Of a DNA stretch of 64,000 nucleotides, positions 1-64,000 are shown piece by piece (position 1 is the first letter of the stretch; the number at the start of each line of letters is the position of its first letter). The stretch is from Verrucomicrobiota bacterium (GTDB lineage Bacteria > Verrucomicrobiota > Kiritimatiellia > SS1-B-03-39 > UBA6053), in contig JAFIGD010000023.1 in assembly GCA_020831625.1 (NCBI GenBank), positions 1-64,000 of the forward strand. Reading direction: 5' to 3'. The position numbers were made by a program, and so were the translations under genes. The notes beneath the pieces were generated by a model that was not told the origin of the DNA, searched no databases, and was given only the letters and a program-made list of their open reading frames with translations.

Positions 1-70
<70 letters not shown>

Positions 71-289
71 CCGCGGCATTGACACCGGCCTATATTACGC
101 CTAAAGGTACAAAAAGGGCCTGAGTTTACGCTGGCCCTCTCACCAGACCATACTGCGTGCTCTATTGTACCGGGTCTGTTGCACTTGGAATCCGCCCGTG
201 CGGCCTCGGAAAATCCGTTTTCACCTGTGACCCGGAATGTATGAAACGATCCGGTTCATCCAGTTATCCTGTCTGAGGATTCCAATGGC
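71..289. other. Non-coding stretch downstream of the phosphopantetheinyl transferase, with hairpins
   Basis: No convincing coding frame is present. Read on the minus strand, it holds a possible hairpin closed by CAGACC/GGTCTG (about 145-179) followed by a terminator-like GGGCC hairpin. It could be a 3' UTR with terminator or a small structured RNA; I do not recognise an Rfam-type family such as SRP, RNase P or 6S RNA from conserved motifs. Confidence 0.35.
111..138 (-). terminator. Putative rho-independent terminator
   Basis: On the minus strand the arms AGGGCC and GGCCCT (six base pairs, twelve-base loop) are followed directly by TTTTTG. It lies about 150 bases beyond the stop of the phosphopantetheinyl transferase gene and would end the leftward transcript of that gene cluster. 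Confidence 0.5.
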
Positions 290-898
290 TTATCCTTTGT
301 CTTTCCAAACCGCCACGCAGCCGAGGAGAGAGGGATCGGGTTTGAAGTGCTCGAACGTCATGTCCCCGCAGGAGAGGGTGTCGACCTGATTCAACGGAAC
401 GCGAATCCCCTGCCCTGTCGCTTTGAGCCGGGCCTCTTTCCGGGTCCAGATCTCGAAAAACATTTCCGGGGGCCCGTCCGCGACCGCCGCCTGTTCCGCC
501 GCTGTAAAATAGCGGGCCGCGAGTTTGCTCCGGTCCACCCGCCGGTTGAGATCCTCAAGATCAATCCCCACCGCGCACGTCGTGCTCAAGGCCAGCGCCA
601 CCCAGCCTCCGGCGTGACTGAGGTTGAAGGACGGGGCGCCCTGAAGAGGGCAGAACGGTTTGCCCCGCTCATCAATCTCCAGCGGGACGCTTTCCACACC
701 TGTCCACGCCGAAAGCGCGGCCCGGATCAGCATCCGCCCGGCGACAAACGCGGTCCGGTCGGCTTCCGCGCGGAAACGGTCGGCGCGGAGACGCTCCGGC
801 CCGGTCAGTTCCGCATGAAACGGCACCGCGTCCGCGCGGAGCGCAATCCAGCCGGTTCCACTTCGGCGCAGTCGGTCGAACAGCGGATCGAGGTTCAC
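290..898 (-). CDS. 4'-phosphopantetheinyl transferase (Sfp/HetI type)
   Basis: This cytoplasmic enzyme moves the phosphopantetheine arm of CoA to a serine of acyl- or peptidyl-carrier proteins. The 202-residue product shows the family motifs: FNLSHA (about 91-96), GIDLED (111-116, Mg-binding acidic residues) and WTRKEARLKATG (from 151). The size fits the Sfp family better than the short AcpS type. The frame stays open much further upstream, but that part is only the shadow of the neighbouring membrane gene. I chose the GTG at 898, five bases after the stop of the upstream gene at 904, which implies translational coupling. It is the last gene of a leftward cluster with metG, and no polyketide or NRPS gene is nearby. 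Confidence 0.85.
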   Translation of the reverse strand: MNLDPLFDRLRRSGTGWIALRADAVPFHAELTGPERLRADRFRAEADRTAFVAGRMLIRAALSAWTGVESVPLEIDERGKPFCPLQGAPSFNLSHAGGWVALALSTTCAVGIDLEDLNRRVDRSKLAARYFTAAEQAAVADGPPEMFFEIWTRKEARLKATGQGIRVPLNQVDTLSCGDMTFEHFKPDPSLLGCVAVWKDKG

Positions 899-903
899 GC
901 GTC

Positions 904-1440
904 TCAGCCCATCAAACCGCTGAGGATCAGCAGCGCGCTCACACTCAGACCCAGCACGGCCAGGCCCCGGACGCGGAGCGGGTCCGCGAACATCCAGTGA
1001 ACACCCCGCTTCCACAGATGCGGATACACCGCGAACACCATGGCTTTGATCATGACCACATAGACCAGAATCCCCAGCACCCAGGAGGGGAATCCCTGCC
1101 AGCGGACCGCCACCAGAACCGGGTTCCCCGCCAGCAGCAACAGACAGCACAGCGCCCGCACCGCGAGCAAATCCGGGATGAAGGTGACAATCAGATACCA
1201 GCCAACCGGCACCGCGATGAACAGCAGATTTTTGAGCACCGAGAAGCCCCCGAAATCCACCATCCACAGGTTGCGCGCGAACCAGACCAGGCAGACCGCA
1301 GTCAACACCTGCGCCGGCAGCTTCATGCGGGGATACGCCATGAGCGCCTCCCGGACAAAATCCGGCTTGGTGAGCAGAAACAGATTGTCCAGCAGAACCA
1401 GCACCCCGAACAGAATGGCGACATTTGAGGCATTAATCAT
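904..1440 (-). CDS. Hypothetical multi-pass membrane protein
   Basis: I do not recognise this family. The 178-residue product is mostly hydrophobic, with about five membrane-spanning stretches (roughly 5-25, 42-60, 66-88, 92-112, 118-138) and a last one at 157-176 near the C-terminus. There are no obvious catalytic motifs. It lies between a TPR-like membrane protein upstream and the phosphopantetheinyl transferase, whose GTG start follows its stop by five bases, so the two are probably co-translated. That coupling is the only hint of function. Confidence 0.7.
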   Translation of the reverse strand: MINASNVAILFGVLVLLDNLFLLTKPDFVREALMAYPRMKLPAQVLTAVCLVWFARNLWMVDFGGFSVLKNLLFIAVPVGWYLIVTFIPDLLAVRALCCLLLLAGNPVLVAVRWQGFPSWVLGILVYVVMIKAMVFAVYPHLWKRGVHWMFADPLRVRGLAVLGLSVSALLILSGLMG

Positions 1441-1475
1441 AAAATATCTTATGGGGGTTAATTGACATGAAAGAT

Positions 1476-1940
1476 TTAAACAACCGGACCCGTCGAAGGG
1501 GAGTTCCCTTGGTCCTGAGGTTGAGATTCGGTTTCAGTTGAATTTTCGGGATGGGTGATCGTACGAATGTGCTCAATCCAAGGGGTAACGTTTCTGTACC
1601 AACTCGGGTCAATTAAAGCCAATTTATTAAAGGCCTCTTCTGATTCATTGTATTCACCCAGTTTGTAATGAGCCTTTCCCTTCCACCAATAAGACCATGA
1701 ATCATTCGGGTGCTTGCTTAATTTCAAGTCACAACCGGTAACGACAACGCTGAAATCGCCACTGTTATAAAAATTTTCCATCTTATTGCGGAATACATCA
1801 TTACTCCTGACTTTCCACCCATCATGCAGCCTGAAAGCAACCTGCACAATCAGCACCACAAAAACTCCGATGAACAGCCATATTACCCGGTCGATTTTTG
1901 AGTTTAAGTTATAAAGTTCAATCAGTATTTCAGTATCCAT
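1476..1940 (-). CDS. Membrane-anchored protein with a single TPR-like unit
   Basis: The 154-residue protein has one N-terminal membrane helix (about 19-38), then a soluble domain containing a TPR-like pair (about 75-115; the segment WSYWWKGKAHYKLGEYNESE has typical TPR spacing), and a polar Ser/Thr/Gln-rich tail. TPR proteins normally act as protein-binding scaffolds, and the partner here is unknown. The base composition is visibly more AT-rich than the genes on either side, which may mean recent acquisition or weaker codon selection. It starts 22 bases after the metG stop. Confidence 0.65.
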   Translation of the reverse strand: MDTEILIELYNLNSKIDRVIWLFIGVFVVLIVQVAFRLHDGWKVRSNDVFRNKMENFYNSGDFSVVVTGCDLKLSKHPNDSWSYWWKGKAHYKLGEYNESEEAFNKLALIDPSWYRNVTPWIEHIRTITHPENSTETESQPQDQGNSPSTGPVV

Positions 1941-1962
1941 CGGTTTTACCCAATAAAAAACG

Positions 1963-3903
1963 TTATCCGACGCGGGCTCCGCTGTCGATCTCTCCGTCGG
2001 TGGTCACCAGCACCAGCCGCTTGCCTTTGGAGGCGGCGAGCAGCATGCCGTTGCTTTGCACCCCGCGGATCACCGCCGGTTTGAGGTTGGAGACGATGAC
2101 AATGGTTTTTCCCGCCACCGCTTCGGGCGTGTAGTGCTGGGCGATTCCGGCCACAATCTGACGGGCTTCGCCGCCGACATCGAGCTGAAGTTTCAGGAGC
2201 TTGTCCGCTCCCTCCACTTTTTCCGCCGCGACCACCCGGGCGGTGCGCAGGGCCAGTTTGCCGAAATCATCAAAGGTGATCTCGGAAATCTCCACCACAT
2301 TCGCCGCTTTGGGTTCGGCTTTCTTCTCAACTTTGGGCGCGGGCGCCTCTTTTTTCTTCTCAATCAGCGCCCGGGGGAAGAGCCCCTCGCCCTCCAGCAG
2401 CGGAGTGCCGGATTCCAGAACGCCGAACGCCCGCAGTTGATCGACCCGCGGATCGCCCTCTCCGGCGCCAATTTGATGCCGCAGCGCTTTCATTTTCCCG
2501 GGCATCACCGGATACAGCAGCGCCGCGCAGACCCGCAGGACCTCCAGGGCCACATACAGGGTGTCGTACAAGGGCTGTTTGTCGTCTTCTTTGGCCTGCT
2601 TCCAAGGGGCGCGGACGCCGATGTACTTGTTGGCCTCCCGCACGGCGGTCATGACCGCATGCAGTCCCAAATCCGGACGCATCGCGGCGATGTGGGTCTC
2701 CATCCCGTTCACGGCATCCGTCACTACGGCCCAGAGCGAGGCGGCGGCGGGTTCCTCCAGCACCGCCGACGAGGGATCGGGCACCGAGGCGTCGCAGTGC
2801 GTGTGCACCATTTTCAGCACCCGGCTGGTCAAATTACCGAGGTCGTTGGCCAAATCACTGTTGTAGCGCTTCACGAACACCTCTTCTGTGAAGGTGGCGT
2901 CCTGGCCAAGGCTCATTTCCGACATGAGAAAATACCGGAGCGCATCCACGCCGAAGCGTTCGGCATAGTCGAGCGGATTCACGACATTGCCGGTGGATTT
3001 GCTCATTTTGTCGCGTCCGCTCAGCCACCAGCCGTGCGCGAAAATGCATTTCGGCTGCTCCACGCCCATGGCCTTGAGCATGGTCGGCCAATAGACCGTG
3101 TGGGTGGTGAGAATGTCTTTGCCGATGAGATGCACCTGACACGGCCAGCGGCGGGCGAACTGCTCGTCGTTATGCCGATAGCCGACACCGGAAATGTAGT
3201 TCACCAGCGCGTCGAACCAGACATAGGTCACATACTCCGCATCGAAGGGCAGCTCAATTCCCCAGGAGAGCCGGGCCTTGGGACGGCTGATGCACAGATC
3301 GCCCAGCGGTTTGCGCAGAAAACCGAGCGTCTCGTTGCGCCGGAAATCGGGCTGAATAAACCCGGGGTTCTCTTCAATGTAACGAATCAGCCAGTCCTGA
3401 TACTTGCTCATCCGGAAAAAATAGTTGGTTTCGCGGATCGGCTTCACCCAGTCCGGCAGATTGTCCAGCGAACAGCCCTCGGGCAGATCCTTTTCGGTGA
3501 TGAAGGTTTCGCTGCGGACATCGTACAGCCCGTCGTATTCGGCCTGATAAATTTCATCGCGGTCGTACAAATCCTGCAGGATTTCCTGAACCACCCGGGT
3601 GTGGCGGGGTTCGGTGGTGCGGATGAAATCATCGTGGGTGATCTCCAGCCGTTCCCACAGTTCCTGAAAGCGGACCACGACTTCATCCACATGCTCCTGG
3701 GCGGGAATGCCGCGGGCGTTGGCAGCCTCCTGCACCTTTTGACCGTGTTCGTCGGTGCCGGTGAGGAACCAGGTGTCGTGCCCCAGCAGCCGGTGCGCGC
3801 GGGCCAGCATGTCCGCCAGCATGGTCGTGTAGGCGTGGCCGATGTGCGGCTTGTCGTTGACGTAGTAGATGGGGGTGGTAACGTAAAAAGAGTCTTTTTT
3901 CAT
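1963..3903 (-). CDS. metG: Methionyl-tRNA synthetase
   Basis: It charges tRNA-Met with methionine in the cytoplasm. The 646-residue protein has the class I signatures: HIGH near residue 20, KMSKS near residue 297, and the anticodon-binding helical domain. It ends in a fused EMAP/Trbp111-type tRNA-binding domain (about 540-646), linked by a Lys/Ala/Glu/Pro-rich segment. The zinc-knuckle region (YDGLYDVRSETF) lacks the usual cysteine pairs. Two ATGs lie six bases apart. The upstream one (3909) abuts the GGAG ribosome-binding sequence, whereas the second (3903) is six bases from it, so I use 3903. It sits in a leftward cluster 80 bases after a sirtuin gene. Confidence 0.95.
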   Translation of the reverse strand: MKKDSFYVTTPIYYVNDKPHIGHAYTTMLADMLARAHRLLGHDTWFLTGTDEHGQKVQEAANARGIPAQEHVDEVVVRFQELWERLEITHDDFIRTTEPRHTRVVQEILQDLYDRDEIYQAEYDGLYDVRSETFITEKDLPEGCSLDNLPDWVKPIRETNYFFRMSKYQDWLIRYIEENPGFIQPDFRRNETLGFLRKPLGDLCISRPKARLSWGIELPFDAEYVTYVWFDALVNYISGVGYRHNDEQFARRWPCQVHLIGKDILTTHTVYWPTMLKAMGVEQPKCIFAHGWWLSGRDKMSKSTGNVVNPLDYAERFGVDALRYFLMSEMSLGQDATFTEEVFVKRYNSDLANDLGNLTSRVLKMVHTHCDASVPDPSSAVLEEPAAASLWAVVTDAVNGMETHIAAMRPDLGLHAVMTAVREANKYIGVRAPWKQAKEDDKQPLYDTLYVALEVLRVCAALLYPVMPGKMKALRHQIGAGEGDPRVDQLRAFGVLESGTPLLEGEGLFPRALIEKKKEAPAPKVEKKAEPKAANVVEISEITFDDFGKLALRTARVVAAEKVEGADKLLKLQLDVGGEARQIVAGIAQHYTPEAVAGKTIVIVSNLKPAVIRGVQSNGMLLAASKGKRLVLVTTDGEIDSGARVG

Positions 3904-3983
3904 GATCATCTCCGGGAAAATTCGGGACTACCCTTTGCCAAAATCCGAAAAAGAAGCGACAAAAAAGCGGAAATTTGCGGGAA

Positions 3984-4751
3984 TTATCCAAACATCGCCG
4001 CGGCGTCGTCCACCGCCTCCGGTAGAATCGTCTGCACATCCCCCTCCAGACGCAGCGCCACATGCGGCAGTCCGTCGTGCGCGGTTTCCCCCTGATTGAT
4101 GATCAGGTACGGGATTCCGGCGCGGGCGGCCATGAGCGGGAAGGTCGCCGCCGGCTGCACCGCCAGGGTGCTGCCCACGGCGATAACCAGGTCCGGATCC
4201 GCCATCGCCCGCTGCGCCCGCACCAAATCCTCCTCCCGCAGCGTCTCCCCGAACTGGATCACGCCGGGCTTGAGCACATGCTGACAGTGCGGACAATCCG
4301 GCACGATACCGCTTTTCCGGTAATCGTCATACCACCGCTCCGCGGCATCGGAAAAACCGCATTCGATGCACACCACCCGGTCATTGCAGCCGTGCAGTTC
4401 CACCAGCCGGTCCGGCCTAATGCCCGCGCGGCGGTGAAGGCCGTCAATGTTCTGGGTAATCACCGCGTGCAGTTTTCCGAGATCCTGCAGTTTCGTCAGC
4501 GCCCGGTGGGCGGGCGTGGGTTCCGCCGCGCCCCACTGGAAAAAGTCCTCACCCTTGTGCCGCCAGTAGTCCCGCTGTTTTTCGGGATCGGTCAAGTAGG
4601 TGTTCAGGTCGATTTGCGGACGGGTTTTCCAGATGCCTTCGGGCCCCCGGTAGTCGGGAATCCCCGCCCCGGTGCTGATGCCGGCCCCGGTGAACACCAC
4701 GATGCGTTCGGCCGCGACCAAATATTCCAGGAGTGTTGAGGGTTCGTTCAT
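3984..4751 (-). CDS. NAD-dependent protein deacylase, SIR2 family
   Basis: Sirtuins remove acyl groups from lysines while consuming NAD. The 255-residue protein shows GAGISTGAGIPDYRG (about 21-35, NAD binding), TQNIDGLHRRAG (about 99-110) with the catalytic His in the following ELHGC, and a four-cysteine zinc site (CIEC and CPHC). The length and order match bacterial CobB-type enzymes. Its start lies three bases after the stop of the radical SAM activase gene, so both are in one transcript. Whether it is a deacetylase, desuccinylase or another deacylase cannot be told here. Confidence 0.9.
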   Translation of the reverse strand: MNEPSTLLEYLVAAERIVVFTGAGISTGAGIPDYRGPEGIWKTRPQIDLNTYLTDPEKQRDYWRHKGEDFFQWGAAEPTPAHRALTKLQDLGKLHAVITQNIDGLHRRAGIRPDRLVELHGCNDRVVCIECGFSDAAERWYDDYRKSGIVPDCPHCQHVLKPGVIQFGETLREEDLVRAQRAMADPDLVIAVGSTLAVQPAATFPLMAARAGIPYLIINQGETAHDGLPHVALRLEGDVQTILPEAVDDAAAMFG

Positions 4752-4754
4752 GGC

Positions 4755-5534
4755 TTATTTCCGAACGCTGTGCACGCCTTCCTCGCTGAAAATCCGCCAG
4801 GCCATCACCACATCCCGCGAGGTGGCCTGCGGGGTTTCTTTCAGGTCGTATTTCAAGCCCAGATTCTCGTATTTGTACGCCGCCAGTTGATGGAACGGCA
4901 GAATTTCCACGCGGGCCAGCGGTTCGATGCGGCTGATGATTTTAGCCACCGCGCGCACATTGTCCTCGTCGTCGGTCAGGCCGGGCACCAGCACAAAGCG
5001 GAGCCACATGGGAATCGACATGCGCCGCATCCGTTCCGCGAAATCCAGGGTCGGCTGGAGCGGTTTCCCCGTGACGCGGCGATAGGCGGTGTCCGATCCG
5101 GCTTTAATGTCCAGCAGCACCAGATCGACCGACTCAAACAGCGAGTCCGGCGACAAAGGATGCAGATGCCCCGAGGTGTCCAGCGCCGTGTGCAGGCCCA
5201 TGTCTTTACAGCCTTTGAAAATCGTCTCCAGAAACGCGGGCTGCATCAGCGGTTCGCCGCCGCTGACCGTCACCCCGCCTTTGGCGCGGATCAAAAAATC
5301 GCGGTAACCGCTGATCTCCTCCAAAATTTCGCCCGCGTGACGCAGGGTGCCCCGCTTCATTTGCCAGGTGTCGGGGTTGTGGCAGTATTTGCACCGCAAC
5401 GGGCATCCGTTGAGGAACAACACAAAGCGAATACCGGGACCGTCCACGGTTCCGGCGGTCTCGATCGAATGAACGAAGCCCTGCTTTGAGGAGCAGACCT
5501 CGTGGAGGCTCTCCCCGCTGGTCGGCCCGCTCAT
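4755..5534 (-). CDS. pflA: Pyruvate formate-lyase-activating enzyme
   Basis: This radical SAM enzyme installs the glycyl radical on pyruvate formate-lyase, the enzyme splitting pyruvate to acetyl-CoA and formate under anoxia. The 259-residue product has the CxxxCxxC cluster motif in GCPLRCKYCHNPDTW, with the NPDTW extension typical of PflA, followed by GGEP. The substrate lyase gene is not in this window. Its start overlaps by four bases the stop of the cyclic-nucleotide-binding protein upstream, and a sirtuin follows three bases after its stop, so three genes form one unit. Other glycyl-radical activases are possible but fit less well. Confidence 0.9.
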   Translation of the reverse strand: MSGPTSGESLHEVCSSKQGFVHSIETAGTVDGPGIRFVLFLNGCPLRCKYCHNPDTWQMKRGTLRHAGEILEEISGYRDFLIRAKGGVTVSGGEPLMQPAFLETIFKGCKDMGLHTALDTSGHLHPLSPDSLFESVDLVLLDIKAGSDTAYRRVTGKPLQPTLDFAERMRRMSIPMWLRFVLVPGLTDDEDNVRAVAKIISRIEPLARVEILPFHQLAAYKYENLGLKYDLKETPQATSRDVVMAWRIFSEEGVHSVRK

Positions 5535-6001
5535 TTGCCTTTTTGCGCATCGCGCAGCCGGATCATCATTTGACTGCGCACGGTGTGCAGTCGATCCAGC
5601 ATCAGCGAGCAGATCTGCTTCATGGTCCCGTAGCCGAAGGCCGGATCGTGATCGCAGAGACTGCGCACGGCATCGGCGTCAAACCGCATGAGCATCGCCC
5701 CCTCGCGGGTGCGGGCGCTGAAGGCCCAGCGGTACGGAGGCACCAGCCAGGACCAGCCGATGACTTCGCCCACATCGATCATCTGAATCCACTGTTCCTC
5801 ATCATCCTCCAGACGGGCGTAGAGGTCGACCGTGCCCTCCATGACGATAAAGAAATGGTTCGCGGCGTCGCCTTCGTGGAAAAGCGTTTCCCCGCTGTTC
5901 AGGCTCAGAACATCCATATGACCCGCAAGCTGCTCAAGATAGGTGTCGCTCAAACGGGCAAAAACTGGGTGTTCACGTAAAAATTGGACGTTTTCGTTCA
6001 T
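5531..6001 (-). CDS. Cyclic-nucleotide-binding-domain protein
   Basis: The 156-residue protein is essentially one CNB/cupin-like domain (from FLREHPVFARL near residue 7 to about 120) with a short helical tail. The phosphate-binding cassette region reads GEVIGWSWLVPPYRWAFSARTRE. No DNA-binding HTH is visible, so it may sense a nucleotide or act as an adaptor rather than a Crp/Fnr activator. I chose the ATG at 6001, preceded by AAGGAG at a good distance, over the longer frame to 6067. The last codons overlap the pflA start by four bases, suggesting a role tied to PflA or the sirtuin. Confidence 0.8.
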   Translation of the reverse strand: MNENVQFLREHPVFARLSDTYLEQLAGHMDVLSLNSGETLFHEGDAANHFFIVMEGTVDLYARLEDDEEQWIQMIDVGEVIGWSWLVPPYRWAFSARTREGAMLMRFDADAVRSLCDHDPAFGYGTMKQICSLMLDRLHTVRSQMMIRLRDAQKGK

Positions 6002-6087
6002 GATATAGGCTCCTTGAAACGCTTTTACGCTGGAAAAGTTTTTTTGTGAAGCGCGAAAGCGCGGCAAGCCGCATAAACTTTCGGCCT

Positions 6088-6915
6088 TTACTCAACGGGT
6101 TCCCAAAAGACCTCATTCGCCGACGCCTCGACCAGCCGCCAGGCCCGCGGGGGCGAAGTGGGCGCATTGATCTGACCGTTCATGCGGATCATCTGGTGGT
6201 CGACGATTACATAGGTTCCCAGCCGACCGCTGCCGACCCCGGAAATATTAAAGCGGGGCGGCGGATAGCGCATATCCGTGGAGATGTTCCGGAACCCGGC
6301 CATTTCCGCGAGCTGCTTCGCGTCCACGGACACATGGTCCTCTACCCGGATGGGATTGGAGCCTTCCCGCGAGGAGCGCACCCAAATGCCTTCCGTGGAG
6401 GACGGCTCCGGTTCGGGATCCGCCTCCGGAGGCACTGAGTCCTCCCGCTCCACACGCTCCACGGGCTCCACGGGCTCCTCAACCGGCTCGGGCGAAGCCT
6501 CCAAGGGGGCCGCAACGTCATCAACCGGCGGCCCGTCTTTCACCAGTGCCTCGGGCGGATCCGCGGCGGGATTCTTCACCGGGGGCGCGGTTCCGACCGG
6601 GTCCTGAGCCGCGGTTGCGTTTCCGGATGACTCCACGTCGGGCATGAGCCCCATCAATTCGAGGTCACTCAGTTGATCCTTCCGGGCCGACACCGTCTCC
6701 GTGAGCCGGTCATGATTGGTTTCACCCATCACCGAACGGCCGGGAATCCGTGCGGATTCCGGCTCCAGACCGATGAGAAGCAGATCGTCTTCGGTGTTCC
6801 GTCCGCCCTCCCCCCGGGAGAGACGGGAATACACCTGAAAGCCGGCGACTCCGACCAGAACGGTCAGAATCACCAAATCGAGAATCTTCTTTTTAGCAGG
6901 GGGTGCGTTGGACAT
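6088..6915 (-). CDS. Single-pass protein with proline/glutamate-rich linker
   Basis: The 275-residue product has a short cytoplasmic start, one membrane helix (about 12-28), a long Pro/Glu/Val-rich disordered linker (about 90-175) and a compact C-terminal domain (about 178-275). The C-terminal stretch TYVIVDHQMIRMNGQI... is reminiscent of the small beta domains of type II secretion/type IV pilus proteins of the GspB/GspC/PilP kind, but the similarity is only by eye. No other secretion genes are near. A promoter directly upstream suggests an mRNA with almost no leader. Confidence 0.6.
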   Translation of the reverse strand: MSNAPPAKKKILDLVILTVLVGVAGFQVYSRLSRGEGGRNTEDDLLLIGLEPESARIPGRSVMGETNHDRLTETVSARKDQLSDLELMGLMPDVESSGNATAAQDPVGTAPPVKNPAADPPEALVKDGPPVDDVAAPLEASPEPVEEPVEPVERVEREDSVPPEADPEPEPSSTEGIWVRSSREGSNPIRVEDHVSVDAKQLAEMAGFRNISTDMRYPPPRFNISGVGSGRLGTYVIVDHQMIRMNGQINAPTSPPRAWRLVEASANEVFWEPVE

Positions 6916-6924
6916 CTTGCTTAC

Positions 6925-6953
6925 ACTATGCGGTTCAAATCGACGGGATGCAA
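6925..6953 (-). promoter_or_regulatory. Putative sigma70-type promoter for the 6915 gene
   Basis: TTGCAT, a 17-base spacer and CATAGT are seen on the minus strand. The -10 hexamer ends nine bases before the ATG at 6915, and no clear ribosome-binding sequence intervenes. The transcript would have virtually no leader. Confidence 0.4.
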
Positions 6954-6966
6954 CTATTTATTCCGC

Positions 6967-6994
6967 TTGCATGAATCGTTCCATCGATTATGAA
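6967..6994 (+). promoter_or_regulatory. Putative sigma70-type promoter for the ilvE-mcsA-mcsB-clpC operon
   Basis: TTGCAT, a 16-base spacer and TATGAA precede the aminotransferase gene, giving a leader of about 40 bases. No CIRCE element or CtsR heptad repeat is visible around it, so heat-shock control of the type known in Firmicutes is not evident. Confidence 0.45.
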
Positions 6995-7040
6995 CACCTG
7001 ACACAACGGGAACACTCCCCTAACAACCCTTTCAGGAACG

Positions 7041-7925
7041 ATGGAATCAATGAAAATTTATCTTAGCGGCAAGCTTGTGGACGAGTCTGATGCGAAAGTC
7101 TCGGTGTTTGATCACGGTCTTCTTTACGGAGACGGTGTGTTTGAAGGCATCCGGGCCTACCACGGCAAAGTGTTTCTGCTGGATGAGCATGTGGACCGTC
7201 TGTACGATTCCGCCAAAGCCATCGCCCTGGAAATCCCCATGACCCGCGAGGAAATGGCGCGGGCGGTGGTGGAGACCTGCGCCGCGAACAACATGACTTC
7301 CGGGTACATCCGCCTGGTGGTCACCCGCGGGGTCGGCACCCTCGGTCTGAACCCCTATCTGTGCAAAAAACCGGAAATTATCATCATCGCCGCCGCCATC
7401 CAGCTCTATCCGCCGGAACTCTATGAAACCGGCATGAGAGTGGTTACGGTCGGCACCGTCCGCAACCATCCCGAAGCGGTGAATCCCCGGATTAAGAGCC
7501 TCAATTATCTCAACAACGTCATGGCCAAAATCGAGGCGATCAACGCCGGGGTGATGGAGTGCATCATGCTCAACCCCCAGGGGCTGGTGGCCGAGGCGTC
7601 CGGCGACAACGTGTTTGTCATGAAAAACGGCGTGCTGAAAACCCCGCCGGTCTGGTGCGGGGCGCTGGACGGCATCACCCGCCGCGCGGTCATGCGCATC
7701 GCCGAAGACGCGGGCATCCCGGTCCGCGAGGAGCCGATGCAGCGCTATGATCTGTTCACCGCCGACGAAATGTTCCTCACCGGCACCGCCGCCGAGGTCA
7801 TCGCGGTCACCAACGTCGACCGCCGCCCCATCGGCGACGGAACCCCCGGACCGACAACCCTGGATTTACAATCCCGGTTTAAAGAGTATGTTAAAGAACA
7901 TGGAACCCCGATCCAGGCATCATGA
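7041..7925 (+). CDS. ilvE: Branched-chain amino acid aminotransferase (class IV PLP enzyme)
   Basis: It catalyses the last, reversible transamination in valine, leucine and isoleucine synthesis. The 294-residue protein has the class IV fold signatures: FDHGLLYGDGVFEGIR (about 23-38), the PLP lysine in PRIKSLNYLNN, and EASGDNVF with the late FLTGTAAEV motif. D-amino acid transaminase or ADC lyase are alternatives within the class, but the overall sequence favours IlvE. Two ATGs (7041 and 7050) are possible; AGGA lies close before the first. Its last codons overlap the start of mcsA by four bases, so it leads the protein-quality-control operon. Confidence 0.85.
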   Translation: MESMKIYLSGKLVDESDAKVSVFDHGLLYGDGVFEGIRAYHGKVFLLDEHVDRLYDSAKAIALEIPMTREEMARAVVETCAANNMTSGYIRLVVTRGVGTLGLNPYLCKKPEIIIIAAAIQLYPPELYETGMRVVTVGTVRNHPEAVNPRIKSLNYLNNVMAKIEAINAGVMECIMLNPQGLVAEASGDNVFVMKNGVLKTPPVWCGALDGITRRAVMRIAEDAGIPVREEPMQRYDLFTADEMFLTGTAAEVIAVTNVDRRPIGDGTPGPTTLDLQSRFKEYVKEHGTPIQAS

Positions 7926-8416
7926 AATGTGAACACTGCGAGAAACCGGCCACCGTCCACGTGACACATGTCGCCAACGGCAAAGTGGTCAAAAGCCATC
8001 TGTGCGAGGAATGCGCCGCCAAGCACGGCGTGGTCCAGACCATGGGCTCTCTCGCTGACACCCTGCTCGGTCCCGCCTCGCCGGCACTGAGCGCCCGGAC
8101 ACTCGCCTGCCCCTCCTGCGGTCTCAGTCTCCGAAAATTTCAGAAAGAGGGACGGCTGGGCTGTTCCGAATGTTACGAAGTCTTTTCCCGTGAAATTCAG
8201 GGCGTGCTTTCCTCGCTCCACGAAGCGACCGGCCACATCGGACGCGTGCCCAAACGCCATCATCACGACCCCGGACCGGACGTGCTCCTGGCCCGGCTGC
8301 GGGAACAGTTGTCCGACGCCGTCCGTTCCGAGGCCTTTGAGGAGGCCGCCCGGCTCCGGGACGAAATCCGGGAGCTTGCACGGCAGACCGAACCCGAGGA
8401 GGCGGGCACAACATGA
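7922..8416 (+). CDS. mcsA: McsA-like zinc-finger activator of the protein-arginine kinase
   Basis: McsA binds and stimulates the arginine kinase McsB. The 164-residue protein has four CxxC pairs (Cys3/6, 28/31, 63/66, 81/84), which would make two zinc knuckles, and a C-terminal UVR helix pair (about 121-151; LREQLSDAVRSEAFEEAARL). This architecture is that of McsA in Firmicutes. It overlaps ilvE upstream and mcsB downstream by four bases each, so the three are translationally coupled. A linker containing a His triplet (RHHHDPGPD) joins the two parts. Confidence 0.88.
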   Translation: MKCEHCEKPATVHVTHVANGKVVKSHLCEECAAKHGVVQTMGSLADTLLGPASPALSARTLACPSCGLSLRKFQKEGRLGCSECYEVFSREIQGVLSSLHEATGHIGRVPKRHHHDPGPDVLLARLREQLSDAVRSEAFEEAARLRDEIRELARQTEPEEAGTT

Positions 8417-9480
8417 CCCTCGAGGAACTGCTCGATCATCCCTGCGCCTGGTTCGTGGATCACGCCTGCGGAGAAATCGCCATCTCCTCGCGAATCCGCC
8501 TCGCCCGCAATGTCGCCGGCGTCCCCTTCCCCACCCGCGCCAGCGGCGCCCAGAAAAACGAAATCCGGCAGGAAATCCTGACCGTGCTGCGGGAGACCGA
8601 TCCGTTTGACTCCGGCCTTCTGGCGTCCACCGAGGAGATTTCCCCCTTTCAACGGCAACTGCTCTTCGAACGCAGCCTCATCAGCCGCGAGCATGCGGAA
8701 CTCGACGAGGGCGGAGCCATCGCCGTCAGCCGCGACGAACAGGATGTGGTCATGGTCAATGAGGAGGATCACCTCCGCCTTCAGGTGGTCCGTTCCGGTT
8801 TGAGCCTCCACGAAACCTGGGAGGAAATGACCCGGCTGGATGATGCGATCGACGACAAAATCGACTACGCCTTCGCCGAGCCCTACGGCTTTCTGACCTG
8901 CTGCCCCAGCAACACCGGCACCGGGATGCGGGCCGGGGTGATGCTGCATCTTCCCGGACTCGCGCTCATGGAGGAAATCCGCCCGGTCATGCGGGGCCTC
9001 GCCAAAATGGGCCTCGCCGTCCGCGGCCTGGGCGGCGAAGGCAGCGAGGCGGACGGATTTCTCTTTCAGATTTCCAACCAGATCACCCTCGGCAAAGCGG
9101 AGGAGGACATCCTCGACGATCTCAACGAAATCGTGGCCGAACTCATTCAGCACGAAGTTCACGCCCGCGCCCGCCTGGCCGAAAACCGTCCCAACGGACT
9201 GCGCGACAAAATCGGCCGCGCCGCCGGCGTGCTGCAAAACGCCTGGGAACTTCAGTCAAAAGAGGCTCTTGATCTGCTCTCGCTCGTCCGGCTGGGCGTG
9301 GCCATGGATCTGCTCAAACTGGACACACCCCATGTGATTGAGCAGCTGATGATTGAAGTTCGCCCTTGCCATCTGCAAAAATTAGCCGAAAAAGAGCTGA
9401 ATCCCGCTGAACGGGACAGATTTCGCGCCGAGTGGGTGCGATCAAAGCTTGCCGATTTATCAAAAGGACCTAAACTGTAA
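8413..9480 (+). CDS. mcsB: Protein-arginine kinase
   Basis: McsB phosphorylates arginines on misfolded proteins, which marks them for ClpC. The 355-residue protein is a phosphagen-kinase-fold enzyme: SSRIRLARNV (25-34), NEEDHLR (116-122), the essential Cys164 in CCPSNTGTGMR, and GEGSEADGF (about 208-216). It has the C-terminal helical part typical of McsB rather than of creatine kinases, including HARARL. It is followed three bases later by clpC, so kinase and unfoldase are made together. No ctsR gene is present in the operon, unlike Bacillus. Confidence 0.92.
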   Translation: MTLEELLDHPCAWFVDHACGEIAISSRIRLARNVAGVPFPTRASGAQKNEIRQEILTVLRETDPFDSGLLASTEEISPFQRQLLFERSLISREHAELDEGGAIAVSRDEQDVVMVNEEDHLRLQVVRSGLSLHETWEEMTRLDDAIDDKIDYAFAEPYGFLTCCPSNTGTGMRAGVMLHLPGLALMEEIRPVMRGLAKMGLAVRGLGGEGSEADGFLFQISNQITLGKAEEDILDDLNEIVAELIQHEVHARARLAENRPNGLRDKIGRAAGVLQNAWELQSKEALDLLSLVRLGVAMDLLKLDTPHVIEQLMIEVRPCHLQKLAEKELNPAERDRFRAEWVRSKLADLSKGPKL

Positions 9481-9483
9481 CTC

Positions 9484-11942
<2,459 letters not shown>

Positions 11943-11946
<4 letters not shown>

Positions 11947-12797
11947 CCCTGTTGCTGAACAGTTTAAGCTGGTTTCTCGGGCGCCTCCCTCTCCGGGGGG
12001 CGCTTGTTTTGGGCCGCGGTCTGGGTGCGTCGGCCGCCCTCTTCGCCCGCCGCCGCCATGAAGTCATCGAACGGATCATGACCAGCCTCGATGTCGATGT
12101 TGTCGAGGCCGCACGCATCCGCAAACGCATGTACCGGAACCTGGGGATGACGGCGGTGGAGTTTCTTCGCCAGCCGCACATGACCGAAGCCGAGGTCAGG
12201 GATCACATTCACTTTGAGGGCCTCGAACATGTGCCGCCGCTTGGCACGCCCGCCCTGGCGCTGGTAACGCACACCGGGAACTGGGAACTCCTCGCCGCCG
12301 CCTCGCCGCTGTTTTATCCGAACCCCCTGCATGTGGTGGTCAAAGCGCTGAAACCGGAGTCCCTGAACACCTGGATCACCCGGACCCGCTCCCGCTGGGG
12401 CACGAGCATCCATGACCGGCGGGGTTCCGCCCGCGATCTCCTCAAAATCCTCAATAAAGGGGACATCCTCGCGTTCATTCTGGACCAGAACGCAAAACGA
12501 AACTGGGGGGTATTTGTCGATTTCTTCGGGAAACCCGCCTGCACCAGCGACGGCCTTTCCCAACTGGCGGCGATGAAACAACTGAACACCTATCCCGTGT
12601 TCTGCCGAAGAATGGAGGACAACACGCTCAAGGTCACCATTCTTCCGCCCCTCCCCCCGCCCGCCGGCCGCGAACCGGAGGACATTCTTGCCCATACCCG
12701 CGCCTGCACCCTTGAAATCGAACGGTTCATCCGGCAATATCCCGACCAGTGGATCTGGATGCACCGCCGCTGGCGGACGAAACCGGAAGTGGCGTAA
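11943..12797 (+). CDS. Lipid A biosynthesis acyltransferase family (LpxL/HtrB-like)
   Basis: Members add a secondary acyl chain to Kdo-lipid A at the inner membrane. The 284-residue protein has the HX4E catalytic motif in THTGNWE (about 101-107), an N-terminal hydrophobic anchor, and the later DQN and GKPACTSDG segments of the family. The GTG start lies inside the last codons of clpC (four-base overlap), so it is translated with the protease operon, an unexpected partner that may link envelope stress with protein quality control. The acyl donor cannot be inferred. Confidence 0.82.
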
Positions 12798-12873
12798 GCC
12801 CCTGTAAGGATTCTGGTCGGGATACGTTTCATTCCTACCCTCAACTCCAATCCAATCCAAACCCGGGAACGCC

Positions 12874-13425
12874 ATGAAGTTTTTTCTGCTGCTGATCGCC
12901 TCTTTGTTTGCCGTACAGACCATCCTTTCCGCCGGCACAAGTCTTCACGATTTTGACATGCCCGATATTGAAGGCAATCCTGTCAGCCTTTCCGACTTCA
13001 AAGGCCGGGTGGTCTTAATCGTGAACACGGCCTCCCGTTGCGGATTCACGCGTCAATACGCGGATCTGGTCCAGCTGCAAACCGATTTCGAAGACAAACC
13101 ATTCACGGTTGTCGGATTTCCCGCGAACAACTTCGGAAACCAGGAGCCCGGCTCCAATGAGGAAATCGCCCAGTTCTGCGAAGACCGGTTCGGAGTGAAT
13201 TTCCCCATGTTCGCACGCACATCCGTCCGCGGTGACGACATTTCCCCGCTGTTTCAGTATCTCACCACCGCCGAAAACCCGGACTTTACCGGAAAGATCC
13301 GGTGGAACTTTGAAAAAATCCTCGTCGGGCCCGACGGGACTGTTTTGCGCCGCTTTCGGTCTATGACCTCTCCCAACAGCCCCACAATCCGTAACGCTAT
13401 TCAAGAAGTACTTGAGAAAATGTGA
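12874..13425 (+). CDS. Glutathione peroxidase family protein, exported
   Basis: These thiol peroxidases reduce hydrogen and organic peroxides, and bacterial members usually use thioredoxin. The 183-residue protein begins with a signal peptide (about 1-20, cleavage likely near SAG) and contains NTASRCGFTRQY (peroxidatic Cys, not selenocysteine), GFPANNFGNQEPGSNEEI and WNFEKILVGPDG. It should act in the periplasm. It stands alone between the acyltransferase and a thioesterase gene; no strong ribosome-binding sequence precedes the ATG. Confidence 0.9.
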   Translation: MKFFLLLIASLFAVQTILSAGTSLHDFDMPDIEGNPVSLSDFKGRVVLIVNTASRCGFTRQYADLVQLQTDFEDKPFTVVGFPANNFGNQEPGSNEEIAQFCEDRFGVNFPMFARTSVRGDDISPLFQYLTTAENPDFTGKIRWNFEKILVGPDGTVLRRFRSMTSPNSPTIRNAIQEVLEKM

Positions 13426-13472
13426 AATTCACACATTTAGGTTGATTCCGTCAAAATTACGGGTCATGATTA

Positions 13473-13880
13473 ATGGTAATGAACGTTTTCACCTATGATT
13501 TCACACCTCAATTCGCCGACACGGATGCTGCGGGCATCGTGCATTTTGCAAAAACCCTTTGTTTTGTTGAAGAAGCGGAACATCAGCTGTTGAGGTCCCT
13601 GGGTTACCCTGTAAACCCTGCAGACCCTTCCTGTCTTCAATGGCCCCGGGTGGCCTGCACCGCCGAATATTTGCGTCCAATTGAGGCCTTTCATTCGTTG
13701 AAGGTTAATCTGACCGTCAAGCGTTTGGGATCAACCAGCATAACCTGGCATTGGGAGATTCACGGGCAGAATCACTCCTATGCCCGGGGGGAATTGAAGA
13801 CCGTCTGTTGTCGAATCGTCAACAACCGGATTGAACCCGGACCGATTCCCGACGCGCTGAGACAGGTGCTCAGCGCTTAG
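13473..13880 (+). CDS. Acyl-CoA thioesterase, 4HBT/YbgC family
   Basis: Hotdog-fold thioesterases hydrolyse acyl- or aryl-CoA esters. The 135-residue protein has the diagnostic FADTDAAGIVHFA stretch (about 12-24), with the catalytic Asp, and otherwise matches the single hotdog domain in length. The resemblance includes the DHNA-CoA hydrolase branch of menaquinone synthesis, but no menaquinone genes are near to support this. The start could be 13473 or the ATG two codons later (13479). Its 3' end overlaps the convergent site-2 protease gene by 11 bases. Confidence 0.8.
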   Translation: MVMNVFTYDFTPQFADTDAAGIVHFAKTLCFVEEAEHQLLRSLGYPVNPADPSCLQWPRVACTAEYLRPIEAFHSLKVNLTVKRLGSTSITWHWEIHGQNHSYARGELKTVCCRIVNNRIEPGPIPDALRQVLSA

Positions 13881-14745
13881 AAGACGAGAAGGTTTCTTCA
13901 AAAAGATCCCGGGCGGTCATCACCACATCGCCCCAAAATCCGCTGAGATCCGCCTTGGCGGATTTTTTGTTTTCGGAAGCATACGGAGGAGGACTCACTT
14001 CGACATGATTCAAGTCGCCCGCCGCCGCATTGGCCCCGATGGCCGCGCCGCCGAACATTTGCTCCTGCATGGCTTTGAGCCTCATCATGCGATATTCCGA
14101 TCCTGCCACCCAAAGAAGGAAGAAACCGATGATGATGAAATTAATGCCTTTTGTGGTGAATCCAATAACCAACAAGACGATGGCGATGCTTTTTCCCAGC
14201 CCGGCCGCGATCCGGGTCGCCTCCAGCATCCCCTTTTTCTGAGCCAGAACCCCGCGCAAAACCCGGCCGCCGTCCATGGGGAAACTCGGCAGCAAATTAA
14301 AGAAAAAGAGCAGCCCGTTCATGTACGTAAAAATATAAAACGCGGCCCCGGCGATTTCCCATCCCGACGCGTAGAACAGACGACTGAGCAACAGCCCCGA
14401 CAAGGCCAACACCAGGCTCACATACGGTCCCGCCAGCGCGATTCGGATCTCATGCCTCGGGTTTTCCACGTCCCCCCGCAAGCGGAGCACGCCGCCGACC
14501 GGGGTAAGGATGATGTCCTGCGCCCGCATATGATACCGCTGAGCCACCAACATATGCCCCAGTTCATGCAGGGCGACACTGGTCAGCAACAGGGTGATAA
14601 ACAATAGGGTGATCCAAAGCCTCCAGGCGGGAGGCATGTCCATCTTCTCCATCGCTCCGTAAACCCAGGGCAACAGGAAAAAGGCCGTCACATGAATTTT
14701 GATCGGCACCCCGCGCACAGTCGTCAATAGTATAGAACCTAACAT
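13870..14745 (-). CDS. Site-2 protease family (M50) membrane metalloprotease
   Basis: Intramembrane zinc proteases of this family cleave transmembrane regulators such as anti-sigma factors. The 291-residue protein has HELGHML (about 62-68) in a membrane helix and the second zinc motif NLLPSFPMDGGR (about 149-160), with four to six helices. A cytoplasmic tail of about 80 residues lacks the CBS pair found in some homologues. No PDZ domain is visible. The gene is alone on the minus strand, convergent with a thioesterase, so its substrate is unknown. Confidence 0.85.
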   Translation of the reverse strand: MLGSILLTTVRGVPIKIHVTAFFLLPWVYGAMEKMDMPPAWRLWITLLFITLLLTSVALHELGHMLVAQRYHMRAQDIILTPVGGVLRLRGDVENPRHEIRIALAGPYVSLVLALSGLLLSRLFYASGWEIAGAAFYIFTYMNGLLFFFNLLPSFPMDGGRVLRGVLAQKKGMLEATRIAAGLGKSIAIVLLVIGFTTKGINFIIIGFFLLWVAGSEYRMMRLKAMQEQMFGGAAIGANAAAGDLNHVEVSPPPYASENKKSAKADLSGFWGDVVMTARDLFEETFSSSKR

Positions 14746-14819
14746 ATCATCCCCTTACCGCTGATCGCGGGAAGATCCAGACACTTTGCGTTTTTCCTGA
14801 TGCCATGGCCCTAAGTACG

Positions 14820-15845
14820 TTATTCCGCATTGGCCGCGGCGGGGCGCCGGATGGCCGGACAGCAATTGGCAGGGCAGACATCGTGTTTGGGCGGCAGGCG
14901 GCCGATCGCGCGCCGCTCCGGCAGATCCAGAGCCCGCTCGCGGATCAGTTCGACAATCATTTCGATCATCCGGGGATCATTGCCCGGCGTTGAGGCCCGC
15001 ACATATCCCAATCCGAGCTTGGCGGCATGGTCACGCGCCTCCAGGTCCAAGTCAAAAAGCACCTCCATGTGATCGGACACAAAGCCCAGGGGAGACACCA
15101 CCACCGCGGGCACACCCTTTTCCTTGAGCGCGTCCAAATGATCGCAAATGTCCGGTTCCAGCCAGGGCACATGAGGCGGACCGCTGCGGCTTTGATACAC
15201 CAGATCCCAGGTGTTCAGTTCGAGCCGTTCCGCCACCAGCCGCGCCGCCTCCCCCAGCTGATCCGTGTAGGCCGAGGTGTTCGCCATCGCCATGGGAATG
15301 CTGTGCGCGGTGAACACCACCCGGGCCTCCGCTTTTTGCGCCGGAGGCAGCAAATCCAGCGCCTCCGCGACCTTGTCCGACACCGTTTCAATGAACAGCG
15401 GATGATTGAAAAACACCCGGATCTTATCGAATGCCGGCGCGCCGTCCCCCAGGTCCGCCTGAGCGTTCATCAGGTTTTCCCGGTACTGCCTGCAGCCGGA
15501 ATAGCAGCTGAATCCACTGGTGATGTACACCAGAACCTTTTTGCAGCCCTGATCCATACATTCCCGCATCACATCGGGAATGTACGGAGGGGTGTTGCGG
15601 TTCGCCAACAGTACCGGAAGCTCCACGCCCGCCGCCGGAAGCGACTGTTTCAACTGTTCGACCAGTTCGCGGTTCTGGGCGTTGATCGGACTCACCCCGC
15701 CGAAAAGTTCGTAGTGATGGGCCACCTCCAGCTTGCGCGCCTCCGGAACCCCCTTGCCGCGGAGAACGTTTTCCAGAAACGGCATCACCTCCTCCATGCC
15801 CTCGGGTCCGCCGAACGAAACCACTAAAATCGCGTCATACTTCAT
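14820..15845 (-). CDS. hemH: Ferrochelatase (possibly coproporphyrin ferrochelatase)
   Basis: It inserts ferrous iron into a porphyrin. The 341-residue protein starts at the ATG at 15845, preceded by AGAGGA; the much longer open frame upstream is a shadow. Family motifs seen are VVSFGGPEG near the start, TAHSIP (catalytic His), and GFVSDHMEVLFDLD. The last 20 residues hold CPANCC, reminiscent of the C-terminal cysteine cluster that binds [2Fe-2S] in actinobacterial enzymes. A chlorite-dismutase-family protein at 54051 could supply the later coproheme decarboxylation. A strong divergent promoter lies just upstream. Confidence 0.92.
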   Translation of the reverse strand: MKYDAILVVSFGGPEGMEEVMPFLENVLRGKGVPEARKLEVAHHYELFGGVSPINAQNRELVEQLKQSLPAAGVELPVLLANRNTPPYIPDVMRECMDQGCKKVLVYITSGFSCYSGCRQYRENLMNAQADLGDGAPAFDKIRVFFNHPLFIETVSDKVAEALDLLPPAQKAEARVVFTAHSIPMAMANTSAYTDQLGEAARLVAERLELNTWDLVYQSRSGPPHVPWLEPDICDHLDALKEKGVPAVVVSPLGFVSDHMEVLFDLDLEARDHAAKLGLGYVRASTPGNDPRMIEMIVELIRERALDLPERRAIGRLPPKHDVCPANCCPAIRRPAAANAE

Positions 15846-15867
15846 TCCGAAATCCTCTCGAATTGGG

Positions 15868-15895
15868 TTGCATTGAATGGTCACCAATCTAGAAG
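15868..15895 (+). promoter_or_regulatory. Putative promoter for the SpoU methyltransferase gene
   Basis: TTGCAT, 16 bases and TAGAAG on the plus strand give a start near 15902. Its -10 hexamer overlaps that of the divergent hemH promoter, so only one polymerase could bind at a time. Confidence 0.4.
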
Positions 15896-15913
15896 CGTAA
15901 ATCCATTTGTCAA
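15886..15913 (-). promoter_or_regulatory. Putative strong promoter for hemH
   Basis: On the minus strand, consensus TTGACA, 16 bases and TAGATT lead to a start about 34 bases before the hemH ATG. It is one of the best sigma70-like matches in the window. Confidence 0.55.
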
Positions 15914-15935
15914 CGATCCCCACAAACGATTGCCC

Positions 15936-16673
15936 ATGCGAACCCGCCCCTCCGAACACGAATACCTTTACGGTCTGCACCCCTGCCTGGAAGCCCTCCG
16001 CGCCGGGCGCCGCGCCTGCCTCGAACTCCTGCTCGACGAACAGGCGGCCGCCGACCGGTTCGCGCCCCTCCTCCGCGCCGCGCAACAGGCCGGAGTCCGC
16101 GCCCGCCACACCAACAAGCAGGAACTTTTCAACTGCTGCGGCAGCAAGCAGCATCAGGGCGTGGTCCTATACGCCTCCGCGTTTCCGTACACCGAACTCG
16201 ACGACAGCCTTTTCGAACAGCCCCGTCTGCTTCTGCTCGACAACATCGAGGACCCGCGAAACGCCGGCGCCATTCTCCGCTCCGCCGATCTTTTCGGCTT
16301 CAACACCGTGCTCATGCCCCTGCGCGGCTCCACGGATATTTATCCCTCCGTGGTCAAAACCAGCGCCGGAGCCTGCGAGCACCTCAGCATTGTCCGCGCC
16401 GCCAACAGCACCCGCTATGTCAAACGCGCCCGCGAAGTCGGATACCGGATCATCGCCCTGGACATGCAGGGCGACACGGACCTCGCCGCGATCCCCGTGT
16501 CCGATCCCCGTCCCCTCCTGCTCGTGATTGGCGGCGAGGACAAACGCATCGGTCAGTATATCCTCAACGAGGCCGATGTCACCGCCCGCATTCCCCAGCA
16601 CGGCCACATCAACAGCCTCAACGCCAGTGTCGCCGCCGGGATTGCGCTTTACCATTTCTCGATTATGACGTAA
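15936..16673 (+). CDS. SpoU/TrmH-family RNA 2'-O-methyltransferase (RlmB-like)
   Basis: These knotted SPOUT enzymes methylate ribose 2'-OH in rRNA or tRNA using SAM. The 245-residue protein has an N-terminal substrate-binding domain (EYLYGLHPCLEALRAG) and the SpoU domain with DNIEDPRNAGAILRSA (motif 1), VIGGEDKRIG (motif 2) and LNASVAAGIALYH (motif 3). I take the ATG at 15936 rather than 15873, because the earlier codons overlap the divergent promoter region and lack homologous character. The specific target nucleotide cannot be told. Confidence 0.88.
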   Translation: MRTRPSEHEYLYGLHPCLEALRAGRRACLELLLDEQAAADRFAPLLRAAQQAGVRARHTNKQELFNCCGSKQHQGVVLYASAFPYTELDDSLFEQPRLLLLDNIEDPRNAGAILRSADLFGFNTVLMPLRGSTDIYPSVVKTSAGACEHLSIVRAANSTRYVKRAREVGYRIIALDMQGDTDLAAIPVSDPRPLLLVIGGEDKRIGQYILNEADVTARIPQHGHINSLNASVAAGIALYHFSIMT

Positions 16674-16686
16674 GGTTCCTCTGTTC

Positions 16687-17901
16687 ATGGACAAAACTCA
16701 GCCGATTTTAACGCCCGACGAAACCCGAACCCTTGCCGAAATTGATCAGCCCGGCGGTTCCGGGGCCACCACGATGACCCTGGCCGAACGGCAGGATGCG
16801 CTCACCCGGGTCCAGCCCCACGGCGTGCAGCGCGACCGCGAACGCCTCATCGAAAACTTTGATCAGGTCATCCACGATCAGGTCATTTATTATCCTGTAT
16901 GTTACCGCTTCGCCGAGGAAATCGGCCGCGGACGCCAGGGGGTGGTCTACATGGCCAACCGTCAGGGAGGACGGGGCTGTCTGACCCGGCACGCGATTAA
17001 AGTCTTCGACCCCGGCATCTACTCCTCTCCGGCTCTGTACTGGACAGACATGGGACGTATCGCCAGTCAGATTTCCGTGATGCAGCGCCTCCGCAGCCCC
17101 AACCTGGTCTCCATGGAGACCTACGACGAAGTCAACGGCATCGGCTACCTGCAGATGGAACTCATCAACGGCGTCGACCTCCGCTATCTGCTCACCGGAC
17201 GGCGCATGGATCAGGTGGCCCAGCTCATGGCTCCCCACGAATGGGATCTGATGCACGACGCGATTTTCCGCCGGCACGGCGACAACCTCGCCATGCAGCC
17301 CGGGGTCGCGATCTATCTCATGCGGATGATGCTCAAAGGACTCGAGGCCCTCCATGAAGCCGGATTTATCCACAGCGACATGAAGCCCTCCAACGTCATG
17401 GTCGACCAGTTCGGCTATGTGAAAGTCATTGACTACGGCCGCGCCGTCAAACCCCGCGAAAAAGTCTCCATCCTCCTCGGAAGCCCCCTGTATATGGCCC
17501 CCGAAAACCACCGCCGGGAGCCCGCCACCGAACAGTCCGATATCTACGGCGTCGGCATGGTCGGCCTCGAACTCCTCCGCGGCGAACCGCTGGTCGACGC
17601 CCGCAGCATGACCGAAGAGGATCTCTACCACTTTAAAATGGATCTTCCGAACCACTTTCACGATCTGCTTCCCGGGCACATCCGGGAGAACAAAGAGTTT
17701 GTCGAAGTGCTCGCCAAATTCGTGGAGCCCGACCCCAACCGCCGTTACGCCAACGTGGTGGCGGCCGAGACCGAACAGGAGGGACTCCGCATCGTTCACA
17801 AACAGCTCATGGCCATGGGCAAGGATGTCGACTACTCCCGCGTGCTCGGCGGCTACATGAGCCGTCTCTGCCGGCTTCGCCGCGGGGAAGTGCTCGTCTG
17901 A
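16687..17901 (+). CDS. Ser/Thr protein kinase-like protein (non-RD type)
   Basis: The 404-residue protein is a Hanks-type kinase domain without membrane helix or sensor domain. It has the glycine loop EIGRGRQGVVY (about 78-88), the Lys in AIKVF, IHSDMKPSNVMV in the catalytic loop (HSD instead of HRD), DYG in place of DFG, and SPLYMAPE. The catalytic Asp, Asn and metal-binding Asp are all kept, so it may be active although the activation-loop arginine is missing. About 75 residues precede the domain. It starts 13 bases after the methyltransferase stop. An FHA protein, a possible phosphothreonine reader, is encoded at 53428. Confidence 0.85.
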   Translation: MDKTQPILTPDETRTLAEIDQPGGSGATTMTLAERQDALTRVQPHGVQRDRERLIENFDQVIHDQVIYYPVCYRFAEEIGRGRQGVVYMANRQGGRGCLTRHAIKVFDPGIYSSPALYWTDMGRIASQISVMQRLRSPNLVSMETYDEVNGIGYLQMELINGVDLRYLLTGRRMDQVAQLMAPHEWDLMHDAIFRRHGDNLAMQPGVAIYLMRMMLKGLEALHEAGFIHSDMKPSNVMVDQFGYVKVIDYGRAVKPREKVSILLGSPLYMAPENHRREPATEQSDIYGVGMVGLELLRGEPLVDARSMTEEDLYHFKMDLPNHFHDLLPGHIRENKEFVEVLAKFVEPDPNRRYANVVAAETEQEGLRIVHKQLMAMGKDVDYSRVLGGYMSRLCRLRRGEVLV

Positions 17902-18006
17902 TCCGCCTGTAAAAATCAAGAAAGAGGATTGCCAGAGGCCCGGGAAGGGATTAAGGACATCCAACCGACAAACGGTATCAACCACATTGAGGAGTTAACA
18001 CATTTT

Positions 18007-18648
18007 ATGAATATTCTGCACATCTGCGCCGACCCCCAGCCCATGGAAGAAGCCGCGTCCAAACAAATCGCCGCCTCCTTCTTCGCCCAGCTGGTGAGCC
18101 TTAACGAAAACGCCCGCATCACCAATGTGGACCTCACCCTTGAGCAGCCTGCCGAATACACCACTGAAGAATTCCGGAACTTCTGGTATCCGCAACTTAT
18201 CGACGGATATGTGCCCACCCGCGAGGAGGAGGCCGCCGCCCATTACGCCATCGAACAGGCCAATGTCGTCCGCGACACCGACATCCTCGTGCTCACCATG
18301 CCCATGTGGAATTATTCCATGCCCGCGATGATGAAAGCCTGGATCGATCACATCCTCAATCCCGGTCTTCTTTACGACATCACCGATAAAGGCAACGTGG
18401 CCAACCACCATATCAAAAAACTGGTCCTGCTCGTCAGCTCCCACCAGGTGTTCACCGAAGGCGATCCCCGCGACGGCCTCACCCCCGCGATCGAGACCTC
18501 CTTTGAGGATATCGGCCTCAGCGACGTGAGCGTCATCTGGGCCGACGGCCAAAACCCCAAAATCCACGTCGATTTCGAACAGCGCAAAGCGGTCGCCATC
18601 GAAGCGGCCGAAGAACTCGCCGAAGAAATCTGCGAAGACTTCAACTGA
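18007..18648 (+). CDS. FMN-dependent NADH:quinone/azo oxidoreductase (AzoR-like)
   Basis: These flavodoxin-like dimeric enzymes reduce quinones and azo compounds with NADH. The 213-residue protein shows MPMWNYSMPAMMKAWIDHI, the FMN-binding signature of AzoR, and DITDKGN and LLVSSHQVF later. I chose the ATG at 18007, with GAGGAG about ten bases before it, over the upstream open frame. It is encoded between the kinase and a phosphodiesterase family gene, with no clear functional link. Confidence 0.85.
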   Translation: MNILHICADPQPMEEAASKQIAASFFAQLVSLNENARITNVDLTLEQPAEYTTEEFRNFWYPQLIDGYVPTREEEAAAHYAIEQANVVRDTDILVLTMPMWNYSMPAMMKAWIDHILNPGLLYDITDKGNVANHHIKKLVLLVSSHQVFTEGDPRDGLTPAIETSFEDIGLSDVSVIWADGQNPKIHVDFEQRKAVAIEAAEELAEEICEDFN

Positions 18649-18685
18649 TCGGCCCCGGCCGGTCAACCCGCCGGAATCCTCCGCC

Positions 18686-20068
18686 ATGCAAACGCTTGCG
18701 GTGCTCAATGTCGTGGGGCTCACCCCCGCCCTCCTCGGCAAAAACACCCCCAACCTGACCGCATGGCTGCAAACAGGTCACCTTCGCCGCATCCGCCCGA
18801 TGCTGCCGTCGGTGACCTGTTCCGTTCAGGCCACCTACCTCACCGGCGTTCCGCCGAGCGATCACGGCATTGTGGCGAACGGCTGGTATTTCCGCGATCA
18901 CGACGAAATCAAATTCTGGCGGCAGTCCAACCGGCTGGTCCAGTCCCGGAAACTCTGGGAATCTCTCCGCGAGGCGGATCCCGATTTCACCTGCGCCAAT
19001 CTCTTCTGGTGGTACAACATGAACTCCACCGCGGATTTCGCCGCCACCCCCCGGCCGGTCTACCGGGCCGACGGTGTCAAAATCCCCGACATCCTCACCC
19101 GTCCCATGGCCCTGAGAGACACCCTCCGGGACGAACTCGGCCCCTTTCCGCTCTTCAACTTCTGGGGACCGAACACCAACATCCGCTCCTCGCAGTGGAT
19201 CGCCGACGCGGCGAAACGTGTCGCGGAACGCCACAACCCGACCCTCTCCCTGGTCTACCTCCCCCACCTCGATTACAATCTCCAGCGCATCGGCCCCGAT
19301 CATCCCGACATCGAAAACGATCTCCGCGAAATCGACGCCGTCTGCGGCGACCTCATCCGCTTTTATGAGGCCCGCGGCACCCGCGTCGTCGTGCTGTCCG
19401 AATACGGCATCGAGCCCGTGAACCGTCCGGTGCACCTCAACCGAGCCCTCCGCGAGGCGGGGCTCCTCCAGGTCCGCAACGAGGAGGGCGGTGAAATCCT
19501 CATCCCCGGAGAAAGCCGGGCCTTTGCGGTGGCGGACCATCAAATCGCGCACATCTATGTTCGGGATCCCCGCGACATCCCCGAAGTCAAAGCGCTTCTC
19601 GAATCCGTCCCCGGGGTGGCAGAGATCCTGCAGGGCGACCGCATCCGCGAGGCGGGCCTGGATCATCCCCGCTCCGGCGAACTCATCGCCCTCGCCGATC
19701 CCGGCGCATGGTTCACCTACTACTACTGGCTCGACAACACTCTGGCACCCGATTTCGCGCCCACGGTGGATATTCACAACAAACCCGGCTTCGACCCCGC
19801 CGAACTTCACCTCAACTCCGCCCTGCGCCTCCCCAAACTCCGCATCCTGCGCCGCATCCTGCAAAAAAAACTCGGATTCCGCTACACCCTCGATGTCATT
19901 CCCCTCAGCGGCGATCAGGTCAAAGGATCCCACGGCCGTCTGACCAAAGAGCCCGACACCTTTCCGGTCTTTCTCACCAATATACCCCTGGAGGCCCCCG
20001 ACACCCTTGAGGCCGTCGACGTCCACGACCTCCTGTTCCGCTGCTGCCTTTCCGACAGCAACCCCTGA
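18686..20068 (+). CDS. Alkaline-phosphatase-superfamily nucleotide pyrophosphatase/phosphodiesterase
   Basis: Members hydrolyse phosphomono- or diesters with two metals and a Thr/Ser nucleophile. The 460-residue protein shows the nucleophile region LPSVTCSVQATYLTGVPPSDHG (about 33-54), HLDYNLQRIGPDHP with metal ligands, and VVLSEYGI, where the usual SDHG is changed to SEYG. It has no signal peptide, so it appears cytoplasmic. Members in other bacteria act on nucleotide sugars or lipid headgroups; the substrate here is not identifiable. It follows the azoreductase by 37 bases. Confidence 0.8.
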   Translation: MQTLAVLNVVGLTPALLGKNTPNLTAWLQTGHLRRIRPMLPSVTCSVQATYLTGVPPSDHGIVANGWYFRDHDEIKFWRQSNRLVQSRKLWESLREADPDFTCANLFWWYNMNSTADFAATPRPVYRADGVKIPDILTRPMALRDTLRDELGPFPLFNFWGPNTNIRSSQWIADAAKRVAERHNPTLSLVYLPHLDYNLQRIGPDHPDIENDLREIDAVCGDLIRFYEARGTRVVVLSEYGIEPVNRPVHLNRALREAGLLQVRNEEGGEILIPGESRAFAVADHQIAHIYVRDPRDIPEVKALLESVPGVAEILQGDRIREAGLDHPRSGELIALADPGAWFTYYYWLDNTLAPDFAPTVDIHNKPGFDPAELHLNSALRLPKLRILRRILQKKLGFRYTLDVIPLSGDQVKGSHGRLTKEPDTFPVFLTNIPLEAPDTLEAVDVHDLLFRCCLSDSNP

Positions 20069-20079
20069 CGGCTCCGGGC

Positions 20080-20106
20080 TTGACATCCGCCGCCCTCCGT
20101 TACACG
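20080..20106 (+). promoter_or_regulatory. Putative promoter inside the 3'-intergenic gap before the lyase-like gene
   Basis: Consensus TTGACA is followed after 15 bases by TACACG. The -10 ends 11 bases before the ATG at 20118, again implying a very short leader. Confidence 0.4.
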
Positions 20107-20117
20107 GTGGCGGGCAT

Positions 20118-22091
20118 ATGAAACATCACATTTGCGCTCCGCTCGTTCTCGCCCTCCTCTTTGTGATTCGGACACCCGCCGCCGAAACGCCCGACCCCGA
20201 AGAAGCCGCGTTCCGGCGCCGCGCCGACTTTTACATGGAGGCCCTCGCATACACCGATCTCGACGCCATGCACGCCGGCTTCGAACGCTCAAGCTTTTTC
20301 CGCGGCGCCGGCGGCGACCGACATAAATACGCCATGGGCCCCGTCATTGCCCGGCTCATGCTCGATCAGGAGGACCCGCAGGCCCTGCGCATGTACCGGA
20401 ACCTCATGCATGTCGACACCCTCAAAAGCGACCGCGGCATCTACCACTTTGCCGCCTTCCAGAAAACCCGCATGTTTTTCCAACTGTGGGATCAGCTCCC
20501 TGCCGATTTCACCGAAGCCATTGAATATGATGTCCGCAACCACTTCGATATCATGCGTCAGGGCGGCACCGAAAACCATCAGTACATGAACCGCGCCTCG
20601 GGTTACGTCTGGGCCGAACGGCTTGAAGGCGAATTCCCCGGTGCCCGCGACGGCCGGGAGGGCAGCCTCACGTTCCTGCGCGACTGGCTGATCGATCAGG
20701 TCCGCCGCAACTACCACGTCGGAAACGGCGAATGGGACAGCTCCACCTATATCGCCTTCAGCGCCGCGAGCTGGGCAAATATCCACGACTTCAGCCGGGA
20801 CAATGACATGCGGGCCTGGTCCCGGGCCATGCTGGATTGGTACGCCGTCGCCATGGCTCGCAAGTATTTTCACGGAATTACCCTCGGGCCGGAAAGCCGG
20901 GGCTTCGCCCGCGACGCCGTCGGGAACGCCCCCAATCCGCGGGGCGGATACGACGCCGTCGGCTCCCATACCGACTGGCTGGGCTGGCTCTGGTGGGACG
21001 CCTCCGCCGCCGGCCCCCACATGGACCGAACCGGCGTGCGCGTCAACCCCTACCCCGCCCTCAATCTCGCGCTCTCCGAATACCGCCCCCACCGGGTGAT
21101 CCGCAACATCGCCCGCAAAAATGTCCCCCTCCCCTACAGCGCCCGCGGGGCCAAAGCGTTTTACCGCATCACCAACGATCTCGACGTCTTCCACGACGAC
21201 CACAACCACGACCACGAAGTCCTCTTTTTCCATCACGATTTCGCCATGGGCACCCTCTACAGTCCCTCCGACGGAGTCCGCACCTCCGGCACCATTCTCC
21301 CGCAGACCACAATGTTCAAACTCGCCGTCCGCGACGGACGCGCCGTCCGCGCCTTCGGCATGTCCAACGGATACCACGGCCATTTCCCGCTGGAAGGCCG
21401 GACACCCTACGATCAATATCATCAACACCGCGCCGCCGCCATCAACATCACCCATGTCTTTAATCCCGACGACAGCGACTACGAGGGCAACCACGGCGGC
21501 ACCGGCAAAGGGCGGACCGCCCACCGCGCCATTTTCGGCTACCCCGCCGCCGTCGGTCGCCCGGTACGCGATCAGGACTGGTTCGCCTGGGAGGTCGGGA
21601 ACGCCTTTGTCGCCGCCCGCCCCCTCGGCGGCCCCGTCGAGGATGTCGGCACCCTCCCCCGCTTCCGCCCGCGCGATGTCGCCGGCTATCGCTTCCTCGT
21701 CAGTGAGGGCGCGCTCGGCGGCTGGATCGTCCAAGCCGCGCAGCGGCCGGATTTCGACACCCTCGAGGAGTTTCTCGCCGCCCTGCATGAACGGGACGGC
21801 GTGGATCTGTCCGCGTTCGACGCCGACCGCCGCGAGGTCACCTACACCTGCCTCGAAGGCCACACCCTCCGCATGATCCACACCGGCGGACCCGGCGGAC
21901 GCCCCGAGGCTTGGGTCGACGGCGAGGCCCTGGTCTTTGAAGACTGGCCCGTCTACGAATCCCCTTACGTCCGCCAGGACGTCGGTTCCGGCATCCTCGA
22001 ACTCAACGACGGCGTTGAAACCCTCACCATCGACATCACCGGCCCATCGCCCGCCTGGACCGAAGGGCGCATTCCGCAACCCGAAGACTGA
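20118..22091 (+). CDS. Secreted protein of unknown family, polysaccharide-lyase-like architecture
   Basis: The 657-residue protein starts with a signal peptide (about 1-22, AxA-type cleavage at PAAE) and is probably periplasmic or secreted. The N-terminal part (about 40-340) is helix-rich with TENHQYMNRASG and NGEWDSSTY segments, as in (alpha/alpha) toroid lyases. The C-terminal part is beta-rich with many aromatic and His residues (HDDHNHDHEV near 360). This order resembles heparinase/alginate-lyase-type enzymes, but I cannot assign a family from memory. The upstream frame to 20007 is a shadow of the phosphodiesterase. Sulfatase and beta-helix genes elsewhere in the window would fit glycan use. 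Confidence 0.65.
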   Translation: MKHHICAPLVLALLFVIRTPAAETPDPEEAAFRRRADFYMEALAYTDLDAMHAGFERSSFFRGAGGDRHKYAMGPVIARLMLDQEDPQALRMYRNLMHVDTLKSDRGIYHFAAFQKTRMFFQLWDQLPADFTEAIEYDVRNHFDIMRQGGTENHQYMNRASGYVWAERLEGEFPGARDGREGSLTFLRDWLIDQVRRNYHVGNGEWDSSTYIAFSAASWANIHDFSRDNDMRAWSRAMLDWYAVAMARKYFHGITLGPESRGFARDAVGNAPNPRGGYDAVGSHTDWLGWLWWDASAAGPHMDRTGVRVNPYPALNLALSEYRPHRVIRNIARKNVPLPYSARGAKAFYRITNDLDVFHDDHNHDHEVLFFHHDFAMGTLYSPSDGVRTSGTILPQTTMFKLAVRDGRAVRAFGMSNGYHGHFPLEGRTPYDQYHQHRAAAINITHVFNPDDSDYEGNHGGTGKGRTAHRAIFGYPAAVGRPVRDQDWFAWEVGNAFVAARPLGGPVEDVGTLPRFRPRDVAGYRFLVSEGALGGWIVQAAQRPDFDTLEEFLAALHERDGVDLSAFDADRREVTYTCLEGHTLRMIHTGGPGGRPEAWVDGEALVFEDWPVYESPYVRQDVGSGILELNDGVETLTIDITGPSPAWTEGRIPQPED

Positions 22092-22113
22092 TCCCGTCCC
22101 AAAGGCAGTAACC

Positions 22114-23415
22114 ATGCGAAAAAGACTCCTTCTTCTCCTGATCCCCCTGCTTCATCCCGCATGGAGCGAAGACACCGCCTTCATCGAAGCCCTCCAAAGC
22201 ATCGCCCGTCCCCTCGACGAGGGCATGGACCCGCTGGTGGAACGCCTCGCCGAATCCACCCTCGCGCTCATGGGCGAGGCCAGCCACGGCACCGCCGAAT
22301 ATTACACCCTGCGCGGGAAAATCAGCCTCCGGCTCATCGACGAACACGGCTTCCGCTTCGTGGCCGTGGAGGGCGACTGGAACGCCATTCACCGCCTGCA
22401 CCGCTACGTCATCGGCCAAACCGAACCCGAAGGCGGCGCCCGGGAAATCATGGGCACCTTTGAACGCTGGCCGCAATGGATGTGGGCCAACGGGGAATTC
22501 GCCGATTTTGTCGAAGCCCTCCGGACCTGGAACCTGAAACGCCCGCCCGAAGAACGCGCCGGGCTTTTCGGCATCGATGTCTACGGCATGGAGGACGCCG
22601 TGCGGGCGCTGCCCGACGCGCTTGAACCCGTCGATCCCGAACTCGCCGGACACATCCGCGAACATCTGAACTGTTTCCTCCCCTACCTGGAGGACATGGG
22701 CGCCTACGCCCGCGCCTCGCGGGTCGGTCCGCTCTCCCCCTGCGGCGGCGCGGCGGACGCGGTTCTGCGGCGGCTCACCGAACACGCGGAGGCGCACGCG
22801 GAAGACTGGAATGCGGAAGACCGCCTCCATGCCCTGCAAATGGCCGGCGTCATTCAAAGCGCCGAACGCCATTACCGCGCCATGGGCTGGGGCGGAGCCG
22901 TCTCCTGGAACCACCGGGCCACCCACTTTTTCGAAACCGCCCGGAACCTCCTCGACCATTACGGCCCCGAAGCCCGCGGAATCGTCTGGGCCCACAACAC
23001 CCACATCGGCGACGCCCGCGCCACCGCCATGGCCCGGAGCGGACAGCACAACATCGGCCAGCTCGCCCGCGAGGCCCTCGGCCGGGACCGTGTCGCCGCC
23101 CTCGGCTTCGGTACCCGGCAGGGCACCCTCCTCGCCGGCCGTCAATGGGGCGGAACCCGGCAGGAAATGACCAAGCCCCCCGCGCGCCCCGGCACCGCCG
23201 AGGACCTCAAACACCGGGCCGCTCCCGGGGACAGCGTCTTTTTCTTCGGGGATGCGCCCGAGGCGTTGGACCGGAAAGTCGGGCACCGCGCCGCCGGGGT
23301 CATCTACCACCCCGAACGCGAATACCCCGGCAATTACGTTCCCACCCGCCTCGCCGATCGCTACGATGTTTTCATCTTTCTCGAAACCACCACCGCCCTC
23401 ACCCCATTGAAATAG
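22114..23415 (+). CDS. Erythromycin-esterase-family protein, exported
   Basis: The 433-residue protein has a short signal peptide (MRKRLLLLLIPLLHPAWS) and the Ere/EreA-like fold signatures: GEASHGTAEYY (about 50-60, catalytic His/Glu), VEGDW, GIDVYGMEDAV and IVWAHNTHIGDA. Family members hydrolyse macrolide lactones or, more often, have unknown esterase roles. Export is unusual, since resistance enzymes are cytoplasmic, so a housekeeping or periplasmic role is more likely than antibiotic resistance. It starts 22 bases after the lyase-like gene and is probably co-transcribed. Confidence 0.82.
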   Translation: MRKRLLLLLIPLLHPAWSEDTAFIEALQSIARPLDEGMDPLVERLAESTLALMGEASHGTAEYYTLRGKISLRLIDEHGFRFVAVEGDWNAIHRLHRYVIGQTEPEGGAREIMGTFERWPQWMWANGEFADFVEALRTWNLKRPPEERAGLFGIDVYGMEDAVRALPDALEPVDPELAGHIREHLNCFLPYLEDMGAYARASRVGPLSPCGGAADAVLRRLTEHAEAHAEDWNAEDRLHALQMAGVIQSAERHYRAMGWGGAVSWNHRATHFFETARNLLDHYGPEARGIVWAHNTHIGDARATAMARSGQHNIGQLAREALGRDRVAALGFGTRQGTLLAGRQWGGTRQEMTKPPARPGTAEDLKHRAAPGDSVFFFGDAPEALDRKVGHRAAGVIYHPEREYPGNYVPTRLADRYDVFIFLETTTALTPLK

Positions 23416-23416
23416 A

Positions 23417-23546
23417 TTTCCGAAACTCGGAAACCGCCAACCATGATTTTCCGATGTTCGGAAACGCCCCACTCGTCACTCGTCATTCGTCACTCGTCAC
23501 TCCCCATTCGTCACTCCCCATTCGTCACTCGTCACTCCCCATTCCG
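23417..23546. repeat. Composite dispersed repeat: two palindromes plus a CGTCACTC array
   Basis: Two inverted repeats, TTTCCGAAACTCGGAAA (23417-23433) and TTTCCGATGTTCGGAAA (23448-23464), start 31 bases apart. From 23471 follow seven or so degenerate copies of CATTCGTCACTC, the last of which run into the 3' end of the exonuclease gene on the other strand. The same composite, with the same 31-base pitch, recurs at 40936. There are no unique spacers, so it is not a CRISPR. Confidence 0.8.
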
Positions 23547-24120
23547 GGATTTCCCGGAGGGCGAAATAGAGCTTGCGGGACACCCAGGCGTCTGTGGCCG
23601 CGTACGTGATCTGTTTGGGCTCCAGCGTTTTCGCCGCCCAGTTGGACACCTGCGCGGATTTGCTGATGCGGCCGTTGAGCAGCAGTGCCGTGAGCGGGCG
23701 GAGCCCGGTGTTTTTAAATCCGCGCTTTTCCGCCATGTGCCCGACATCCGCAAAGCCCGCGGCCTTGAAGGGATGCAGCTCCTGCAGTTCTTTCACATCC
23801 CGCGAAACCGCCGCCCCGCACTTGAGGATTTCCCGGCGCGCAAGAATCTCAAACAGTGCGCCCAGTTCGCTCAATTGCCGGATCTGAAACAGCCAGACAT
23901 GCGACTCGCCCGCGAGTTGCAATAAACTGGGCAGATACGACTCGCCTTTGCGAAAGGCCGGACGCGTCTCGGTGTCGAATCCCAGCACCGTTTCCCGGCT
24001 CAGATCCTCCAAGACCGTTTTCAGCCCGCTGTCATCCGACACCAAGGTGACCGGACCCTCATATTCCAACAGGGACTTTTGATTGATTTCCGCCTTCGAG
24101 ATAGAGTATGAGTACGTCAT
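23497..24120 (-). CDS. RNase D-like 3'-5' exonuclease domain protein
   Basis: DEDD exonucleases of this type trim RNA or act on DNA ends. The 207-residue protein has VLGFDTETRPAFRKG (ExoI, about 49-63), a conserved middle with CGAAVSRDVKEL (ExoII) and YAATDAWVSRKLY (ExoIII, DX3D in a Tyr-lacking form). It consists only of the exonuclease domain, without the HRDC domains of RNase D. The last dozen residues (EWGVTSDEWGVTNGE) and the stop codon are encoded by the CGTCACTC repeat, so the tail is an acquired addition. The ATG at 24120 overlaps the divergent start of the lipoprotein gene. Confidence 0.85.
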   Translation of the reverse strand: MTYSYSISKAEINQKSLLEYEGPVTLVSDDSGLKTVLEDLSRETVLGFDTETRPAFRKGESYLPSLLQLAGESHVWLFQIRQLSELGALFEILARREILKCGAAVSRDVKELQELHPFKAAGFADVGHMAEKRGFKNTGLRPLTALLLNGRISKSAQVSNWAAKTLEPKQITYAATDAWVSRKLYFALREIPEWGVTSDEWGVTNGE

Positions 24121-24643
24121 GAAAAAATTCCCTGCCCTTTTTTTCGCCCGCTTGCAACACCCGACCCGGATTTTCGGGCTTTTCATTCCGCTTTTGCTCC
24201 TTCAGGCCTGTGTCAGCACCGGCTCCGGAACCCCCGCCGCGCCGATTCTCCCGCCGGGATACGCCGTGTTCGACATGCCCGGTGTCTATTCCGACGGCAT
24301 GGCCCGGATTGAAACCATACCGCGCGGCGCCCGCATTCAGCTTCTGGAAACGTTCGAAGGCTCCTTCGAACTGCATGCCCGCGGAAGCGACCGCGTGGTG
24401 ATCCGCAACGACGCGATGGGCTATCCCGGCCTGAACCGCTCCTTCAGCGGCGAGGGCGTTCTAGTCGAGGACGGCCGGGCGGAGGGCGAAGCCGAAATCT
24501 GGATCCGCATGGCCGGTCCGGTCCGGCGCGATCACCGCAAAGCCGCCTGGAGCCTCCGCCCCGCGACCTCACAGGAAATCGAACGCCACGAAAACCGGCT
24601 GCGGCAGCTGGAGGAGCGCAAACGCCGCGCGGGCATGCTCTGA
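24119..24643 (+). CDS. Lipoprotein of unknown function
   Basis: The 174-residue product has a long signal sequence ending in the lipobox LLQAC (Cys about 31) and a small beta-rich body of about 110 residues, then a charged helical tail (about 150-174, many Arg/Glu). No enzymatic motif is visible. It should be anchored in the inner or outer membrane. Its ATG shares the CATG at 24118-24121 with the divergent exonuclease start, so each gene's promoter must lie inside the other gene. The endonuclease III gene converges on it from the right, four bases beyond its stop. Confidence 0.7.
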   Translation: MKKFPALFFARLQHPTRIFGLFIPLLLLQACVSTGSGTPAAPILPPGYAVFDMPGVYSDGMARIETIPRGARIQLLETFEGSFELHARGSDRVVIRNDAMGYPGLNRSFSGEGVLVEDGRAEGEAEIWIRMAGPVRRDHRKAAWSLRPATSQEIERHENRLRQLEERKRRAGML

Positions 24644-24647
24644 TCGT

Positions 24648-25280
24648 CTATCCGTTGCTTTGTCCGTTCAGTTCCCGACACAGCGGACAGGTTTTACCGT
24701 CGCATCCCCGCGCCGTGCAATACTCGCGTCCGTAAAAAATAATCTGAAGATGCAGCCGGTTCCAGGCATCTTTCGGGAAAATCTTTTTTAAGTCCCGCTC
24801 CGTCTGCTCCACGTTTTTCGCCTGACTGAGCCGCCAGCGCCTCGCGAGCCGGTGAATGTGCGTGTCCACCGGAAAAGCGGGCACCCCGAAAGCCTGCGCC
24901 ATCACCACCGATGCGGTTTTGTGTCCCACCCCCGGCAGGCGCTCCAAGGCTTCGAAATCCGCGGGCACCCGGCCGCCGTGCTCCTCAACAAGTATGCGGG
25001 AGAGTTCCGAAATCGCCGCCGATTTCCGGGGTGACAGCCCGCAGGGGCGGATGATCTCCCGGATAGCGTCCACCGGAACCTTCATCATCGCCTCCGGCGT
25101 GTCCGCCAGCGCGAACAGGGCCGGGGTCACGAGATTCACCCGCTTGTCTGTACACTGCGCCGACAGCAGCACCGCCACCAGCAAGGTGTAGGGATCGGTG
25201 TGATCCAGCGGAATCGGGGTCTCGGGATAGAGAGCCTCCAGATGCGCCATCACCCGCGCCGCGCGTTCCTTCCGGGTCAT
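24648..25280 (-). CDS. nth: Endonuclease III (DNA glycosylase/AP lyase)
   Basis: It excises oxidised pyrimidines and nicks the abasic site. The 210-residue protein has the catalytic Lys in LLSAQCTDKRV (about 38-48), the helix-hairpin-helix LERLPGVGHKTASVV (about 111-125) with the downstream catalytic Asp in FPVDTHIHR, and a C-terminal cysteine cluster. The cysteines are spaced C-x4-C-x4-C-x2-C (CTARGCDGKTCPLC) instead of the usual C-x6-C-x2-C-x5-C, an unusual arrangement for the [4Fe-4S] site. It ends four bases from the convergent lipoprotein gene and starts four bases after the membrane glycosyltransferase-like gene. Confidence 0.93.
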   Translation of the reverse strand: MTRKERAARVMAHLEALYPETPIPLDHTDPYTLLVAVLLSAQCTDKRVNLVTPALFALADTPEAMMKVPVDAIREIIRPCGLSPRKSAAISELSRILVEEHGGRVPADFEALERLPGVGHKTASVVMAQAFGVPAFPVDTHIHRLARRWRLSQAKNVEQTERDLKKIFPKDAWNRLHLQIIFYGREYCTARGCDGKTCPLCRELNGQSNG

Positions 25281-25284
25281 CCGC

Positions 25285-27033
25285 TTATTCCGGGGCGACC
25301 ATCCAGCGGTTCCGGTCCGCCAGCATCACCTGCTCGCCGTTGCGGATCGGAAAGCCGAAGGTGAGCGGGAAACCGCGCGGCAGTTGCGTCAGATCCATGA
25401 TCGGCCGCCAACTGCGGAAAGGTCCGCGGGTCAGATCGGAATGATACCGTTTGTCGCGGCTGAGGGTGGTGAAATAGAGACCGTGTACCGGATGAATGGA
25501 GTCGTTCACGCGGAAAAAGTCCTCCAGATCCAGCGGCAGATAGAGGGAGGTCACATCCCCGTACCAGGCGGTGGCCCAGGGCATATCCGAGACCATCAGC
25601 TCCCCCGGCTCGAACGGCGAGGACACCAGACCGATATCGCGGGCCATATACGGCGGATAGCTCCAGGGACGGGGCGGCATGATCGTGAACAGCATCGGCA
25701 GCGCCTGCAGGAAGATGAACAGGCCGATGACCGACATCGACACAATCCGCACCCCGATCTGCATCCGGTCCAGAAGGATGTAAAAGAACGCGGAGGCGAA
25801 CAGCACCACGACCGGCAGGAACATCTGCGCCACCGGGAGCAGCTCATCACCGAACACCCCCGCGACCGCGGCGAACAGCGCCAGGGAAAGCAGGATTCCC
25901 CAGCGGAGAATCCGGGTCACCGGACGCTGGAACCGGTAAAAGTACGTTGTGAAAAAGAGACAGACCGACAGCCCGGCGCTGAAGCCGAGCGCGCTGAGAT
26001 TCAACAGCGAGGGGACCGTCTGCACAAACCGGGCCTGAACCATTCGCCGCAGGTCAAACTCGCTTAAATCCAGCGCCAGAGAGCGCAGGAACACATCGTT
26101 GGGTTCGCGGAGAATCGTGTAGCCCGCGAGACCGAACGGCGTGCCCGACACACTCAGGTTGCGGAGAATCCATGGCGCAAACATCCCCGCCGCCACCGCC
26201 AGCACCGCCACCGCCGGCAGCCAGCCTTTGGGGCCGCAGCCCAGCCACAACACCAGAATAAACCCCGGCAGCATCGGCCAGGCCCCATAGCGGGTGAGCG
26301 GCAGCCCGCCCATGCACACCGCGCCGATCAGCACCGGAATCCAAAATCCCGCGCCCTTCAGGTTCGGCTCCTCCCCCTCCCGCCGCGCCGCGCGCAAGGC
26401 CATCAGCAGTGCCCAAATGCCCACCGACGATAAAAACACCAAAAACGAAATTTCCGTGCCCAGAATCGCGTGTTGCCAGACCGAATTGGACAGCAGAAAC
26501 ACCGTCGCCGCCGTCAGCGCCGTGCGGTGATCAAACAAAAGCCGCCCGCTCAAATACAAAAACAGTCCGGACAGAAAAGCGAAGAGCAGATTCAGCGGAA
26601 CGATCACCCACTGCTCCGGAGCGTATTTGTGGGAACTCGGAAGCGGAAACGAAGTGCGGAAGAGTTTGAACGCCCCGCCTAAAACCACCGGATAGGCGGG
26701 CGGATGCGTTAAATCCGGATGCTGATGAAAGTTGGGGCGCGCGCCGGCCTCGGTCTCCACCATCAGCCTCCCGTTTTCCCCCAGAAGCCAAAGCGAGGCC
26801 GGGCGCACAAACGAGGTGTTCAGCCGGTTGCTCCGCGCGAAATGACGCGCCACCTGGGCCTGATCCATCGCCCGCGCGTCCTTGAACCCCGAATACTGGG
26901 TGGCCACATACAGCACCGACAACAAAATCATAAACAGAACATACAGCAGGGTCTTCAACACATTGGCGCCAATGCCCACCTCCAGGGTGTACACCAGGTT
27001 CTGCACGCGCGAATCAAAAGGTCTGTTTGCCAT
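25285..27033 (-). CDS. Multi-pass membrane protein, GT39/ArnT-like glycosyltransferase family
   Basis: The 582-residue protein has about ten or more membrane helices and, in its first periplasmic loop, HQHPDLTHPPAYPVVL, which resembles the PMT/ArnT-type loop that binds polyprenyl-phosphate sugars. Such enzymes transfer sugars to lipids or proteins on the outer face of the inner membrane. The acidic catalytic residues cannot be fixed by eye. I use the ATG at 27033, which has TGGAG upstream, instead of the frame to 27096. It precedes nth by only four bases. Confidence 0.72.
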   Translation of the reverse strand: MANRPFDSRVQNLVYTLEVGIGANVLKTLLYVLFMILLSVLYVATQYSGFKDARAMDQAQVARHFARSNRLNTSFVRPASLWLLGENGRLMVETEAGARPNFHQHPDLTHPPAYPVVLGGAFKLFRTSFPLPSSHKYAPEQWVIVPLNLLFAFLSGLFLYLSGRLLFDHRTALTAATVFLLSNSVWQHAILGTEISFLVFLSSVGIWALLMALRAARREGEEPNLKGAGFWIPVLIGAVCMGGLPLTRYGAWPMLPGFILVLWLGCGPKGWLPAVAVLAVAAGMFAPWILRNLSVSGTPFGLAGYTILREPNDVFLRSLALDLSEFDLRRMVQARFVQTVPSLLNLSALGFSAGLSVCLFFTTYFYRFQRPVTRILRWGILLSLALFAAVAGVFGDELLPVAQMFLPVVVLFASAFFYILLDRMQIGVRIVSMSVIGLFIFLQALPMLFTIMPPRPWSYPPYMARDIGLVSSPFEPGELMVSDMPWATAWYGDVTSLYLPLDLEDFFRVNDSIHPVHGLYFTTLSRDKRYHSDLTRGPFRSWRPIMDLTQLPRGFPLTFGFPIRNGEQVMLADRNRWMVAPE

Positions 27034-27123
27034 AAAGTCTCCAAAAGCTTCAAGTTCAGGTCCTGCTACTTTTGAGGAACTTTCGCCGATTGGCAAGCTT
27101 TCATCGCCAAAAGGTTTGTGGAT

Positions 27124-27996
27124 TCAGCGGTCCGGCAGGATCGGCAGCGGTTCTTTCCGGATGATTTTCTTCGCCGCCGCGCCTTTCAGGACCGACGGCC
27201 CCTCCAGCCAGACAATCGCTCCGGTGGGGCAGCGCTCTATCGCGATCCGCGACGCGTGATCATTGCGCGAATAATCCACCACCGCAAGATTGTTCCGGAT
27301 GGAGATCACGCCCGGGGCCGCGTCCGCCGCGCAGCGGCCGCAGGCCGTGCAGGCCACCTCGCACTCCGCCAGCGCCTCATCCCCCTCGGCCAGACTTTTG
27401 CACGCCACCCACAGTTTGTGCTCCAGCGGCTGCAGACTGAACAAGTCCAGCGGACAGGCCACCACACAGTCGTTGCAGGCCACGCACTTGTTCACATCCA
27501 CCACCGGCAAATCATGCTCATCCATGTGAATCGCGTCAAAGGTGCAGGCCTTCATACAGTCCGCGAACCCCAGGCAGCCCCAGGAACACGCTTTGCCGCC
27601 CCCACCCGCCGACACCGCCGCGCGGCACGAGGGCTCCCCGTCATAGGCCGCCTTGAACCGGGCCACATGATTCCCCCCCTGACACGCCAGCCGCGCCACC
27701 CGCTTTTGCGCCGCCCCCGCGTCCACCCCCAGATAGTCCGCAATCGCTTTCGTCCCCTCCGGCGTGTTCACCGAGCACTTCGAGGGCGGAGCCGCCCCCG
27801 ACACCACCGCCTCCGCAAACGGGCGGCATCCCGGAAAGCCGCACGCGCCGCAGTTCGCATGCGGCAGCATCTCTTCCACCTCATCAATCCGCGGATCCTC
27901 CTGAACCGCCAGCTTGCGGGAGGCCAGCGCCAAAATCCCGCCCAGCACAACCCCCAGTCCGGCCATAAACAACGCGGCGATCAAAACAGGTGACAT
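27124..27996 (-). CDS. rnfB: RnfB-like iron-sulfur electron-transfer subunit
   Basis: RnfB feeds electrons between ferredoxin and the Rnf ion-pumping complex. The 290-residue protein has an N-terminal membrane helix, the 4Fe-4S domain NCGACGFPGC (about 48-57), CSWGCLGFADC, a complete CVACNDCVVACP ferredoxin motif, and a second motif, CTACGRC, whose fourth cysteine is replaced by alanine (AADAAP). It starts at ATG 27996 after AAGGA. No other rnf genes lie beside it, so either the complex is encoded elsewhere or the subunit serves another redox system. Confidence 0.88.
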   Translation of the reverse strand: MSPVLIAALFMAGLGVVLGGILALASRKLAVQEDPRIDEVEEMLPHANCGACGFPGCRPFAEAVVSGAAPPSKCSVNTPEGTKAIADYLGVDAGAAQKRVARLACQGGNHVARFKAAYDGEPSCRAAVSAGGGGKACSWGCLGFADCMKACTFDAIHMDEHDLPVVDVNKCVACNDCVVACPLDLFSLQPLEHKLWVACKSLAEGDEALAECEVACTACGRCAADAAPGVISIRNNLAVVDYSRNDHASRIAIERCPTGAIVWLEGPSVLKGAAAKKIIRKEPLPILPDR

Positions 27997-28047
27997 GATC
28001 CGGGTCCTTTCAAGGAAACTACATAAAGAATCTTCATACTGGATAAG

Positions 28048-28076
28048 CCTTATCCTATTTGTAAGACCGAATGCAA
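28048..28076 (-). promoter_or_regulatory. Putative promoter for rnfB
   Basis: TTGCAT, 17 bases and ATAAGG on the minus strand give a leader of about 45 bases that includes the AAGGA ribosome-binding site. A GGATAAG-CCTTATCC inverted repeat covers the -10 region and may be an operator. Confidence 0.4.
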
Positions 28077-28122
28077 GCCGCAAAACACCCGAACATCCCC
28101 CGTTTTTTGCCGGGATAAAAGC

Positions 28123-28150
28123 TTGGTTTTCAGAAAAGCTTTTCTACTAA
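28123..28150 (+). promoter_or_regulatory. Putative promoter for lemA
   Basis: TTGGTT, 16 bases and TACTAA precede lemA with a leader of about 35 bases. The promoter overlaps an inverted repeat with arms AAAAGCTT (28117-28144), which could be an operator or a terminator-like structure. Confidence 0.4.
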
Positions 28151-28191
28151 GGAATCCTGCAGTGTGAAATAAATCCATTCCAAGGAGCCTC

Positions 28192-28782
28192 ATGATCCCG
28201 CTTATTGTCTTCCTCGTCATTCTCGTCGTCTTTGTTCTCTGGGCTGTCGGCGCGTACAACGGCCTCGTAACCCTGCGCAACCGCTTCAAAAACGCCTTTG
28301 CTCAAATTGATGTGCAGCTCAAGCGCCGCTACGACCTGATTCCCAATTTGGTCGAAACCGCCAAAGCCTACCTGTCGCACGAACGCGAAACGCTCGAAGC
28401 AGTCATTGCCGCCCGGAATCAGGCGCAGAGCGCGGCCAAAGCGGCCTCCGCCGACCCCGCCAACGCCGCCGCGATGCAAAATCTGCTCGGCGCGGAGCAG
28501 GGACTCGCCGGAGCCATGAGCCGCCTCAACGTGGTTGTGGAAGCCTATCCCGACCTCAAAGCCGACCAGAACATGCGCCAGCTCAGCGAGGAACTCACCT
28601 CCACCGAAAACAAAGTCGCCTTCGCCCGGCAGCACTATAATGATTCCGTCATGGCCTACAACACCAAGCGCGAAATCTTCCCCTCGGTGATCATCGCCAA
28701 CATGTTCAACTTCGGACCCGCCGTACTCTTCGAAATCGAAGACAGCCAACAGCGCGAAGCCCCCAAGGTTTCTTTCAGCTGA
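28192..28782 (+). CDS. lemA: LemA family protein
   Basis: LemA proteins are small envelope proteins of uncertain role, with one N-terminal membrane helix and a helical bundle facing the periplasm or cytoplasm. The 196-residue product shows the family signature: IPLIVFLVILVVFVLWAVGAYN as anchor, then YNGLVTLRNRFKNAFAQID, LKRRYDLIPNLVE, and ENKVAFARQHYNDSVMAYN. AAGGAG lies seven bases before the ATG. The usual partner, a TPM-domain or M48 protein, is not adjacent; a DUF1275 membrane protein follows six bases later. Confidence 0.93.
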   Translation: MIPLIVFLVILVVFVLWAVGAYNGLVTLRNRFKNAFAQIDVQLKRRYDLIPNLVETAKAYLSHERETLEAVIAARNQAQSAAKAASADPANAAAMQNLLGAEQGLAGAMSRLNVVVEAYPDLKADQNMRQLSEELTSTENKVAFARQHYNDSVMAYNTKREIFPSVIIANMFNFGPAVLFEIEDSQQREAPKVSFS

Positions 28783-28788
28783 CCCTGA

Positions 28789-29475
28789 ATGAAGCTGTCC
28801 CCCCGCCCGTTTTGGGTGCTGATCGGCGGGTGCATTCTCGCCTTTCTCAGCACGGCCATGAATACCGGAATTGTGCTGACCCTCGGGACCTCTGTCTCTC
28901 AAATGAGCGGCGAGGTCTCCCGAATCGGTCGCAGCCTCCTGGACACCAGTCCCGACGGGTTAGCGGTCGGAATCGATTTAACCGTCGCCATTTTCGGTTT
29001 TCTCGGCGGGGCAATCCTCGCGGGCTTCACCATCCATCACCCGACGCTGGATCAGTCCATGCCCTACGGCCGCTGCCTGATGTTCATCGGCGGCTGTCTG
29101 TTACTGGCCCATCCGGTCTTAAGCCCTCTGCCCCGCCTCGCCCTCGGCCTGTGCGGCTTCGCCTCCGGCTTTCAGAACGCCATGGCCACCCACTACCGGG
29201 GCATCATTCTGCGAACCACCCACATCACCGGACTGGTCACCGATATCGGCAGCCACATCGGCATGGTCCTGAGAGGGCACACAATCGCCCCGTGGAAAAT
29301 CGTTGTGCCCTCTCTGGTGGTTCTTTGCTTCTTTCTGGGGGGCATTTTCGGCGCATGGCTAATCCTCTTCACACATGCTCCGTTCCTCCTTTGGATCGGC
29401 GGGATGTACATCCTCGGAGGCGGCGTCTGGTACTTCTTCCAGCGCATCGTCCTCAAATCCAAACCGGTTCATTAA
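28789..29475 (+). CDS. DUF1275 (YoaK-type) membrane protein
   Basis: The 228-residue protein has six predicted membrane helices and the family features GGCILAFLSTAMNTG near the start and GFASGFQNAMATHYRG in the middle, followed by RTTHITGLVTDIG. No biochemical function is established for the family; transporter-like roles have been suggested. It begins six bases after lemA and is probably in the same transcript. Confidence 0.85.
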   Translation: MKLSPRPFWVLIGGCILAFLSTAMNTGIVLTLGTSVSQMSGEVSRIGRSLLDTSPDGLAVGIDLTVAIFGFLGGAILAGFTIHHPTLDQSMPYGRCLMFIGGCLLLAHPVLSPLPRLALGLCGFASGFQNAMATHYRGIILRTTHITGLVTDIGSHIGMVLRGHTIAPWKIVVPSLVVLCFFLGGIFGAWLILFTHAPFLLWIGGMYILGGGVWYFFQRIVLKSKPVH

Positions 29476-29600
29476 TCTGCAAGGAACGGGCTCGCCCCGT
29501 TCCGCGCAGTCATCTCATACCAGAGCCCATCTCCCGCAACTCCGAGACAGGCCCGGAGTCGCGCGGGGAAATTTTACACGGCCGGCTCACGGCGCGCACG
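29476..29600. other. Non-coding gap between a DUF1275 gene and ssb
   Basis: The two genes converge here. I see no clear terminator with a T-run, no RNA gene and no repeat of the families found elsewhere. Confidence 0.4.
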
Positions 29601-29954
29601 TCAGGCGCTCAACGCCTGTTCGCGCTTGGGCCATTCAATGAACTGCACTTTCTTGCCTTTCACGCGGACCTTGCTCTGTTTTTTCCCCTCCTTCTCCCAG
29701 CTCTCATACTGCAGCGAGCCGAGGACCATCACCCCGTCCCCCCGCTTCAGATTCGCCTGAGCATACTCGGCCTGGTCGGACCAGAGCACCACATCCACAA
29801 AATGCATGGTGCTTTCCCAGTCTCCATTCTCCTTCTTCTTGCTCTCCGGGATGCCAATCCCCAGCTCCGCCAGCTTCGCGCCGCTTTTAAAGGTCTTGAA
29901 TTTGGGTTCGAGGGTGATTTTACCAATTAACTGCACTTGATTCATCGAGGTCAT
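29601..29954 (-). CDS. ssb: Single-stranded DNA-binding protein, short form
   Basis: The 117-residue OB-fold protein starts MTSMNQVQLIGKIT and has FKSGAKLAELGIGIPESKK and the beta strand FVDVVLWSDQAEYAQANLKR. It is shorter than usual SSB and lacks the disordered linker and acidic DDDIPF-like tip that recruits repair proteins; it ends WPKREQALSA. It may therefore be a secondary SSB. GGAG precedes the ATG at 29954 by eight bases; the longer frame to 29999 has no ribosome-binding site. Confidence 0.85.
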   Translation of the reverse strand: MTSMNQVQLIGKITLEPKFKTFKSGAKLAELGIGIPESKKKENGDWESTMHFVDVVLWSDQAEYAQANLKRGDGVMVLGSLQYESWEKEGKKQSKVRVKGKKVQFIEWPKREQALSA

Positions 29955-30211
29955 GATTTTTTCTCCGTTTTGATTATCGCAAACAGACCGTCCGTTCACG
30001 TTTCAAACCCCCACACCCCCCGCCTTCAACCTCTTCCACGAAAAAAACTTTTTTTTTGAAAAAAACATCACCGCATCCCCCATTCCCCACTCGTCATTCC
30101 ACATTCGTCACTCCACACTCGTCACTCGTCACTCGTCACTCCCCCCACTCCCCACTCGTTTGCCTCTGGAATATCTGGACTTTTCCCCCACAATATCATT
30201 AAAACCTCCGC
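29955..30211. repeat. Intergenic region with a CGTCACTC repeat array
   Basis: Between the divergent ssb and phosphoesterase genes lies a CCC-rich stretch, A and T runs (30040-30066), and at 30081-30160 seven degenerate copies of CACTCGTCATTC. The array belongs to the same repeat family as 23471-23546. A possible promoter for the plus-strand operon (TGGACT at 30176, TAAAAC at 30200) follows it. Confidence 0.7.
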
Positions 30212-31216
30212 ATGATTGACGATTTACTCACATTACGTACCCCAGCCGCCCGCATTTGGATTTTTTCAGATTTGCAACAGGTGATTCCCGATATGGCCGA
30301 GGGATGCCTCAACATCGCCCTGGAGGATATGCGCGAACTTGACCTCTCTCCATCCGCCATCTGGTATCTGGGGGACGCCATGGAGGGAAAAAATCCAGAA
30401 CGGGTCGCGGAAATGACCAAAATGCAGGTCAAAAAGCTCTCGGCGCTGAACCTGCCCCTCCGTTTTGTCATGGGGAATCACGATCTCGATCTGACCACCG
30501 CCCTTCCCGCCGGGTCCAAACCGGTGCTCCCGGTCTGGGAAGCCTTTCAAAACGTCCCCGGCTGGAAAACCACCCCCTCGTTTTCCGATTTTTACTTCAC
30601 CGACACCTACGGCGATGTTCTCGTTGTTTTTCTTTCCGACCACGTCGCTCCCGACAACCGCTGGATCGCCACCCAGCAGGAGGTCCGCGGCCCCGAACCG
30701 GACGCCTACGATATCCCCGCCTCCGCCTACCGCGAACTCCGCGAGTACATGGCCTCCTGGAACGGTCCGGTCATCCTCGCCGGACATTACGCCTTTCCCG
30801 GCGGCGCCCGCGGCGCGCCGCCCCACGGACTCCTCACCCGCCTCCTTCCCCTTCCCGACACCGTCAAACTCGCGCTCCACGGCCATGCCCACACCGGCGA
30901 CTGGCCCTACGGAAAAGCCCAAACCTTTCAGCGCATCGGCTGGATCGACTGGCACAAGATCCCTCAAATCAACGTCTCCTCCCTCGACCGCACCCGCGGC
31001 AGCCAGACCCGCTCCGTCATCCTCGACATCTATGACGACGGCACCCTCGGTCTTTTTTTTCGTGACCACGAGGACAAAATGTGGTCTGATAGCTTCCATA
31101 TTAACGCCCGCGCCCCCCGGACCCGTTCCGAGGCCAGCGTCCGGCACCATCATAAACACACCCGGCTTTCCGACAGTCCGCTGGCGGACTGGCAAAACCA
31201 ACACCCATCGCAATAG
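30212..31216 (+). CDS. Calcineurin-like metallophosphoesterase
   Basis: The 334-residue protein has the binuclear-metal motifs of the family: FSDLQQ (about 17-22, with Gln where the second ligand is usually His), LGDAMEG (52-58), GNHDLD (near 89-94), GHYAFPGG and HGHAHTG (about 230). It has no signal peptide and should be cytoplasmic. The substrate is unknown. No ribosome-binding sequence precedes the ATG. It is the first gene of a compact five-gene operon running to 39291; the next gene starts two bases after its stop. Confidence 0.8.
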   Translation: MIDDLLTLRTPAARIWIFSDLQQVIPDMAEGCLNIALEDMRELDLSPSAIWYLGDAMEGKNPERVAEMTKMQVKKLSALNLPLRFVMGNHDLDLTTALPAGSKPVLPVWEAFQNVPGWKTTPSFSDFYFTDTYGDVLVVFLSDHVAPDNRWIATQQEVRGPEPDAYDIPASAYRELREYMASWNGPVILAGHYAFPGGARGAPPHGLLTRLLPLPDTVKLALHGHAHTGDWPYGKAQTFQRIGWIDWHKIPQINVSSLDRTRGSQTRSVILDIYDDGTLGLFFRDHEDKMWSDSFHINARAPRTRSEASVRHHHKHTRLSDSPLADWQNQHPSQ

Positions 31217-31218
31217 AC

Positions 31219-33135
31219 ATGAAAAAATTCTTCACCGCATTATCCGTGTTCATCCGTGTTCATCCGCGGTTGAATTTCCCCGCGCATCTGAAAAACCCCC
31301 TCACCGCCGCCGCCCTCGCGCTGTGTGTATTCAGTCCCCCCGTCCGCGCGCTCATCAATCCCAATTTCACCCCCGTCCAGCTCATCGGACAGTCCACCGC
31401 CATTTGGGAGGCGGCCCTCACCCTGGATGAGGAGGCGTTCACCATCACTGCCGTCACCACCGACACCCTGAAAGGTGATGCTCTGGCCCAAAACGCTGTC
31501 CTTGACTTTTCCGACAATGACTGGCTTCTCTTCGATCTGCAGGAGGCCTTCACCGACAACACCGCCAAAGGCATCTTCATCACCGGCGACTTCAGCGGCG
31601 CCGCCATGGACGGCGGCGAGGTCGACGAACAACCCTGGGCCATGCTCAAGGTCGGCACCCAGTGGATCATGATCGCGTCCGGTGAAGACAAACCCTTTGT
31701 CATCCGCGAGGATCCCATCGACCTCTCCACCGTCTGGGCCGGCGACCCGGTCAACCTGCGGCAGGTGATTGACTATATCCTCACAGATCCGCGCGCCGCC
31801 GTTCCCGTCGCCTCCGGGGGCCGCTGGGCCTCCGAGGAAAAACTCTTCGACCTCGACGGCACCGTCCTCGGCCTCGAATCCGTCACCCTGGGGGACAAAC
31901 CTCTGGTCATGGTCTATCGCGCGGAAGGCGACCAGATCCTCGATCCGGCCAAAGAGTTTGAAGACATCACCGACACTCTCGAACTAGCCTCCGCCTCCGT
32001 CCACGCCGCCTGGGGCCGCTTTTTTGTCAGCTCCCATCCCTCCCTCGCGTCCATCACCCCGTCCGGCGAACTGGTCTTCTGGCGGCGCAGCGAAAAAACC
32101 TTTAAAGCCGTTCCCACCGGACAAACCTTCGAAAACGTCACCGGCATCGCCGCCGTGGCCGGTCCCGAAACCGCCATGCTGCTCATCGGCACCGCCGAAG
32201 GCACCGTCCTCGGACACCTGCGGGATCAAGAATGGCACACGCTCATGACCGCCGAAATCCACCCTGAAGCCGGCATCGGCGGACCGGTGCTGGCCATCGA
32301 CCTCAACGGAGACGGAAAACCCGAGCAGATTCAGGCCGGTGCCAACGGACTCCATCTTCTTGAAATCCCGGTCGGAAATCTGCCCCTCACCACTGCGGCG
32401 TCCACGGAGATCGTCAACCGCTTTATCCCCTACAGCGCCCCCGTCGGCACCCCGCTCAGCCTCACCCCCGCCGATCTCAGCGGCAACGGATTTCTTGATC
32501 TCCTCATCGGCGGCGAACGCGGCGCCGCGCTGGTCCTCAACGGAGGAAACCACACCTTCCGCGAAGCCCTCAAAAGCACCGGCGAACTCGCGTACAACAT
32601 CCGCCCCGGCATCCATCATGTCGGCGTGGGGGATCACGCCCTCGACGGACGCGTCGATCTCGTGCTCTTCAATCAACAACTTCCGCCACAAATTTATTTT
32701 AACCGCGGATTCGCCGTCTTCGGATACGACATGGAACTCGATCTGATCGAGGGCGCGCCGGACGCTCAAGACGCCGCCGGACGCGGTCAGCAGGCCGGCC
32801 TGCTCGCCGACCTCACCGGCAACGGTCTGCAGGAACTCCTCATGATCACCCATGACGGCGAAGTCTGGCTGCTCACCCGCGACGCCGAAGCCACAACCCC
32901 GCTCGGCGCCGCCCTCACCGCCCCGCCCGCGCTGTCCGGACCGGTTCCGGTCGTGATCCGCGACGGAAACCGCGTTCTCGGCGCGCGCATCCTCTCCCCC
33001 GGCGCTCCCGCGCAAATCGGACGCCGCAACCGCGGCCCCGTCACCCTCTCCTGGCGTCTGCCCGGGGAAACCGCCGACCGCGAACAGCGCCTGATACTTC
33101 TCCGTCAGGAGAACCACGTCCTCAGCGTGGATTAA
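31219..33135 (+). CDS. Secreted FG-GAP/VCBS-type beta-propeller protein
   Basis: The 638-residue protein has a signal peptide whose hydrophobic core starts only at about residue 31 (LTAAALALCVF), because the first 25 codons contain an ATCCGTGTTCATCCG dispersed repeat. The mature part has at least four calcium-type FG-GAP units: LAIDLNGDGKPE, PADLSGNGFLDLLIGG, DHALDGRVDLVL and LADLTGNGLQELLMI. Such propellers bind proteins or glycans outside the cell. It sits 21 bases before the membrane propeller gene, suggesting partners on the outer face of the membrane. Confidence 0.75.
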   Translation: MKKFFTALSVFIRVHPRLNFPAHLKNPLTAAALALCVFSPPVRALINPNFTPVQLIGQSTAIWEAALTLDEEAFTITAVTTDTLKGDALAQNAVLDFSDNDWLLFDLQEAFTDNTAKGIFITGDFSGAAMDGGEVDEQPWAMLKVGTQWIMIASGEDKPFVIREDPIDLSTVWAGDPVNLRQVIDYILTDPRAAVPVASGGRWASEEKLFDLDGTVLGLESVTLGDKPLVMVYRAEGDQILDPAKEFEDITDTLELASASVHAAWGRFFVSSHPSLASITPSGELVFWRRSEKTFKAVPTGQTFENVTGIAAVAGPETAMLLIGTAEGTVLGHLRDQEWHTLMTAEIHPEAGIGGPVLAIDLNGDGKPEQIQAGANGLHLLEIPVGNLPLTTAASTEIVNRFIPYSAPVGTPLSLTPADLSGNGFLDLLIGGERGAALVLNGGNHTFREALKSTGELAYNIRPGIHHVGVGDHALDGRVDLVLFNQQLPPQIYFNRGFAVFGYDMELDLIEGAPDAQDAAGRGQQAGLLADLTGNGLQELLMITHDGEVWLLTRDAEATTPLGAALTAPPALSGPVPVVIRDGNRVLGARILSPGAPAQIGRRNRGPVTLSWRLPGETADREQRLILLRQENHVLSVD

Positions 33136-33156
33136 TTCCCTTTTCGGAGATTTCCT

Positions 33157-35721
33157 ATGATCGACGGACTTTTCTTTCATCCCACCGGGGTGATCCCCGT
33201 GCTCATCAACCCCATCGCCGTGCTCCTCGCGGTGCTGCCGGGCATGTTCATGGCGCTCATTTCCCTCTTCAAACCCAAGTCCATCAAGACCGGCATCATC
33301 ATGCTCTGGCGGATGAAAGTTCAGGTCGCAATCCTCGCGCTTTTGGGCTACGGCCTCCACTTCGGATTCCGCACCGTGTTCCCCAAAACCGCCGCCACCG
33401 CCGCCGAAGCCGAGCAGGCCGTTGGCGAATGGGCCCACTTCCGGGGCGACGCGCTTCGCCGCGGCTGGGTCGAGGACGGAGCCTCCGATCCGGTCACCGG
33501 CGGCATCAACTGGTCCTTCCGTGAGGGCAATCAGGTCTTTGTGGCCTCCCCCGCTCTCGTTGGCAACCGCATCTACATCCCCTCCGTCACCATCGGCGCC
33601 TTTGGCGGCCTCAGCGGCTCCATTTACAGCCTTGATGCCGATACCGGCGCGCTGATCTGGCGGGTCACCCCGCCCAATTATGACGGTTCATTCTCCTCCG
33701 CCACCGTCAAAGGAAACTATCTGCTGGTTGGAGAAGGTCTTCATCTCACCAAAGATGCCCGCATGATCTGCATCGACATCTCCGACGAATCCAATCCGGA
33801 AATTCTTTGGATGTTCGAAACCCGGGACCATATTGAAGGCACCCCCACCATCGATGACGGCCGGGTGTTCTTCACCAACGGTAACTCGGGAATTTTCGGT
33901 CTCGATCTCCATACCGGCGAAAAACTCTGGCATCTCCCCGGCGAACAATTCAATGACGCGGAAACCTCAATTCTCGCCCACGAAGGCAAAGTCTACATCG
34001 GCCTCGGCTTCGGCCGTTACGGCCAGGCCATTGTGCAGGTCGACGCCGCCTCCGGCGAGGTCCTCCACCGCATCGAAACCCCCTATCCTGTTTTCGGCCC
34101 TCCCGCGGTGCACAACGGGGTCGTCTACTTCGGCATGGGCAACGGAGACTTCGTTTTCCCCGCCGAACAGCGCGTCGACTACGTTCTCGATATCCTCCGT
34201 GAGCAGGGACTCAGCGACGAGGAACTCCAAGCCCGCCGCCCCGGCCTCGCCCCCGGCGGCGCTGTATGGGCCCTGGACACCGAAACCATGGAAACCCTCT
34301 GGACATACGACACCGACCGCACCATTCTCTCCGCAGTAAGCATCACCGGGGACGGACTCTATTTCGCCTCCCGCAGCGGCGGCGTGTATCATCTTGATTT
34401 CGACGGAAGCCTCATCGCCTACTGGAACTCCGGCGAACCCGTCGTCTCCTCCATGAGCGTGACCGATGACCACGTCTACCTCATGACCTCCAACGGCATG
34501 TTGTATGTGCTCGACAGCGATGATCTGCAGCCCGTCTGGGACCTGCGCCTCAGCGGCGGCGCCATGAATTTCAGTTCCCCCGCCGTGGGCCGCGGACAGA
34601 TCTTTATCGGAACCGAAGCCGCCGGCCTTCTCTCCGTCGGCGAACCCGACGACGCGTCCCGGCTCACCCTCTGGAACGGTGACGGCGGCCCCCGCCGCGC
34701 CGGCCGCGCCGATGATGCCCCGCTCCCCGCCTTCGGCGCCTTTGAAAGCAATTATCCCGAATCCGCCATGGGCGAGGCCGGCGAATCCCTCACCTCCCAC
34801 ACCCCCGTGGCCGTCGACGGTGCCTATCTCCGCATCCTCAACGCGCCCGAACCCGTCATCGACGTCAGCGGACCCAGCCACACCTGGCGGCGGGTGCTGC
34901 CCGCGCCCGTCGAGGCGGTCGCGGTCCGCGGTAATGTGCTCGGCATTCACCTCCGCGGCGAATCCGACACCCTCGAACTCATGACCCTCAGCGACGGATC
35001 CCTCATCGCAGCACTGCCCCTGCCGCATCAGGCCCAATCCTTCCTCACCGCCACCGACGACGGATTTCTCGTCCGTCTGGATCCCGACACCCTTTCCCTC
35101 CTCGATGAAACCGGCGAAATCATTGAGAACCTCTCCGTGCCCGCCCTCAGCCACACACCCGTTCTCACCGTCAACACCCTTGTCGCCCTGCGCAACGAGG
35201 GACGTCAGCTCAGCGTGCTCGACCGCCCCACCGGCAAAGCCCTGTGGACCCGGAACCTGCCGGACAGCGCCACCGCCACCCCCATCCTGGACGGACAGCG
35301 GATTCTCGTTCCCGCCCGGGCCGGACTCCTGGCCTATGACATCGCCACCGGCGAAACCCCGGAACGCTGGAACGGGCCGCAAGACCCCGTCAGCGACTCC
35401 ATCGTCCTCGACCGCACCCTGCTCGCCCTCGTCACCGAAAGCGGCGAAGTGCTGCTGCTCGACCGCGCCACCGGCCGGGAACTCGCCCGCCATCCCGGTG
35501 CCCTGCCCGGCTTCCGCCCGCTCTTCCAGCGCGACCGCCTGCTCTGGGTCGGCCCCGCCGCCGTCCACGCCGTGCCGCTCGCCGCTCCGGGCACCCCGCC
35601 GGTGGAATGGGTCGACTTCTCCTGGATCGGCACCCCCACCACCGCCCCGCTGGCGCATCGGTCCCAACTCACCCTCGGACTCACCGACTGGGGCCTCGTC
35701 ACCTTCGGAGAGGAGCAATAA
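33157..35721 (+). CDS. Membrane-anchored PQQ-type beta-propeller protein
   Basis: The 854-residue protein has two N-terminal membrane helices (about 12-41 and 53-73) and then a large periplasmic region of about nine PQQ-like blades, each with a pattern such as SLDADTGALIWRV, GLDLHTGEKLWHL, ALDTETMETLWTY, VLDRPTGKALWTR and AYDIATGE. No quinoprotein active-site disulfide or Ca/PQQ ligands are evident, so it is probably a scaffold like BamB or EMC1 rather than a dehydrogenase. Its stop is one base from the dikinase gene. It shares an operon with an EMC3-like membrane protein. Confidence 0.82.
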   Translation: MIDGLFFHPTGVIPVLINPIAVLLAVLPGMFMALISLFKPKSIKTGIIMLWRMKVQVAILALLGYGLHFGFRTVFPKTAATAAEAEQAVGEWAHFRGDALRRGWVEDGASDPVTGGINWSFREGNQVFVASPALVGNRIYIPSVTIGAFGGLSGSIYSLDADTGALIWRVTPPNYDGSFSSATVKGNYLLVGEGLHLTKDARMICIDISDESNPEILWMFETRDHIEGTPTIDDGRVFFTNGNSGIFGLDLHTGEKLWHLPGEQFNDAETSILAHEGKVYIGLGFGRYGQAIVQVDAASGEVLHRIETPYPVFGPPAVHNGVVYFGMGNGDFVFPAEQRVDYVLDILREQGLSDEELQARRPGLAPGGAVWALDTETMETLWTYDTDRTILSAVSITGDGLYFASRSGGVYHLDFDGSLIAYWNSGEPVVSSMSVTDDHVYLMTSNGMLYVLDSDDLQPVWDLRLSGGAMNFSSPAVGRGQIFIGTEAAGLLSVGEPDDASRLTLWNGDGGPRRAGRADDAPLPAFGAFESNYPESAMGEAGESLTSHTPVAVDGAYLRILNAPEPVIDVSGPSHTWRRVLPAPVEAVAVRGNVLGIHLRGESDTLELMTLSDGSLIAALPLPHQAQSFLTATDDGFLVRLDPDTLSLLDETGEIIENLSVPALSHTPVLTVNTLVALRNEGRQLSVLDRPTGKALWTRNLPDSATATPILDGQRILVPARAGLLAYDIATGETPERWNGPQDPVSDSIVLDRTLLALVTESGEVLLLDRATGRELARHPGALPGFRPLFQRDRLLWVGPAAVHAVPLAAPGTPPVEWVDFSWIGTPTTAPLAHRSQLTLGLTDWGLVTFGEEQ

Positions 35722-35722
35722 C

Positions 35723-38467
35723 ATGAGCAAACAATGGATTTTCCCCTTTAACAGTCCGCCCGCCGGGGACACCCCCGCCCGCAAAAAACTCCTCGGGGGC
35801 AAAGGCGCCGGACTCAGCAACATGCTCTCCGCCGGCTTCACCGTCCCGCCCGGCTTCACCCTCTCCACTGAATGCTGCCGCTACTGGTATGAAAACGACA
35901 AACACTGGCCCGAAGGACTCGAAGAGCAGCTCGCAAGTGCATTGGCCGATCTGGAGCGCGCCACCGGACGCACCTTCGGCTCCGGCGGACAGCCCCTGCT
36001 CCTTTCCGTCCGCAGCGGTGCCGCCGTCTCCATGCCCGGCATGATGGACACCCTCCTCAACTGCGGCCTCCACCCCGGACTCGCCGAAGAGCTTCCCGAT
36101 CCCGAAGACTTCTGGAAACGCTACACCGAATTCATCCTCGCCTTCGCCGACACCGTCCACGGCATCGCCGAACACAAATGGCCCGAAGCCGGTTCCTCCG
36201 CCGCCAAATCCATCGCCCGCGCCCGCCTCGAACAGTTCGAATCCCTCACCGGAAAACCCTTCCCCACCAACCCCATGGACGCGCTCCGGGCCTGCATCAA
36301 CGCGGTCTTCGCCAGTTGGAACAGCGAACGCGCCAAAGCCTACCGCACCCATCACGGCCTCACCACCCTCGTCGGCACCGCCGTCAACGTCCAGGTCATG
36401 TGGCCCTCGCAGGTCTCCGGCATCGCCTTCACCCAGGACCCCAACGATGTCCACGCCGAACGCCTGGTCATCGAAGCCGCGTTCGGCCTCGGCGAAGCCG
36501 TCGTCTCCGGTGACGTCACCCCCGACCTCTTCCATCTGGACCGCGAAACCCGCGAAATCACCCGCGAAGACATCGGCCACAAACGCGATGTCTGCCCCGC
36601 CCTCGGCAATCCGCCGGTCACCGATCCCTCCGCGCCCAGTCTCAGCGCCGAACAACTCACCGAACTCGCCGACATCTGCCTCCGCCTCGAGAAATGGACC
36701 GGATATCCCCTCGACATCGAATGGGGACTCGTCGACGGACAATTCGCCCTCCTGCAGTCCCGTCCCATTCAGGGCCTCGAGGCCGCCAAACAGGTCGAAC
36801 CCCTCCGCCAGGCCGAAATCAAGCGCCTGCGCGATCTCGCCGGAAAAAACCGCCGCATCTGGGTCACCCACAACCTCGATGAAACCCTCCGCTTCCCCAC
36901 CCCCCTCACCTGGGATGTGGTCTCCCACTTCATGTCCGGCGCCGGCGGGTTCGGACTCCTCTATCAGAAACTCGGCTACCGCCCCTCCGCCGAAGTCTGC
37001 ACCCGCGGCTTTCTCGAACGCATCGGCGGACGCATCTATGCCGACCCCGAACGCCTCGCCGGCCTGTTCTTCGACGGACTCCCCATGCGCTACGATCTCG
37101 ACGCCGTCCTCAAAGACCGCACCGTGATGGATTCCGCTCCGGGCATTTTCGACCCCGCCGGCTCCGACGAACGCTTTCTCACCACCCTGCCCCGCAATCT
37201 CGCCGCCCTCCGGCGCACCGCGAAATCCATGAAACACGGACGGCAGACCGCCCACACCTGGTATCATCAAAACGTGCTCCCCGAGTTTGTCCGCTGGGTT
37301 GAAACCGCCCGGGCCAAAGATCTCAACGCCCTCGGCGACTGCGAACTGCTCGAAGAACTCGAACACCGCCGCATCCGCGTGCTCAACCGCTTCGCCCCCG
37401 AATCCCTCATGCCCGGCTTCTTCGGCGGCGCCGCGTACGGAGCCGTGCTCGGGCGCCTCACCGCCCTCATGGGCGCCGAAGAGGGCGGCAACCTCACCCG
37501 CATCCTCACCAGCGGCCTCGACAACGACACCACCATTGAACAGGACCAGCTCCTCCACGATGTCGCCGAAGGAAAAGCTTCAAAAGAATCCTTTATCCGC
37601 AAATACGGACACCGCTGCGTCGGCGAAATGGAACTCGCCAAACCGCGCTGGCGCGAAAACGCCACCTACATTGATCAGAGCATCGAACGCATCCTCGGCG
37701 GAAAAGGCGAAAGCCCCGAAATTATTCACAACCGCCAGCGGGAAAAACGGATCAAAGCCCAGCTTGCCCTCCCCGACACCCTCAAAGAATGGGGCGGCCT
37801 CAGCTTCCTCGAAGCAATTCAGGCCGATCTTCACGACGCCCAGACCCTCCTGCCCTGCCGCGAAAGCGGAAAGCACGCCCTCATGATGGGCTACGAACTG
37901 ATCCGCGATGTGCTCGAAATCTTCGCCCGCCGCTGGGAGCTCGGCGGCGATCTCTATTACCTCACCCTCAGCGAACTCCCGCGCTTCCAGGCCGAAAAAA
38001 CCGACATGCTTCAACGCATCCACGCCCGCAAAGTCGAACGCCAGGCCTGCCAGCGCCTCGATATGCCCGAAATCATTGACTCCGCGGATCTCGAAAGCCT
38101 CGGACTCGAACCCGACTACGGCGGCGACGAAAACATCCTCGCCGCCACCGCCGTCGCCCCCGGCATCGGCATCGGCACCGCCCACATCGTTTTCGACCCC
38201 TCCGAAGCCGGCGACATGCCCGACGACGCCGTGCTCGTCTGTCCCTCCACCGACCCCGCCTGGACGCCCCTGTTCATGCGGGCCAAGGCGCTGATCGTGG
38301 AGCGCGGCGGCGTCCTCTCCCACGGCGCCATCGTCGCCCGCAACCTCGGCATCCCCGCCGTGGTCTGCGCCGGAGCCACCAAACGCCTGAATCCCGGCGA
38401 CCGCATCCGCGTGGACGGTCAAAAAGGCACCATTCGAAAACTCAACGAAGAGGAGGTCTCCTCATGA
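35723..38467 (+). CDS. PEP-synthase/rifampicin-phosphotransferase-like dikinase without PEP-binding barrel
   Basis: The 914-residue protein has an N-terminal ATP-grasp domain of the pyruvate phosphate dikinase type (GGKGAGLSNM about 28-37; LSVRSGAAVSMPGMMDTLLN about 93-112), a helical middle region (about 360-830) and a C-terminal phosphohistidine domain with GGVLSHGAIVARN (His867). Only 47 residues follow this His, so the TIM-barrel that binds PEP/pyruvate in PPDK and PpsA is absent. The order equals that of Rph, which phosphorylates rifampicin with ATP. A phosphotransfer to an unknown acceptor is therefore likely. The start at 35723 follows AGGAG. Confidence 0.8.
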   Translation: MSKQWIFPFNSPPAGDTPARKKLLGGKGAGLSNMLSAGFTVPPGFTLSTECCRYWYENDKHWPEGLEEQLASALADLERATGRTFGSGGQPLLLSVRSGAAVSMPGMMDTLLNCGLHPGLAEELPDPEDFWKRYTEFILAFADTVHGIAEHKWPEAGSSAAKSIARARLEQFESLTGKPFPTNPMDALRACINAVFASWNSERAKAYRTHHGLTTLVGTAVNVQVMWPSQVSGIAFTQDPNDVHAERLVIEAAFGLGEAVVSGDVTPDLFHLDRETREITREDIGHKRDVCPALGNPPVTDPSAPSLSAEQLTELADICLRLEKWTGYPLDIEWGLVDGQFALLQSRPIQGLEAAKQVEPLRQAEIKRLRDLAGKNRRIWVTHNLDETLRFPTPLTWDVVSHFMSGAGGFGLLYQKLGYRPSAEVCTRGFLERIGGRIYADPERLAGLFFDGLPMRYDLDAVLKDRTVMDSAPGIFDPAGSDERFLTTLPRNLAALRRTAKSMKHGRQTAHTWYHQNVLPEFVRWVETARAKDLNALGDCELLEELEHRRIRVLNRFAPESLMPGFFGGAAYGAVLGRLTALMGAEEGGNLTRILTSGLDNDTTIEQDQLLHDVAEGKASKESFIRKYGHRCVGEMELAKPRWRENATYIDQSIERILGGKGESPEIIHNRQREKRIKAQLALPDTLKEWGGLSFLEAIQADLHDAQTLLPCRESGKHALMMGYELIRDVLEIFARRWELGGDLYYLTLSELPRFQAEKTDMLQRIHARKVERQACQRLDMPEIIDSADLESLGLEPDYGGDENILAATAVAPGIGIGTAHIVFDPSEAGDMPDDAVLVCPSTDPAWTPLFMRAKALIVERGGVLSHGAIVARNLGIPAVVCAGATKRLNPGDRIRVDGQKGTIRKLNEEEVSS

Positions 38468-39291
38468 TCGACCTGTGGAACAATTTCGCCCTCGCCCTCG
38501 TGGACATCCTCCTCGGCTGGCTCCTCCTCTTTCCCGTCAGCGTCGCCATCCTCGTTGTCTCCGTGGGGTCCGGAGCCATCCTCACCGTCGCCCGGAAATT
38601 CACCACCGACCAAACCAAACTCCGCATCGCCGCCGAGGACCGCAAACGCCAGAAAGAACTCGCCAAAGCGGCCAAGGCCCGGGGCGACAAAGAGGCCGCC
38701 AAACGCCATGCCGCCGTCCGCAACCAAATCAGCGTCATGACCCTCGGCCAGGAGGGCAAACCCCTCCTCGTCTCCCTGCTGCCCATCGCTCTGCTCGCCA
38801 CCTGGGCGGTCGAACGCCTCGAATTCCATCCGCCGAAAATCGACGAGGACGTCAGCATCATCAGCTACGTCCCCCGCCGCTTTGTGGGCCAAACCATGCA
38901 CATCGTTCCCGTCGACGGACTGGAGCCGCAAGGCACCTGGATCTCGACCATCGCCCCCGGCGAAATTATGGGCATCCCCTGCGGCGAAGCCCGCTGGACC
39001 TTCCGGGTCGCCGACCCCGAAGCCGCCGCGATTCAGGAATTCCCCCTTCAGGTGCGCATCGAGCGGGAAACCCTCGACACCGCCCTCCGCTTCGGCGCCA
39101 ACACCTACGCCTCCGCCCGGCGCTGGTTCCCGCAACATGAAATCCGCATCGACACCGATCTGCAGCAGGTCCGCCCCTTCGGCTTCGTGCCCGGCATCGA
39201 AGCCATCCTCTTCCCCCCCTGGCTCATCGCCTACATCCTCCTCGTCGTCCCCTCCGTCTTCGGCACCAAGAAACTCTTCGGAATCCACTGA
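38464..39291 (+). CDS. DUF106/EMC3/TMCO1-like membrane protein (Oxa1 superfamily candidate)
   Basis: The 275-residue protein has TM1 (about 12-42), a basic coiled coil (46-92, with repeated KRQKELAKAAKARGDKEAA-type sequence), TM2 after EGKPLLVSLLPI (99-117), an extracytoplasmic beta-rich domain (120-240) and TM3 (245-267). TM1, cytoplasmic coiled coil, TM2 and TM3 in this order, with the Lys-Pro at the start of TM2, recalls archaeal DUF106 and eukaryotic EMC3/TMCO1, membrane insertases related to YidC. The 120-residue insert between TM2 and TM3 is unusual. It overlaps the dikinase stop by four bases. The assignment is by eye. Confidence 0.6.
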   Translation: MIDLWNNFALALVDILLGWLLLFPVSVAILVVSVGSGAILTVARKFTTDQTKLRIAAEDRKRQKELAKAAKARGDKEAAKRHAAVRNQISVMTLGQEGKPLLVSLLPIALLATWAVERLEFHPPKIDEDVSIISYVPRRFVGQTMHIVPVDGLEPQGTWISTIAPGEIMGIPCGEARWTFRVADPEAAAIQEFPLQVRIERETLDTALRFGANTYASARRWFPQHEIRIDTDLQQVRPFGFVPGIEAILFPPWLIAYILLVVPSVFGTKKLFGIH

Positions 39292-39424
39292 CCCGAAACT
39301 TGATCTTTATGAGGAACTAACTTCGCTTCTGGCACAGGAATTCGCCATTTCGGGACCTCCTGAAGGGTGACCACCGATTTTGCAGCAGGTCGCACTTGAC
39401 GCCCGGACAAAGGGCAGTAATGAT

Positions 39425-39458
39425 TTGACATTTCGCCTGAGGTAATATTTATTTTACC
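39425..39458 (+). promoter_or_regulatory. Putative promoter with operator-like palindrome before the FAD oxidoreductase
   Basis: The 277-base gap from 39292 to 39568 holds TTGACA (39425-39430) followed by an AT-rich stretch, with an imperfect palindrome GGTAA-N8-TTACC at 39441-39458 covering the expected -10. This arrangement is typical of repression. No other structure was found in the gap. Confidence 0.35.
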
Positions 39459-39479
39459 CAAAAGCGGTATAAATTAAAC

Positions 39480-39572
39480 ATGCAAATCATGAAACATTCA
39501 CTTTTTCTGTTCACGCGTGCAGCAAGCGGCTCAGCTTTAGGCCTGAACCGGAAAACCCGTCCGGAGAAATGA
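39480..39572 (+). CDS. Possible 30-codon upstream reading frame
   Basis: An ATG six bases after a TATAAA box opens a 30-codon frame with the start MQIMKHSLFLFTRA; its stop TGA overlaps the oxidoreductase ATG as ATGA. It could be a leader peptide coupling translation, or a decayed signal sequence. No other support exists. Confidence 0.25.
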   Translation: MQIMKHSLFLFTRAASGSALGLNRKTRPEK

Positions 39573-40921
39573 GCGACTCCGCATTTGTTTTAGCCCGGAA
39601 AATCAAACGCGAATCCGGCTACGATCTGGTCATTGCCGGAGGCGGACCGGGGGGATGCGGTGCCGCGATTGCCGCCGCCCGGCTGGGGGCCAGAGTGCTC
39701 CTGCTGGAGGCCGGGGGCTGTCTGGGCGGCATGGGCTCCGCCGGACTCGTCGCCGCCTGGTCCCACATGAGCAACGGCAAACATTCCGTGATCGGCGGAC
39801 TGATGCTCGAACTGGTGGAAACCATGTATGCCCGGGGCTTCATCGCCCCGACCTACGACGAGCGTTTCTGGACCGTCATTCACAACCGCGGCCTCGGCTT
39901 CAACGCCGAAGGCTACAAACTGCTGCTGGATGAGCTTTGCGCAGAAGCCGGCGTTGAAGTCCGTTTGTTCACCAACGTCATCGATGCGGATGTCTCCGGG
40001 TCCGCCGTCAACGGCGTGATCCTCCACAACATCGAAGGCTATTCGTTTGTGGAGACCCCGACCGTGATCGACGCCACCGGCGACGCTGTGCTCGCGCACA
40101 TCTGCGGGGCCGCAACCCGCCGCGCCGGACAGGACACCCCCAATATCATGCCCCCCACCCTTTGCAGTCTGCAAACCGGCATTGATTATGAAACCTTTCA
40201 CCGCAAGCTCCAGCAGGACGCCGTAGACCGGGCGCTTGAAGACGGGTTTTTCTCTCAACCCGACCGGCATGTGCCGGGCCTGTTCCGCAGCGGGGAGCAC
40301 TTCGCCACCCTCAATGCCGGACATCTCTTCGGCGCCGATGCCCTCGACACCGCCAGCCTCAGCGACGCCATGCGCAAAGGCCGGAGACTCGCCCGCGAAT
40401 ACAACGAATTTTTTCGAAAATATGTCCCCGGATGCGAGCGCATGGAACTCGTCGCCACCGCACCGCTCCCCGGCATACGCGAATCCCGCCGGATTGTCGG
40501 TGAGACCGAACTCAACGCCGACGATTACCGCGCCCGCAGAACCTTTCCCGATCAAATCGCCATTTACTGCAAACAAACCGACATTCACGTATACGCCCCC
40601 ACCCCGGAGGAATACACCCGTTATCAGCGCGAATTTGAAGAGGCCGATCTGCTTCAGCCCGGGGAATATTACGGACTCCCCTACGGCATCCTCGTCCCCA
40701 AAGGCTGGAAAAATCTCTGGGTGGCGGGGCGGTGCTGTTCAAGTGACCTGAAAGTCAATGGAGCCATCCGTGATCAACCCGCCTGCATCATGATGGGTCA
40801 GGCCGCCGGCACCGCCGCCGTCCAGGCCCTCAACACAGGACAGAATGCAAACACCCTCGACACCGCCGCCCTCGTCAAAACCCTCCGAGAACAGGGCGCA
40901 AATCTCCCGTCTCACGGATAA
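39569..40921 (+). CDS. FAD-dependent oxidoreductase (FAD_oxidored family)
   Basis: The 450-residue protein has the Rossmann dinucleotide motif AGGGPGGCGAAIAAARLGA (about 20-38), followed by LLEAGGCLGGMGSAG, and a C-terminal VNGAIRDQPACIMMGQAAGTAA which closes the FAD site. Members of this family occur next to glycan degradation genes in PVC and Bacteroidota genomes, but their substrates are mostly unknown. There is no signal peptide or Tat motif in the chosen frame. CGGAG lies just before the ATG. Confidence 0.82.
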   Translation: MSDSAFVLARKIKRESGYDLVIAGGGPGGCGAAIAAARLGARVLLLEAGGCLGGMGSAGLVAAWSHMSNGKHSVIGGLMLELVETMYARGFIAPTYDERFWTVIHNRGLGFNAEGYKLLLDELCAEAGVEVRLFTNVIDADVSGSAVNGVILHNIEGYSFVETPTVIDATGDAVLAHICGAATRRAGQDTPNIMPPTLCSLQTGIDYETFHRKLQQDAVDRALEDGFFSQPDRHVPGLFRSGEHFATLNAGHLFGADALDTASLSDAMRKGRRLAREYNEFFRKYVPGCERMELVATAPLPGIRESRRIVGETELNADDYRARRTFPDQIAIYCKQTDIHVYAPTPEEYTRYQREFEEADLLQPGEYYGLPYGILVPKGWKNLWVAGRCCSSDLKVNGAIRDQPACIMMGQAAGTAAVQALNTGQNANTLDTAALVKTLREQGANLPSHG

Positions 40922-40935
40922 ACCCGCCGGATATT

Positions 40936-41033
40936 TTTCCGAACCCCGGAATCTAAGGCCCTCACTTTTCCGAACTTCGGAAACACAAATTCCCCTCACC
41001 CTTACCCCTCGCCCCGCGTGGCATTCGTCACTC
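40936..41033. repeat. Second copy of the composite palindrome/CATTCGTCACTC repeat
   Basis: Inverted repeats TTTCCGAACCCCGGAA (40936-40951) and TTTCCGAACTTCGGAAA (40967-40983) again start 31 bases apart, and a single CATTCGTCACTC follows at 41022-41033, touching the stop codon of tamB. The arrangement and orientation match the copy at 23417. Confidence 0.75.
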
Positions 41034-43539
41034 AATAATCCCACCGCCACCGCAGGCCGATGCCGGAATCCGAGTCGGTTCCGGTCTGGGTTTCCAGCCG
41101 CAGGGTCGGGGTCAGCTCCACCTCCACCCGCGCCCGCCCGCTTTCGGCCTCCGCGCCCCGCTCCAGCTCGACATACATCCGGTCGCCGACATGACGCCCC
41201 ACCGCCACCCGGGTCTGCCCCTGCTGCTCATCGTCGCTGCGAATCTCGATTTGATCCACCTGCAGCATTCTTCGCGTGGTGCCCATCACATCAAAGGCGC
41301 TTCCGCCCCCGCGCAGGGAATGCACCGCCCGCGCCAGGGTCAGCGCCTGCCAGGGGGTGATCCGCGCAGATTCACGTCCAAAGAGCAGTCTCGCCAGAAT
41401 TTCGTCCTCCGGCAGGGGCGGCGTGGAATCCAGTTCAAACTCGGGCGCCCCCGCGGGCCCCGACACCTGCAACATGCCCAGAATCCCGCCCGACCGCAAT
41501 TCGGCCAGCACATCCAGCGTCGGATCCGGCGGAAACGCGCCGTCAAACATCACCCGTCCCCGGGTAATCACCAGACGTTTTCCAAAAAACAGGAAGCGGC
41601 CGCGCAGAATGGCCAACTCCCCGGTCAAAACCGGTTCCGTCACTTCGCCCCGCATCCTGAGCCGCGCGGACCACTCGGAATCCAGCCCGCGGCCGCGCAC
41701 AAAAATCCGGTCCGGAGAGTCCAGGCTGAGGTCCAGTTCCACCCGGTGACGCGGCGGACGCGCTTCCGGTTCGGGCTCCTCCTCACCCCGCCCGTCCTCA
41801 AACCGTTCCGTCACCTCAATCGTTCGCACCGTGTGCGGCATTCGTTCCGGAATCCGGATTTCAACCGGGCGCAGCGCCAGTTGTCCCTCCATCCGGCTGG
41901 ATTTCGCTCCCCCGGACCAGCGGAGGGTTCCATTCACCACCGCGTCAAGTTCATCCTGGCGCACGGCCTGGAATTCCCGCAGCGTCAATTCCGCCGAAAA
42001 CGACATCTCGCGGCCCGGCTCCATCAGCACTTCGCCGTCCATCATCAACCGGCCGTCGCGTCCGTCTCTCGCGTGAAAATGCTCCAGCCGCAACAGCCCC
42101 CGGTCCGCGGAGAGGGCGAACTCCGGTTCCCGCAAATGAAATCCGGTCAGTTCATGCTCATACGCCCCCTCCACCACCCGGGCCCCGCCCTGAAGCCGCG
42201 GCTCCCCGAGGGTGCCGTCGAGCCGGAAATCCACATCCAGTCTGCCGCTGAGCCGATGAAACACATCCAGCACGAACAGGCGCGACAGGCCGGCCAGATC
42301 CGTGGAGGAGGTCAACGATCCGTTCAGTGACTCATCCTCGGGGAACGATAAGGCGAAGGGTTGCAGCGCCAACCGGACGGGCGCATCCAGATCGAGAACC
42401 ACCGGGTCGCCCGGCAGATCCTCAATGCGAATGTTCAAGGTGCCGCGCCCCCCGCCCAGACCGGCCTTCACCCGGAGCGCGGCCGGCGGACCTTCCCATA
42501 GGTCCGGGTCCTGCGGCTTGAGTCCGCTGAAATCCATCCGCAGGACCACTTCAGGCTCCGCCAGGGTTCCGTTGACCTCCAGCCGACCCTCCAACGCGGC
42601 TCCGGGATCGGTCACCCCGACCAGACCGAGAACGTCCAGAGGAAACGCCACAATTCCCACCCCGATCCGGACCGAATCTCCCGAAACGCTCCCTTCAAAA
42701 AGCAGACGGCCCTCTCCGATCCGAATCGCGGTTTCACTCAGCACCAGCGCCGCGTCCGTGCGCTCAAGGGTTAGCGGATTTTCAAGCGACAGATCGCGGT
42801 CAAACGCCTCCGCGTCCAGACGTGAAACCTCCACCCGGAATCCCCCGGCAATGTTCGACAGTTCCGCCAGTCCGTTTAAGGAGACTTCTCCGCTCTTCAC
42901 CGTCAGGTCCGCCTGCAAGACCTGGTCCTGATCAAAGGTCTCCCGCCGCAGCACCCTCAACCGGGCTTCAATACGCGAAAAGAACTCCGCCTCTGCTCCC
43001 GCCGTAAGATCCAGAATGCCGTCCACAAACCGGCCGCTGAGCCTGGCGGACACCGGCTCATCGCGGGCGGGAGGCAGAATGCGGATATCGGGCAGCGAGA
43101 TGACTTCGACTGTCACCCGCTCAAACAGCGCCTTGAGATCCGGAAACGGACAGGCCGTCCCCGGATCCTCCGGTTCCGCAGACGCCCCGTTCTCCGATGG
43201 CCATCCCGAAAACGCCACTGAATCCGCCCGGAGATCATACACGTGCAGATTGCGGCCCAGCAGACGCCGGGAGGACACCCGGGTGAAAAATCCGTTCACC
43301 GCCAGACCGGTCTCCTCCTCGCCGGTCAATTCCAGCGACTCAAATTTCAATCCCAGCGGATGCACCCACCGCAGTCCCTTGATCCGCGCCTCCATGCCCG
43401 TGGCCCCGCTGAGCTGACGGTTCAGCCAGGGAGTGACAAATTCCATGCCCGCCGGACTGATCAGCAGCCAAACGCCAACCACAACCGCGAGAGCCGTGGC
43501 GAAGATCAGGCCGCCAGTGATTTTAAGAAATTTTTTCAT
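41032..43539 (-). CDS. tamB: TamB-like inner-membrane/periplasmic AsmA-superfamily protein
   Basis: TamB forms a long beta-taco groove spanning the periplasm and is implicated in phospholipid transport and in assembly of some autotransporters with TamA. The 835-residue protein has an N-terminal signal-anchor (about 6-28) and ends in the DUF490 domain (about 600-835) with GRFLFFGKRLVITRGRVMF and LFGRESARITPWQALTLA typical of TamB. It is shorter than the 1,250-residue E. coli protein. Its ATG overlaps the last base of the tamA stop, so the pair is translated together. Confidence 0.88.
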   Translation of the reverse strand: MKKFLKITGGLIFATALAVVVGVWLLISPAGMEFVTPWLNRQLSGATGMEARIKGLRWVHPLGLKFESLELTGEEETGLAVNGFFTRVSSRRLLGRNLHVYDLRADSVAFSGWPSENGASAEPEDPGTACPFPDLKALFERVTVEVISLPDIRILPPARDEPVSARLSGRFVDGILDLTAGAEAEFFSRIEARLRVLRRETFDQDQVLQADLTVKSGEVSLNGLAELSNIAGGFRVEVSRLDAEAFDRDLSLENPLTLERTDAALVLSETAIRIGEGRLLFEGSVSGDSVRIGVGIVAFPLDVLGLVGVTDPGAALEGRLEVNGTLAEPEVVLRMDFSGLKPQDPDLWEGPPAALRVKAGLGGGRGTLNIRIEDLPGDPVVLDLDAPVRLALQPFALSFPEDESLNGSLTSSTDLAGLSRLFVLDVFHRLSGRLDVDFRLDGTLGEPRLQGGARVVEGAYEHELTGFHLREPEFALSADRGLLRLEHFHARDGRDGRLMMDGEVLMEPGREMSFSAELTLREFQAVRQDELDAVVNGTLRWSGGAKSSRMEGQLALRPVEIRIPERMPHTVRTIEVTERFEDGRGEEEPEPEARPPRHRVELDLSLDSPDRIFVRGRGLDSEWSARLRMRGEVTEPVLTGELAILRGRFLFFGKRLVITRGRVMFDGAFPPDPTLDVLAELRSGGILGMLQVSGPAGAPEFELDSTPPLPEDEILARLLFGRESARITPWQALTLARAVHSLRGGGSAFDVMGTTRRMLQVDQIEIRSDDEQQGQTRVAVGRHVGDRMYVELERGAEAESGRARVEVELTPTLRLETQTGTDSDSGIGLRWRWDY

Positions 43540-45314
43540 TAGAACGCCTGCCCCAGACTCACATAAAACTGCCAGGGATCATCAATCTCACGGCGGCGGT
43601 TCAGCGGCACCGCGAAATCCAGCCGCAACGGACCCACCGGCGTGAAGTACCGCAGCCCCAGCCCCGCGCCCCAGCGGAAATCATCCACCGTCTCGTCAAA
43701 CCACACCTCCTCGGTCACCGCGCCCCCGTCCAGAAACGCGGTGATGCCGAACGAATCGCCCAGCCGCCACCGGAGTTCCTGACTCAGCAGAATCATCGAC
43801 CGTCCCCCGGTCGGAACCCCGTCCTCCAGCGGCCCCACCGTTTGGTAAGGATATCCCCGAAGACTTCCGCCGCCGCCGGTGAAGTACCGCTCGTCCGTCG
43901 GGATCGCGTTGCGGGCCTCGCCCGCGATCACCGCGAGCGCCGCCCGGCCCGCCCAGTCGATCTCCGGTGACCGCAACAGGCGTTGGTACAGCGTTCCCGA
44001 CACCCGGGACTTCACAAAAAACAATTCGCCGTCGGGCACGTCCACATACGGAGCCGCGCCGACGGAAATCCGGTAGCCCCGGCGCGGATCCAGCGTGTCA
44101 TCGCTCCCGTCCCGGGACAGACCCAGGGGGAGATACGCCAAAGAAAAATCACGGGTGCCCTGCGCATCCGAAACGGATGAATATCGATATCCAAGTCCCG
44201 CATCCCCATGCCACCCCCACACCAGCGGGCGGTCGAAAACCGCCAGCAGCCCCACCCGCTCCGATTCATACGCCCGGGTATCCTCCACCTCCTGGGACGC
44301 GCGCAGGGTGAGCGTTTGATCCACCCGCCTCACGTCCGGCCGGCGGAAAACGATTTCCCCGCCGAATCCCTCCTCGGACACGCCATACTCGAGACTCAGC
44401 CGTTCCCCTCTGCGCAAAAAATTACGGTGTTCCCAGCCCGCCAGACTCCACCAGCCCTGGTCATTCCGGTATCCGCCCGCCAGTGTCACCGAACGTGGTT
44501 TCCGCTCCGACACCTCCACCCGGATCGGCAGCAGCCCCTCATCGTCCGGTTCATCCACCGTCAGTACCCGAAGCGTTGAGAACAAATCCGCGCCCAGAAA
44601 ACGCCGGCGGGCCAGGCGCACCAGATCCCCGTCATACTGATCTCCCCGCTCCCAGGGAATTTTCCGCTCTAGAAATGCGGGGTCCGTCCGCTCCAGCCCT
44701 TCAAAGGTGACCGTGCCGAAAGACAGGATCTCCCCCCGGCGCACCCGGAAGGTGACATCCACCGCCCGGGCGGCATGCACCACAACCACCTCCCGCTCGA
44801 CCACGGCCGGGAACGGCCGGCCCTCCGCGCGCAGCCGCATCAACAAACGCTCCTCCGCGTCAAGAATCCGGCCGGCTTCCGCGGGATGCTCCGGGCCCAG
44901 TTCCAGTTCATCCCTGTCCGGACGCGAAAGCGTTTGACCGCTTTCCGCATCCACGATCCGCACGTGCCGCAAAGTGTAGGGCTCGCCCCGATCCACCACA
45001 AACCGAACCCTCGGCCGCCGCCGGTCCAGCTCAAACACCGTCTCAATTTCGGCGGCATAAAATCCGCGCGACCGCAAAACTTCCTGATACAAGGGGGGAT
45101 CCCGCCGGGCCCGCCGCCGAAGCTGCACCTCCGACAGCGGTGGCCGATTCTCCAGGGACCGCATCACCGAGGCCGCCTCCAGCTCACGCCGCATCTCCCG
45201 GTCCGGCACACCGTCAATGCGCACCCGATACCGGATTTCCTCCCCCGCGGCACTTCCCGGAAGTCCAAAAAAGATCAGGCACAGCCCAAAAACCAAATTC
45301 CGACGCAATCGCAT
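43539..45314 (-). CDS. tamA: TamA/BamA-like outer-membrane Omp85 protein
   Basis: The 591-residue protein has a signal peptide (about 1-24), periplasmic POTRA-type domains (about 25-265; e.g. RRPRVRFVVDRGEPYTLRHVRIVD and LSFGTVTFEGLERTDP regions) and a 16-strand-like C-terminal barrel with GGGGSLRGYPYQTVGP (VRGF/Y-type motif in loop 6) ending in an aromatic residue (LGQAF). Length and arrangement match TamA. The partner tamB follows directly. It may help insert outer-membrane proteins or move lipids to the outer membrane. Confidence 0.9.
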   Translation of the reverse strand: MRLRRNLVFGLCLIFFGLPGSAAGEEIRYRVRIDGVPDREMRRELEAASVMRSLENRPPLSEVQLRRRARRDPPLYQEVLRSRGFYAAEIETVFELDRRRPRVRFVVDRGEPYTLRHVRIVDAESGQTLSRPDRDELELGPEHPAEAGRILDAEERLLMRLRAEGRPFPAVVEREVVVVHAARAVDVTFRVRRGEILSFGTVTFEGLERTDPAFLERKIPWERGDQYDGDLVRLARRRFLGADLFSTLRVLTVDEPDDEGLLPIRVEVSERKPRSVTLAGGYRNDQGWWSLAGWEHRNFLRRGERLSLEYGVSEEGFGGEIVFRRPDVRRVDQTLTLRASQEVEDTRAYESERVGLLAVFDRPLVWGWHGDAGLGYRYSSVSDAQGTRDFSLAYLPLGLSRDGSDDTLDPRRGYRISVGAAPYVDVPDGELFFVKSRVSGTLYQRLLRSPEIDWAGRAALAVIAGEARNAIPTDERYFTGGGGSLRGYPYQTVGPLEDGVPTGGRSMILLSQELRWRLGDSFGITAFLDGGAVTEEVWFDETVDDFRWGAGLGLRYFTPVGPLRLDFAVPLNRRREIDDPWQFYVSLGQAF

Positions 45315-45511
45315 GTCTTTCTCTTCCCATCTTCACGGCAATACGCAAGTCTAATGCGTCCGCTTTCCGGTTCCCGGGCGCATCCCGCAATCGGTAAAAG
45401 GTAACATCCCTCAAGCGGCCTACCCGCTTTTTTATTCCCTTAACGCTCGATTCCGTTTCAGGTGTCGGTTAATAAAAATAACCCTTCCTAAGTTAACACA
45501 CACGAATCACC
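45315..45511 (+). promoter_or_regulatory. Divergent intergenic region with promoter-like element before the beta-helix gene
   Basis: The gap between tamA and the beta-helix gene holds TCGGTT (45465-45470), 18 bases and TAAGTT (45489-45494). The segment AATAACCCTTCCTAA recurs almost exactly before the FHA gene (53403-53418). No Shine-Dalgarno sequence precedes the ATG at 45512, and the predicted leader is about 11 bases. Confidence 0.35.
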
Positions 45512-47689
45512 ATGCCCGCACTCCACATTTCCCCCTCCGGCGACGACCGGAATTCCGGCTCCGAATCCGCCCCCCTGCAAAGCCTCTCCGCGGCCCGGAA
45601 CCGGGTAAGGGAGATCCTTCAAACCCGCGCCCCCGGCACGCCGAAGGAGGATGTCGTCGTAAAGCTGACCGCCGGCACGCACCGGCTGGAGGAAACGCTG
45701 ACTCTGGGACCCGAAGATTGCGGGAACGGCACCTTTCAAGTGATTTGGGAGGGCAGTGAGGACGGAGGCACCCTTCTCAGCTCCGGCGTTCCGCTCACCG
45801 GCTGGACCCGCTGCGAAAACGATCTGCCGGATGTTCCGGAAGACGTGCGGGGCAAGGTCTGGGTCGCGCAACTGACGCCGGGAACCGCTGTCAACACCCT
45901 CTACGGCCCCGGCGGAAGCATTCCCCGGGCCAAAGGAAAGGCTGTTCAACCACTTCGGATCCCCCGGCCGGAAGCGGCCGAGCGCTTCGGTCCCGACGGC
46001 CCCATTCCGGGTGAAATGTGGTCCGATAAACCGGAAGGCGTCTGGCTGCATGACCGGTTCCGCTTTGCCGAGGGGGCGATCACACCCGCCGCGGATTTGC
46101 ACGAGGCGGAATTTCTCATCATTCCGGCCATGCAATGGACCATGAATATCCTGCCGCCGGCAGACATTGATTTCACCACACGCATCGTGACGCTGGCCAA
46201 ACCCTGCACGTATCCGATCGGAGTTCCCCACTGCGCCCCGGAAGGATCCATCTGGCTGGAGAACAGCCTCAGCGTGCTCTCTCCCGGGCATTGGGTCTAT
46301 CACGCCGACACCGCGAAACTGTATTATTGCCCGGAAGGTGACAAACCGGACGCGGAACTGACGGCGGGCAGTCTGGTGGAATACATCCGCATCGAGGGTC
46401 TGGAGGAGCGGGCGGTAAAAGGGATCCGGCTCCGCAACCTGACCTTCACACACAGCAACCGCTACCGGTTTCACGGGCTGACCGGACGCGGCATCCAGCA
46501 CGACTGGGAAATGCACGACGCCGCCACCTGCATGGTCCGGCTGCGTCACGCGGAAGACTGCTCCGTGGAACACTGCCGCTTCACCGAAGGCGGCGCCGGC
46601 GGCGTCCGGCTCGATCTGGCCTGCCGGGATAACCGGGTGGAGGACTGTGAGTTCGCCCGCCTGGGCGGCTGCGGCATTGTGCTCTGCGGCTATGGCCTGG
46701 GCCGGAAATACCTCAACCGCAACAATCACATCCTCCGCAACCATTTGCATCACCTCGGCCGGGCCTACTGGCACTGCCCGGGAATTTTCATCTGGCAGAG
46801 CGGTGAAAACCGCGTGGCCGACAACCATATCCACGACCTCCCCTACACCGGCATTGTCTGTTCCGGCCGCACGCTTTTCGACCGGGGCGGGAAAGGCGAA
46901 TGCAGCCGAACCATCGACTGGGACGCGGTGGAGGCGCAGTGCGGAAAGGGTTACGAGCACAACGTATGGTACTACGGCAGCCTGCCGAGCTGGTGGATGC
47001 GCGAACCGCTCATGCACGCCCGTGACAATCTCATCGAGTACAACCGCATTCACGATGTAATGAAGGTGATGGGCGACGGCAACGGGATCTACATCTCCGG
47101 CGCCGGCGGCGGCAACGTGGTCCGCTTCAATGTGGTCGGCCCCTGCCCCTCCCCCACCATGGCCGAGGGCATTCGCTGCGATGACGATCAACATCACACA
47201 ATACTGCACGGAAACCTCATCTTCCAGCAGGGCGGCGGTGCCACCGGCATTACCCTCAAAGGGGTCAACCGCGTCACCAACAACATCATCGCCACATCCC
47301 TGACCACCCCCGTGCGGGGATTCCTTTCCCTGGAAACCGGACCGCTCAACGGTTCGGTGATTCAGCGCAACATCCTCCTCACCACCGCCCCGGATCAGCG
47401 CTTTGTCAACGACTTGCGCATTCACGGTCAGGGCCGCAAGGCCCGGCTGCGCGATACCGAGAGCGACCGGAATGTGTACTGGTGCCTCGGGGATCCGGAG
47501 GCCGGCCCCCGCTTCCTCGCCACCGCGCAATCCTTCGGCACCGACACCGACAGCCTTGCCGCCGACCCGGGTTTCGTGGCCCCCGGAAACGGCGACTTCC
47601 GTCTCAAACCCGGTGCCGCCGCGCTCCGGACCGGATTTCAGCCGCTGCCGCTGGAACGGATGTTCGGTACAGAGAGCAACCCGCTTTAA
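45512..47689 (+). CDS. Right-handed parallel beta-helix protein
   Basis: The 725-residue protein begins with HISPSGDDRNSGSESAPLQS, the typical opening of pectate-lyase-like PbH1 proteins, and has many short turns such as NRVEDCEFARLGGCGIVL, NHILRNHLHH and NLIEYNRIHDV (about 340-620) with regular Asn/His/Gly spacing. Such folds are common in polysaccharide lyases, hydrolases and epimerases. No signal peptide is visible, so it may be cytoplasmic or exported by other means. The sulfatase gene starts 41 bases downstream, suggesting joint action on a sulfated glycan. Confidence 0.8.
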   Translation: MPALHISPSGDDRNSGSESAPLQSLSAARNRVREILQTRAPGTPKEDVVVKLTAGTHRLEETLTLGPEDCGNGTFQVIWEGSEDGGTLLSSGVPLTGWTRCENDLPDVPEDVRGKVWVAQLTPGTAVNTLYGPGGSIPRAKGKAVQPLRIPRPEAAERFGPDGPIPGEMWSDKPEGVWLHDRFRFAEGAITPAADLHEAEFLIIPAMQWTMNILPPADIDFTTRIVTLAKPCTYPIGVPHCAPEGSIWLENSLSVLSPGHWVYHADTAKLYYCPEGDKPDAELTAGSLVEYIRIEGLEERAVKGIRLRNLTFTHSNRYRFHGLTGRGIQHDWEMHDAATCMVRLRHAEDCSVEHCRFTEGGAGGVRLDLACRDNRVEDCEFARLGGCGIVLCGYGLGRKYLNRNNHILRNHLHHLGRAYWHCPGIFIWQSGENRVADNHIHDLPYTGIVCSGRTLFDRGGKGECSRTIDWDAVEAQCGKGYEHNVWYYGSLPSWWMREPLMHARDNLIEYNRIHDVMKVMGDGNGIYISGAGGGNVVRFNVVGPCPSPTMAEGIRCDDDQHHTILHGNLIFQQGGGATGITLKGVNRVTNNIIATSLTTPVRGFLSLETGPLNGSVIQRNILLTTAPDQRFVNDLRIHGQGRKARLRDTESDRNVYWCLGDPEAGPRFLATAQSFGTDTDSLAADPGFVAPGNGDFRLKPGAAALRTGFQPLPLERMFGTESNPL

Positions 47690-47730
47690 TTTCAGAAGAT
47701 GACCGGACCGCTGAAATAAATACGAATCCG

Positions 47731-49110
47731 ATGAACTCACAAACCCCCTCTCCGTCGAAGCCCCCGCCCAACATCCTTGTTTTCTTCGTGGATCAGCAAC
47801 GCTGGGACACCCTCGGGTTGAACGGTTATCCGGCGGGACTGACACCCAATTTTGACCGGCTGGCGCGTCAGGGAACCTTTTTCAAGCAGGCGGTCACACC
47901 GCAGCCCGTCTGCGGTCCGGCGCGGAGCTGCATACAGACCGGCCAGTACGCCACCACCACCGGGGTGTGGAAAAACGGGCCGGGGCTTAAACCGGACGCG
48001 CCCAAACTGGCGGAATGCTTTAACCGTGCCGGATACCATACCGCCTATTTCGGCAAGTGGCATCTTTCCGGAGACAGCGACGAAACCGCGCCGGTTCAGG
48101 AGGCAAACCGGGGAGGCTACCGCCACTGGCTGGGAGCGAACTGTGTGGAACTGACAAGCGGCCCCTATTCCGCGAGACTGTGGGACAACGAAAATAATGA
48201 AGTCAACCTGCCCGGATACCGGGTGGATGCTCAAACCGACGTCATGCTCGACTATCTTCATGACCGCGCCAAAGACAAACAGCCGTTTCTTTGTTTTCAT
48301 TCGTATCTCGAACCCCATCACCAGAACAGTCACGACAACTATCCCGCCCCGAACGGCTATGAGGATCTCTACCGCTATGCCCCCCTCCCGCCGGACCTTC
48401 AAGCGCTCGGTGGCTCCGCGCCGCAACACTGGCCCGGCTATTGCGGGATGATCAAACGGCTCGACGAGGCCCTGGGACGCACCATGGATCTGCTCGAATC
48501 CACCGGACTGGCGGAGAACACGGTTGTGGTCTATCTCAGCGATCACGGCTGTCATTTCAAAACTCGCAACGCCGAATACAAACGCTCGCCGCACGAAAGT
48601 TCCGTGCGCATCCCTCTGGCGTTCTGGGGCCCCGGCTGGAACGGCGGCGGGGAGCGGAACGAGGCCGCCAGCCTGGTCGATCTCATGCCCACCCTTCTGG
48701 ATACCGCCGGCATTGAAATGCCGGCGGCCGTTCAGGGCCGGTCCCTGTGCGCGCTGCGCGGAGGCGCACCCGCCGACTGGCCCGAAGACACCCTGATCCA
48801 ATTCGGCGATGCCTGGCTGCCGCCGGGACGCGCCCTGCGCACGAACCGCTGGAAATATGCCGTGACCGCACGTGAAGCGGATGCGCGCAAAGCCGCTGCG
48901 GAACAGTACCGCGAAACCCACCTCTATGATTTACACAGCGACCCGTACGAGTTGAACAATCTTGCCGGGCGGGCCTCGCATCGTGAACTCAGTGACCGAC
49001 TGGCAAAGCGCCTGTCAGACCGTATGGCTGAGGCGGGAGAGCCCCCCGCCACCATCCTGCCCGCAGAAGAAACATGCGCGGGACAGACCCTAGTCGAGTA
49101 TCCGGGATAA
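47731..49110 (+). CDS. Sulfatase, formylglycine type (S1 family)
   Basis: It hydrolyses sulfate esters. The 459-residue protein has ILVFFVDQQRWDTLG at the start (metal ligands, DQ variant), the maturation motif CGPARSCIQTGQY (Cys converted to formylglycine, about 60), FGKWHLSGD, and VVYLSDHGCHF. The frame upstream to 47482 is a shadow. No signal peptide is present, so it would act in the cytoplasm on imported sugars or substrates, unlike most exported sulfatases. It is probably co-transcribed with the beta-helix gene. The formylglycine-generating enzyme is not in the window. Confidence 0.9.
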   Translation: MNSQTPSPSKPPPNILVFFVDQQRWDTLGLNGYPAGLTPNFDRLARQGTFFKQAVTPQPVCGPARSCIQTGQYATTTGVWKNGPGLKPDAPKLAECFNRAGYHTAYFGKWHLSGDSDETAPVQEANRGGYRHWLGANCVELTSGPYSARLWDNENNEVNLPGYRVDAQTDVMLDYLHDRAKDKQPFLCFHSYLEPHHQNSHDNYPAPNGYEDLYRYAPLPPDLQALGGSAPQHWPGYCGMIKRLDEALGRTMDLLESTGLAENTVVVYLSDHGCHFKTRNAEYKRSPHESSVRIPLAFWGPGWNGGGERNEAASLVDLMPTLLDTAGIEMPAAVQGRSLCALRGGAPADWPEDTLIQFGDAWLPPGRALRTNRWKYAVTAREADARKAAAEQYRETHLYDLHSDPYELNNLAGRASHRELSDRLAKRLSDRMAEAGEPPATILPAEETCAGQTLVEYPG

Positions 49111-49164
49111 ACCGGGGCAACGGCCCCCCAAAGCGCCATCGCCCTGCCTGCTGCCTGTCAGTAA

Positions 49165-49198
49165 ACAAAAAAGGCGTTTCCCGCCGGGAAAACGCCTT
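49165..49198 (-). terminator. Rho-independent terminator after tRNA-Gly
   Basis: On the minus strand, arms AAGGCGTTT and AAACGCCTT flank a CCCGGCGG-containing top, and TTTTTTG follows. It ends the infA-tRNA-Gly transcript. Confidence 0.8.
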
Positions 49199-49205
49199 GA
49201 AAATA

Positions 49206-49279
49206 TGGAGCGGCCAGCGGGAATTGAACCCGCGTGTCCTGCGTGGGAGGCAGGTGCATTACCACTATGCTATGGCCGC
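49206..49279 (-). tRNA. tRNA-Gly(CCC)
   Basis: The 74-base cloverleaf has a seven-base acceptor stem (GCGGCCA/TGGCCGC), D-arm GCAT...ATGC, anticodon stem CCTGC/GCAGG with loop CTCCCAC (anticodon CCC, reading GGG), T-arm GCGGG-TTCAATT-CCCGC, U73 discriminator as usual for glycine and an encoded CCA end. It lies six bases downstream of infA and just before the terminator. Confidence 0.95.
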
Positions 49280-49285
49280 GAAACG

Positions 49286-49516
49286 CTAGTTGCGGTGGCG
49301 GAAGGTGATCCGCCCTTTGGTCAGGTCATACGGGGAAATTTCCACCTGCACCCGGTCACCGGTGGTGATCCGGATAAAGTGTTTCCGCATTTTGCCGCTG
49401 ATGTGCGCAAGAATTTCATGCCCGTTCTCCAACTGCACTTTGTACATGGTTGCGGGAAGGACTTGATTGACGACACCGTCAACCTGAATGAGATCTTGAT
49501 CTTTTTTAGCTGGCAT
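49286..49516 (-). CDS. infA: Translation initiation factor IF-1
   Basis: IF-1 binds the ribosomal A-site during initiation. The 76-residue single OB-fold protein matches the family over its whole length ([48 protein letters not shown]). It is slightly extended by three N-terminal residues. The tRNA-Gly gene follows six bases after its stop, so both are probably processed from one transcript. No strong ribosome-binding site is seen before the ATG. Confidence 0.97.
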
Positions 49517-49543
49517 AATGAAAAGGGGTTAAACAGGAGCCAG

Positions 49544-49572
49544 CACATAACCTTTTTTTGGTTGTTTGACAA
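49544..49572 (-). promoter_or_regulatory. Putative promoter for infA
   Basis: TTGTCA, 17 bases and TATGTG on the minus strand give a leader of about 20 bases before the infA ATG. Confidence 0.45.
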
Positions 49573-49611
49573 CAAGATACGCGGGGAATTTATTTCAAAC
49601 AGCCCTTGGTC

Positions 49612-50280
49612 TCAGGCCTGAATCCGGTTTTTGCCCAGCGCGTATGCCAGTTCCTGCAGACTTTCAATAATTCTGGCGTCCACCAGATGAACCCCGGTCG
49701 GAACCTGAATATGTTTATAGGCCAGATTCAAAATCGCCCGAATGCCGCACTGTACCATCAGATCGGCGACACCCTGCGCGGCCGGGGCCGGCACCGCAAT
49801 CAGCCCGATGTCCACCTGCTGATCGCCGCATACCTCTTTGAAACGGTCGATCGGCATCACATTGACATCGCCGACTTTCCGTCCAAACAGACTGGAATCC
49901 TGATCAAACAATCCGCAAATCTCAAACCCCCGCTGGGTGAACGCGCCGTGCTCCGCCAGGGAGCGCCCCAAATTGCCCGCGCCCACGATCACAACCCGGT
50001 GCACAATATCCGCCCCCAGCACCTGGCGAAGCACCAGCTCCAGCTGTTCCGTCTCATATCCTTTCTTCGAAATCCCGCTCAAATCCAAATGCGATAAATC
50101 CTGCCGGACGGTCGAACTGGTCAGCCCCAACGCCTCCGCGATCTGCTGCGAGGAGGCCCAGACCACATCCTCTTCCCTCAATTCCTGAACGTGCACCAAA
50201 TATTTCGGCAGCCGACGGATCACCGGCTGCGGGATTTTCGGTTCAGGCTCTTTTAAAAAGGACATGAATTTTTTAGGCAT
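49612..50280 (-). CDS. rex: Rex redox-sensing transcriptional repressor
   Basis: Rex senses the NADH/NAD ratio and represses fermentation and respiration genes. The 222-residue protein has an N-terminal winged helix (about 15-80; PKYLVHVQELREEDVVWASS, ALGLTSSTVRQDLSHL) and a Rossmann NADH domain with VIVGAGNLGRSLAEHG (about 95-110) and the C-terminal domain-swapped helix. Starts at 50280 (ATG), 50265 (ATG) and 50340 (TTG) are possible; I use 50280. No Rex operator is recognised near it. Its presence fits the pflA and rnfB genes of an anaerobic metabolism. Confidence 0.92.
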   Translation of the reverse strand: MPKKFMSFLKEPEPKIPQPVIRRLPKYLVHVQELREEDVVWASSQQIAEALGLTSSTVRQDLSHLDLSGISKKGYETEQLELVLRQVLGADIVHRVVIVGAGNLGRSLAEHGAFTQRGFEICGLFDQDSSLFGRKVGDVNVMPIDRFKEVCGDQQVDIGLIAVPAPAAQGVADLMVQCGIRAILNLAYKHIQVPTGVHLVDARIIESLQELAYALGKNRIQA

Positions 50281-50350
50281 GTCGTCACCATGGCAAAGAA
50301 AATCAACGGGGTAAAGCGTTCCTTCAAGAAAATTCCACAAAGTTTCCCGC

Positions 50351-50379
50351 TTGCGCAGACTCCATTCTCATGCTAGCCA
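50351..50379 (+). promoter_or_regulatory. Putative promoter for the DnaQ-like exonuclease gene
   Basis: TTGCGC, 17 bases and TAGCCA; the -10 ends seven bases before the ATG at 50387, without a ribosome-binding site between. Confidence 0.35.
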
Positions 50380-50386
50380 ACTCCCC

Positions 50387-50998
50387 ATGATAAATTTTGT
50401 CGCTTTTGATCTGGAAACCACCGGCATTCAACCCGATACCGATGCCATCGTTGAAATCGGAGCCGTTAAATTCATTGACGGCCTCCCGCAACCGCCTTTT
50501 TCCGCCTTGGTGAACCCCCAGCGGAAAATCCCCCCGGACGCGATCGCGGTTCACGGGATCACCGACGCCGAAGTCGCCGACAAGCCGCCGGTGCGGGATC
50601 ACATGGGACCACTCGCCGAATATTGCGGCGATCTGCCCATGGTGGCCCACAACGCCCGATTCGATTTCAAATTTCTCGAGGCCGCAGTGAAACGCGAAAA
50701 AACCAAAGCGCCAACCGGCGTGCTGCTCGACACCCACTCCTTGTCCAAAAAAGTCTTCCCCGGCCTCTTGAATTATCGTCTGGAAACCCTGACCAAGCAC
50801 TTTGAATTCCCCAACACTGTGTTCCACCGCGCCTATGAGGATGCGGAATACTGCGGACGGATTTTCCTCCGGATTCTGGAAACCCTGGAACGGAACCATC
50901 ACTCCACCTCGGTTGCGTCGCTGCTGGCCCTCTCCGAAATGAGAGAGATGCGGCTTCCGCAAATTGCGGTTCAAGCCGAACAACTCGGCCTTTTTTAG
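50387..50998 (+). CDS. DnaQ/DEDDh 3'-5' exonuclease (PolC/epsilon type)
   Basis: Proofreading or repair exonuclease. The 203-residue protein has NFVAFDLETTGIQPDTD (ExoI, about 3-18), VAHNARFDFKFL (ExoII) and AYEDAEYCGRI (ExoIII-epsilon, HX-type with upstream His). The domain fills most of the chain, and a C-terminal helical tail follows. It may be a stand-alone epsilon-like subunit or a DNA-repair exonuclease. I use the ATG at 50387; the longer frame starts inside the promoter. It is divergent from rex. Confidence 0.85.
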   Translation: MINFVAFDLETTGIQPDTDAIVEIGAVKFIDGLPQPPFSALVNPQRKIPPDAIAVHGITDAEVADKPPVRDHMGPLAEYCGDLPMVAHNARFDFKFLEAAVKREKTKAPTGVLLDTHSLSKKVFPGLLNYRLETLTKHFEFPNTVFHRAYEDAEYCGRIFLRILETLERNHHSTSVASLLALSEMREMRLPQIAVQAEQLGLF

Positions 50999-51010
50999 AC
51001 CCGTTCCCCC

Positions 51011-51038
51011 TTGATCCATCAAACTCCGGGGCTATAGT
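51011..51038 (+). promoter_or_regulatory. Putative promoter for the exosortase gene
   Basis: TTGATC, 16 bases and TATAGT; the -10 ends five bases before the ATG at 51044, without a Shine-Dalgarno sequence. The predicted mRNA begins at or near the start codon. Confidence 0.5.
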
Positions 51039-51043
51039 AAGCG

Positions 51044-52057
51044 ATGGACTCTCCGCAAAGCAATCTCTTCAATCCGGACCTTAAGCTTGCAACCCTTCGC
51101 AAAGGCGAACTGCTGAATCTGTTGATGGCCGCGGGATTGATCAGCATTTTTTTCCTGACCTTCCATTATTTCGGAAACTCTCAGGAAACACACGGTGTGT
51201 GGGGCCGGTCGGCGTTTCACTGGCTGACCTTCAGATGGTCTATCGGCAGTGTGTCGCTCGGTAACGGGGATTATTCACACGGGTATCTGATTCCGGCCTT
51301 TTCGGTTCTGGTCCTGTGGCTCAAACGCCACGAAATTCAGGCGGCCCCCAAAAAAGCGGCCCCGATCTTTATCGTGGCGATCATCGGCTCCCTTATTCTG
51401 CATTACCTGGGCCTCAAAACGCAACAGACTCGGATTTCGCTTTTCGGCATGATCGGCCTGCTCTGGAGCATCCCCGGCTATCTCTACGGCTGGAAGCTGG
51501 CATGGCTGATTCTCTTCCCCTGCGCGTTTCTAATTTTCGGAATTCCCCTTGAACTGTTCGAAAACATGACCCTTCCCCTGCGCTTCATCAACACCGAGGT
51601 CGCGGTCTCCGCCCTTCAGGGACTGGGCATCGAGGTACGCCAGGTCGGCACCGCAATTTACGGACCGCCCTTTGATGCCACCGCCGAATTGAAACTGGAC
51701 GTGGCCGACGCCTGCTCCGGGATCCGGTCGATCACCGCCATGACCGCCCTGGCAGCGGGATACGGATATCTGATGATGAACACCCTGTGGTCCAAATGGC
51801 TGATTTTCCTCTCCTCCATCCCCCTGGCCATGGTCGGCAACATGTTTCGAATTATTGCCATCGGCATTATTGCCGAAGCCTTCGGCACCGATGTTGCCGC
51901 CGGAGTAATCCACGATTATTCCGGATTTCTCGTCTTCGGCATGGCCATCGCCCTGATGGTCGCCCTGAGCACCCTGCTCAACCGGATTGACAGCCGTATT
52001 CTTGCCCGTTTCAACAAAATTGACCCGTCATGTCCCAGCGCCAACGCCAGTATCTAA
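51044..52057 (+). CDS. Exosortase
   Basis: Exosortases are inner-membrane transpeptidase-like enzymes that recognise PEP-CTERM-type tails of exported proteins. The 337-residue protein has about eight membrane helices, GDYSHGYLIPAFSVLVLW (about 75-92), the active-site Cys224 in ADACSGIRS with Arg228, Arg269 in NMFRI, and His290 in IHDYSGFLVF. All catalytic residues are kept. The EpsI gene begins 28 bases before its stop. No protein ending in a PEP-CTERM tail is encoded in the window. Confidence 0.92.
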   Translation: MDSPQSNLFNPDLKLATLRKGELLNLLMAAGLISIFFLTFHYFGNSQETHGVWGRSAFHWLTFRWSIGSVSLGNGDYSHGYLIPAFSVLVLWLKRHEIQAAPKKAAPIFIVAIIGSLILHYLGLKTQQTRISLFGMIGLLWSIPGYLYGWKLAWLILFPCAFLIFGIPLELFENMTLPLRFINTEVAVSALQGLGIEVRQVGTAIYGPPFDATAELKLDVADACSGIRSITAMTALAAGYGYLMMNTLWSKWLIFLSSIPLAMVGNMFRIIAIGIIAEAFGTDVAAGVIHDYSGFLVFGMAIALMVALSTLLNRIDSRILARFNKIDPSCPSANASI

Positions 52058-52821
52058 ACCTGTTTATTCTCTTCGGTGTCACCCTGCTGATGCTGGGGTT
52101 CACCGTGGATGTGACCGTCACCGACGAAGCCGGGGTCAAAACCGAACTGCCCCCGGAACTCGGGAGCCTCTGGACCGGTCACGAGGTGCTGTTTTGTCAC
52201 AATCAGGCCTGTATGCGCAGTTGGCTCACCAAGGACCTTGAGGCCAACGAAGACGGAATCTATGTCTGTAAAGAGGATTTCCGGGGCAACCGCTGCGGCA
52301 GCAAACTCCACCCCATGGCCTACGGAGAATGGCGCGCCCTCCCCCGCGACACCGTGATCTTTAAAAAACAATATTTTCACAACCAGGACGAAGACCAAAC
52401 GGTATACGCCGGCGTGGTGCTTTCCGGAAGCGACCGCTCGTCCATTCACCGCCCGGAAATGTGCATGCCCAGTCAGGGACATTCGATCGAATCCCGGGAA
52501 TTGATCGAAATCCCTTTGGAGGGCCGCGACCCGCTTCAAGTCATGATCCTGAATCTTTCCCGACGCCTGCCCAACGGTGTCATGTACTACAGCTATTATG
52601 CGTATTGGTTCGTCGGCCACAATGTCGAAACCCCTCACCACATGGAACGCATGCTGTTGATGGCCACCGACCGGATTTTCCGCAATATTTCCCATCGCTG
52701 GGCCTACATCTCGCTTTCGGGGCCCAAGGAGTCGGGTGATTCCCGCGAACATCACGACATCCTCCTCGAAGTGATTCCCCTGCTCTACCCGCAAATCAGC
52801 CTCATCTCCCCGGAAGCCTGA
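52030..52821 (+). CDS. EpsI-type exosortase-associated protein with a cysteine-rich insert
   Basis: EpsI-family proteins follow or are fused to exosortases and may be periplasmic processing partners. The 263-residue protein has an N-terminal membrane helix (about 8-27), the family signature HRPEMCMPSQGHSIESRE (about 147-164), and the beta-rich end. Near residues 56-89 it carries four cysteines spaced C-x4-C-x18-C-x8-C (FCHNQAC, YVC, NRC), which look like a zinc ribbon not usual for EpsI. It overlaps the exosortase gene by 28 bases. Confidence 0.85.
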   Translation: MSQRQRQYLNLFILFGVTLLMLGFTVDVTVTDEAGVKTELPPELGSLWTGHEVLFCHNQACMRSWLTKDLEANEDGIYVCKEDFRGNRCGSKLHPMAYGEWRALPRDTVIFKKQYFHNQDEDQTVYAGVVLSGSDRSSIHRPEMCMPSQGHSIESRELIEIPLEGRDPLQVMILNLSRRLPNGVMYYSYYAYWFVGHNVETPHHMERMLLMATDRIFRNISHRWAYISLSGPKESGDSREHHDILLEVIPLLYPQISLISPEA

Positions 52822-53387
52822 TGAAAAAACGGGCGCTTTTTCTGGACCGGGACGGGGTGATTAACATCCCCCCACCTCCTGAAGTGCGCTATATCCTCGA
52901 ACCTGACGCCTTTCATCTCATGCCCGGGATTGCCGAAGCGGTCCGGCTCTGCAATCAACACCGTGTTCCGGTAGTGGTGATCACCAACCAAAAATGTGTG
53001 GCCACGGGAAAACTTTCCCTGGAGGATCTCACCAGCATTCACCACCGCATGGAAGCCTTGTTAAACGCGGAGGGGGCATACCTTGACCGTATTTATTTCT
53101 GCCCGCACGCGGAAAGCGATCAATGCAACTGCCGCAAGCCGTTGCCGGGCATGATTCTCAGGGCCCTGCGGGACCTGAAGCTTGATCCGGCCGACTCCTG
53201 GATGGTTGGCGATCAGCCCAGGGACATCCTCGCGGGTAACGCCGCAGGCTGTCACACCCTCCACATCAGTCCAGCTCCGGCTCCGTTTGCGGAATGCAGC
53301 CTGCCAGACACACAGAGTCTCCCCCAATGGATTTTTGAACACTTCCTTCAAAAAGAAGATTGCCATGCCGATTTCGAAAGGCTTTAA
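52821..53387 (+). CDS. gmhB: D-glycero-D-manno-heptose-1,7-bisphosphate 7-phosphatase
   Basis: This HAD-IIIA enzyme makes heptose 1-phosphate for LPS core or S-layer glycan heptose. The 188-residue protein has FLDRDGVIN (nucleophile Asp, about 7-15), VITNQ, the zinc loop CPHAESDQCNCRKPLPGM and MVGDQPRDILAG. The histidinol-phosphatase paralog is less likely. It begins on the last base of the EpsI stop codon, so surface glycan and exosortase functions are expressed together. Confidence 0.87.
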   Translation: MKKRALFLDRDGVINIPPPPEVRYILEPDAFHLMPGIAEAVRLCNQHRVPVVVITNQKCVATGKLSLEDLTSIHHRMEALLNAEGAYLDRIYFCPHAESDQCNCRKPLPGMILRALRDLKLDPADSWMVGDQPRDILAGNAAGCHTLHISPAPAPFAECSLPDTQSLPQWIFEHFLQKEDCHADFERL

Positions 53388-53392
53388 AAAGC

Positions 53393-53421
53393 TTGCATTT
53401 CCAATAACCCTTCCCTAATTT
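53393..53421 (+). promoter_or_regulatory. Putative promoter for the FHA gene
   Basis: TTGCAT, 17 bases and TAATTT; six bases separate the -10 from the ATG at 53428, and no Shine-Dalgarno sequence is present. This is one of the clearest leaderless candidates. The promoter starts within a few bases of the gmhB stop. Confidence 0.5.
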
Positions 53422-53427
53422 AACTTT

Positions 53428-54045
53428 ATGAGCGATTCAACCACTACCGCCCGTCTTCATGTTCGTTACACAGATCCTAAAGGGAAACTCACCGAGCTGA
53501 TCCTCGGGGACAAACCCATCACGATCGGCCGCAGTCCCGACGCGGACATCATTACCCTCGACGAACGCGCCTCCCGCATGCACTGCGGTATCCGTATCTG
53601 GGACGGTGAATACTACGTCAAGGACCTTAAATCCAAAAACGGCACCTACTTAAACAACCAGCGGGTGGAAATGGCCAAGATCAAGCCCGGCGACAAAATC
53701 CGCCTCGGCAACACCATTTTAAATATTGACGATAAAAAAGCCCCCGGAACCGCCACCACCATGGACTCCGTTCAAAACGAGATGAACGAGGGCAAGGGCT
53801 ATAAAACCATTCTGCGCGAAATTGTCGAGAACACTGAAAAAGGCCCGCTGAAACCCAGCCTGGCTCCGAAAAACCCGACCCCGCCGCCGGGAGAATCCCG
53901 CCCCGCGGCATCCTCTTCCGGTGAGGTGAAAAGCAAGACCGCCAAGCTGGTCAGTCCGCCTCCTGAAGAAACCAAGCCCGCCGGCTCCGATTCCAAAATC
54001 ATGATGCGCAAGCCGCCCACCGCGATTAAAATCAAACGGAACTAA
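53428..54045 (+). CDS. FHA-domain protein
   Basis: FHA domains bind phosphothreonine peptides. The 205-residue protein has an FHA domain (about 10-105) with the ligand-binding residues in ITIGRSPDADI, ERASRMHCGI and KDLKSKNGTYLNNQRV. The rest (about 120-205) is proline-, lysine- and serine-rich, low in complexity and probably disordered. It may read signals from the Ser/Thr kinase-like protein at 16687, but they are far apart. It precedes the chlorite-dismutase-family gene by five bases. Confidence 0.9.
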   Translation: MSDSTTTARLHVRYTDPKGKLTELILGDKPITIGRSPDADIITLDERASRMHCGIRIWDGEYYVKDLKSKNGTYLNNQRVEMAKIKPGDKIRLGNTILNIDDKKAPGTATTMDSVQNEMNEGKGYKTILREIVENTEKGPLKPSLAPKNPTPPPGESRPAASSSGEVKSKTAKLVSPPPEETKPAGSDSKIMMRKPPTAIKIKRN

Positions 54046-54050
54046 GGCTC

Positions 54051-54779
54051 ATGACCCTTCCCGCCGAACCCGTTCCGGTCGAGCCGGACGTGTTGGAGCA
54101 TGGCCGCGCCCCGGATGGATCGCCGCTGTCGTCTGATCGCCGGCTCTACATGCAACTGCTCTGTTTCACCGCTTGCAAAGATCCGCAGCCGCTAATTGAT
54201 TTTATGAAAAAGGAAGCCTGGGACGCCGTTGTCTATCAGGACGCCGCCGACCCCTGGGGATTCGGACTCCTGCTGATGGATACTGATCCCAACGCGTTTA
54301 TCCACACCTATGCCCCCGCCCTTCGGACCTCCCCCTTCGCCGCATTAACACCCCGGCCCGAAATGACGCTTTTCGCCCGCGCATACTCCATCGGCTACGA
54401 GGATGATTTGGAGCGCACCCTGGTCAAACGTCCCCGCGAGCGGGCGCTCAGCCCCCAATGGCCCTGGGCTGTATGGTACCCCCTCCGACGCAGCGGCGAA
54501 TTCGCCAAGCTCCCCAAGCGCGAAAAAATGAAAATCCTCGGCGAACACGGAACCATTGGCAAAGCCTGGGGCGAAGCCGGCCATGCCCACGATATCCGTC
54601 TCGCCTGCTTCGGTATGGACCGCAACGACAACGACTTCGCGGTGGCCCTCGTCGGGGCCGAACTCCGGGCTCTCAGTAAAATTGTGGAGATCATGCGAGG
54701 GACCGTACAAACCTCCACGTATATCGAACACCTCGGCCCTTTCTTCGCCGGCAAAGCGATCTTCCAGTCTCCGCTCTGA
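54051..54779 (+). CDS. Chlorite-dismutase-family (HemQ/ChdC-like) protein
   Basis: Family members decarboxylate coproheme to heme or bind heme. The 242-residue protein has the N-terminal ferredoxin-like half (LLCFTACKDPQPLIDFMKKEA) and, in the C-terminal half, WYPLRRSGEFAKLPKREKM, GEHGTIGKAWGE and HDIRLACFGMDRNDNDF, which match the heme-binding core of the family. The catalytic Tyr and distal residues cannot be fixed by eye. With the ferrochelatase at 14820 this suggests the coproporphyrin-dependent heme pathway. Confidence 0.75.
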   Translation: MTLPAEPVPVEPDVLEHGRAPDGSPLSSDRRLYMQLLCFTACKDPQPLIDFMKKEAWDAVVYQDAADPWGFGLLLMDTDPNAFIHTYAPALRTSPFAALTPRPEMTLFARAYSIGYEDDLERTLVKRPRERALSPQWPWAVWYPLRRSGEFAKLPKREKMKILGEHGTIGKAWGEAGHAHDIRLACFGMDRNDNDFAVALVGAELRALSKIVEIMRGTVQTSTYIEHLGPFFAGKAIFQSPL

Positions 54780-54781
54780 CC

Positions 54782-55507
54782 ATGGCCGCGCTCACCACGC
54801 TTCTGTTTGATTACGGAAACACGCTGATCGCCTTCGGCCCCGCACAGCAGGATGCTCAGCTCGCGGCCATGCGTAAAATTCTCGACGAGGCCCGGGTGTC
54901 CTATGACCTCGATATCCTGGACAAGATGCGCATGGAACAGGTCCTGCGCCCTTATAAAAACAACGGCATCGAAAATGATTTCCGGGATGTCTGCCAAGAA
55001 GTCGCCGCTGCCTTTGCGCCACCCGATCAAGCCCTGACCCTCACCGAACCGATCATGCGGGCGCGTCAGGAAGCCTTTCACGCCTCTGTCACCGTTGCGC
55101 CCGCGGTGCCGGAAATGCTGGCGCGTCTCAAAAAAACCTACCGGCTCGGCCTGCTCTCAAACTATCCCTGCGATCACTCCATCTCCGGCTCACTGAAGGC
55201 GCTGGGACTGTATAAGTATTTCGACGCCGTGGTGGTTTCCGGCGTGGTGGGGTTCGCCAAGCCGCACCCCCGCACCTATGAGGCCCTGCTCGCCGCAATG
55301 AACGCCTCCCCCGAAGAATGCATGTACATCGGCGACAACTGGCTTGCGGACATCCAGGGTGCGAAACGCCACGGCATGAAAGCTGCCTGGGTGCGCGAAC
55401 ACGTCCCCTATGAAGTCTTCGAGCCCAACGAGGGTGACCATCCCGCCGACCTCATCCTGGAACGGCTTTCAGACCTCGAAGCCGCCTTGAACGCCTTTCC
55501 CCGCTGA
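54782..55507 (+). CDS. HAD-superfamily hydrolase
   Basis: The 241-residue protein has FDYGNTLIAFG at the start (nucleophile Asp; the usual second Asp of DxDxT is Gly), LGLLSNYPCDHSISGSL (motif II), GFAKPHPRTYE (motif III Lys) and YIGDNWLADIQGAKRHGMKA (motif IV). Loss of the acid/base Asp is found in some subfamilies but may lower or change the activity. Its substrate is unknown. It starts three bases after the previous gene's stop and ends three bases before tatD. Confidence 0.85.
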   Translation: MAALTTLLFDYGNTLIAFGPAQQDAQLAAMRKILDEARVSYDLDILDKMRMEQVLRPYKNNGIENDFRDVCQEVAAAFAPPDQALTLTEPIMRARQEAFHASVTVAPAVPEMLARLKKTYRLGLLSNYPCDHSISGSLKALGLYKYFDAVVVSGVVGFAKPHPRTYEALLAAMNASPEECMYIGDNWLADIQGAKRHGMKAAWVREHVPYEVFEPNEGDHPADLILERLSDLEAALNAFPR

Positions 55508-55510
55508 ACC

Positions 55511-56293
55511 ATGTACACCGATTCCCATTTTCATGTCGACCACTTCGAACTCAAAGGCATTGTGCCGGAGATGCTCGAGGACGCCCGCGAAGCCGGGGTC
55601 ACCACCCTCATCGCCATCGGCGGCTCCGACGAAGCGAACCGGCGGGCCCTTGACACCGCCAAAGCCTATCCGGAAACTGTCCGGGCCACCGCAGGCTTCG
55701 ACCGCGATCTGGCCCCCGGATGGAACGGCGACACTTCAACCCTGACCCCGTTTCTAAGCCTCCCCGAAGTGGTCGCGGTCGGTGAATCCGGCCTCGATTA
55801 TTTCCACAAGAACATCGATCCGGTTGCGCAGCGAATTCTCTTTGAAGCCATGCTGGGCCTCAGCATCACCACCGCCAAACCCATGATCATCCACAGCCGG
55901 GAGGCCGATGGCGACACCCTGGCCATGCTCAAGCCGTTCTCCGACCGCTGGTCCGCCCCCAAGCGTCCCTGCGGCGTCCTTCACTGCTTCACCGGCTCCA
56001 TGGACTTCGCCAAATCGCTTCTGGATCTGAACCTCATGATCAGCTTCAGCGGCATTCTCACCTTCAAAAACGCCGCCGATCTCCGGGAGGTCGCCGCCAT
56101 AATCCCCGATGACCGGCTGCTCATTGAAACCGACAGTCCCTACCTCGCGCCCGTCCCGCACCGGGGCCAGCGCAACCAGCCCGCCTGGGTTCCCCATGTC
56201 GCGGAATGCCTCGCCGAACTCCGCAACACGACTCCGGAAACCATCGGAGAGCTGACCACCGCCAACGCCCGCAGGTTTTTCAATCTGCCGTGA
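55511..56293 (+). CDS. tatD: TatD-family metal-dependent DNase
   Basis: TatD enzymes are 3'-5' exonucleases on DNA/RNA. The 260-residue protein has DSHFHVDHFE at the start (metal His pair), GESGLDYFHKN, IHSREADGD, LHCFTGSMDFAKS and ETDSPYLAPVPHRGQRN, covering all metal ligands of the amidohydrolase barrel. Length is normal. It lies directly after the HAD hydrolase gene and 12 bases before the putative glycosylase gene. Confidence 0.93.
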   Translation: MYTDSHFHVDHFELKGIVPEMLEDAREAGVTTLIAIGGSDEANRRALDTAKAYPETVRATAGFDRDLAPGWNGDTSTLTPFLSLPEVVAVGESGLDYFHKNIDPVAQRILFEAMLGLSITTAKPMIIHSREADGDTLAMLKPFSDRWSAPKRPCGVLHCFTGSMDFAKSLLDLNLMISFSGILTFKNAADLREVAAIIPDDRLLIETDSPYLAPVPHRGQRNQPAWVPHVAECLAELRNTTPETIGELTTANARRFFNLP

Positions 56294-56305
56294 TCCTCTG
56301 CCGAA

Positions 56306-57193
56306 ATGAATCCCGCGCCTTCCAATCTCACCTGCGTCGAATGGACTGCGCGGGTCAAAGCCCATCGGGAACGACTTGGCCCAATTGTTGAACCCGCCAT
56401 CCGCCGCCGGTCCCGCGGCGAAAAACATCCGATCGAGGACTTCCTTTGGGAATATTACGGCCTCCGTCCCGGCCGCCTGTACCATTGGTCGCCCGGACCG
56501 GGGGTCATTCTAGAGGAGGCCTCCGAAACCGAATTCCGGGACAACGCCGGCTTTACCAACGCCCCCGGGAACGGTCGCTGGATCGATCCGGATACCCTCC
56601 CCGAAAAACGCCGCGCCGCTTTCCGCTGGATGATTCACCTGTTGGAACAAACCCGGGTCCGGCCGCCCTTCTATGGCTGTCTGGGCCTGCATGAATGGGC
56701 CATGGTCTACGAGGAGAAAGACGTCCGTCATCCGCAACTTCCCCTGCGGCTCTCCCACGCGGAAACCCGCCGCGTGGTCGAAACCCTCCCCATGCGCTGC
56801 AGCCATTACGACGCCTTCCGTTTTTTCAGCAACAGCGCCCGGCGCTTTAACCCGATTGAACTCTCCCCCGAAAACCGCCCGGACCAGGAACAGCCCGCAT
56901 GCCTCCATGCCAATATGGACCTCCTGAAATGGTGCCTGAAAGTTCACCCTTACCTGCCTTCGGACCTTCTTGCCGATGCTTTCAACCTCGCCCTGGCCGC
57001 CCGGCGCATCGATATGCGCGCCAGCCCCTACGATGTCTCCCCGCTCGGTGAAGCGCCCATCCGCATCGAAACCCCCGAAGGTCGAAAAGCCTATGTCGCC
57101 GCCCAGCGGGACATCGCCGAAAGAGCCGCGCCGGTCCGGAACCGGCTGATCCGTCAGCTCCTTGTTTTGACGGAATCTTTTATTTCCCCGTAA
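56306..57193 (+). CDS. Conserved protein, probable 3-methyladenine-glycosylase-annotated family
   Basis: I recognise the opening pattern [27 protein letters not shown] (about 41-67), which occurs in proteins commonly named 3-methyladenine DNA glycosylase in actinobacteria and PVC bacteria, although I know of no experimental proof. The 295-residue protein is rich in Arg and Trp, has no membrane helix, and carries a conserved [15 protein letters not shown] His-rich site might bind metal. It follows tatD by 12 bases, consistent with a DNA-related role. The name should be regarded as provisional. Confidence 0.6.
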
Positions 57194-57272
57194 GGTTCCC
57201 TTGAGAAGGCCGTTCTGTTTATATGGCAACATCGCCTATCACAGTAACGAAAACCCATCGGAGTTATATATT

Positions 57273-57797
57273 ATGAAAAAGTTCATTCTCAGCATACTGA
57301 CAATTACAAGTGCCCTGTCCCTTTCCGCCGTCCATGCCGGCCACCATGGAGAGTACGGAAAAGAGAAAGACAAAGAGGCTAAAGCGGACATCGTCGACAC
57401 CGCAATTGCCGCCGGCACCTTCCAAACGCTCGTTGCCGCTGTTCAAGCCGCAGATTTGGTTGACGCGCTTAAGGGCGAAGGCCCCTTCACCGTTTTCGCC
57501 CCCACAGATGAAGCCTTTGCCGCCCTTCCCGACGGCACAGTCCCCTCCCTTCTGCTGCCGGAAAATAAGGATCAGCTGATTGCGATTCTGACCTACCACG
57601 TTGTTCCCGGCAAAGTCAAAGCGGCGGATGTGGTCGAACTTGACAGCGCCACCACGCTTCAGGGTCAGGACGTCACGATCACGGTCGAGGGCGAAACCGT
57701 CAAAATCAACGGTGCGACCGTAATCAAAGCGGATATTTACACCTCAAACGGTGTGATTCACGTGATTGACTCGGTGATTCTGCCCCCGAGCGAATAA
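57273..57797 (+). CDS. Secreted fasciclin (FAS1) domain protein
   Basis: The 174-residue product has a signal peptide (about 1-22, AHA/G) and one FAS1 domain (about 38-174) with the H1 motif [17 protein letters not shown] and the H2-like YHVVPGKV; it ends [11 protein letters not shown] as is typical. FAS1 proteins mediate adhesion or bind surfaces. GGAG lies ten bases before the ATG at 57273. It converges on the deaminase gene and shares a bidirectional terminator. Confidence 0.93.
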
Positions 57798-57820
57798 ACG
57801 GCTCACCCCATCGTCATTCC

Positions 57821-57855
57821 AAAAACGGTCAAGCCCCCGGCTTGACCGTTTTTTT
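57821..57855. terminator. Bidirectional rho-independent terminator
   Basis: A perfect ten-base-pair stem, CGGTCAAGCC/GGCTTGACCG (57826-57848) with a CCC loop, is flanked by AAAAA on the left and TTTTTTT on the right. It lies between the convergent fasciclin and deaminase genes and can stop both transcripts. Confidence 0.9.
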
Positions 57856-58348
57856 ATCCTTTCGATTTTTTATCCAGCTTGATTGCCGCCGCGAACAGCG
57901 CGTCGCACTCGGCCTCAAGCACCCCGCCGATCAGCTCACAGGTCATTCCCCCCGCAGCCGCATTCACCACATCCTGCGCGCGCAAAGCGATATGACGATA
58001 GCCCAGATCCCGCAGCGACACCACCGAACTCCCGTACACCACCCGGGGAATTCCCGTCCAGAGGATTCCGGAAATGCACATCGGACACGGCTCGGCGGTC
58101 ACGTACAGCGTGCAGTCCTCCCAGCGAACATCCCCGCCCGCGCGGCGGACCGCCTCATGAATCACCTCCAGTTCACTGTGCGCGACCGGATTCCGATACG
58201 ACCGGTTCACCGCCTCCGCCAGAACCTCCCCCTCCCGACCGTCCACAAGCACCGCCCCGAAGGGCCTTTGCAAATTTTGACAGGCCACCTCCATGGTCCG
58301 ACGCATGTAGTTTTCGTGCTCGCAATGATCAGGATTGGATTCATTCAT
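57854..58348 (-). CDS. Nucleoside/tRNA deaminase-like protein
   Basis: The 164-residue CDA-fold zinc enzyme has the sequence VAHSELEVIH (about 71-80, His-Ser-Glu where His-Ala-Glu is usual) and AEPCPMCISG (zinc Cys pair), with FGAVLVDGREGE. It resembles guanine deaminase and TadA-type deaminases in the order of motifs; the target is not certain. I use the ATG at 58348. The stop codon is next to the bidirectional terminator. It is transcribed from the right. Confidence 0.85.
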   Translation of the reverse strand: MNESNPDHCEHENYMRRTMEVACQNLQRPFGAVLVDGREGEVLAEAVNRSYRNPVAHSELEVIHEAVRRAGGDVRWEDCTLYVTAEPCPMCISGILWTGIPRVVYGSSVVSLRDLGYRHIALRAQDVVNAAAGGMTCELIGGVLEAECDALFAAAIKLDKKSKG

Positions 58349-58396
58349 GTCTGCAAGAATACCGGAGCGCGGGGCAAAGTCCAAGAGCAAACAATT

Positions 58397-58804
58397 CTAA
58401 AATCCGTCCGACTCCCACCGCGGAACCAAACCCCGGATTTTCAAATTAAACGAAATCACCGTCGGGACCTCCCGCCCGCCGCTCCCGGTTTCCACCCGGA
58501 CACGCCCGTGCCATTCATCCACATCCCCGAAAGAACGCACCCGCCACGCCTCCCGCGGCGGAATGTCCACCGTCAGCCCCTGCCGCTCCGCCCGGGTCCG
58601 CACCGTGCGCTCCACCACGTCGTACTGGGCCGCGAAATCCACCTCGGCCCGCGGACGCCAGTTTTTGAGATATTGCCAGCCGAAAATCCCGCCCATCACC
58701 GCCACCAGCAGCAGGACCGGCGGTAAAAACGAAAAGCGTTCCAGGCCCCGCGAGGCCGCGCGGCCGGTGACACCGGTCGTGCCCGTTTTTTCATATTCTT
58801 TCAT
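58397..58804 (-). CDS. Hypothetical single-pass membrane protein
   Basis: The 135-residue protein has one membrane helix (about 27-46) and an extracytoplasmic domain of about 85 residues containing EVDFAAQYDVVERTVRTRAE and an aromatic end. I do not recognise the family. The ATG overlaps the stop of the metallo-hydrolase gene (ATGA), so the two are co-translated. Confidence 0.65.
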   Translation of the reverse strand: MKEYEKTGTTGVTGRAASRGLERFSFLPPVLLLVAVMGGIFGWQYLKNWRPRAEVDFAAQYDVVERTVRTRAERQGLTVDIPPREAWRVRSFGDVDEWHGRVRVETGSGGREVPTVISFNLKIRGLVPRWESDGF

Positions 58805-59598
58805 GGGTTTACCTCCAGGGTCCAGCAGGCGGAGGCCTCTGTCGGAGACGCCACCACCAGTTCAACATGCGAAAATCCCGCCCCGTCCAGCGCGCGGCGC
58901 AGCGTGCCCCGGGCCACATTCGGACAATTGCACTCCCGGCTCAAATGCGCCGCATAAACCCGCTGGAGTTCCGGCCCCGCCACCGCCAGCAGCACCTCCA
59001 CCGCCTGCTCGTTGGACAAATGCCCCTGCCGCCCCGCGATCCGCTGCTTCAACGACCACGGCCGCTGCGCCTCCTGCAGCAGCACATGATCATGATTCGT
59101 CTCCAACACCAGCACATGACACCCCTTTAGCTGCTGCTTGATCAGGTGCGTCGGCAAACCGATATCCGTGGCAAACCCGATCTTAACGTCCCGCCACCGA
59201 ACCACATACCCCACCGGATCAAACGCGTCGTGAGGAATACTGTAGGGCTCAAACAAAAGATCCCCTATCTCAAAGGGATGACCGTTGGTGAACACATGCC
59301 AATGCAGATCGCGGAATTTCGGATTGCGGGCCAGCGACTCCACCGTGCCCGCGTTCGCATACAGTTTTACCCCGTATTTGCGCTGCATCACCGGCAGGGC
59401 CTGAATGTGATCGCTGTGCTCATGGGTGATGCACACTCCGTCAACCTCCGCCAGACTTGTCCCCATCCCCTGCAAATGCGCCTCGATCCGCCGCGTGCTG
59501 ATCCCCGCGTCCATCAGCACCCGCGTGGTGTCTGTGGCGATAAAGGCGCAATTTCCGGTGCTTCCGCTGGCAAAGGTGCAAAGAGTGATCGAGGGCAT
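58801..59598 (-). CDS. MBL-fold metallo-hydrolase (WalJ/YycJ-like)
   Basis: The 265-residue protein has FASGSTGNCAFI near the start, HEHSDHIQALP (about 58-68) as the zinc HxHxDH motif, and LETNHDHVLL and HLSRECN later, typical of the YycJ/WalJ branch, which acts as a 5'-exonuclease-like hydrolase on DNA. It is the leading gene of a two-gene minus-strand unit. Other MBL hydrolases cannot be excluded. Confidence 0.88.
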   Translation of the reverse strand: MPSITLCTFASGSTGNCAFIATDTTRVLMDAGISTRRIEAHLQGMGTSLAEVDGVCITHEHSDHIQALPVMQRKYGVKLYANAGTVESLARNPKFRDLHWHVFTNGHPFEIGDLLFEPYSIPHDAFDPVGYVVRWRDVKIGFATDIGLPTHLIKQQLKGCHVLVLETNHDHVLLQEAQRPWSLKQRIAGRQGHLSNEQAVEVLLAVAGPELQRVYAAHLSRECNCPNVARGTLRRALDGAGFSHVELVVASPTEASACWTLEVNP

Positions 59599-59604
59599 CC
59601 GGTG

Positions 59605-59633
59605 GACATGCCCCAGCCACTCCCCTTTGGCAA
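59605..59633 (-). promoter_or_regulatory. Possible promoter for the metallo-hydrolase gene
   Basis: TTGCCA, 17 bases and CATGTC on the minus strand, six bases from the ATG at 59598. The -10 is a poor match, so this is weak. Confidence 0.25.
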
Positions 59634-59727
59634 GATTTTTTCTGTACCTTTAAAATACATGTTATTTTAAGCGCAGTCCCGCATCGATAATCCTGCTCAT
59701 CCTGTTATCCCGTCCAAAAAATGGTGA

Positions 59728-61785
<2,058 letters not shown>

Positions 61786-61813
61786 ACATCCCCTTCGAAT
61801 CCGGTGCCCCAAT

Positions 61814-62400
61814 GCATCCTTGTTCATCCGTGTCTATCCATGGTTGCCTTCCTGCATTTATCCGTTGGGATTCATCCATTTTCATTCGCGGGACGGCAAA
61901 GCTATTCGCGGGTATCCTCTTCTTCATCCGCGGCCTTCTATCCGCGGTCTCTTCCGCGCCCTACGAGCTTACTCGGGCAAGGGCGCAATCATCTCATTCC
62001 ACGACCAGCCCCCCCCAAAAAGCGATCTTCGAGCTTGCTCGTGGAGCGCAACACATCTTATCCAGCGGTATAAGATGCTTCCGCGCAACGAGCAAGCTCG
62101 ATCCGCGGGGGGTGTTTGGTCAGACGTTCCTGATATGAGATGCGTGCGGTCGGCCGAGCAAGCTCAGCCTGCACGGAATCGATTACGACTTGTGCGCCGG
62201 AGGCGCATTAAGAAAGGCACATCCGGGCTCTCCCCACTCCCAACATTCGTCACTCGTCACTCGTCACTCCCTTCATCCGTGGTCCGGCAACGCTATCCGT
62301 GGACCATTCCCCGCATTCATCCGTTGGAACTCCTCCAATTACATTCGCGGGACGGCAAGGCTATTCGCGGGGTTTCCCCAGCGCCCTCCGAGCTTCTCCC
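61814..62400. repeat. Repeat-rich intergenic island between ligA and valS
   Basis: The 630 bases between the two genes contain no credible gene. They hold an ATCCGTGT-ATCCATGG array (61814-61843), a 59-base direct repeat in two copies (61854-61912 and 62313-62371, about seven mismatches, 459 bases apart), four GAGCTTGCTCG-like modules in both orientations, and a CGTCACTC array (62243-62270). All these belong to repeat families seen elsewhere in the window. Confidence 0.75.
62030..62100. repeat. Long two-stage inverted repeat
   Basis: The arms CGAGCTTGCTCGT (62030-62042) and ACGAGCAAGCTCG (62088-62100) pair perfectly over 13 bases. Inside, CATCTTAT (62054-62061) pairs with ATAAGATG (62070-62077) around an eight-base loop. 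No T-run follows, so it is not a classic terminator. Confidence 0.7.
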
Positions 62401-62415
62401 CCTCATTCGCCGGGC

Positions 62416-64000
62416 TCAATCCGCGCCGAGGCTCTTCAGCAGTGCCCGGAGTTTTTCAGCTTTTTCGGTCAGTCCATCCTGCTGTTCCTGAATCTGCGCC
62501 ACCACGTGCGGCGGCGCTTTGCTCACAAACGCGTCGTTGCTCAGCCGGGCGTGCCCGCGGGAGATATGTCCCTCGACTTCCTTGAGCTGTTTGCCGATCC
62601 GCTCCGCCTCCGCCGCCACATCAATCAGTCCGTCGGCGGGCATGAACACCATCCCGGCTTTGCTCACCAGTCCCGGGGCCGCGCCCTCGGGCTGATACGC
62701 CGGCTCCAGCCGCACCTTGCCCCGGACAAACTGATTCAACGACGCGATTTCCGCTTCCAGGCCCGCGGCGATTCCGTCATCCTCCGGCCGGACGATGTAT
62801 TCGATCTCCTGACTGGGCTTGATGTTGTAATCCGCCCGCAACTGACGCGCCGCGCGGATCAGGTCCCGCTTCGCGTCCACAAACGACAGCAGGCTTTCAT
62901 CCAGTCCCCAGTCCGCATATCGCTCCGGGCCGAACGCTTCCGGCCACCCGGATTTCATCAGGAAGGTTCCGTCTCCCCGATACCCCATCGCCTCCCAAAG
63001 CTCCTCGGTGATGAAGGGCATCAACGGATGCAGCAGCGTCAGAGCGGTGCGGAACGTGTGATGCATCACCGCGAGGGTGTGCGCCTTGCGGGCCTCATCA
63101 CCACTGTTCAGCGGCCCCTTGGCGTACTCCACATACCAGTCGCAGAAATCACCCCAAATAAAACTGTAAAGCGAGTGGGAATAATCGTTGAAGCGGTACC
63201 GGTCCAAATGCTCGGTGGCCTGCTGAACCGTCTGATCCAGCCGCAACAAAAGATGCCGGTCGTCGCTGCTGAGCAGCGCCGGATCAATCTCTCCAGTCGA
63301 TTCACCCTGCATTTCCATAAACCGGGCCGCGTTCCAGATCTTGGTGCTGTAGTTCCGCCCCATCTCAAAATCGTTTTCTCCGATTTTCACGTCCTGCCCG
63401 GTGGCATTCAGCGTAATCAGGCTGAAACGAAGCGCATCCGCGCTGAATTCTTCGATGATATGCAAAGGATCAATCGAATTCCCCAGACTCTTGCTTTGCT
63501 TCCGGCCTTCTTTGTCGCGCACCACGCCATGCAGATACACCGTCTTGAACGGCACATCATCCATGAACGCGTACCCGGCCATCACCATGCGGGCCACCCA
63601 GAAAAAGATAATGTCCGGCGCGGTTGCCAGCGTGGAACTGGGATACCACTTCGCCAGCGATTCCGTCTGTTCCGGCCAGCCGTGCACACTGAACGGCCAC
63701 AGCCAGGAGGAAAACCAGGTGTCCAGCACGTCTTCATCCTGACGGATGTCGGTCGCCCCGCTGGGCGATTGCGTCGGCGTTTCCCGCGACGCCCACACCT
63801 CGCCGGTGCTGTCGCAATAATATATCGGAATTCGGTGTCCCCACCACAACTGACGTGAAATGCACCAGTCCCGAATGTTGTCCAGCCAGTTCAAATAGAC
63901 CTTGTTCCAGCGCTCCGGCACAAAATTCAGATCTCCGTCCTTCACCGCCTGCACCGCCTTGCGGGCCAGGGGCTCCATTTTCACAAACCACTGACGCGAC
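62416..64000 (-). CDS. valS: Valyl-tRNA synthetase, 5' end cut off by the window
   Basis: It charges tRNA-Val. The visible part (about 527 codons) covers the second half of the catalytic domain with the KQSKS variant of KMSKS (GRKQSKSLGNSIDP), the anticodon-binding domain (WGDFCDWYVEYAKG) and the C-terminal coiled-coil arm (about the last 65 residues). The reading frame is open beyond 64000, so the HIGH half lies outside. The stop codon follows the repeat island. Confidence 0.95.
   Translation of the reverse strand, partial: SRQWFVKMEPLARKAVQAVKDGDLNFVPERWNKVYLNWLDNIRDWCISRQLWWGHRIPIYYCDSTGEVWASRETPTQSPSGATDIRQDEDVLDTWFSSWLWPFSVHGWPEQTESLAKWYPSSTLATAPDIIFFWVARMVMAGYAFMDDVPFKTVYLHGVVRDKEGRKQSKSLGNSIDPLHIIEEFSADALRFSLITLNATGQDVKIGENDFEMGRNYSTKIWNAARFMEMQGESTGEIDPALLSSDDRHLLLRLDQTVQQATEHLDRYRFNDYSHSLYSFIWGDFCDWYVEYAKGPLNSGDEARKAHTLAVMHHTFRTALTLLHPLMPFITEELWEAMGYRGDGTFLMKSGWPEAFGPERYADWGLDESLLSFVDAKRDLIRAARQLRADYNIKPSQEIEYIVRPEDDGIAAGLEAEIASLNQFVRGKVRLEPAYQPEGAAPGLVSKAGMVFMPADGLIDVAAEAERIGKQLKEVEGHISRGHARLSNDAFVSKAPPHVVAQIQEQQDGLTEKAEKLRALLKSLGAD

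Follow-up and report, generated by a model that had tools for sequence, protein, structure and literature searches.

The window analyzed here, a stretch of 64,000 nucleotides at its full length, comes from a PVC-group genome assembled from metagenomic data (contig G000:C26). It carries five plus-strand open reading frames (ORFs) that follow each other with gaps of 2, 21, 1, and −4 bases; these ORFs and their Pfam matches bear out the gene number, strand, spacing, and family assignments of the original prediction. A scan for promoters and terminators within the five-gene unit found none of note, its results lying at or below the chance level. The genes and the features within them are as follows:

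30212..31216, plus strand: calcineurin-like metallophosphoesterase, 334 aa (Pfam Metallophos, E 2.2e-10)
31219..33135, plus strand: secreted FG-GAP protein, 638 aa, with a signal peptide followed by a conserved INPxFTP motif (Pfam FG-GAP_3, E 2.2e-12, and FG-GAP)
33157..35721, plus strand: PQQ/BamB-type beta-propeller protein, 854 aa, with two N-terminal hydrophobic segments at approximately residues 10-72 (Pfam PQQ_2, E 1.4e-45)
33742..33963, plus strand: conserved polar cluster H196, H225, E227, D267, E269 of the propeller, a putative metal or active site (alignment of both forms, unfused and fused)
35723..38467, plus strand: RPH-type dikinase, 914 aa, with ATP-grasp, middle substrate, and C-terminal phospho-histidine swivel domains (Pfam PPDK_N and PEP-utilizers)
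37859..37864, plus strand: R713-E714 of the dikinase, aligned with the catalytic R666-E667 of RPH-Lm and invariant in 23 sequences
38321..38323, plus strand: H867, the predicted phosphoryl-carrying histidine, in the motif GGVLSHGA (invariant in 23 sequences and aligned with the His825 region of RPH-Lm)
38464..39291, plus strand: EMC3/archaeal-YidC-like membrane protein, 275 aa (PF01956, E 2.9e-6)
38536..38820, plus strand: predicted TM1 (residues 25-47), cytosolic helical hairpin (50-95), and TM2 (98-119) of the EMC3-like protein (AF2 model and PF01956 alignment)
38851..39159, plus strand: beta domain between TM2 and TM3 (residues 130-232), predicted to be periplasmic (AF2; also found in the AlkP-linked relatives described below)
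39217..39279, plus strand: predicted TM3 (residues 252-272), which opens with a conserved PPW..Y (AF2; P252, W253, and Y257 are invariant)

The region is flanked by genes for a DUF1275 membrane protein (28789-29475, plus strand) and a TamB-like envelope protein (41032-43539, minus strand), neither of which shows any sign of membership in the system.

A scan of a GTDB-based genome collection with a 7-relative alignment yielded 26 loci, to which whole-genome searches added more. The hosts of the cassette belong to Planctomycetota and Verrucomicrobiota (in the NCBI sense, Kiritimatiellota and Lentisphaerota as well). According to profile searches of all loci, the dikinase gene lies immediately 5′ of the EMC3-like gene in 33 of 33 unfused loci, the window included, and the PQQ gene lies immediately 5′ of the dikinase gene in all 30 unfused loci that can be assessed (the contigs of the other 3 stop within the dikinase gene). 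The order PQQ propeller-dikinase-EMC3-like protein is kept across two phyla, down to ∼30% identity, and such clustering at 33 loci is evidently not a product of chance. A homologous secreted FG-GAP protein adjoins the cassette in the window and at 12 further loci outside its genus, mostly upstream and, in L026 and L035, downstream. In two congeneric genomes (G001 and G002), the metallophosphoesterase gene is followed by the FG-GAP and PQQ genes, in the same placement as in the window; the remaining 8 genomes of the family contained no homolog of this enzyme, and none matched at any cassette locus outside the genus. The proposed conservation of the five-gene order in PVC relatives therefore holds for the PQQ-dikinase-EMC3 core and fails for the metallophosphoesterase, which is an operon member in the window's genus only and was rejected as a core part. 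Beyond the four remaining genes, no conserved flanking genes were seen, except for secreted proteins at some loci. The cassette is patchily distributed (present in 7 of 58 relatives) and rare in the phylum (∼3% of 388 genomes). In the dikinase tree, loci of different phyla are intermixed, the pattern that an accessory unit would leave if it were passed on en bloc, by descent or by transfer, and the distance correlations (r of 0.86 for the dikinase versus the EMC3-like protein and 0.92 for the dikinase versus the PQQ propeller), which are confounded by phylogeny, agree with joint inheritance. Judged by gene order, the PQQ propeller, dikinase, EMC3-like protein, and FG-GAP protein form a conserved four-part system.

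The predicted mature N terminus of the FG-GAP proteins (window 31219-33135, L112:1194-3164, and L039:15730-17445) opens with a conserved (A)xINPxFTP/INPALQP motif. In L022, L023, L026, L029, L035, L038, and L040, the neighbors of the cassette include genes for large secreted proteins that are homologous to each other and may resemble glycoside hydrolases.

In ten genomes (L088 and L111 to L119), the dikinase and a divergent EMC3-like protein form a single ORF of ∼1180 to 1290 codons. The window's own genome carries such a fused copy (G000:C73, L111:6685-10347); there, a PQQ gene and a 1220-aa dikinase::EMC3 gene (together L111:4913-10347) make up a system that is only a distant relative of the window copy. 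The PQQ gene lies immediately 5′ of the fusion in all ten cases, and an FG-GAP gene is found near it in six of them. All ten fusions have an extra hydrophobic stretch between the phospho-histidine domain and the EMC3-like part, such as RNRFLLIWAVFFAAYYALP in L111. Oxa1-type proteins begin on the outer side of the membrane, and a cytosolic dikinase can be fused in front of one only by way of one additional membrane span. The presence of the extra helix in every fusion thus lends independent support to both the N-out topology and a functional tie between the two proteins. The functional coupling of the dikinase, in ten genomes covalent, to a predicted membrane protein of the archaeal/EMC3-type Oxa1 superfamily is well supported by sequence.

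Members of the Oxa1 superfamily (YidC, EMC3, TMCO1, and GET1) are described as protein insertases, and the PF01956 branch of the superfamily as archaeal and eukaryotic (PMC8675477, PMC8887752). The 38464 protein, which was predicted to be EMC3-like, scores 27.6 bits with the Pfam EMC3_TMCO1 model (PF01956), barely over the cut-off of 27.1, and 23 of 26 family members match this model, which in 14 control genomes matched archaea only. The best PDB match of the family profile is the archaeal YidC-like protein MJ0480 (5c8j), with an E value of 1.7e-4 for the whole protein; for a profile of the transmembrane core, with the beta domain removed, the E value improves to 3.3e-6, and no other chain is matched at E < 1. 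An AlphaFold (AF2) model based on 26 natural sequences (pLDDT 91, pTM 0.78; a model from 7 sequences was poor, pLDDT 71) has helices at residues 2-22, 25-47, 50-72, 76-95, 98-119, and 252-272, in the order N-terminal helix, TM1, cytosolic hairpin, TM2, beta domain, and TM3. The invariant residues mostly sit at the membrane borders, with R44 inside and W114/R118 and P252-Y257 outside, rather than in an obvious central groove. Foldseek searches of the PDB with both AF2 models returned nothing significant; with the 26-sequence model there was no match at E ≤ 0.001, and most hits were to unrelated and Ig-like beta domains. The method probably copes poorly with a protein made of short helices and a detached beta domain. 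The assignment to the Oxa1 fold was thus sustained by PF01956, the MJ0480 profile match, and the predicted topology, while the structural search gave no significant match; by these profiles and this topology, and not by superposition, the protein is taken to be a true Oxa1-superfamily relative of the archaeal/EMC3 type. It shares with EMC3/TMCO1 and MJ0480 the order of N-terminal helix, TM1, cytosolic hairpin, TM2, and TM3, in addition to the profile matches. Unlike these archaeal and eukaryotic proteins, it is bacterial, has a beta domain of ∼100 residues between TM2 and TM3 in place of their short peripheral helix, and has a dikinase as its genetic neighbor or fusion partner. With bacterial YidC it would have the superfamily fold in common, but YidC carries a transmembrane hairpin in the position of the beta domain. 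A canonical YidC is encoded separately in the window's genome, and an origin of the EMC3-like protein from bacterial YidC was rejected, as its core gave no profile match to that family (hhalign probability of 0.4%). The PF01956 model also gives hits, generally weak, in ordinary bacterial YidC proteins of this phylum (L047, L048, L051, L052, L054, and L064, two of them above the cut-off), which makes annotation by PF01956 alone unsafe.

Relatives of the EMC3-like protein occur in other gene contexts. At eleven loci (L087 and L120 to L129), the gene of such a relative comes after two genes for type I phosphodiesterases (AlkP), of which each locus shows one or both; at 4 of these loci, a sulfotransferase gene is nearby. 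The AlkP-linked relatives show no EMC3_TMCO1 match in Pfam, and their membership in the family is by profile-profile comparison with the cassette family (probability 99.3%, E 3.9e-20), with which they share the beta domain. The AlkP pair and the EMC3-like gene apparently constitute another undescribed operon type. One AlkP of the pair bears the membrane motif AYxGPGAGFA (L087, L120 to L129). At a single locus (L089:5389-10168), an EMC3-like gene lies between two arylsulfotransferase (ASST) beta-propeller genes and a gene for a cytosolic-type sulfotransferase, which overlaps it by 4 bases. This arrangement parallels that of the cassette, unlike which it uses sulfuryl rather than phosphoryl chemistry. 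The common theme of these contexts is phosphate- and sulfate-ester chemistry, not translation or secretion, and such neighbors point to group-transfer chemistry as the probable setting of the family.

The domain order of the dikinase is RPH-like, with PPDK_N at residues 61-362 and PEP-utilizers at residues 833-902 of 914. It has in common with RPH and the HpeHI/PpsAB-type dikinases the ATP-grasp, substrate, and C-terminal swivel histidine domains; unlike RPH and HpeHI, it has a PPDK-like N-terminal part and is obligately linked, genetically or by fusion, to a membrane protein. Its best PDB relatives are PPDK for the N-terminal part and rifampin phosphotransferase (5fbs) for the middle and C-terminal parts; the middle domain is too divergent to point to rifampin or a phenolic as the substrate, and the NCBIfam RPH and PEP-synthase cut-offs are not reached. 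Residues K27, R97, E333, Q345, R347, and H867 are invariant in 23 dikinase sequences, and K27, R97, E333, R713/E714, and H867 correspond to Lys22, Arg117, Glu297, Arg666/Glu667, and His825 of RPH, respectively. The Arg666-Glu667 pair of RPH-Lm is required for the second phosphotransfer (PMC4844700), and known RPH-type dikinases phosphorylate hydroxyls of small molecules, such as rifampin and phenolics (PMC4844700, PMC12167813). Every RPH catalytic residue that was tested is kept, and for this reason the dikinase is very likely to be catalytically active.

The propeller belongs with BamB and other PQQ-fold propellers by repeat family and sequence. It differs from BamB in having two N-terminal hydrophobic segments, conserved in unfused and fused systems, instead of a lipoprotein anchor, in carrying an invariant His/Glu/Asp cluster, and, in unfused systems, in its greater length. 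The cluster residues H196, H225, E227, and D267 are present in 29 of 29 sequences and E269 in 27 of 29, across two propeller groups, unfused and fused, with a mutual identity of only ∼25 to 30%; the repeat pattern would place them in loops of one propeller face. Scores with curated NCBIfam models fall far short of the cut-offs for PQQ-dependent dehydrogenases (40 bits versus 480 for TIGR03075 and 15.7 versus 833 for PQQ_membr_DH) and below that for the BamB equivalog (95.5 bits versus 285), so that neither identity was accepted. The propeller had also been described as EMC1-like, a claim that did not survive closer comparison: the Beta-prop_EMC1_N match (E 0.0013) is under the cut-off, compared with 1.4e-45 for PQQ_2, and no EMC1 chains are among the 60 best PDB matches. 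What remains in common with EMC1 is the predicted placement of a propeller on the far side of the membrane beside an EMC3-type subunit; in contrast to EMC1, the propeller has no specific sequence match to that family, is anchored N-terminally rather than C-terminally, and belongs to a unit with a kinase. No small three-TM gene that could encode an EMC6-type partner was seen in the cassette.

Taken together, the gene set points to an undescribed, probably non-insertase use of an ancient membrane fold. Our preferred but tentative reading, with a probability of roughly 0.4, sees the core unit as a phosphotransfer machine tethered to the membrane; its Oxa1-type module would link the cytosolic dikinase to the periplasmic propeller and pass or present a phosphorylated species. 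By homology, the dikinase would move the beta-phosphate of ATP via H867 onto a hydroxyl group, carried by a small molecule or by a lipid head group on the cytosolic side of the membrane; we infer both this substrate and the direction of the transfer. The EMC3-like protein, an Oxa1-type three-helix bundle with a periplasmic beta domain, would then pass or present the product across the inner membrane, where the anchored propeller would use, transfer, or cleave it by means of the H196/H225/E227/D267 cluster, with the secreted FG-GAP protein as a putative acceptor, ligand, or partner. Passage through the EMC3-like protein itself is conjectural, the invariant residues being mostly those that border the membrane; lipid scrambling by insertase-fold proteins has been described (PMC10491306). 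The dikinase could equally power uptake or simply be anchored. Export or outer-face modification is ranked first because it alone accounts for the AlkP and sulfotransferase/ASST parallels, the latter of which comes from a single locus. EMC3-like relatives would play the same role with other phosphate- and sulfate-ester enzymes. With the odds somewhat further against it, the EMC3-like proteins as a whole may constitute an undescribed bacterial Oxa1 family with a periplasmic beta domain, serving not as an insertase but as the membrane part of group-transfer machines, with a phospho- or sulfotransferase as its cytosolic partner and a propeller or phosphodiesterase as its periplasmic one (in dikinase/PQQ, sulfotransferase/ASST, and AlkP/AlkP versions).

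Homology to the Oxa1 superfamily, which extends to the charged cytosolic helical hairpin and the known members of which are described as insertases (PMC8675477, PMC8887752), would favor an insertion or assembly machine, in which the EMC3-like protein inserts membrane segments, such as those that anchor its partner propeller, with the dikinase as power source or regulator; the membrane-anchored or secreted nature of the partner proteins fits this as well. Such a machine nevertheless seems unlikely, given the canonical YidC already present in the genome, the rarity and patchiness of the system, the phosphate- and sulfate-ester enzymes that adjoin the relatives, and the lack of a detectable relationship between the PQQ and AlkP anchors (hhalign E 0.087 for PQQ versus AlkP1, which gave no grounds for a shared origin). 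Moreover, its obligate partner is a dikinase of the small-molecule type, and it is to this dikinase that the strongest coupling, gene fusion, is directed. No insertase known to us works by phospho-histidine transfer.

Two other explanations were considered. In phosphorylation-coupled uptake, by analogy with the PTS and HpeHI, a compound from outside would be bound or processed by the propeller and the FG-GAP protein and admitted by the EMC3-like protein, after which the dikinase would trap it in the cytosol by phosphorylation. HpeHI, an RPH homolog, is thought to trap scavenged phenolics in this way (PMC12167813), the dikinase is tethered at the membrane, and some loci adjoin genes for secreted, possibly carbohydrate-active proteins; however, neither an outer-membrane receptor nor a catabolic pathway is conserved beside the cassette, and the AlkP and sulfotransferase/ASST contexts are left unexplained, so that uptake, too, is considered improbable. 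The combination of extracytoplasmic binding domains with a cytosolic kinase, and the covalent dikinase::EMC3 fusion, would also suit envelope sensing, with the propeller and the FG-GAP protein detecting a ligand and the EMC3-like protein relaying this to the dikinase, whose product would be a phosphorylated signal or a phosphorylated protein. The unit has no conserved regulator or transcription factor, and the characterized RPH-type middle domains act on small molecules; sensing is regarded as a rather distant contender.

The open-access literature yielded no earlier account of such a system (subscription papers were outside the scope), in agreement with the original prediction; what is new is the gene composition and the coupling, each part being from a known family. 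A bacterial PF01956-type branch that differs from the known ones in the element joining helices 4 and 5, a third kind, and that occurs as a fusion with an ATP-dependent phosphotransferase would be a case of the fold being used for a different task. This would bear on whether the insertase groove serves polypeptides only or lipids and small molecules as well, a question for which the ten fusions offer single-polypeptide constructs.

Just 3′ of the cassette, the window carries a gene for a FAD-dependent oxidoreductase (PF12831; 39569-40921). Such a gene also occurs at L013:1146-2486 and, in the congeneric genome G002, beside the EMC3-like gene, and FAD-oxidoreductase-like stretches come after the fused systems in L112 and L113.

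Follow-up and report, generated by a model that had tools for sequence, protein, structure and literature searches.

Complete Promoters Placed Next to Start Codons Predict Leaderless mRNAs in a Verrucomicrobiota Genome

Introduction

At five gene starts in a 64,000-nucleotide stretch of DNA from a Verrucomicrobiota bacterium, here called the window, a first-pass annotation described a -35/-10 promoter pair ending 5-9 bases before the ATG and no Shine-Dalgarno sequence. The question raised by this arrangement is whether transcription of these genes starts at the start codon itself, giving leaderless mRNAs, and whether the same geometry is a property of the genome and of its relatives.

Of the 953 bacterial genomes analysed by Zheng et al., 207 were predicted to contain leaderless genes, and the list includes no PVC phylum (PMC3160421); according to GeneMarkS-2 predictions, leaderless transcription is frequent in 21.6% of the bacterial species (PMC9581028). 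In Mycobacterium tuberculosis, 32 of the 37 toxin-antitoxin pairs with a primary transcription start site (TSS) are leaderless (PMC3898074). The first-pass annotation held such mRNAs to be little described in PVC bacteria, but they had already been reported there: in Akkermansia muciniphila, of the same phylum, about 10% of TSSs lie at annotated start codons by Cappable-seq (PMC4782308), and in Chlamydia pneumoniae dRNA-seq found 5 of 437 genes to be leaderless (PMC3333780). The kind is thus already known, this phylum included. No earlier phylum-wide survey of leaderless-placed promoters was found in the literature searched.

Sequences and Methods

The window is part of a 4.89-Mb draft genome of 111 contigs. 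The nearest named relatives of its LigA protein belong to 'PVC group bacterium' T3Sed10_339R1 (87%) and Verrucomicrobia bacterium UBA6053 (66%), and Verrucomicrobiota is the placement of UBA6053. No exact match to the canonical 16S 3' end GGATCACCTCCTT was found, the rRNA probably being missing from the assembly.

Motif statistics were obtained on a 0.93-Mb sample of this genome, containing 497 ATG genes, 315 of them with room for a promoter. Genes were called by a simple, home-made caller with a fourth-order codon model, in which the leaderless signal was ignored; its start-calling errors dilute and blur the positional signal. A -10 model fitted without removing genes with a Shine-Dalgarno sequence picked up AGGA instead, and it was replaced by a two-box promoter model from which such genes were removed and in which placement was free over 60 positions. 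This model was initialised from TTGACA/TATAAT, with a weak prior on both retained; the window was excluded from training, and 12,000 non-start ATGs served for calibration. The strict pattern was CTTGM-N2-N16/17-TANNNT-N6/7-ATG, the control being the same pattern with the ATG moved 9 bases. From each comparison genome 200 kb was sampled, which gives low power.

Promoters in the Window

The elements found at the five sites are listed below.

50351-50356, plus strand: -35 box TTGCGC of a 3'-5' exonuclease (RNase_T) gene, N17 spacer to TAGCCA
50371-50379, plus strand: extended -10 box TGC-TAGCCA, a poor -10, 7 bases before the ATG at 50387
50387-50998, plus strand: 3'-5' exonuclease gene, mRNA start predicted at the ATG, Pfam RNase_T from residue 5
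51011-51016, plus strand: -35 box TTGATC of an exosortase gene, N16 spacer to TATAGT
51033-51038, plus strand: -10 box TATAGT, 5 bases before the ATG at 51044
51044-52057, plus strand: exosortase (EpsH family) gene, Pfam PF09721
53393-53398, plus strand: -35 box TTGCAT of an FHA-domain gene, N17 spacer to TAATTT, strict-pattern match G000:C26:53392
53416-53421, plus strand: -10 box TAATTT, 6 bases before the ATG at 53428
53428-54045, plus strand: gene of an FHA-domain protein, Pfam FHA
59747-59752, plus strand: -35 box TTGCCC of ligA, N16 spacer to TAAAAA
59769-59774, plus strand: -10 box TAAAAA, 7 bases before the ATG at 59782
59782-61785, plus strand: NAD-dependent DNA ligase gene ligA, Pfam DNA_ligase_aden and others
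6948-6953, minus strand: -35-like box TTGCAT of the ORF starting at 6915, N17 spacer to CATAGT
6925-6930, minus strand: weak -10-like box CATAGT, 9 bases before the ATG at 6915

The sequences of the pairs are as first described and four of the five stand in the leaderless register, while that of the ORF at 6915, which has no Pfam match, is weak. GGAG, AGGA, GAGG and AAGG are absent from the Shine-Dalgarno position at all five, in agreement with the first description. With the window held out, the model gave p values of 0.0071 for 51044, 0.0012 for 53428, 0.0058 for 59782, 0.080 for 50387 and 0.12 for 6915, so that the first three are individually convincing. The proposal that TTGCAT is the preferred -35 box did not hold, as this hexamer makes up 3 of 78 TTG hexamers at the register versus 9 of 371 at control positions; the preference is for TTG[A/C]. 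Downstream of the second promoter, the exosortase gene is overlapped by a DUF3485 gene (51044-52821 together), DUF3485 being a typical partner of exosortases, and a PEP-CTERM protein is encoded in a sampled stretch of the same genome (L034:12336-12734).

The pairs might be chance matches, chosen by eye in an AT-rich intergenic background. Two of the five sites are individually non-significant, and a generic E. coli-type promoter scan of 45-62 kb stayed at background, with 4 sites (one of them 51044) versus 5.0 expected from shuffling. The question is therefore one of a fixed distance to start codons, not of the existence of hexamers.

When that distance was scored in the held-out window, 9 of 46 ATG starts reached p<0.01 versus 0.46 expected: those of 904-1440 (minus), 9484, 24119, 30212, 51044, 53428, 57854-58348 (minus), 58801-59598 (minus) and 59782. 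Six of the nine had been overlooked in the first-pass annotation. Promoters of four of them are given here.

9449-9483, plus strand: promoter TTGCCG-N16-TAAACT-N7 of a Clp AAA ATPase gene (9484-11946, Pfam AAA_2/Clp_N), p=0.0042
24083-24118, plus strand: promoter of gene 24119-24643, p=0.006
58349-58384, minus strand: promoter TTGGAC-N17-TATTCT-N7 of gene 57854-58348, p=0.0056
59599-59633, minus strand: promoter TTGCCA-N17-CATGTC-N6 of gene 58801-59598, p=0.0029

The promoter of the Clp AAA ATPase gene is also a strict-pattern match (9448-9486), with a near-identical match in the congener G001 (contig C26). The genes 58801-59598 (minus) and 59782-61785 (plus) form a divergent pair, 183 bases apart, with a leaderless-register promoter ending at each ATG.

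Genome-Wide Positional Signal

At the 315 ATG starts with room for a promoter, TTG was found 64 times at -37 to -34 versus 22.5 in control windows (P=8e-13), and TAnnnT 29 times at -13 to -11 versus 12 (P=2e-5), the peaks lying at -36/-35 and -12, respectively. The genome-wide TANNNT scan that the first-pass annotation had proposed as a check thus yields a -10 enrichment. No TTG peak was present at 4,481 internal Met codons or at 26,185 other ATGs; neither GTG/TTG starts (small numbers) gave a -35 peak nor did the reverse complement CAA. The complete pair TTG-N16..18-TAnnnT precedes 14 of 489 ATG starts and 53 of the 26,185 other ATGs. Over all TU-first genes TAnnnT alone gave little signal, which was exposed by the -35 peak.

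The motif learned by the two-box model consists of a -35 box TTG[AC][AC]n, a modal spacer of 17 and a -10 box TATrnT, and is of the sigma-70 type; 33% of its mass falls on -10 boxes starting at -14 to -10, versus 8% if uniform. The genome does not follow the -10-only type of mycobacteria and Deinococcus, which has no conserved -35. Outside the window, 58 of 451 starts had p<0.01 (4.5 expected) and 99 had p<0.05 (22.6 expected), training starts included. The excess corresponds to some 12-17% of ATG genes. Overall, about 10-17% of the genes are estimated to carry a full promoter placed for a putative leaderless mRNA. In the complete genome the strict pattern has 43 matches, against 5 with the ATG moved 9 bases, and in the congener G001 it has 80 against 11. 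Among its 12 matches in the sample, 5 ATGs were called starts, and at least 5 of the rest belong to small genes missed by the caller.

Both genome-wide peaks, the excess of the strict pattern and the conservation in the genus described below stand against chance, which is refuted for the class as a whole and retains next to no probability; at 6915 it may still apply.

Genes with the -35 box less often have a Shine-Dalgarno sequence (7/59 versus 79/243, P=0.0012). Among same-strand genes, the share with a -35 box at the register is highest where the intergenic gap is 40-60 bases (12/32), about the size of the promoter itself.

The promoters could also be real and the leaders very short (1-10 bases), translation then depending on an AT-rich or S1-type signal and not on true leaderless initiation. 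Such a reading can draw on the -10-to-ATG distance, which ranges from 5 to 9 bases, and on the poverty of some Verrucomicrobiota in Shine-Dalgarno sequences (PMC10783764); in the present genome these occur in 36% of ATG genes versus 13% background. With the modal arrangement, a -10 box that begins at -12 after a spacer of 17, transcription would nevertheless start on the A of the ATG. Moreover, C at -1 is enriched in TTG-bearing TU-first starts (54% versus 37% of the rest), as fits transcription from a pyrimidine-purine site; taken across every ATG start, the contrast shrinks to 50% versus 43%. Short leaders are accordingly considered unlikely as the general explanation. Since the -10-to-ATG spacing varies between 5 and 9 bases, some of the mRNAs may begin 1-4 bases ahead of the start codon, and it is to leaderless or nearly leaderless mRNAs that the data point.

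Conservation in Orthologues

The register is kept at four of the five loci in all four genus members compared, while the spacers and the bases adjacent to the ATG have diverged. Upstream of these genes (exonuclease, exosortase, FHA and ligA), each of the three congeners has CTTG at positions -36 to -33 together with a -10-like box around -12, and several more distant members of the family keep the register too, notably for the exonuclease. The geometry at 6915 was found in this genome and in its closest relative, G002, only. The exonuclease TTG lies at -36/-35 in 4/4 genus members and at -37 to -34 in 9 of the 10 sequences scored, and CATGCTA is conserved in G001, G002 and G003. The exosortase register is conserved in the same three genomes. 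For the FHA gene, the -10 box reads TAAAGT in G001 and G003 and lies two bases more distant from the ATG, and the -10 boxes of ligA in G001, G002, G003 and G005 are TAAAAA, TATGAA or TATGAG.

These comparisons bear on the possibility that the start codons were wrongly assigned, the promoters being ordinary ones with real starts downstream and normal leaders. Start calling was imperfect and many ORFs contain further in-frame starts. The register is, however, tied to the ATG across orthologues, and a 9-base shift of the ATG abolishes the whole-genome excess. The exonuclease N-terminus MINFVAFDLETTG leaves no space for a later start: its motif begins at residue 4-8, right after the ATG, which excludes a downstream start, and LigA homology begins no more than 5-6 residues from the ATG. 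An upstream start or N-terminal extension is excluded where, as is often the case, the TAA or TAG of the -10 box is an in-frame stop; in addition, the TTG-to-ATG distance of the exonuclease gene is 36 here versus 35 in G001, so the intervening region is not a conserved reading frame. Wrong start codons are already largely refuted and are regarded as very improbable.

Toxin-Antitoxin Operons

Half of the 12 strict matches in the sample belong to small genes that come first in a pair with a four-base overlap, the partner being of the PIN, PIN-like, Fic or ParE-like type. In this one genome sample, 103 small-gene pairs were chosen by geometry only, and toxin-antitoxin pairs were then defined by Pfam. 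Type II toxin-antitoxin pairs reached nominal p<0.01 in 13 of 16 cases, and in 11 of 16 after correction for several candidate starts, compared with 2 among the 86 other small pairs (P=2e-9); these may still include a few toxin-antitoxin pairs, as one-by-one scans covered some but not all of the 63 partner proteins. Compared with all ATG genes (58/451) the difference has P=8e-7. For three of the 16 pairs the family evidence is weaker; the stricter set gave 9 of 13 after correction (P=2e-8 versus the other small pairs). The first genes of 12 of the 16 pairs had not been called by the gene finder and were hence outside the training set. In a fourteenth pair (L005:15235), TTGACA-N17-TAAAAT lies nine bases upstream of the ATG. 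The sample thus holds about 16 type II toxin-antitoxin operons in 0.93 Mb, mostly with PIN toxins; stretches with such operons are L008, L015, L016, L023, L028, L033, L034, L039, L040, L044 and L050.

Inverted repeats with arms of at least 6 bases within the 38-40-base promoter-to-ATG stretch were found in 11 of the 43 strict matches (4.0 expected, maximum 10 in 300 shuffles), which suggests operators covering promoter and start codon together. At the toxin-antitoxin promoters inverted repeats did not reach significance: 4 of 16 had one, with an expectation of 1.3 and up to 5 in any of 300 shuffles.

The VapC protein encoded at L034:17310-17708 most resembles endonucleases specific for tRNA(fMet), with a match that falls short of the curated cut-off, and its partner is an antitoxin gene in the leaderless register. 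A VapC of the tRNA(fMet) type would attack the initiator tRNA, on which leaderless initiation depends.

Distribution in the Phylum

Over 115 genomes of the phylum, the ratio of strict-pattern matches to controls is 7.7 in the genus of the window and 7.5 in another genus of its family, compared with 3.0 for the remainder of the class and 1.9 for the other classes. Strong enrichment was found in the families f1, f25 (107 versus 20), f29 (612 versus 198) and f41, and the strict pattern in whole genomes showed none in f30, f34, f36 and f42. Across the phylum the signal reappears in one lineage after another, with sharp differences between families. Within the family of the window, the 200-kb sample of genome G008 had no clear peak.

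In a matched pipeline E. coli had neither peak, and plasmid 1 of Deinococcus deserti was positive for the -10. Strict-pattern counts in whole outgroup genomes were 12 versus 6 and 24 versus 18 in two Geobacter, 11 versus 6 in Noviherbaspirillum and 10 versus 11 in Levilactobacillus, with ratios of 0.9 to 2. An enrichment in a Geobacterales pool was discarded, as it comprised only ligA loci, which are non-independent, and whole Geobacter genomes have at most a weak excess.

Discussion

The positional signal is very probably due to complete housekeeping promoters giving leaderless or nearly leaderless mRNAs without a Shine-Dalgarno sequence. A sigma-70-type promoter of the form (c)TTG(a/c)nn - 16/17 - TAtrnT, with the -10 ending about 6 bases before the ATG, would direct RNA polymerase to start on the start-codon A or no more than about 3 bases away, and the ribosome would then recognise the 5'-terminal AUG directly. 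Leaderless transcription itself, that is the actual 5' ends, is a prediction from sequence, as are the sigma factor and the mode of translation.

The arrangement resembles that of M. tuberculosis in the -10 box (TANNNT) located 7-12 bases before the start codon, the missing Shine-Dalgarno sequence and the over-representation of toxin-antitoxin genes (PMC3898074). It differs in the -35 region, since M. tuberculosis has no conserved -35 motif (PMC3898074), whereas the -35 TTG is the strongest positional signal in the present genome. Deinococcus-Thermus likewise has the -10 box directly upstream of the ORF and leaderless expression (PMC12340547), which is predicted here; the Deinococcus signal is, however, mainly in the -10 (in the control, TAnnnT 12 versus 1.5 and TTG 6 versus 3.7, compared with TTG 64 versus 22.5 and TAnnnT 29 versus 12 here). 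Ordinary sigma-70 promoters of genes with leaders have the same -35 and -10 sequences and the 16-17 spacing; unlike these, the present set has a fixed distance to the ATG and no Shine-Dalgarno sequence. In Akkermansia leaderless TSSs were measured, while those considered here are deduced from the DNA, and the portion of that study used here contains neither a phylum survey nor a toxin-antitoxin link (PMC4782308). As far as the literature was searched, the apparently new features of these predicted leaderless promoters are their distribution through the phylum, a -35 box that makes them full promoters, their conservation at named genes and their enrichment at toxin-antitoxin operons.

It could further be proposed, as a speculation whose truth we rather doubt, that type II toxin-antitoxin operons are preferentially leaderless in both Actinobacteria and Verrucomicrobiota, and that direct initiation of the antitoxin at a 5'-AUG is a selected feature of the module. 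If true, possible benefits would be that the antitoxin is still made under stress, or that an autorepressor covers promoter and start codon together.

The data extend an expression mode known mainly from Actinobacteria and Deinococcus to what would be a sizeable part of the Verrucomicrobiota, with the -35 box retained. Start-codon annotation in such genomes should use the leaderless signal, as most of the small antitoxin genes escaped a caller that ignored it. The link between leaderless placement and toxin-antitoxin operons, common to M. tuberculosis and the present genome, offers a testable case for a regulatory logic that may be shared by distant phyla.
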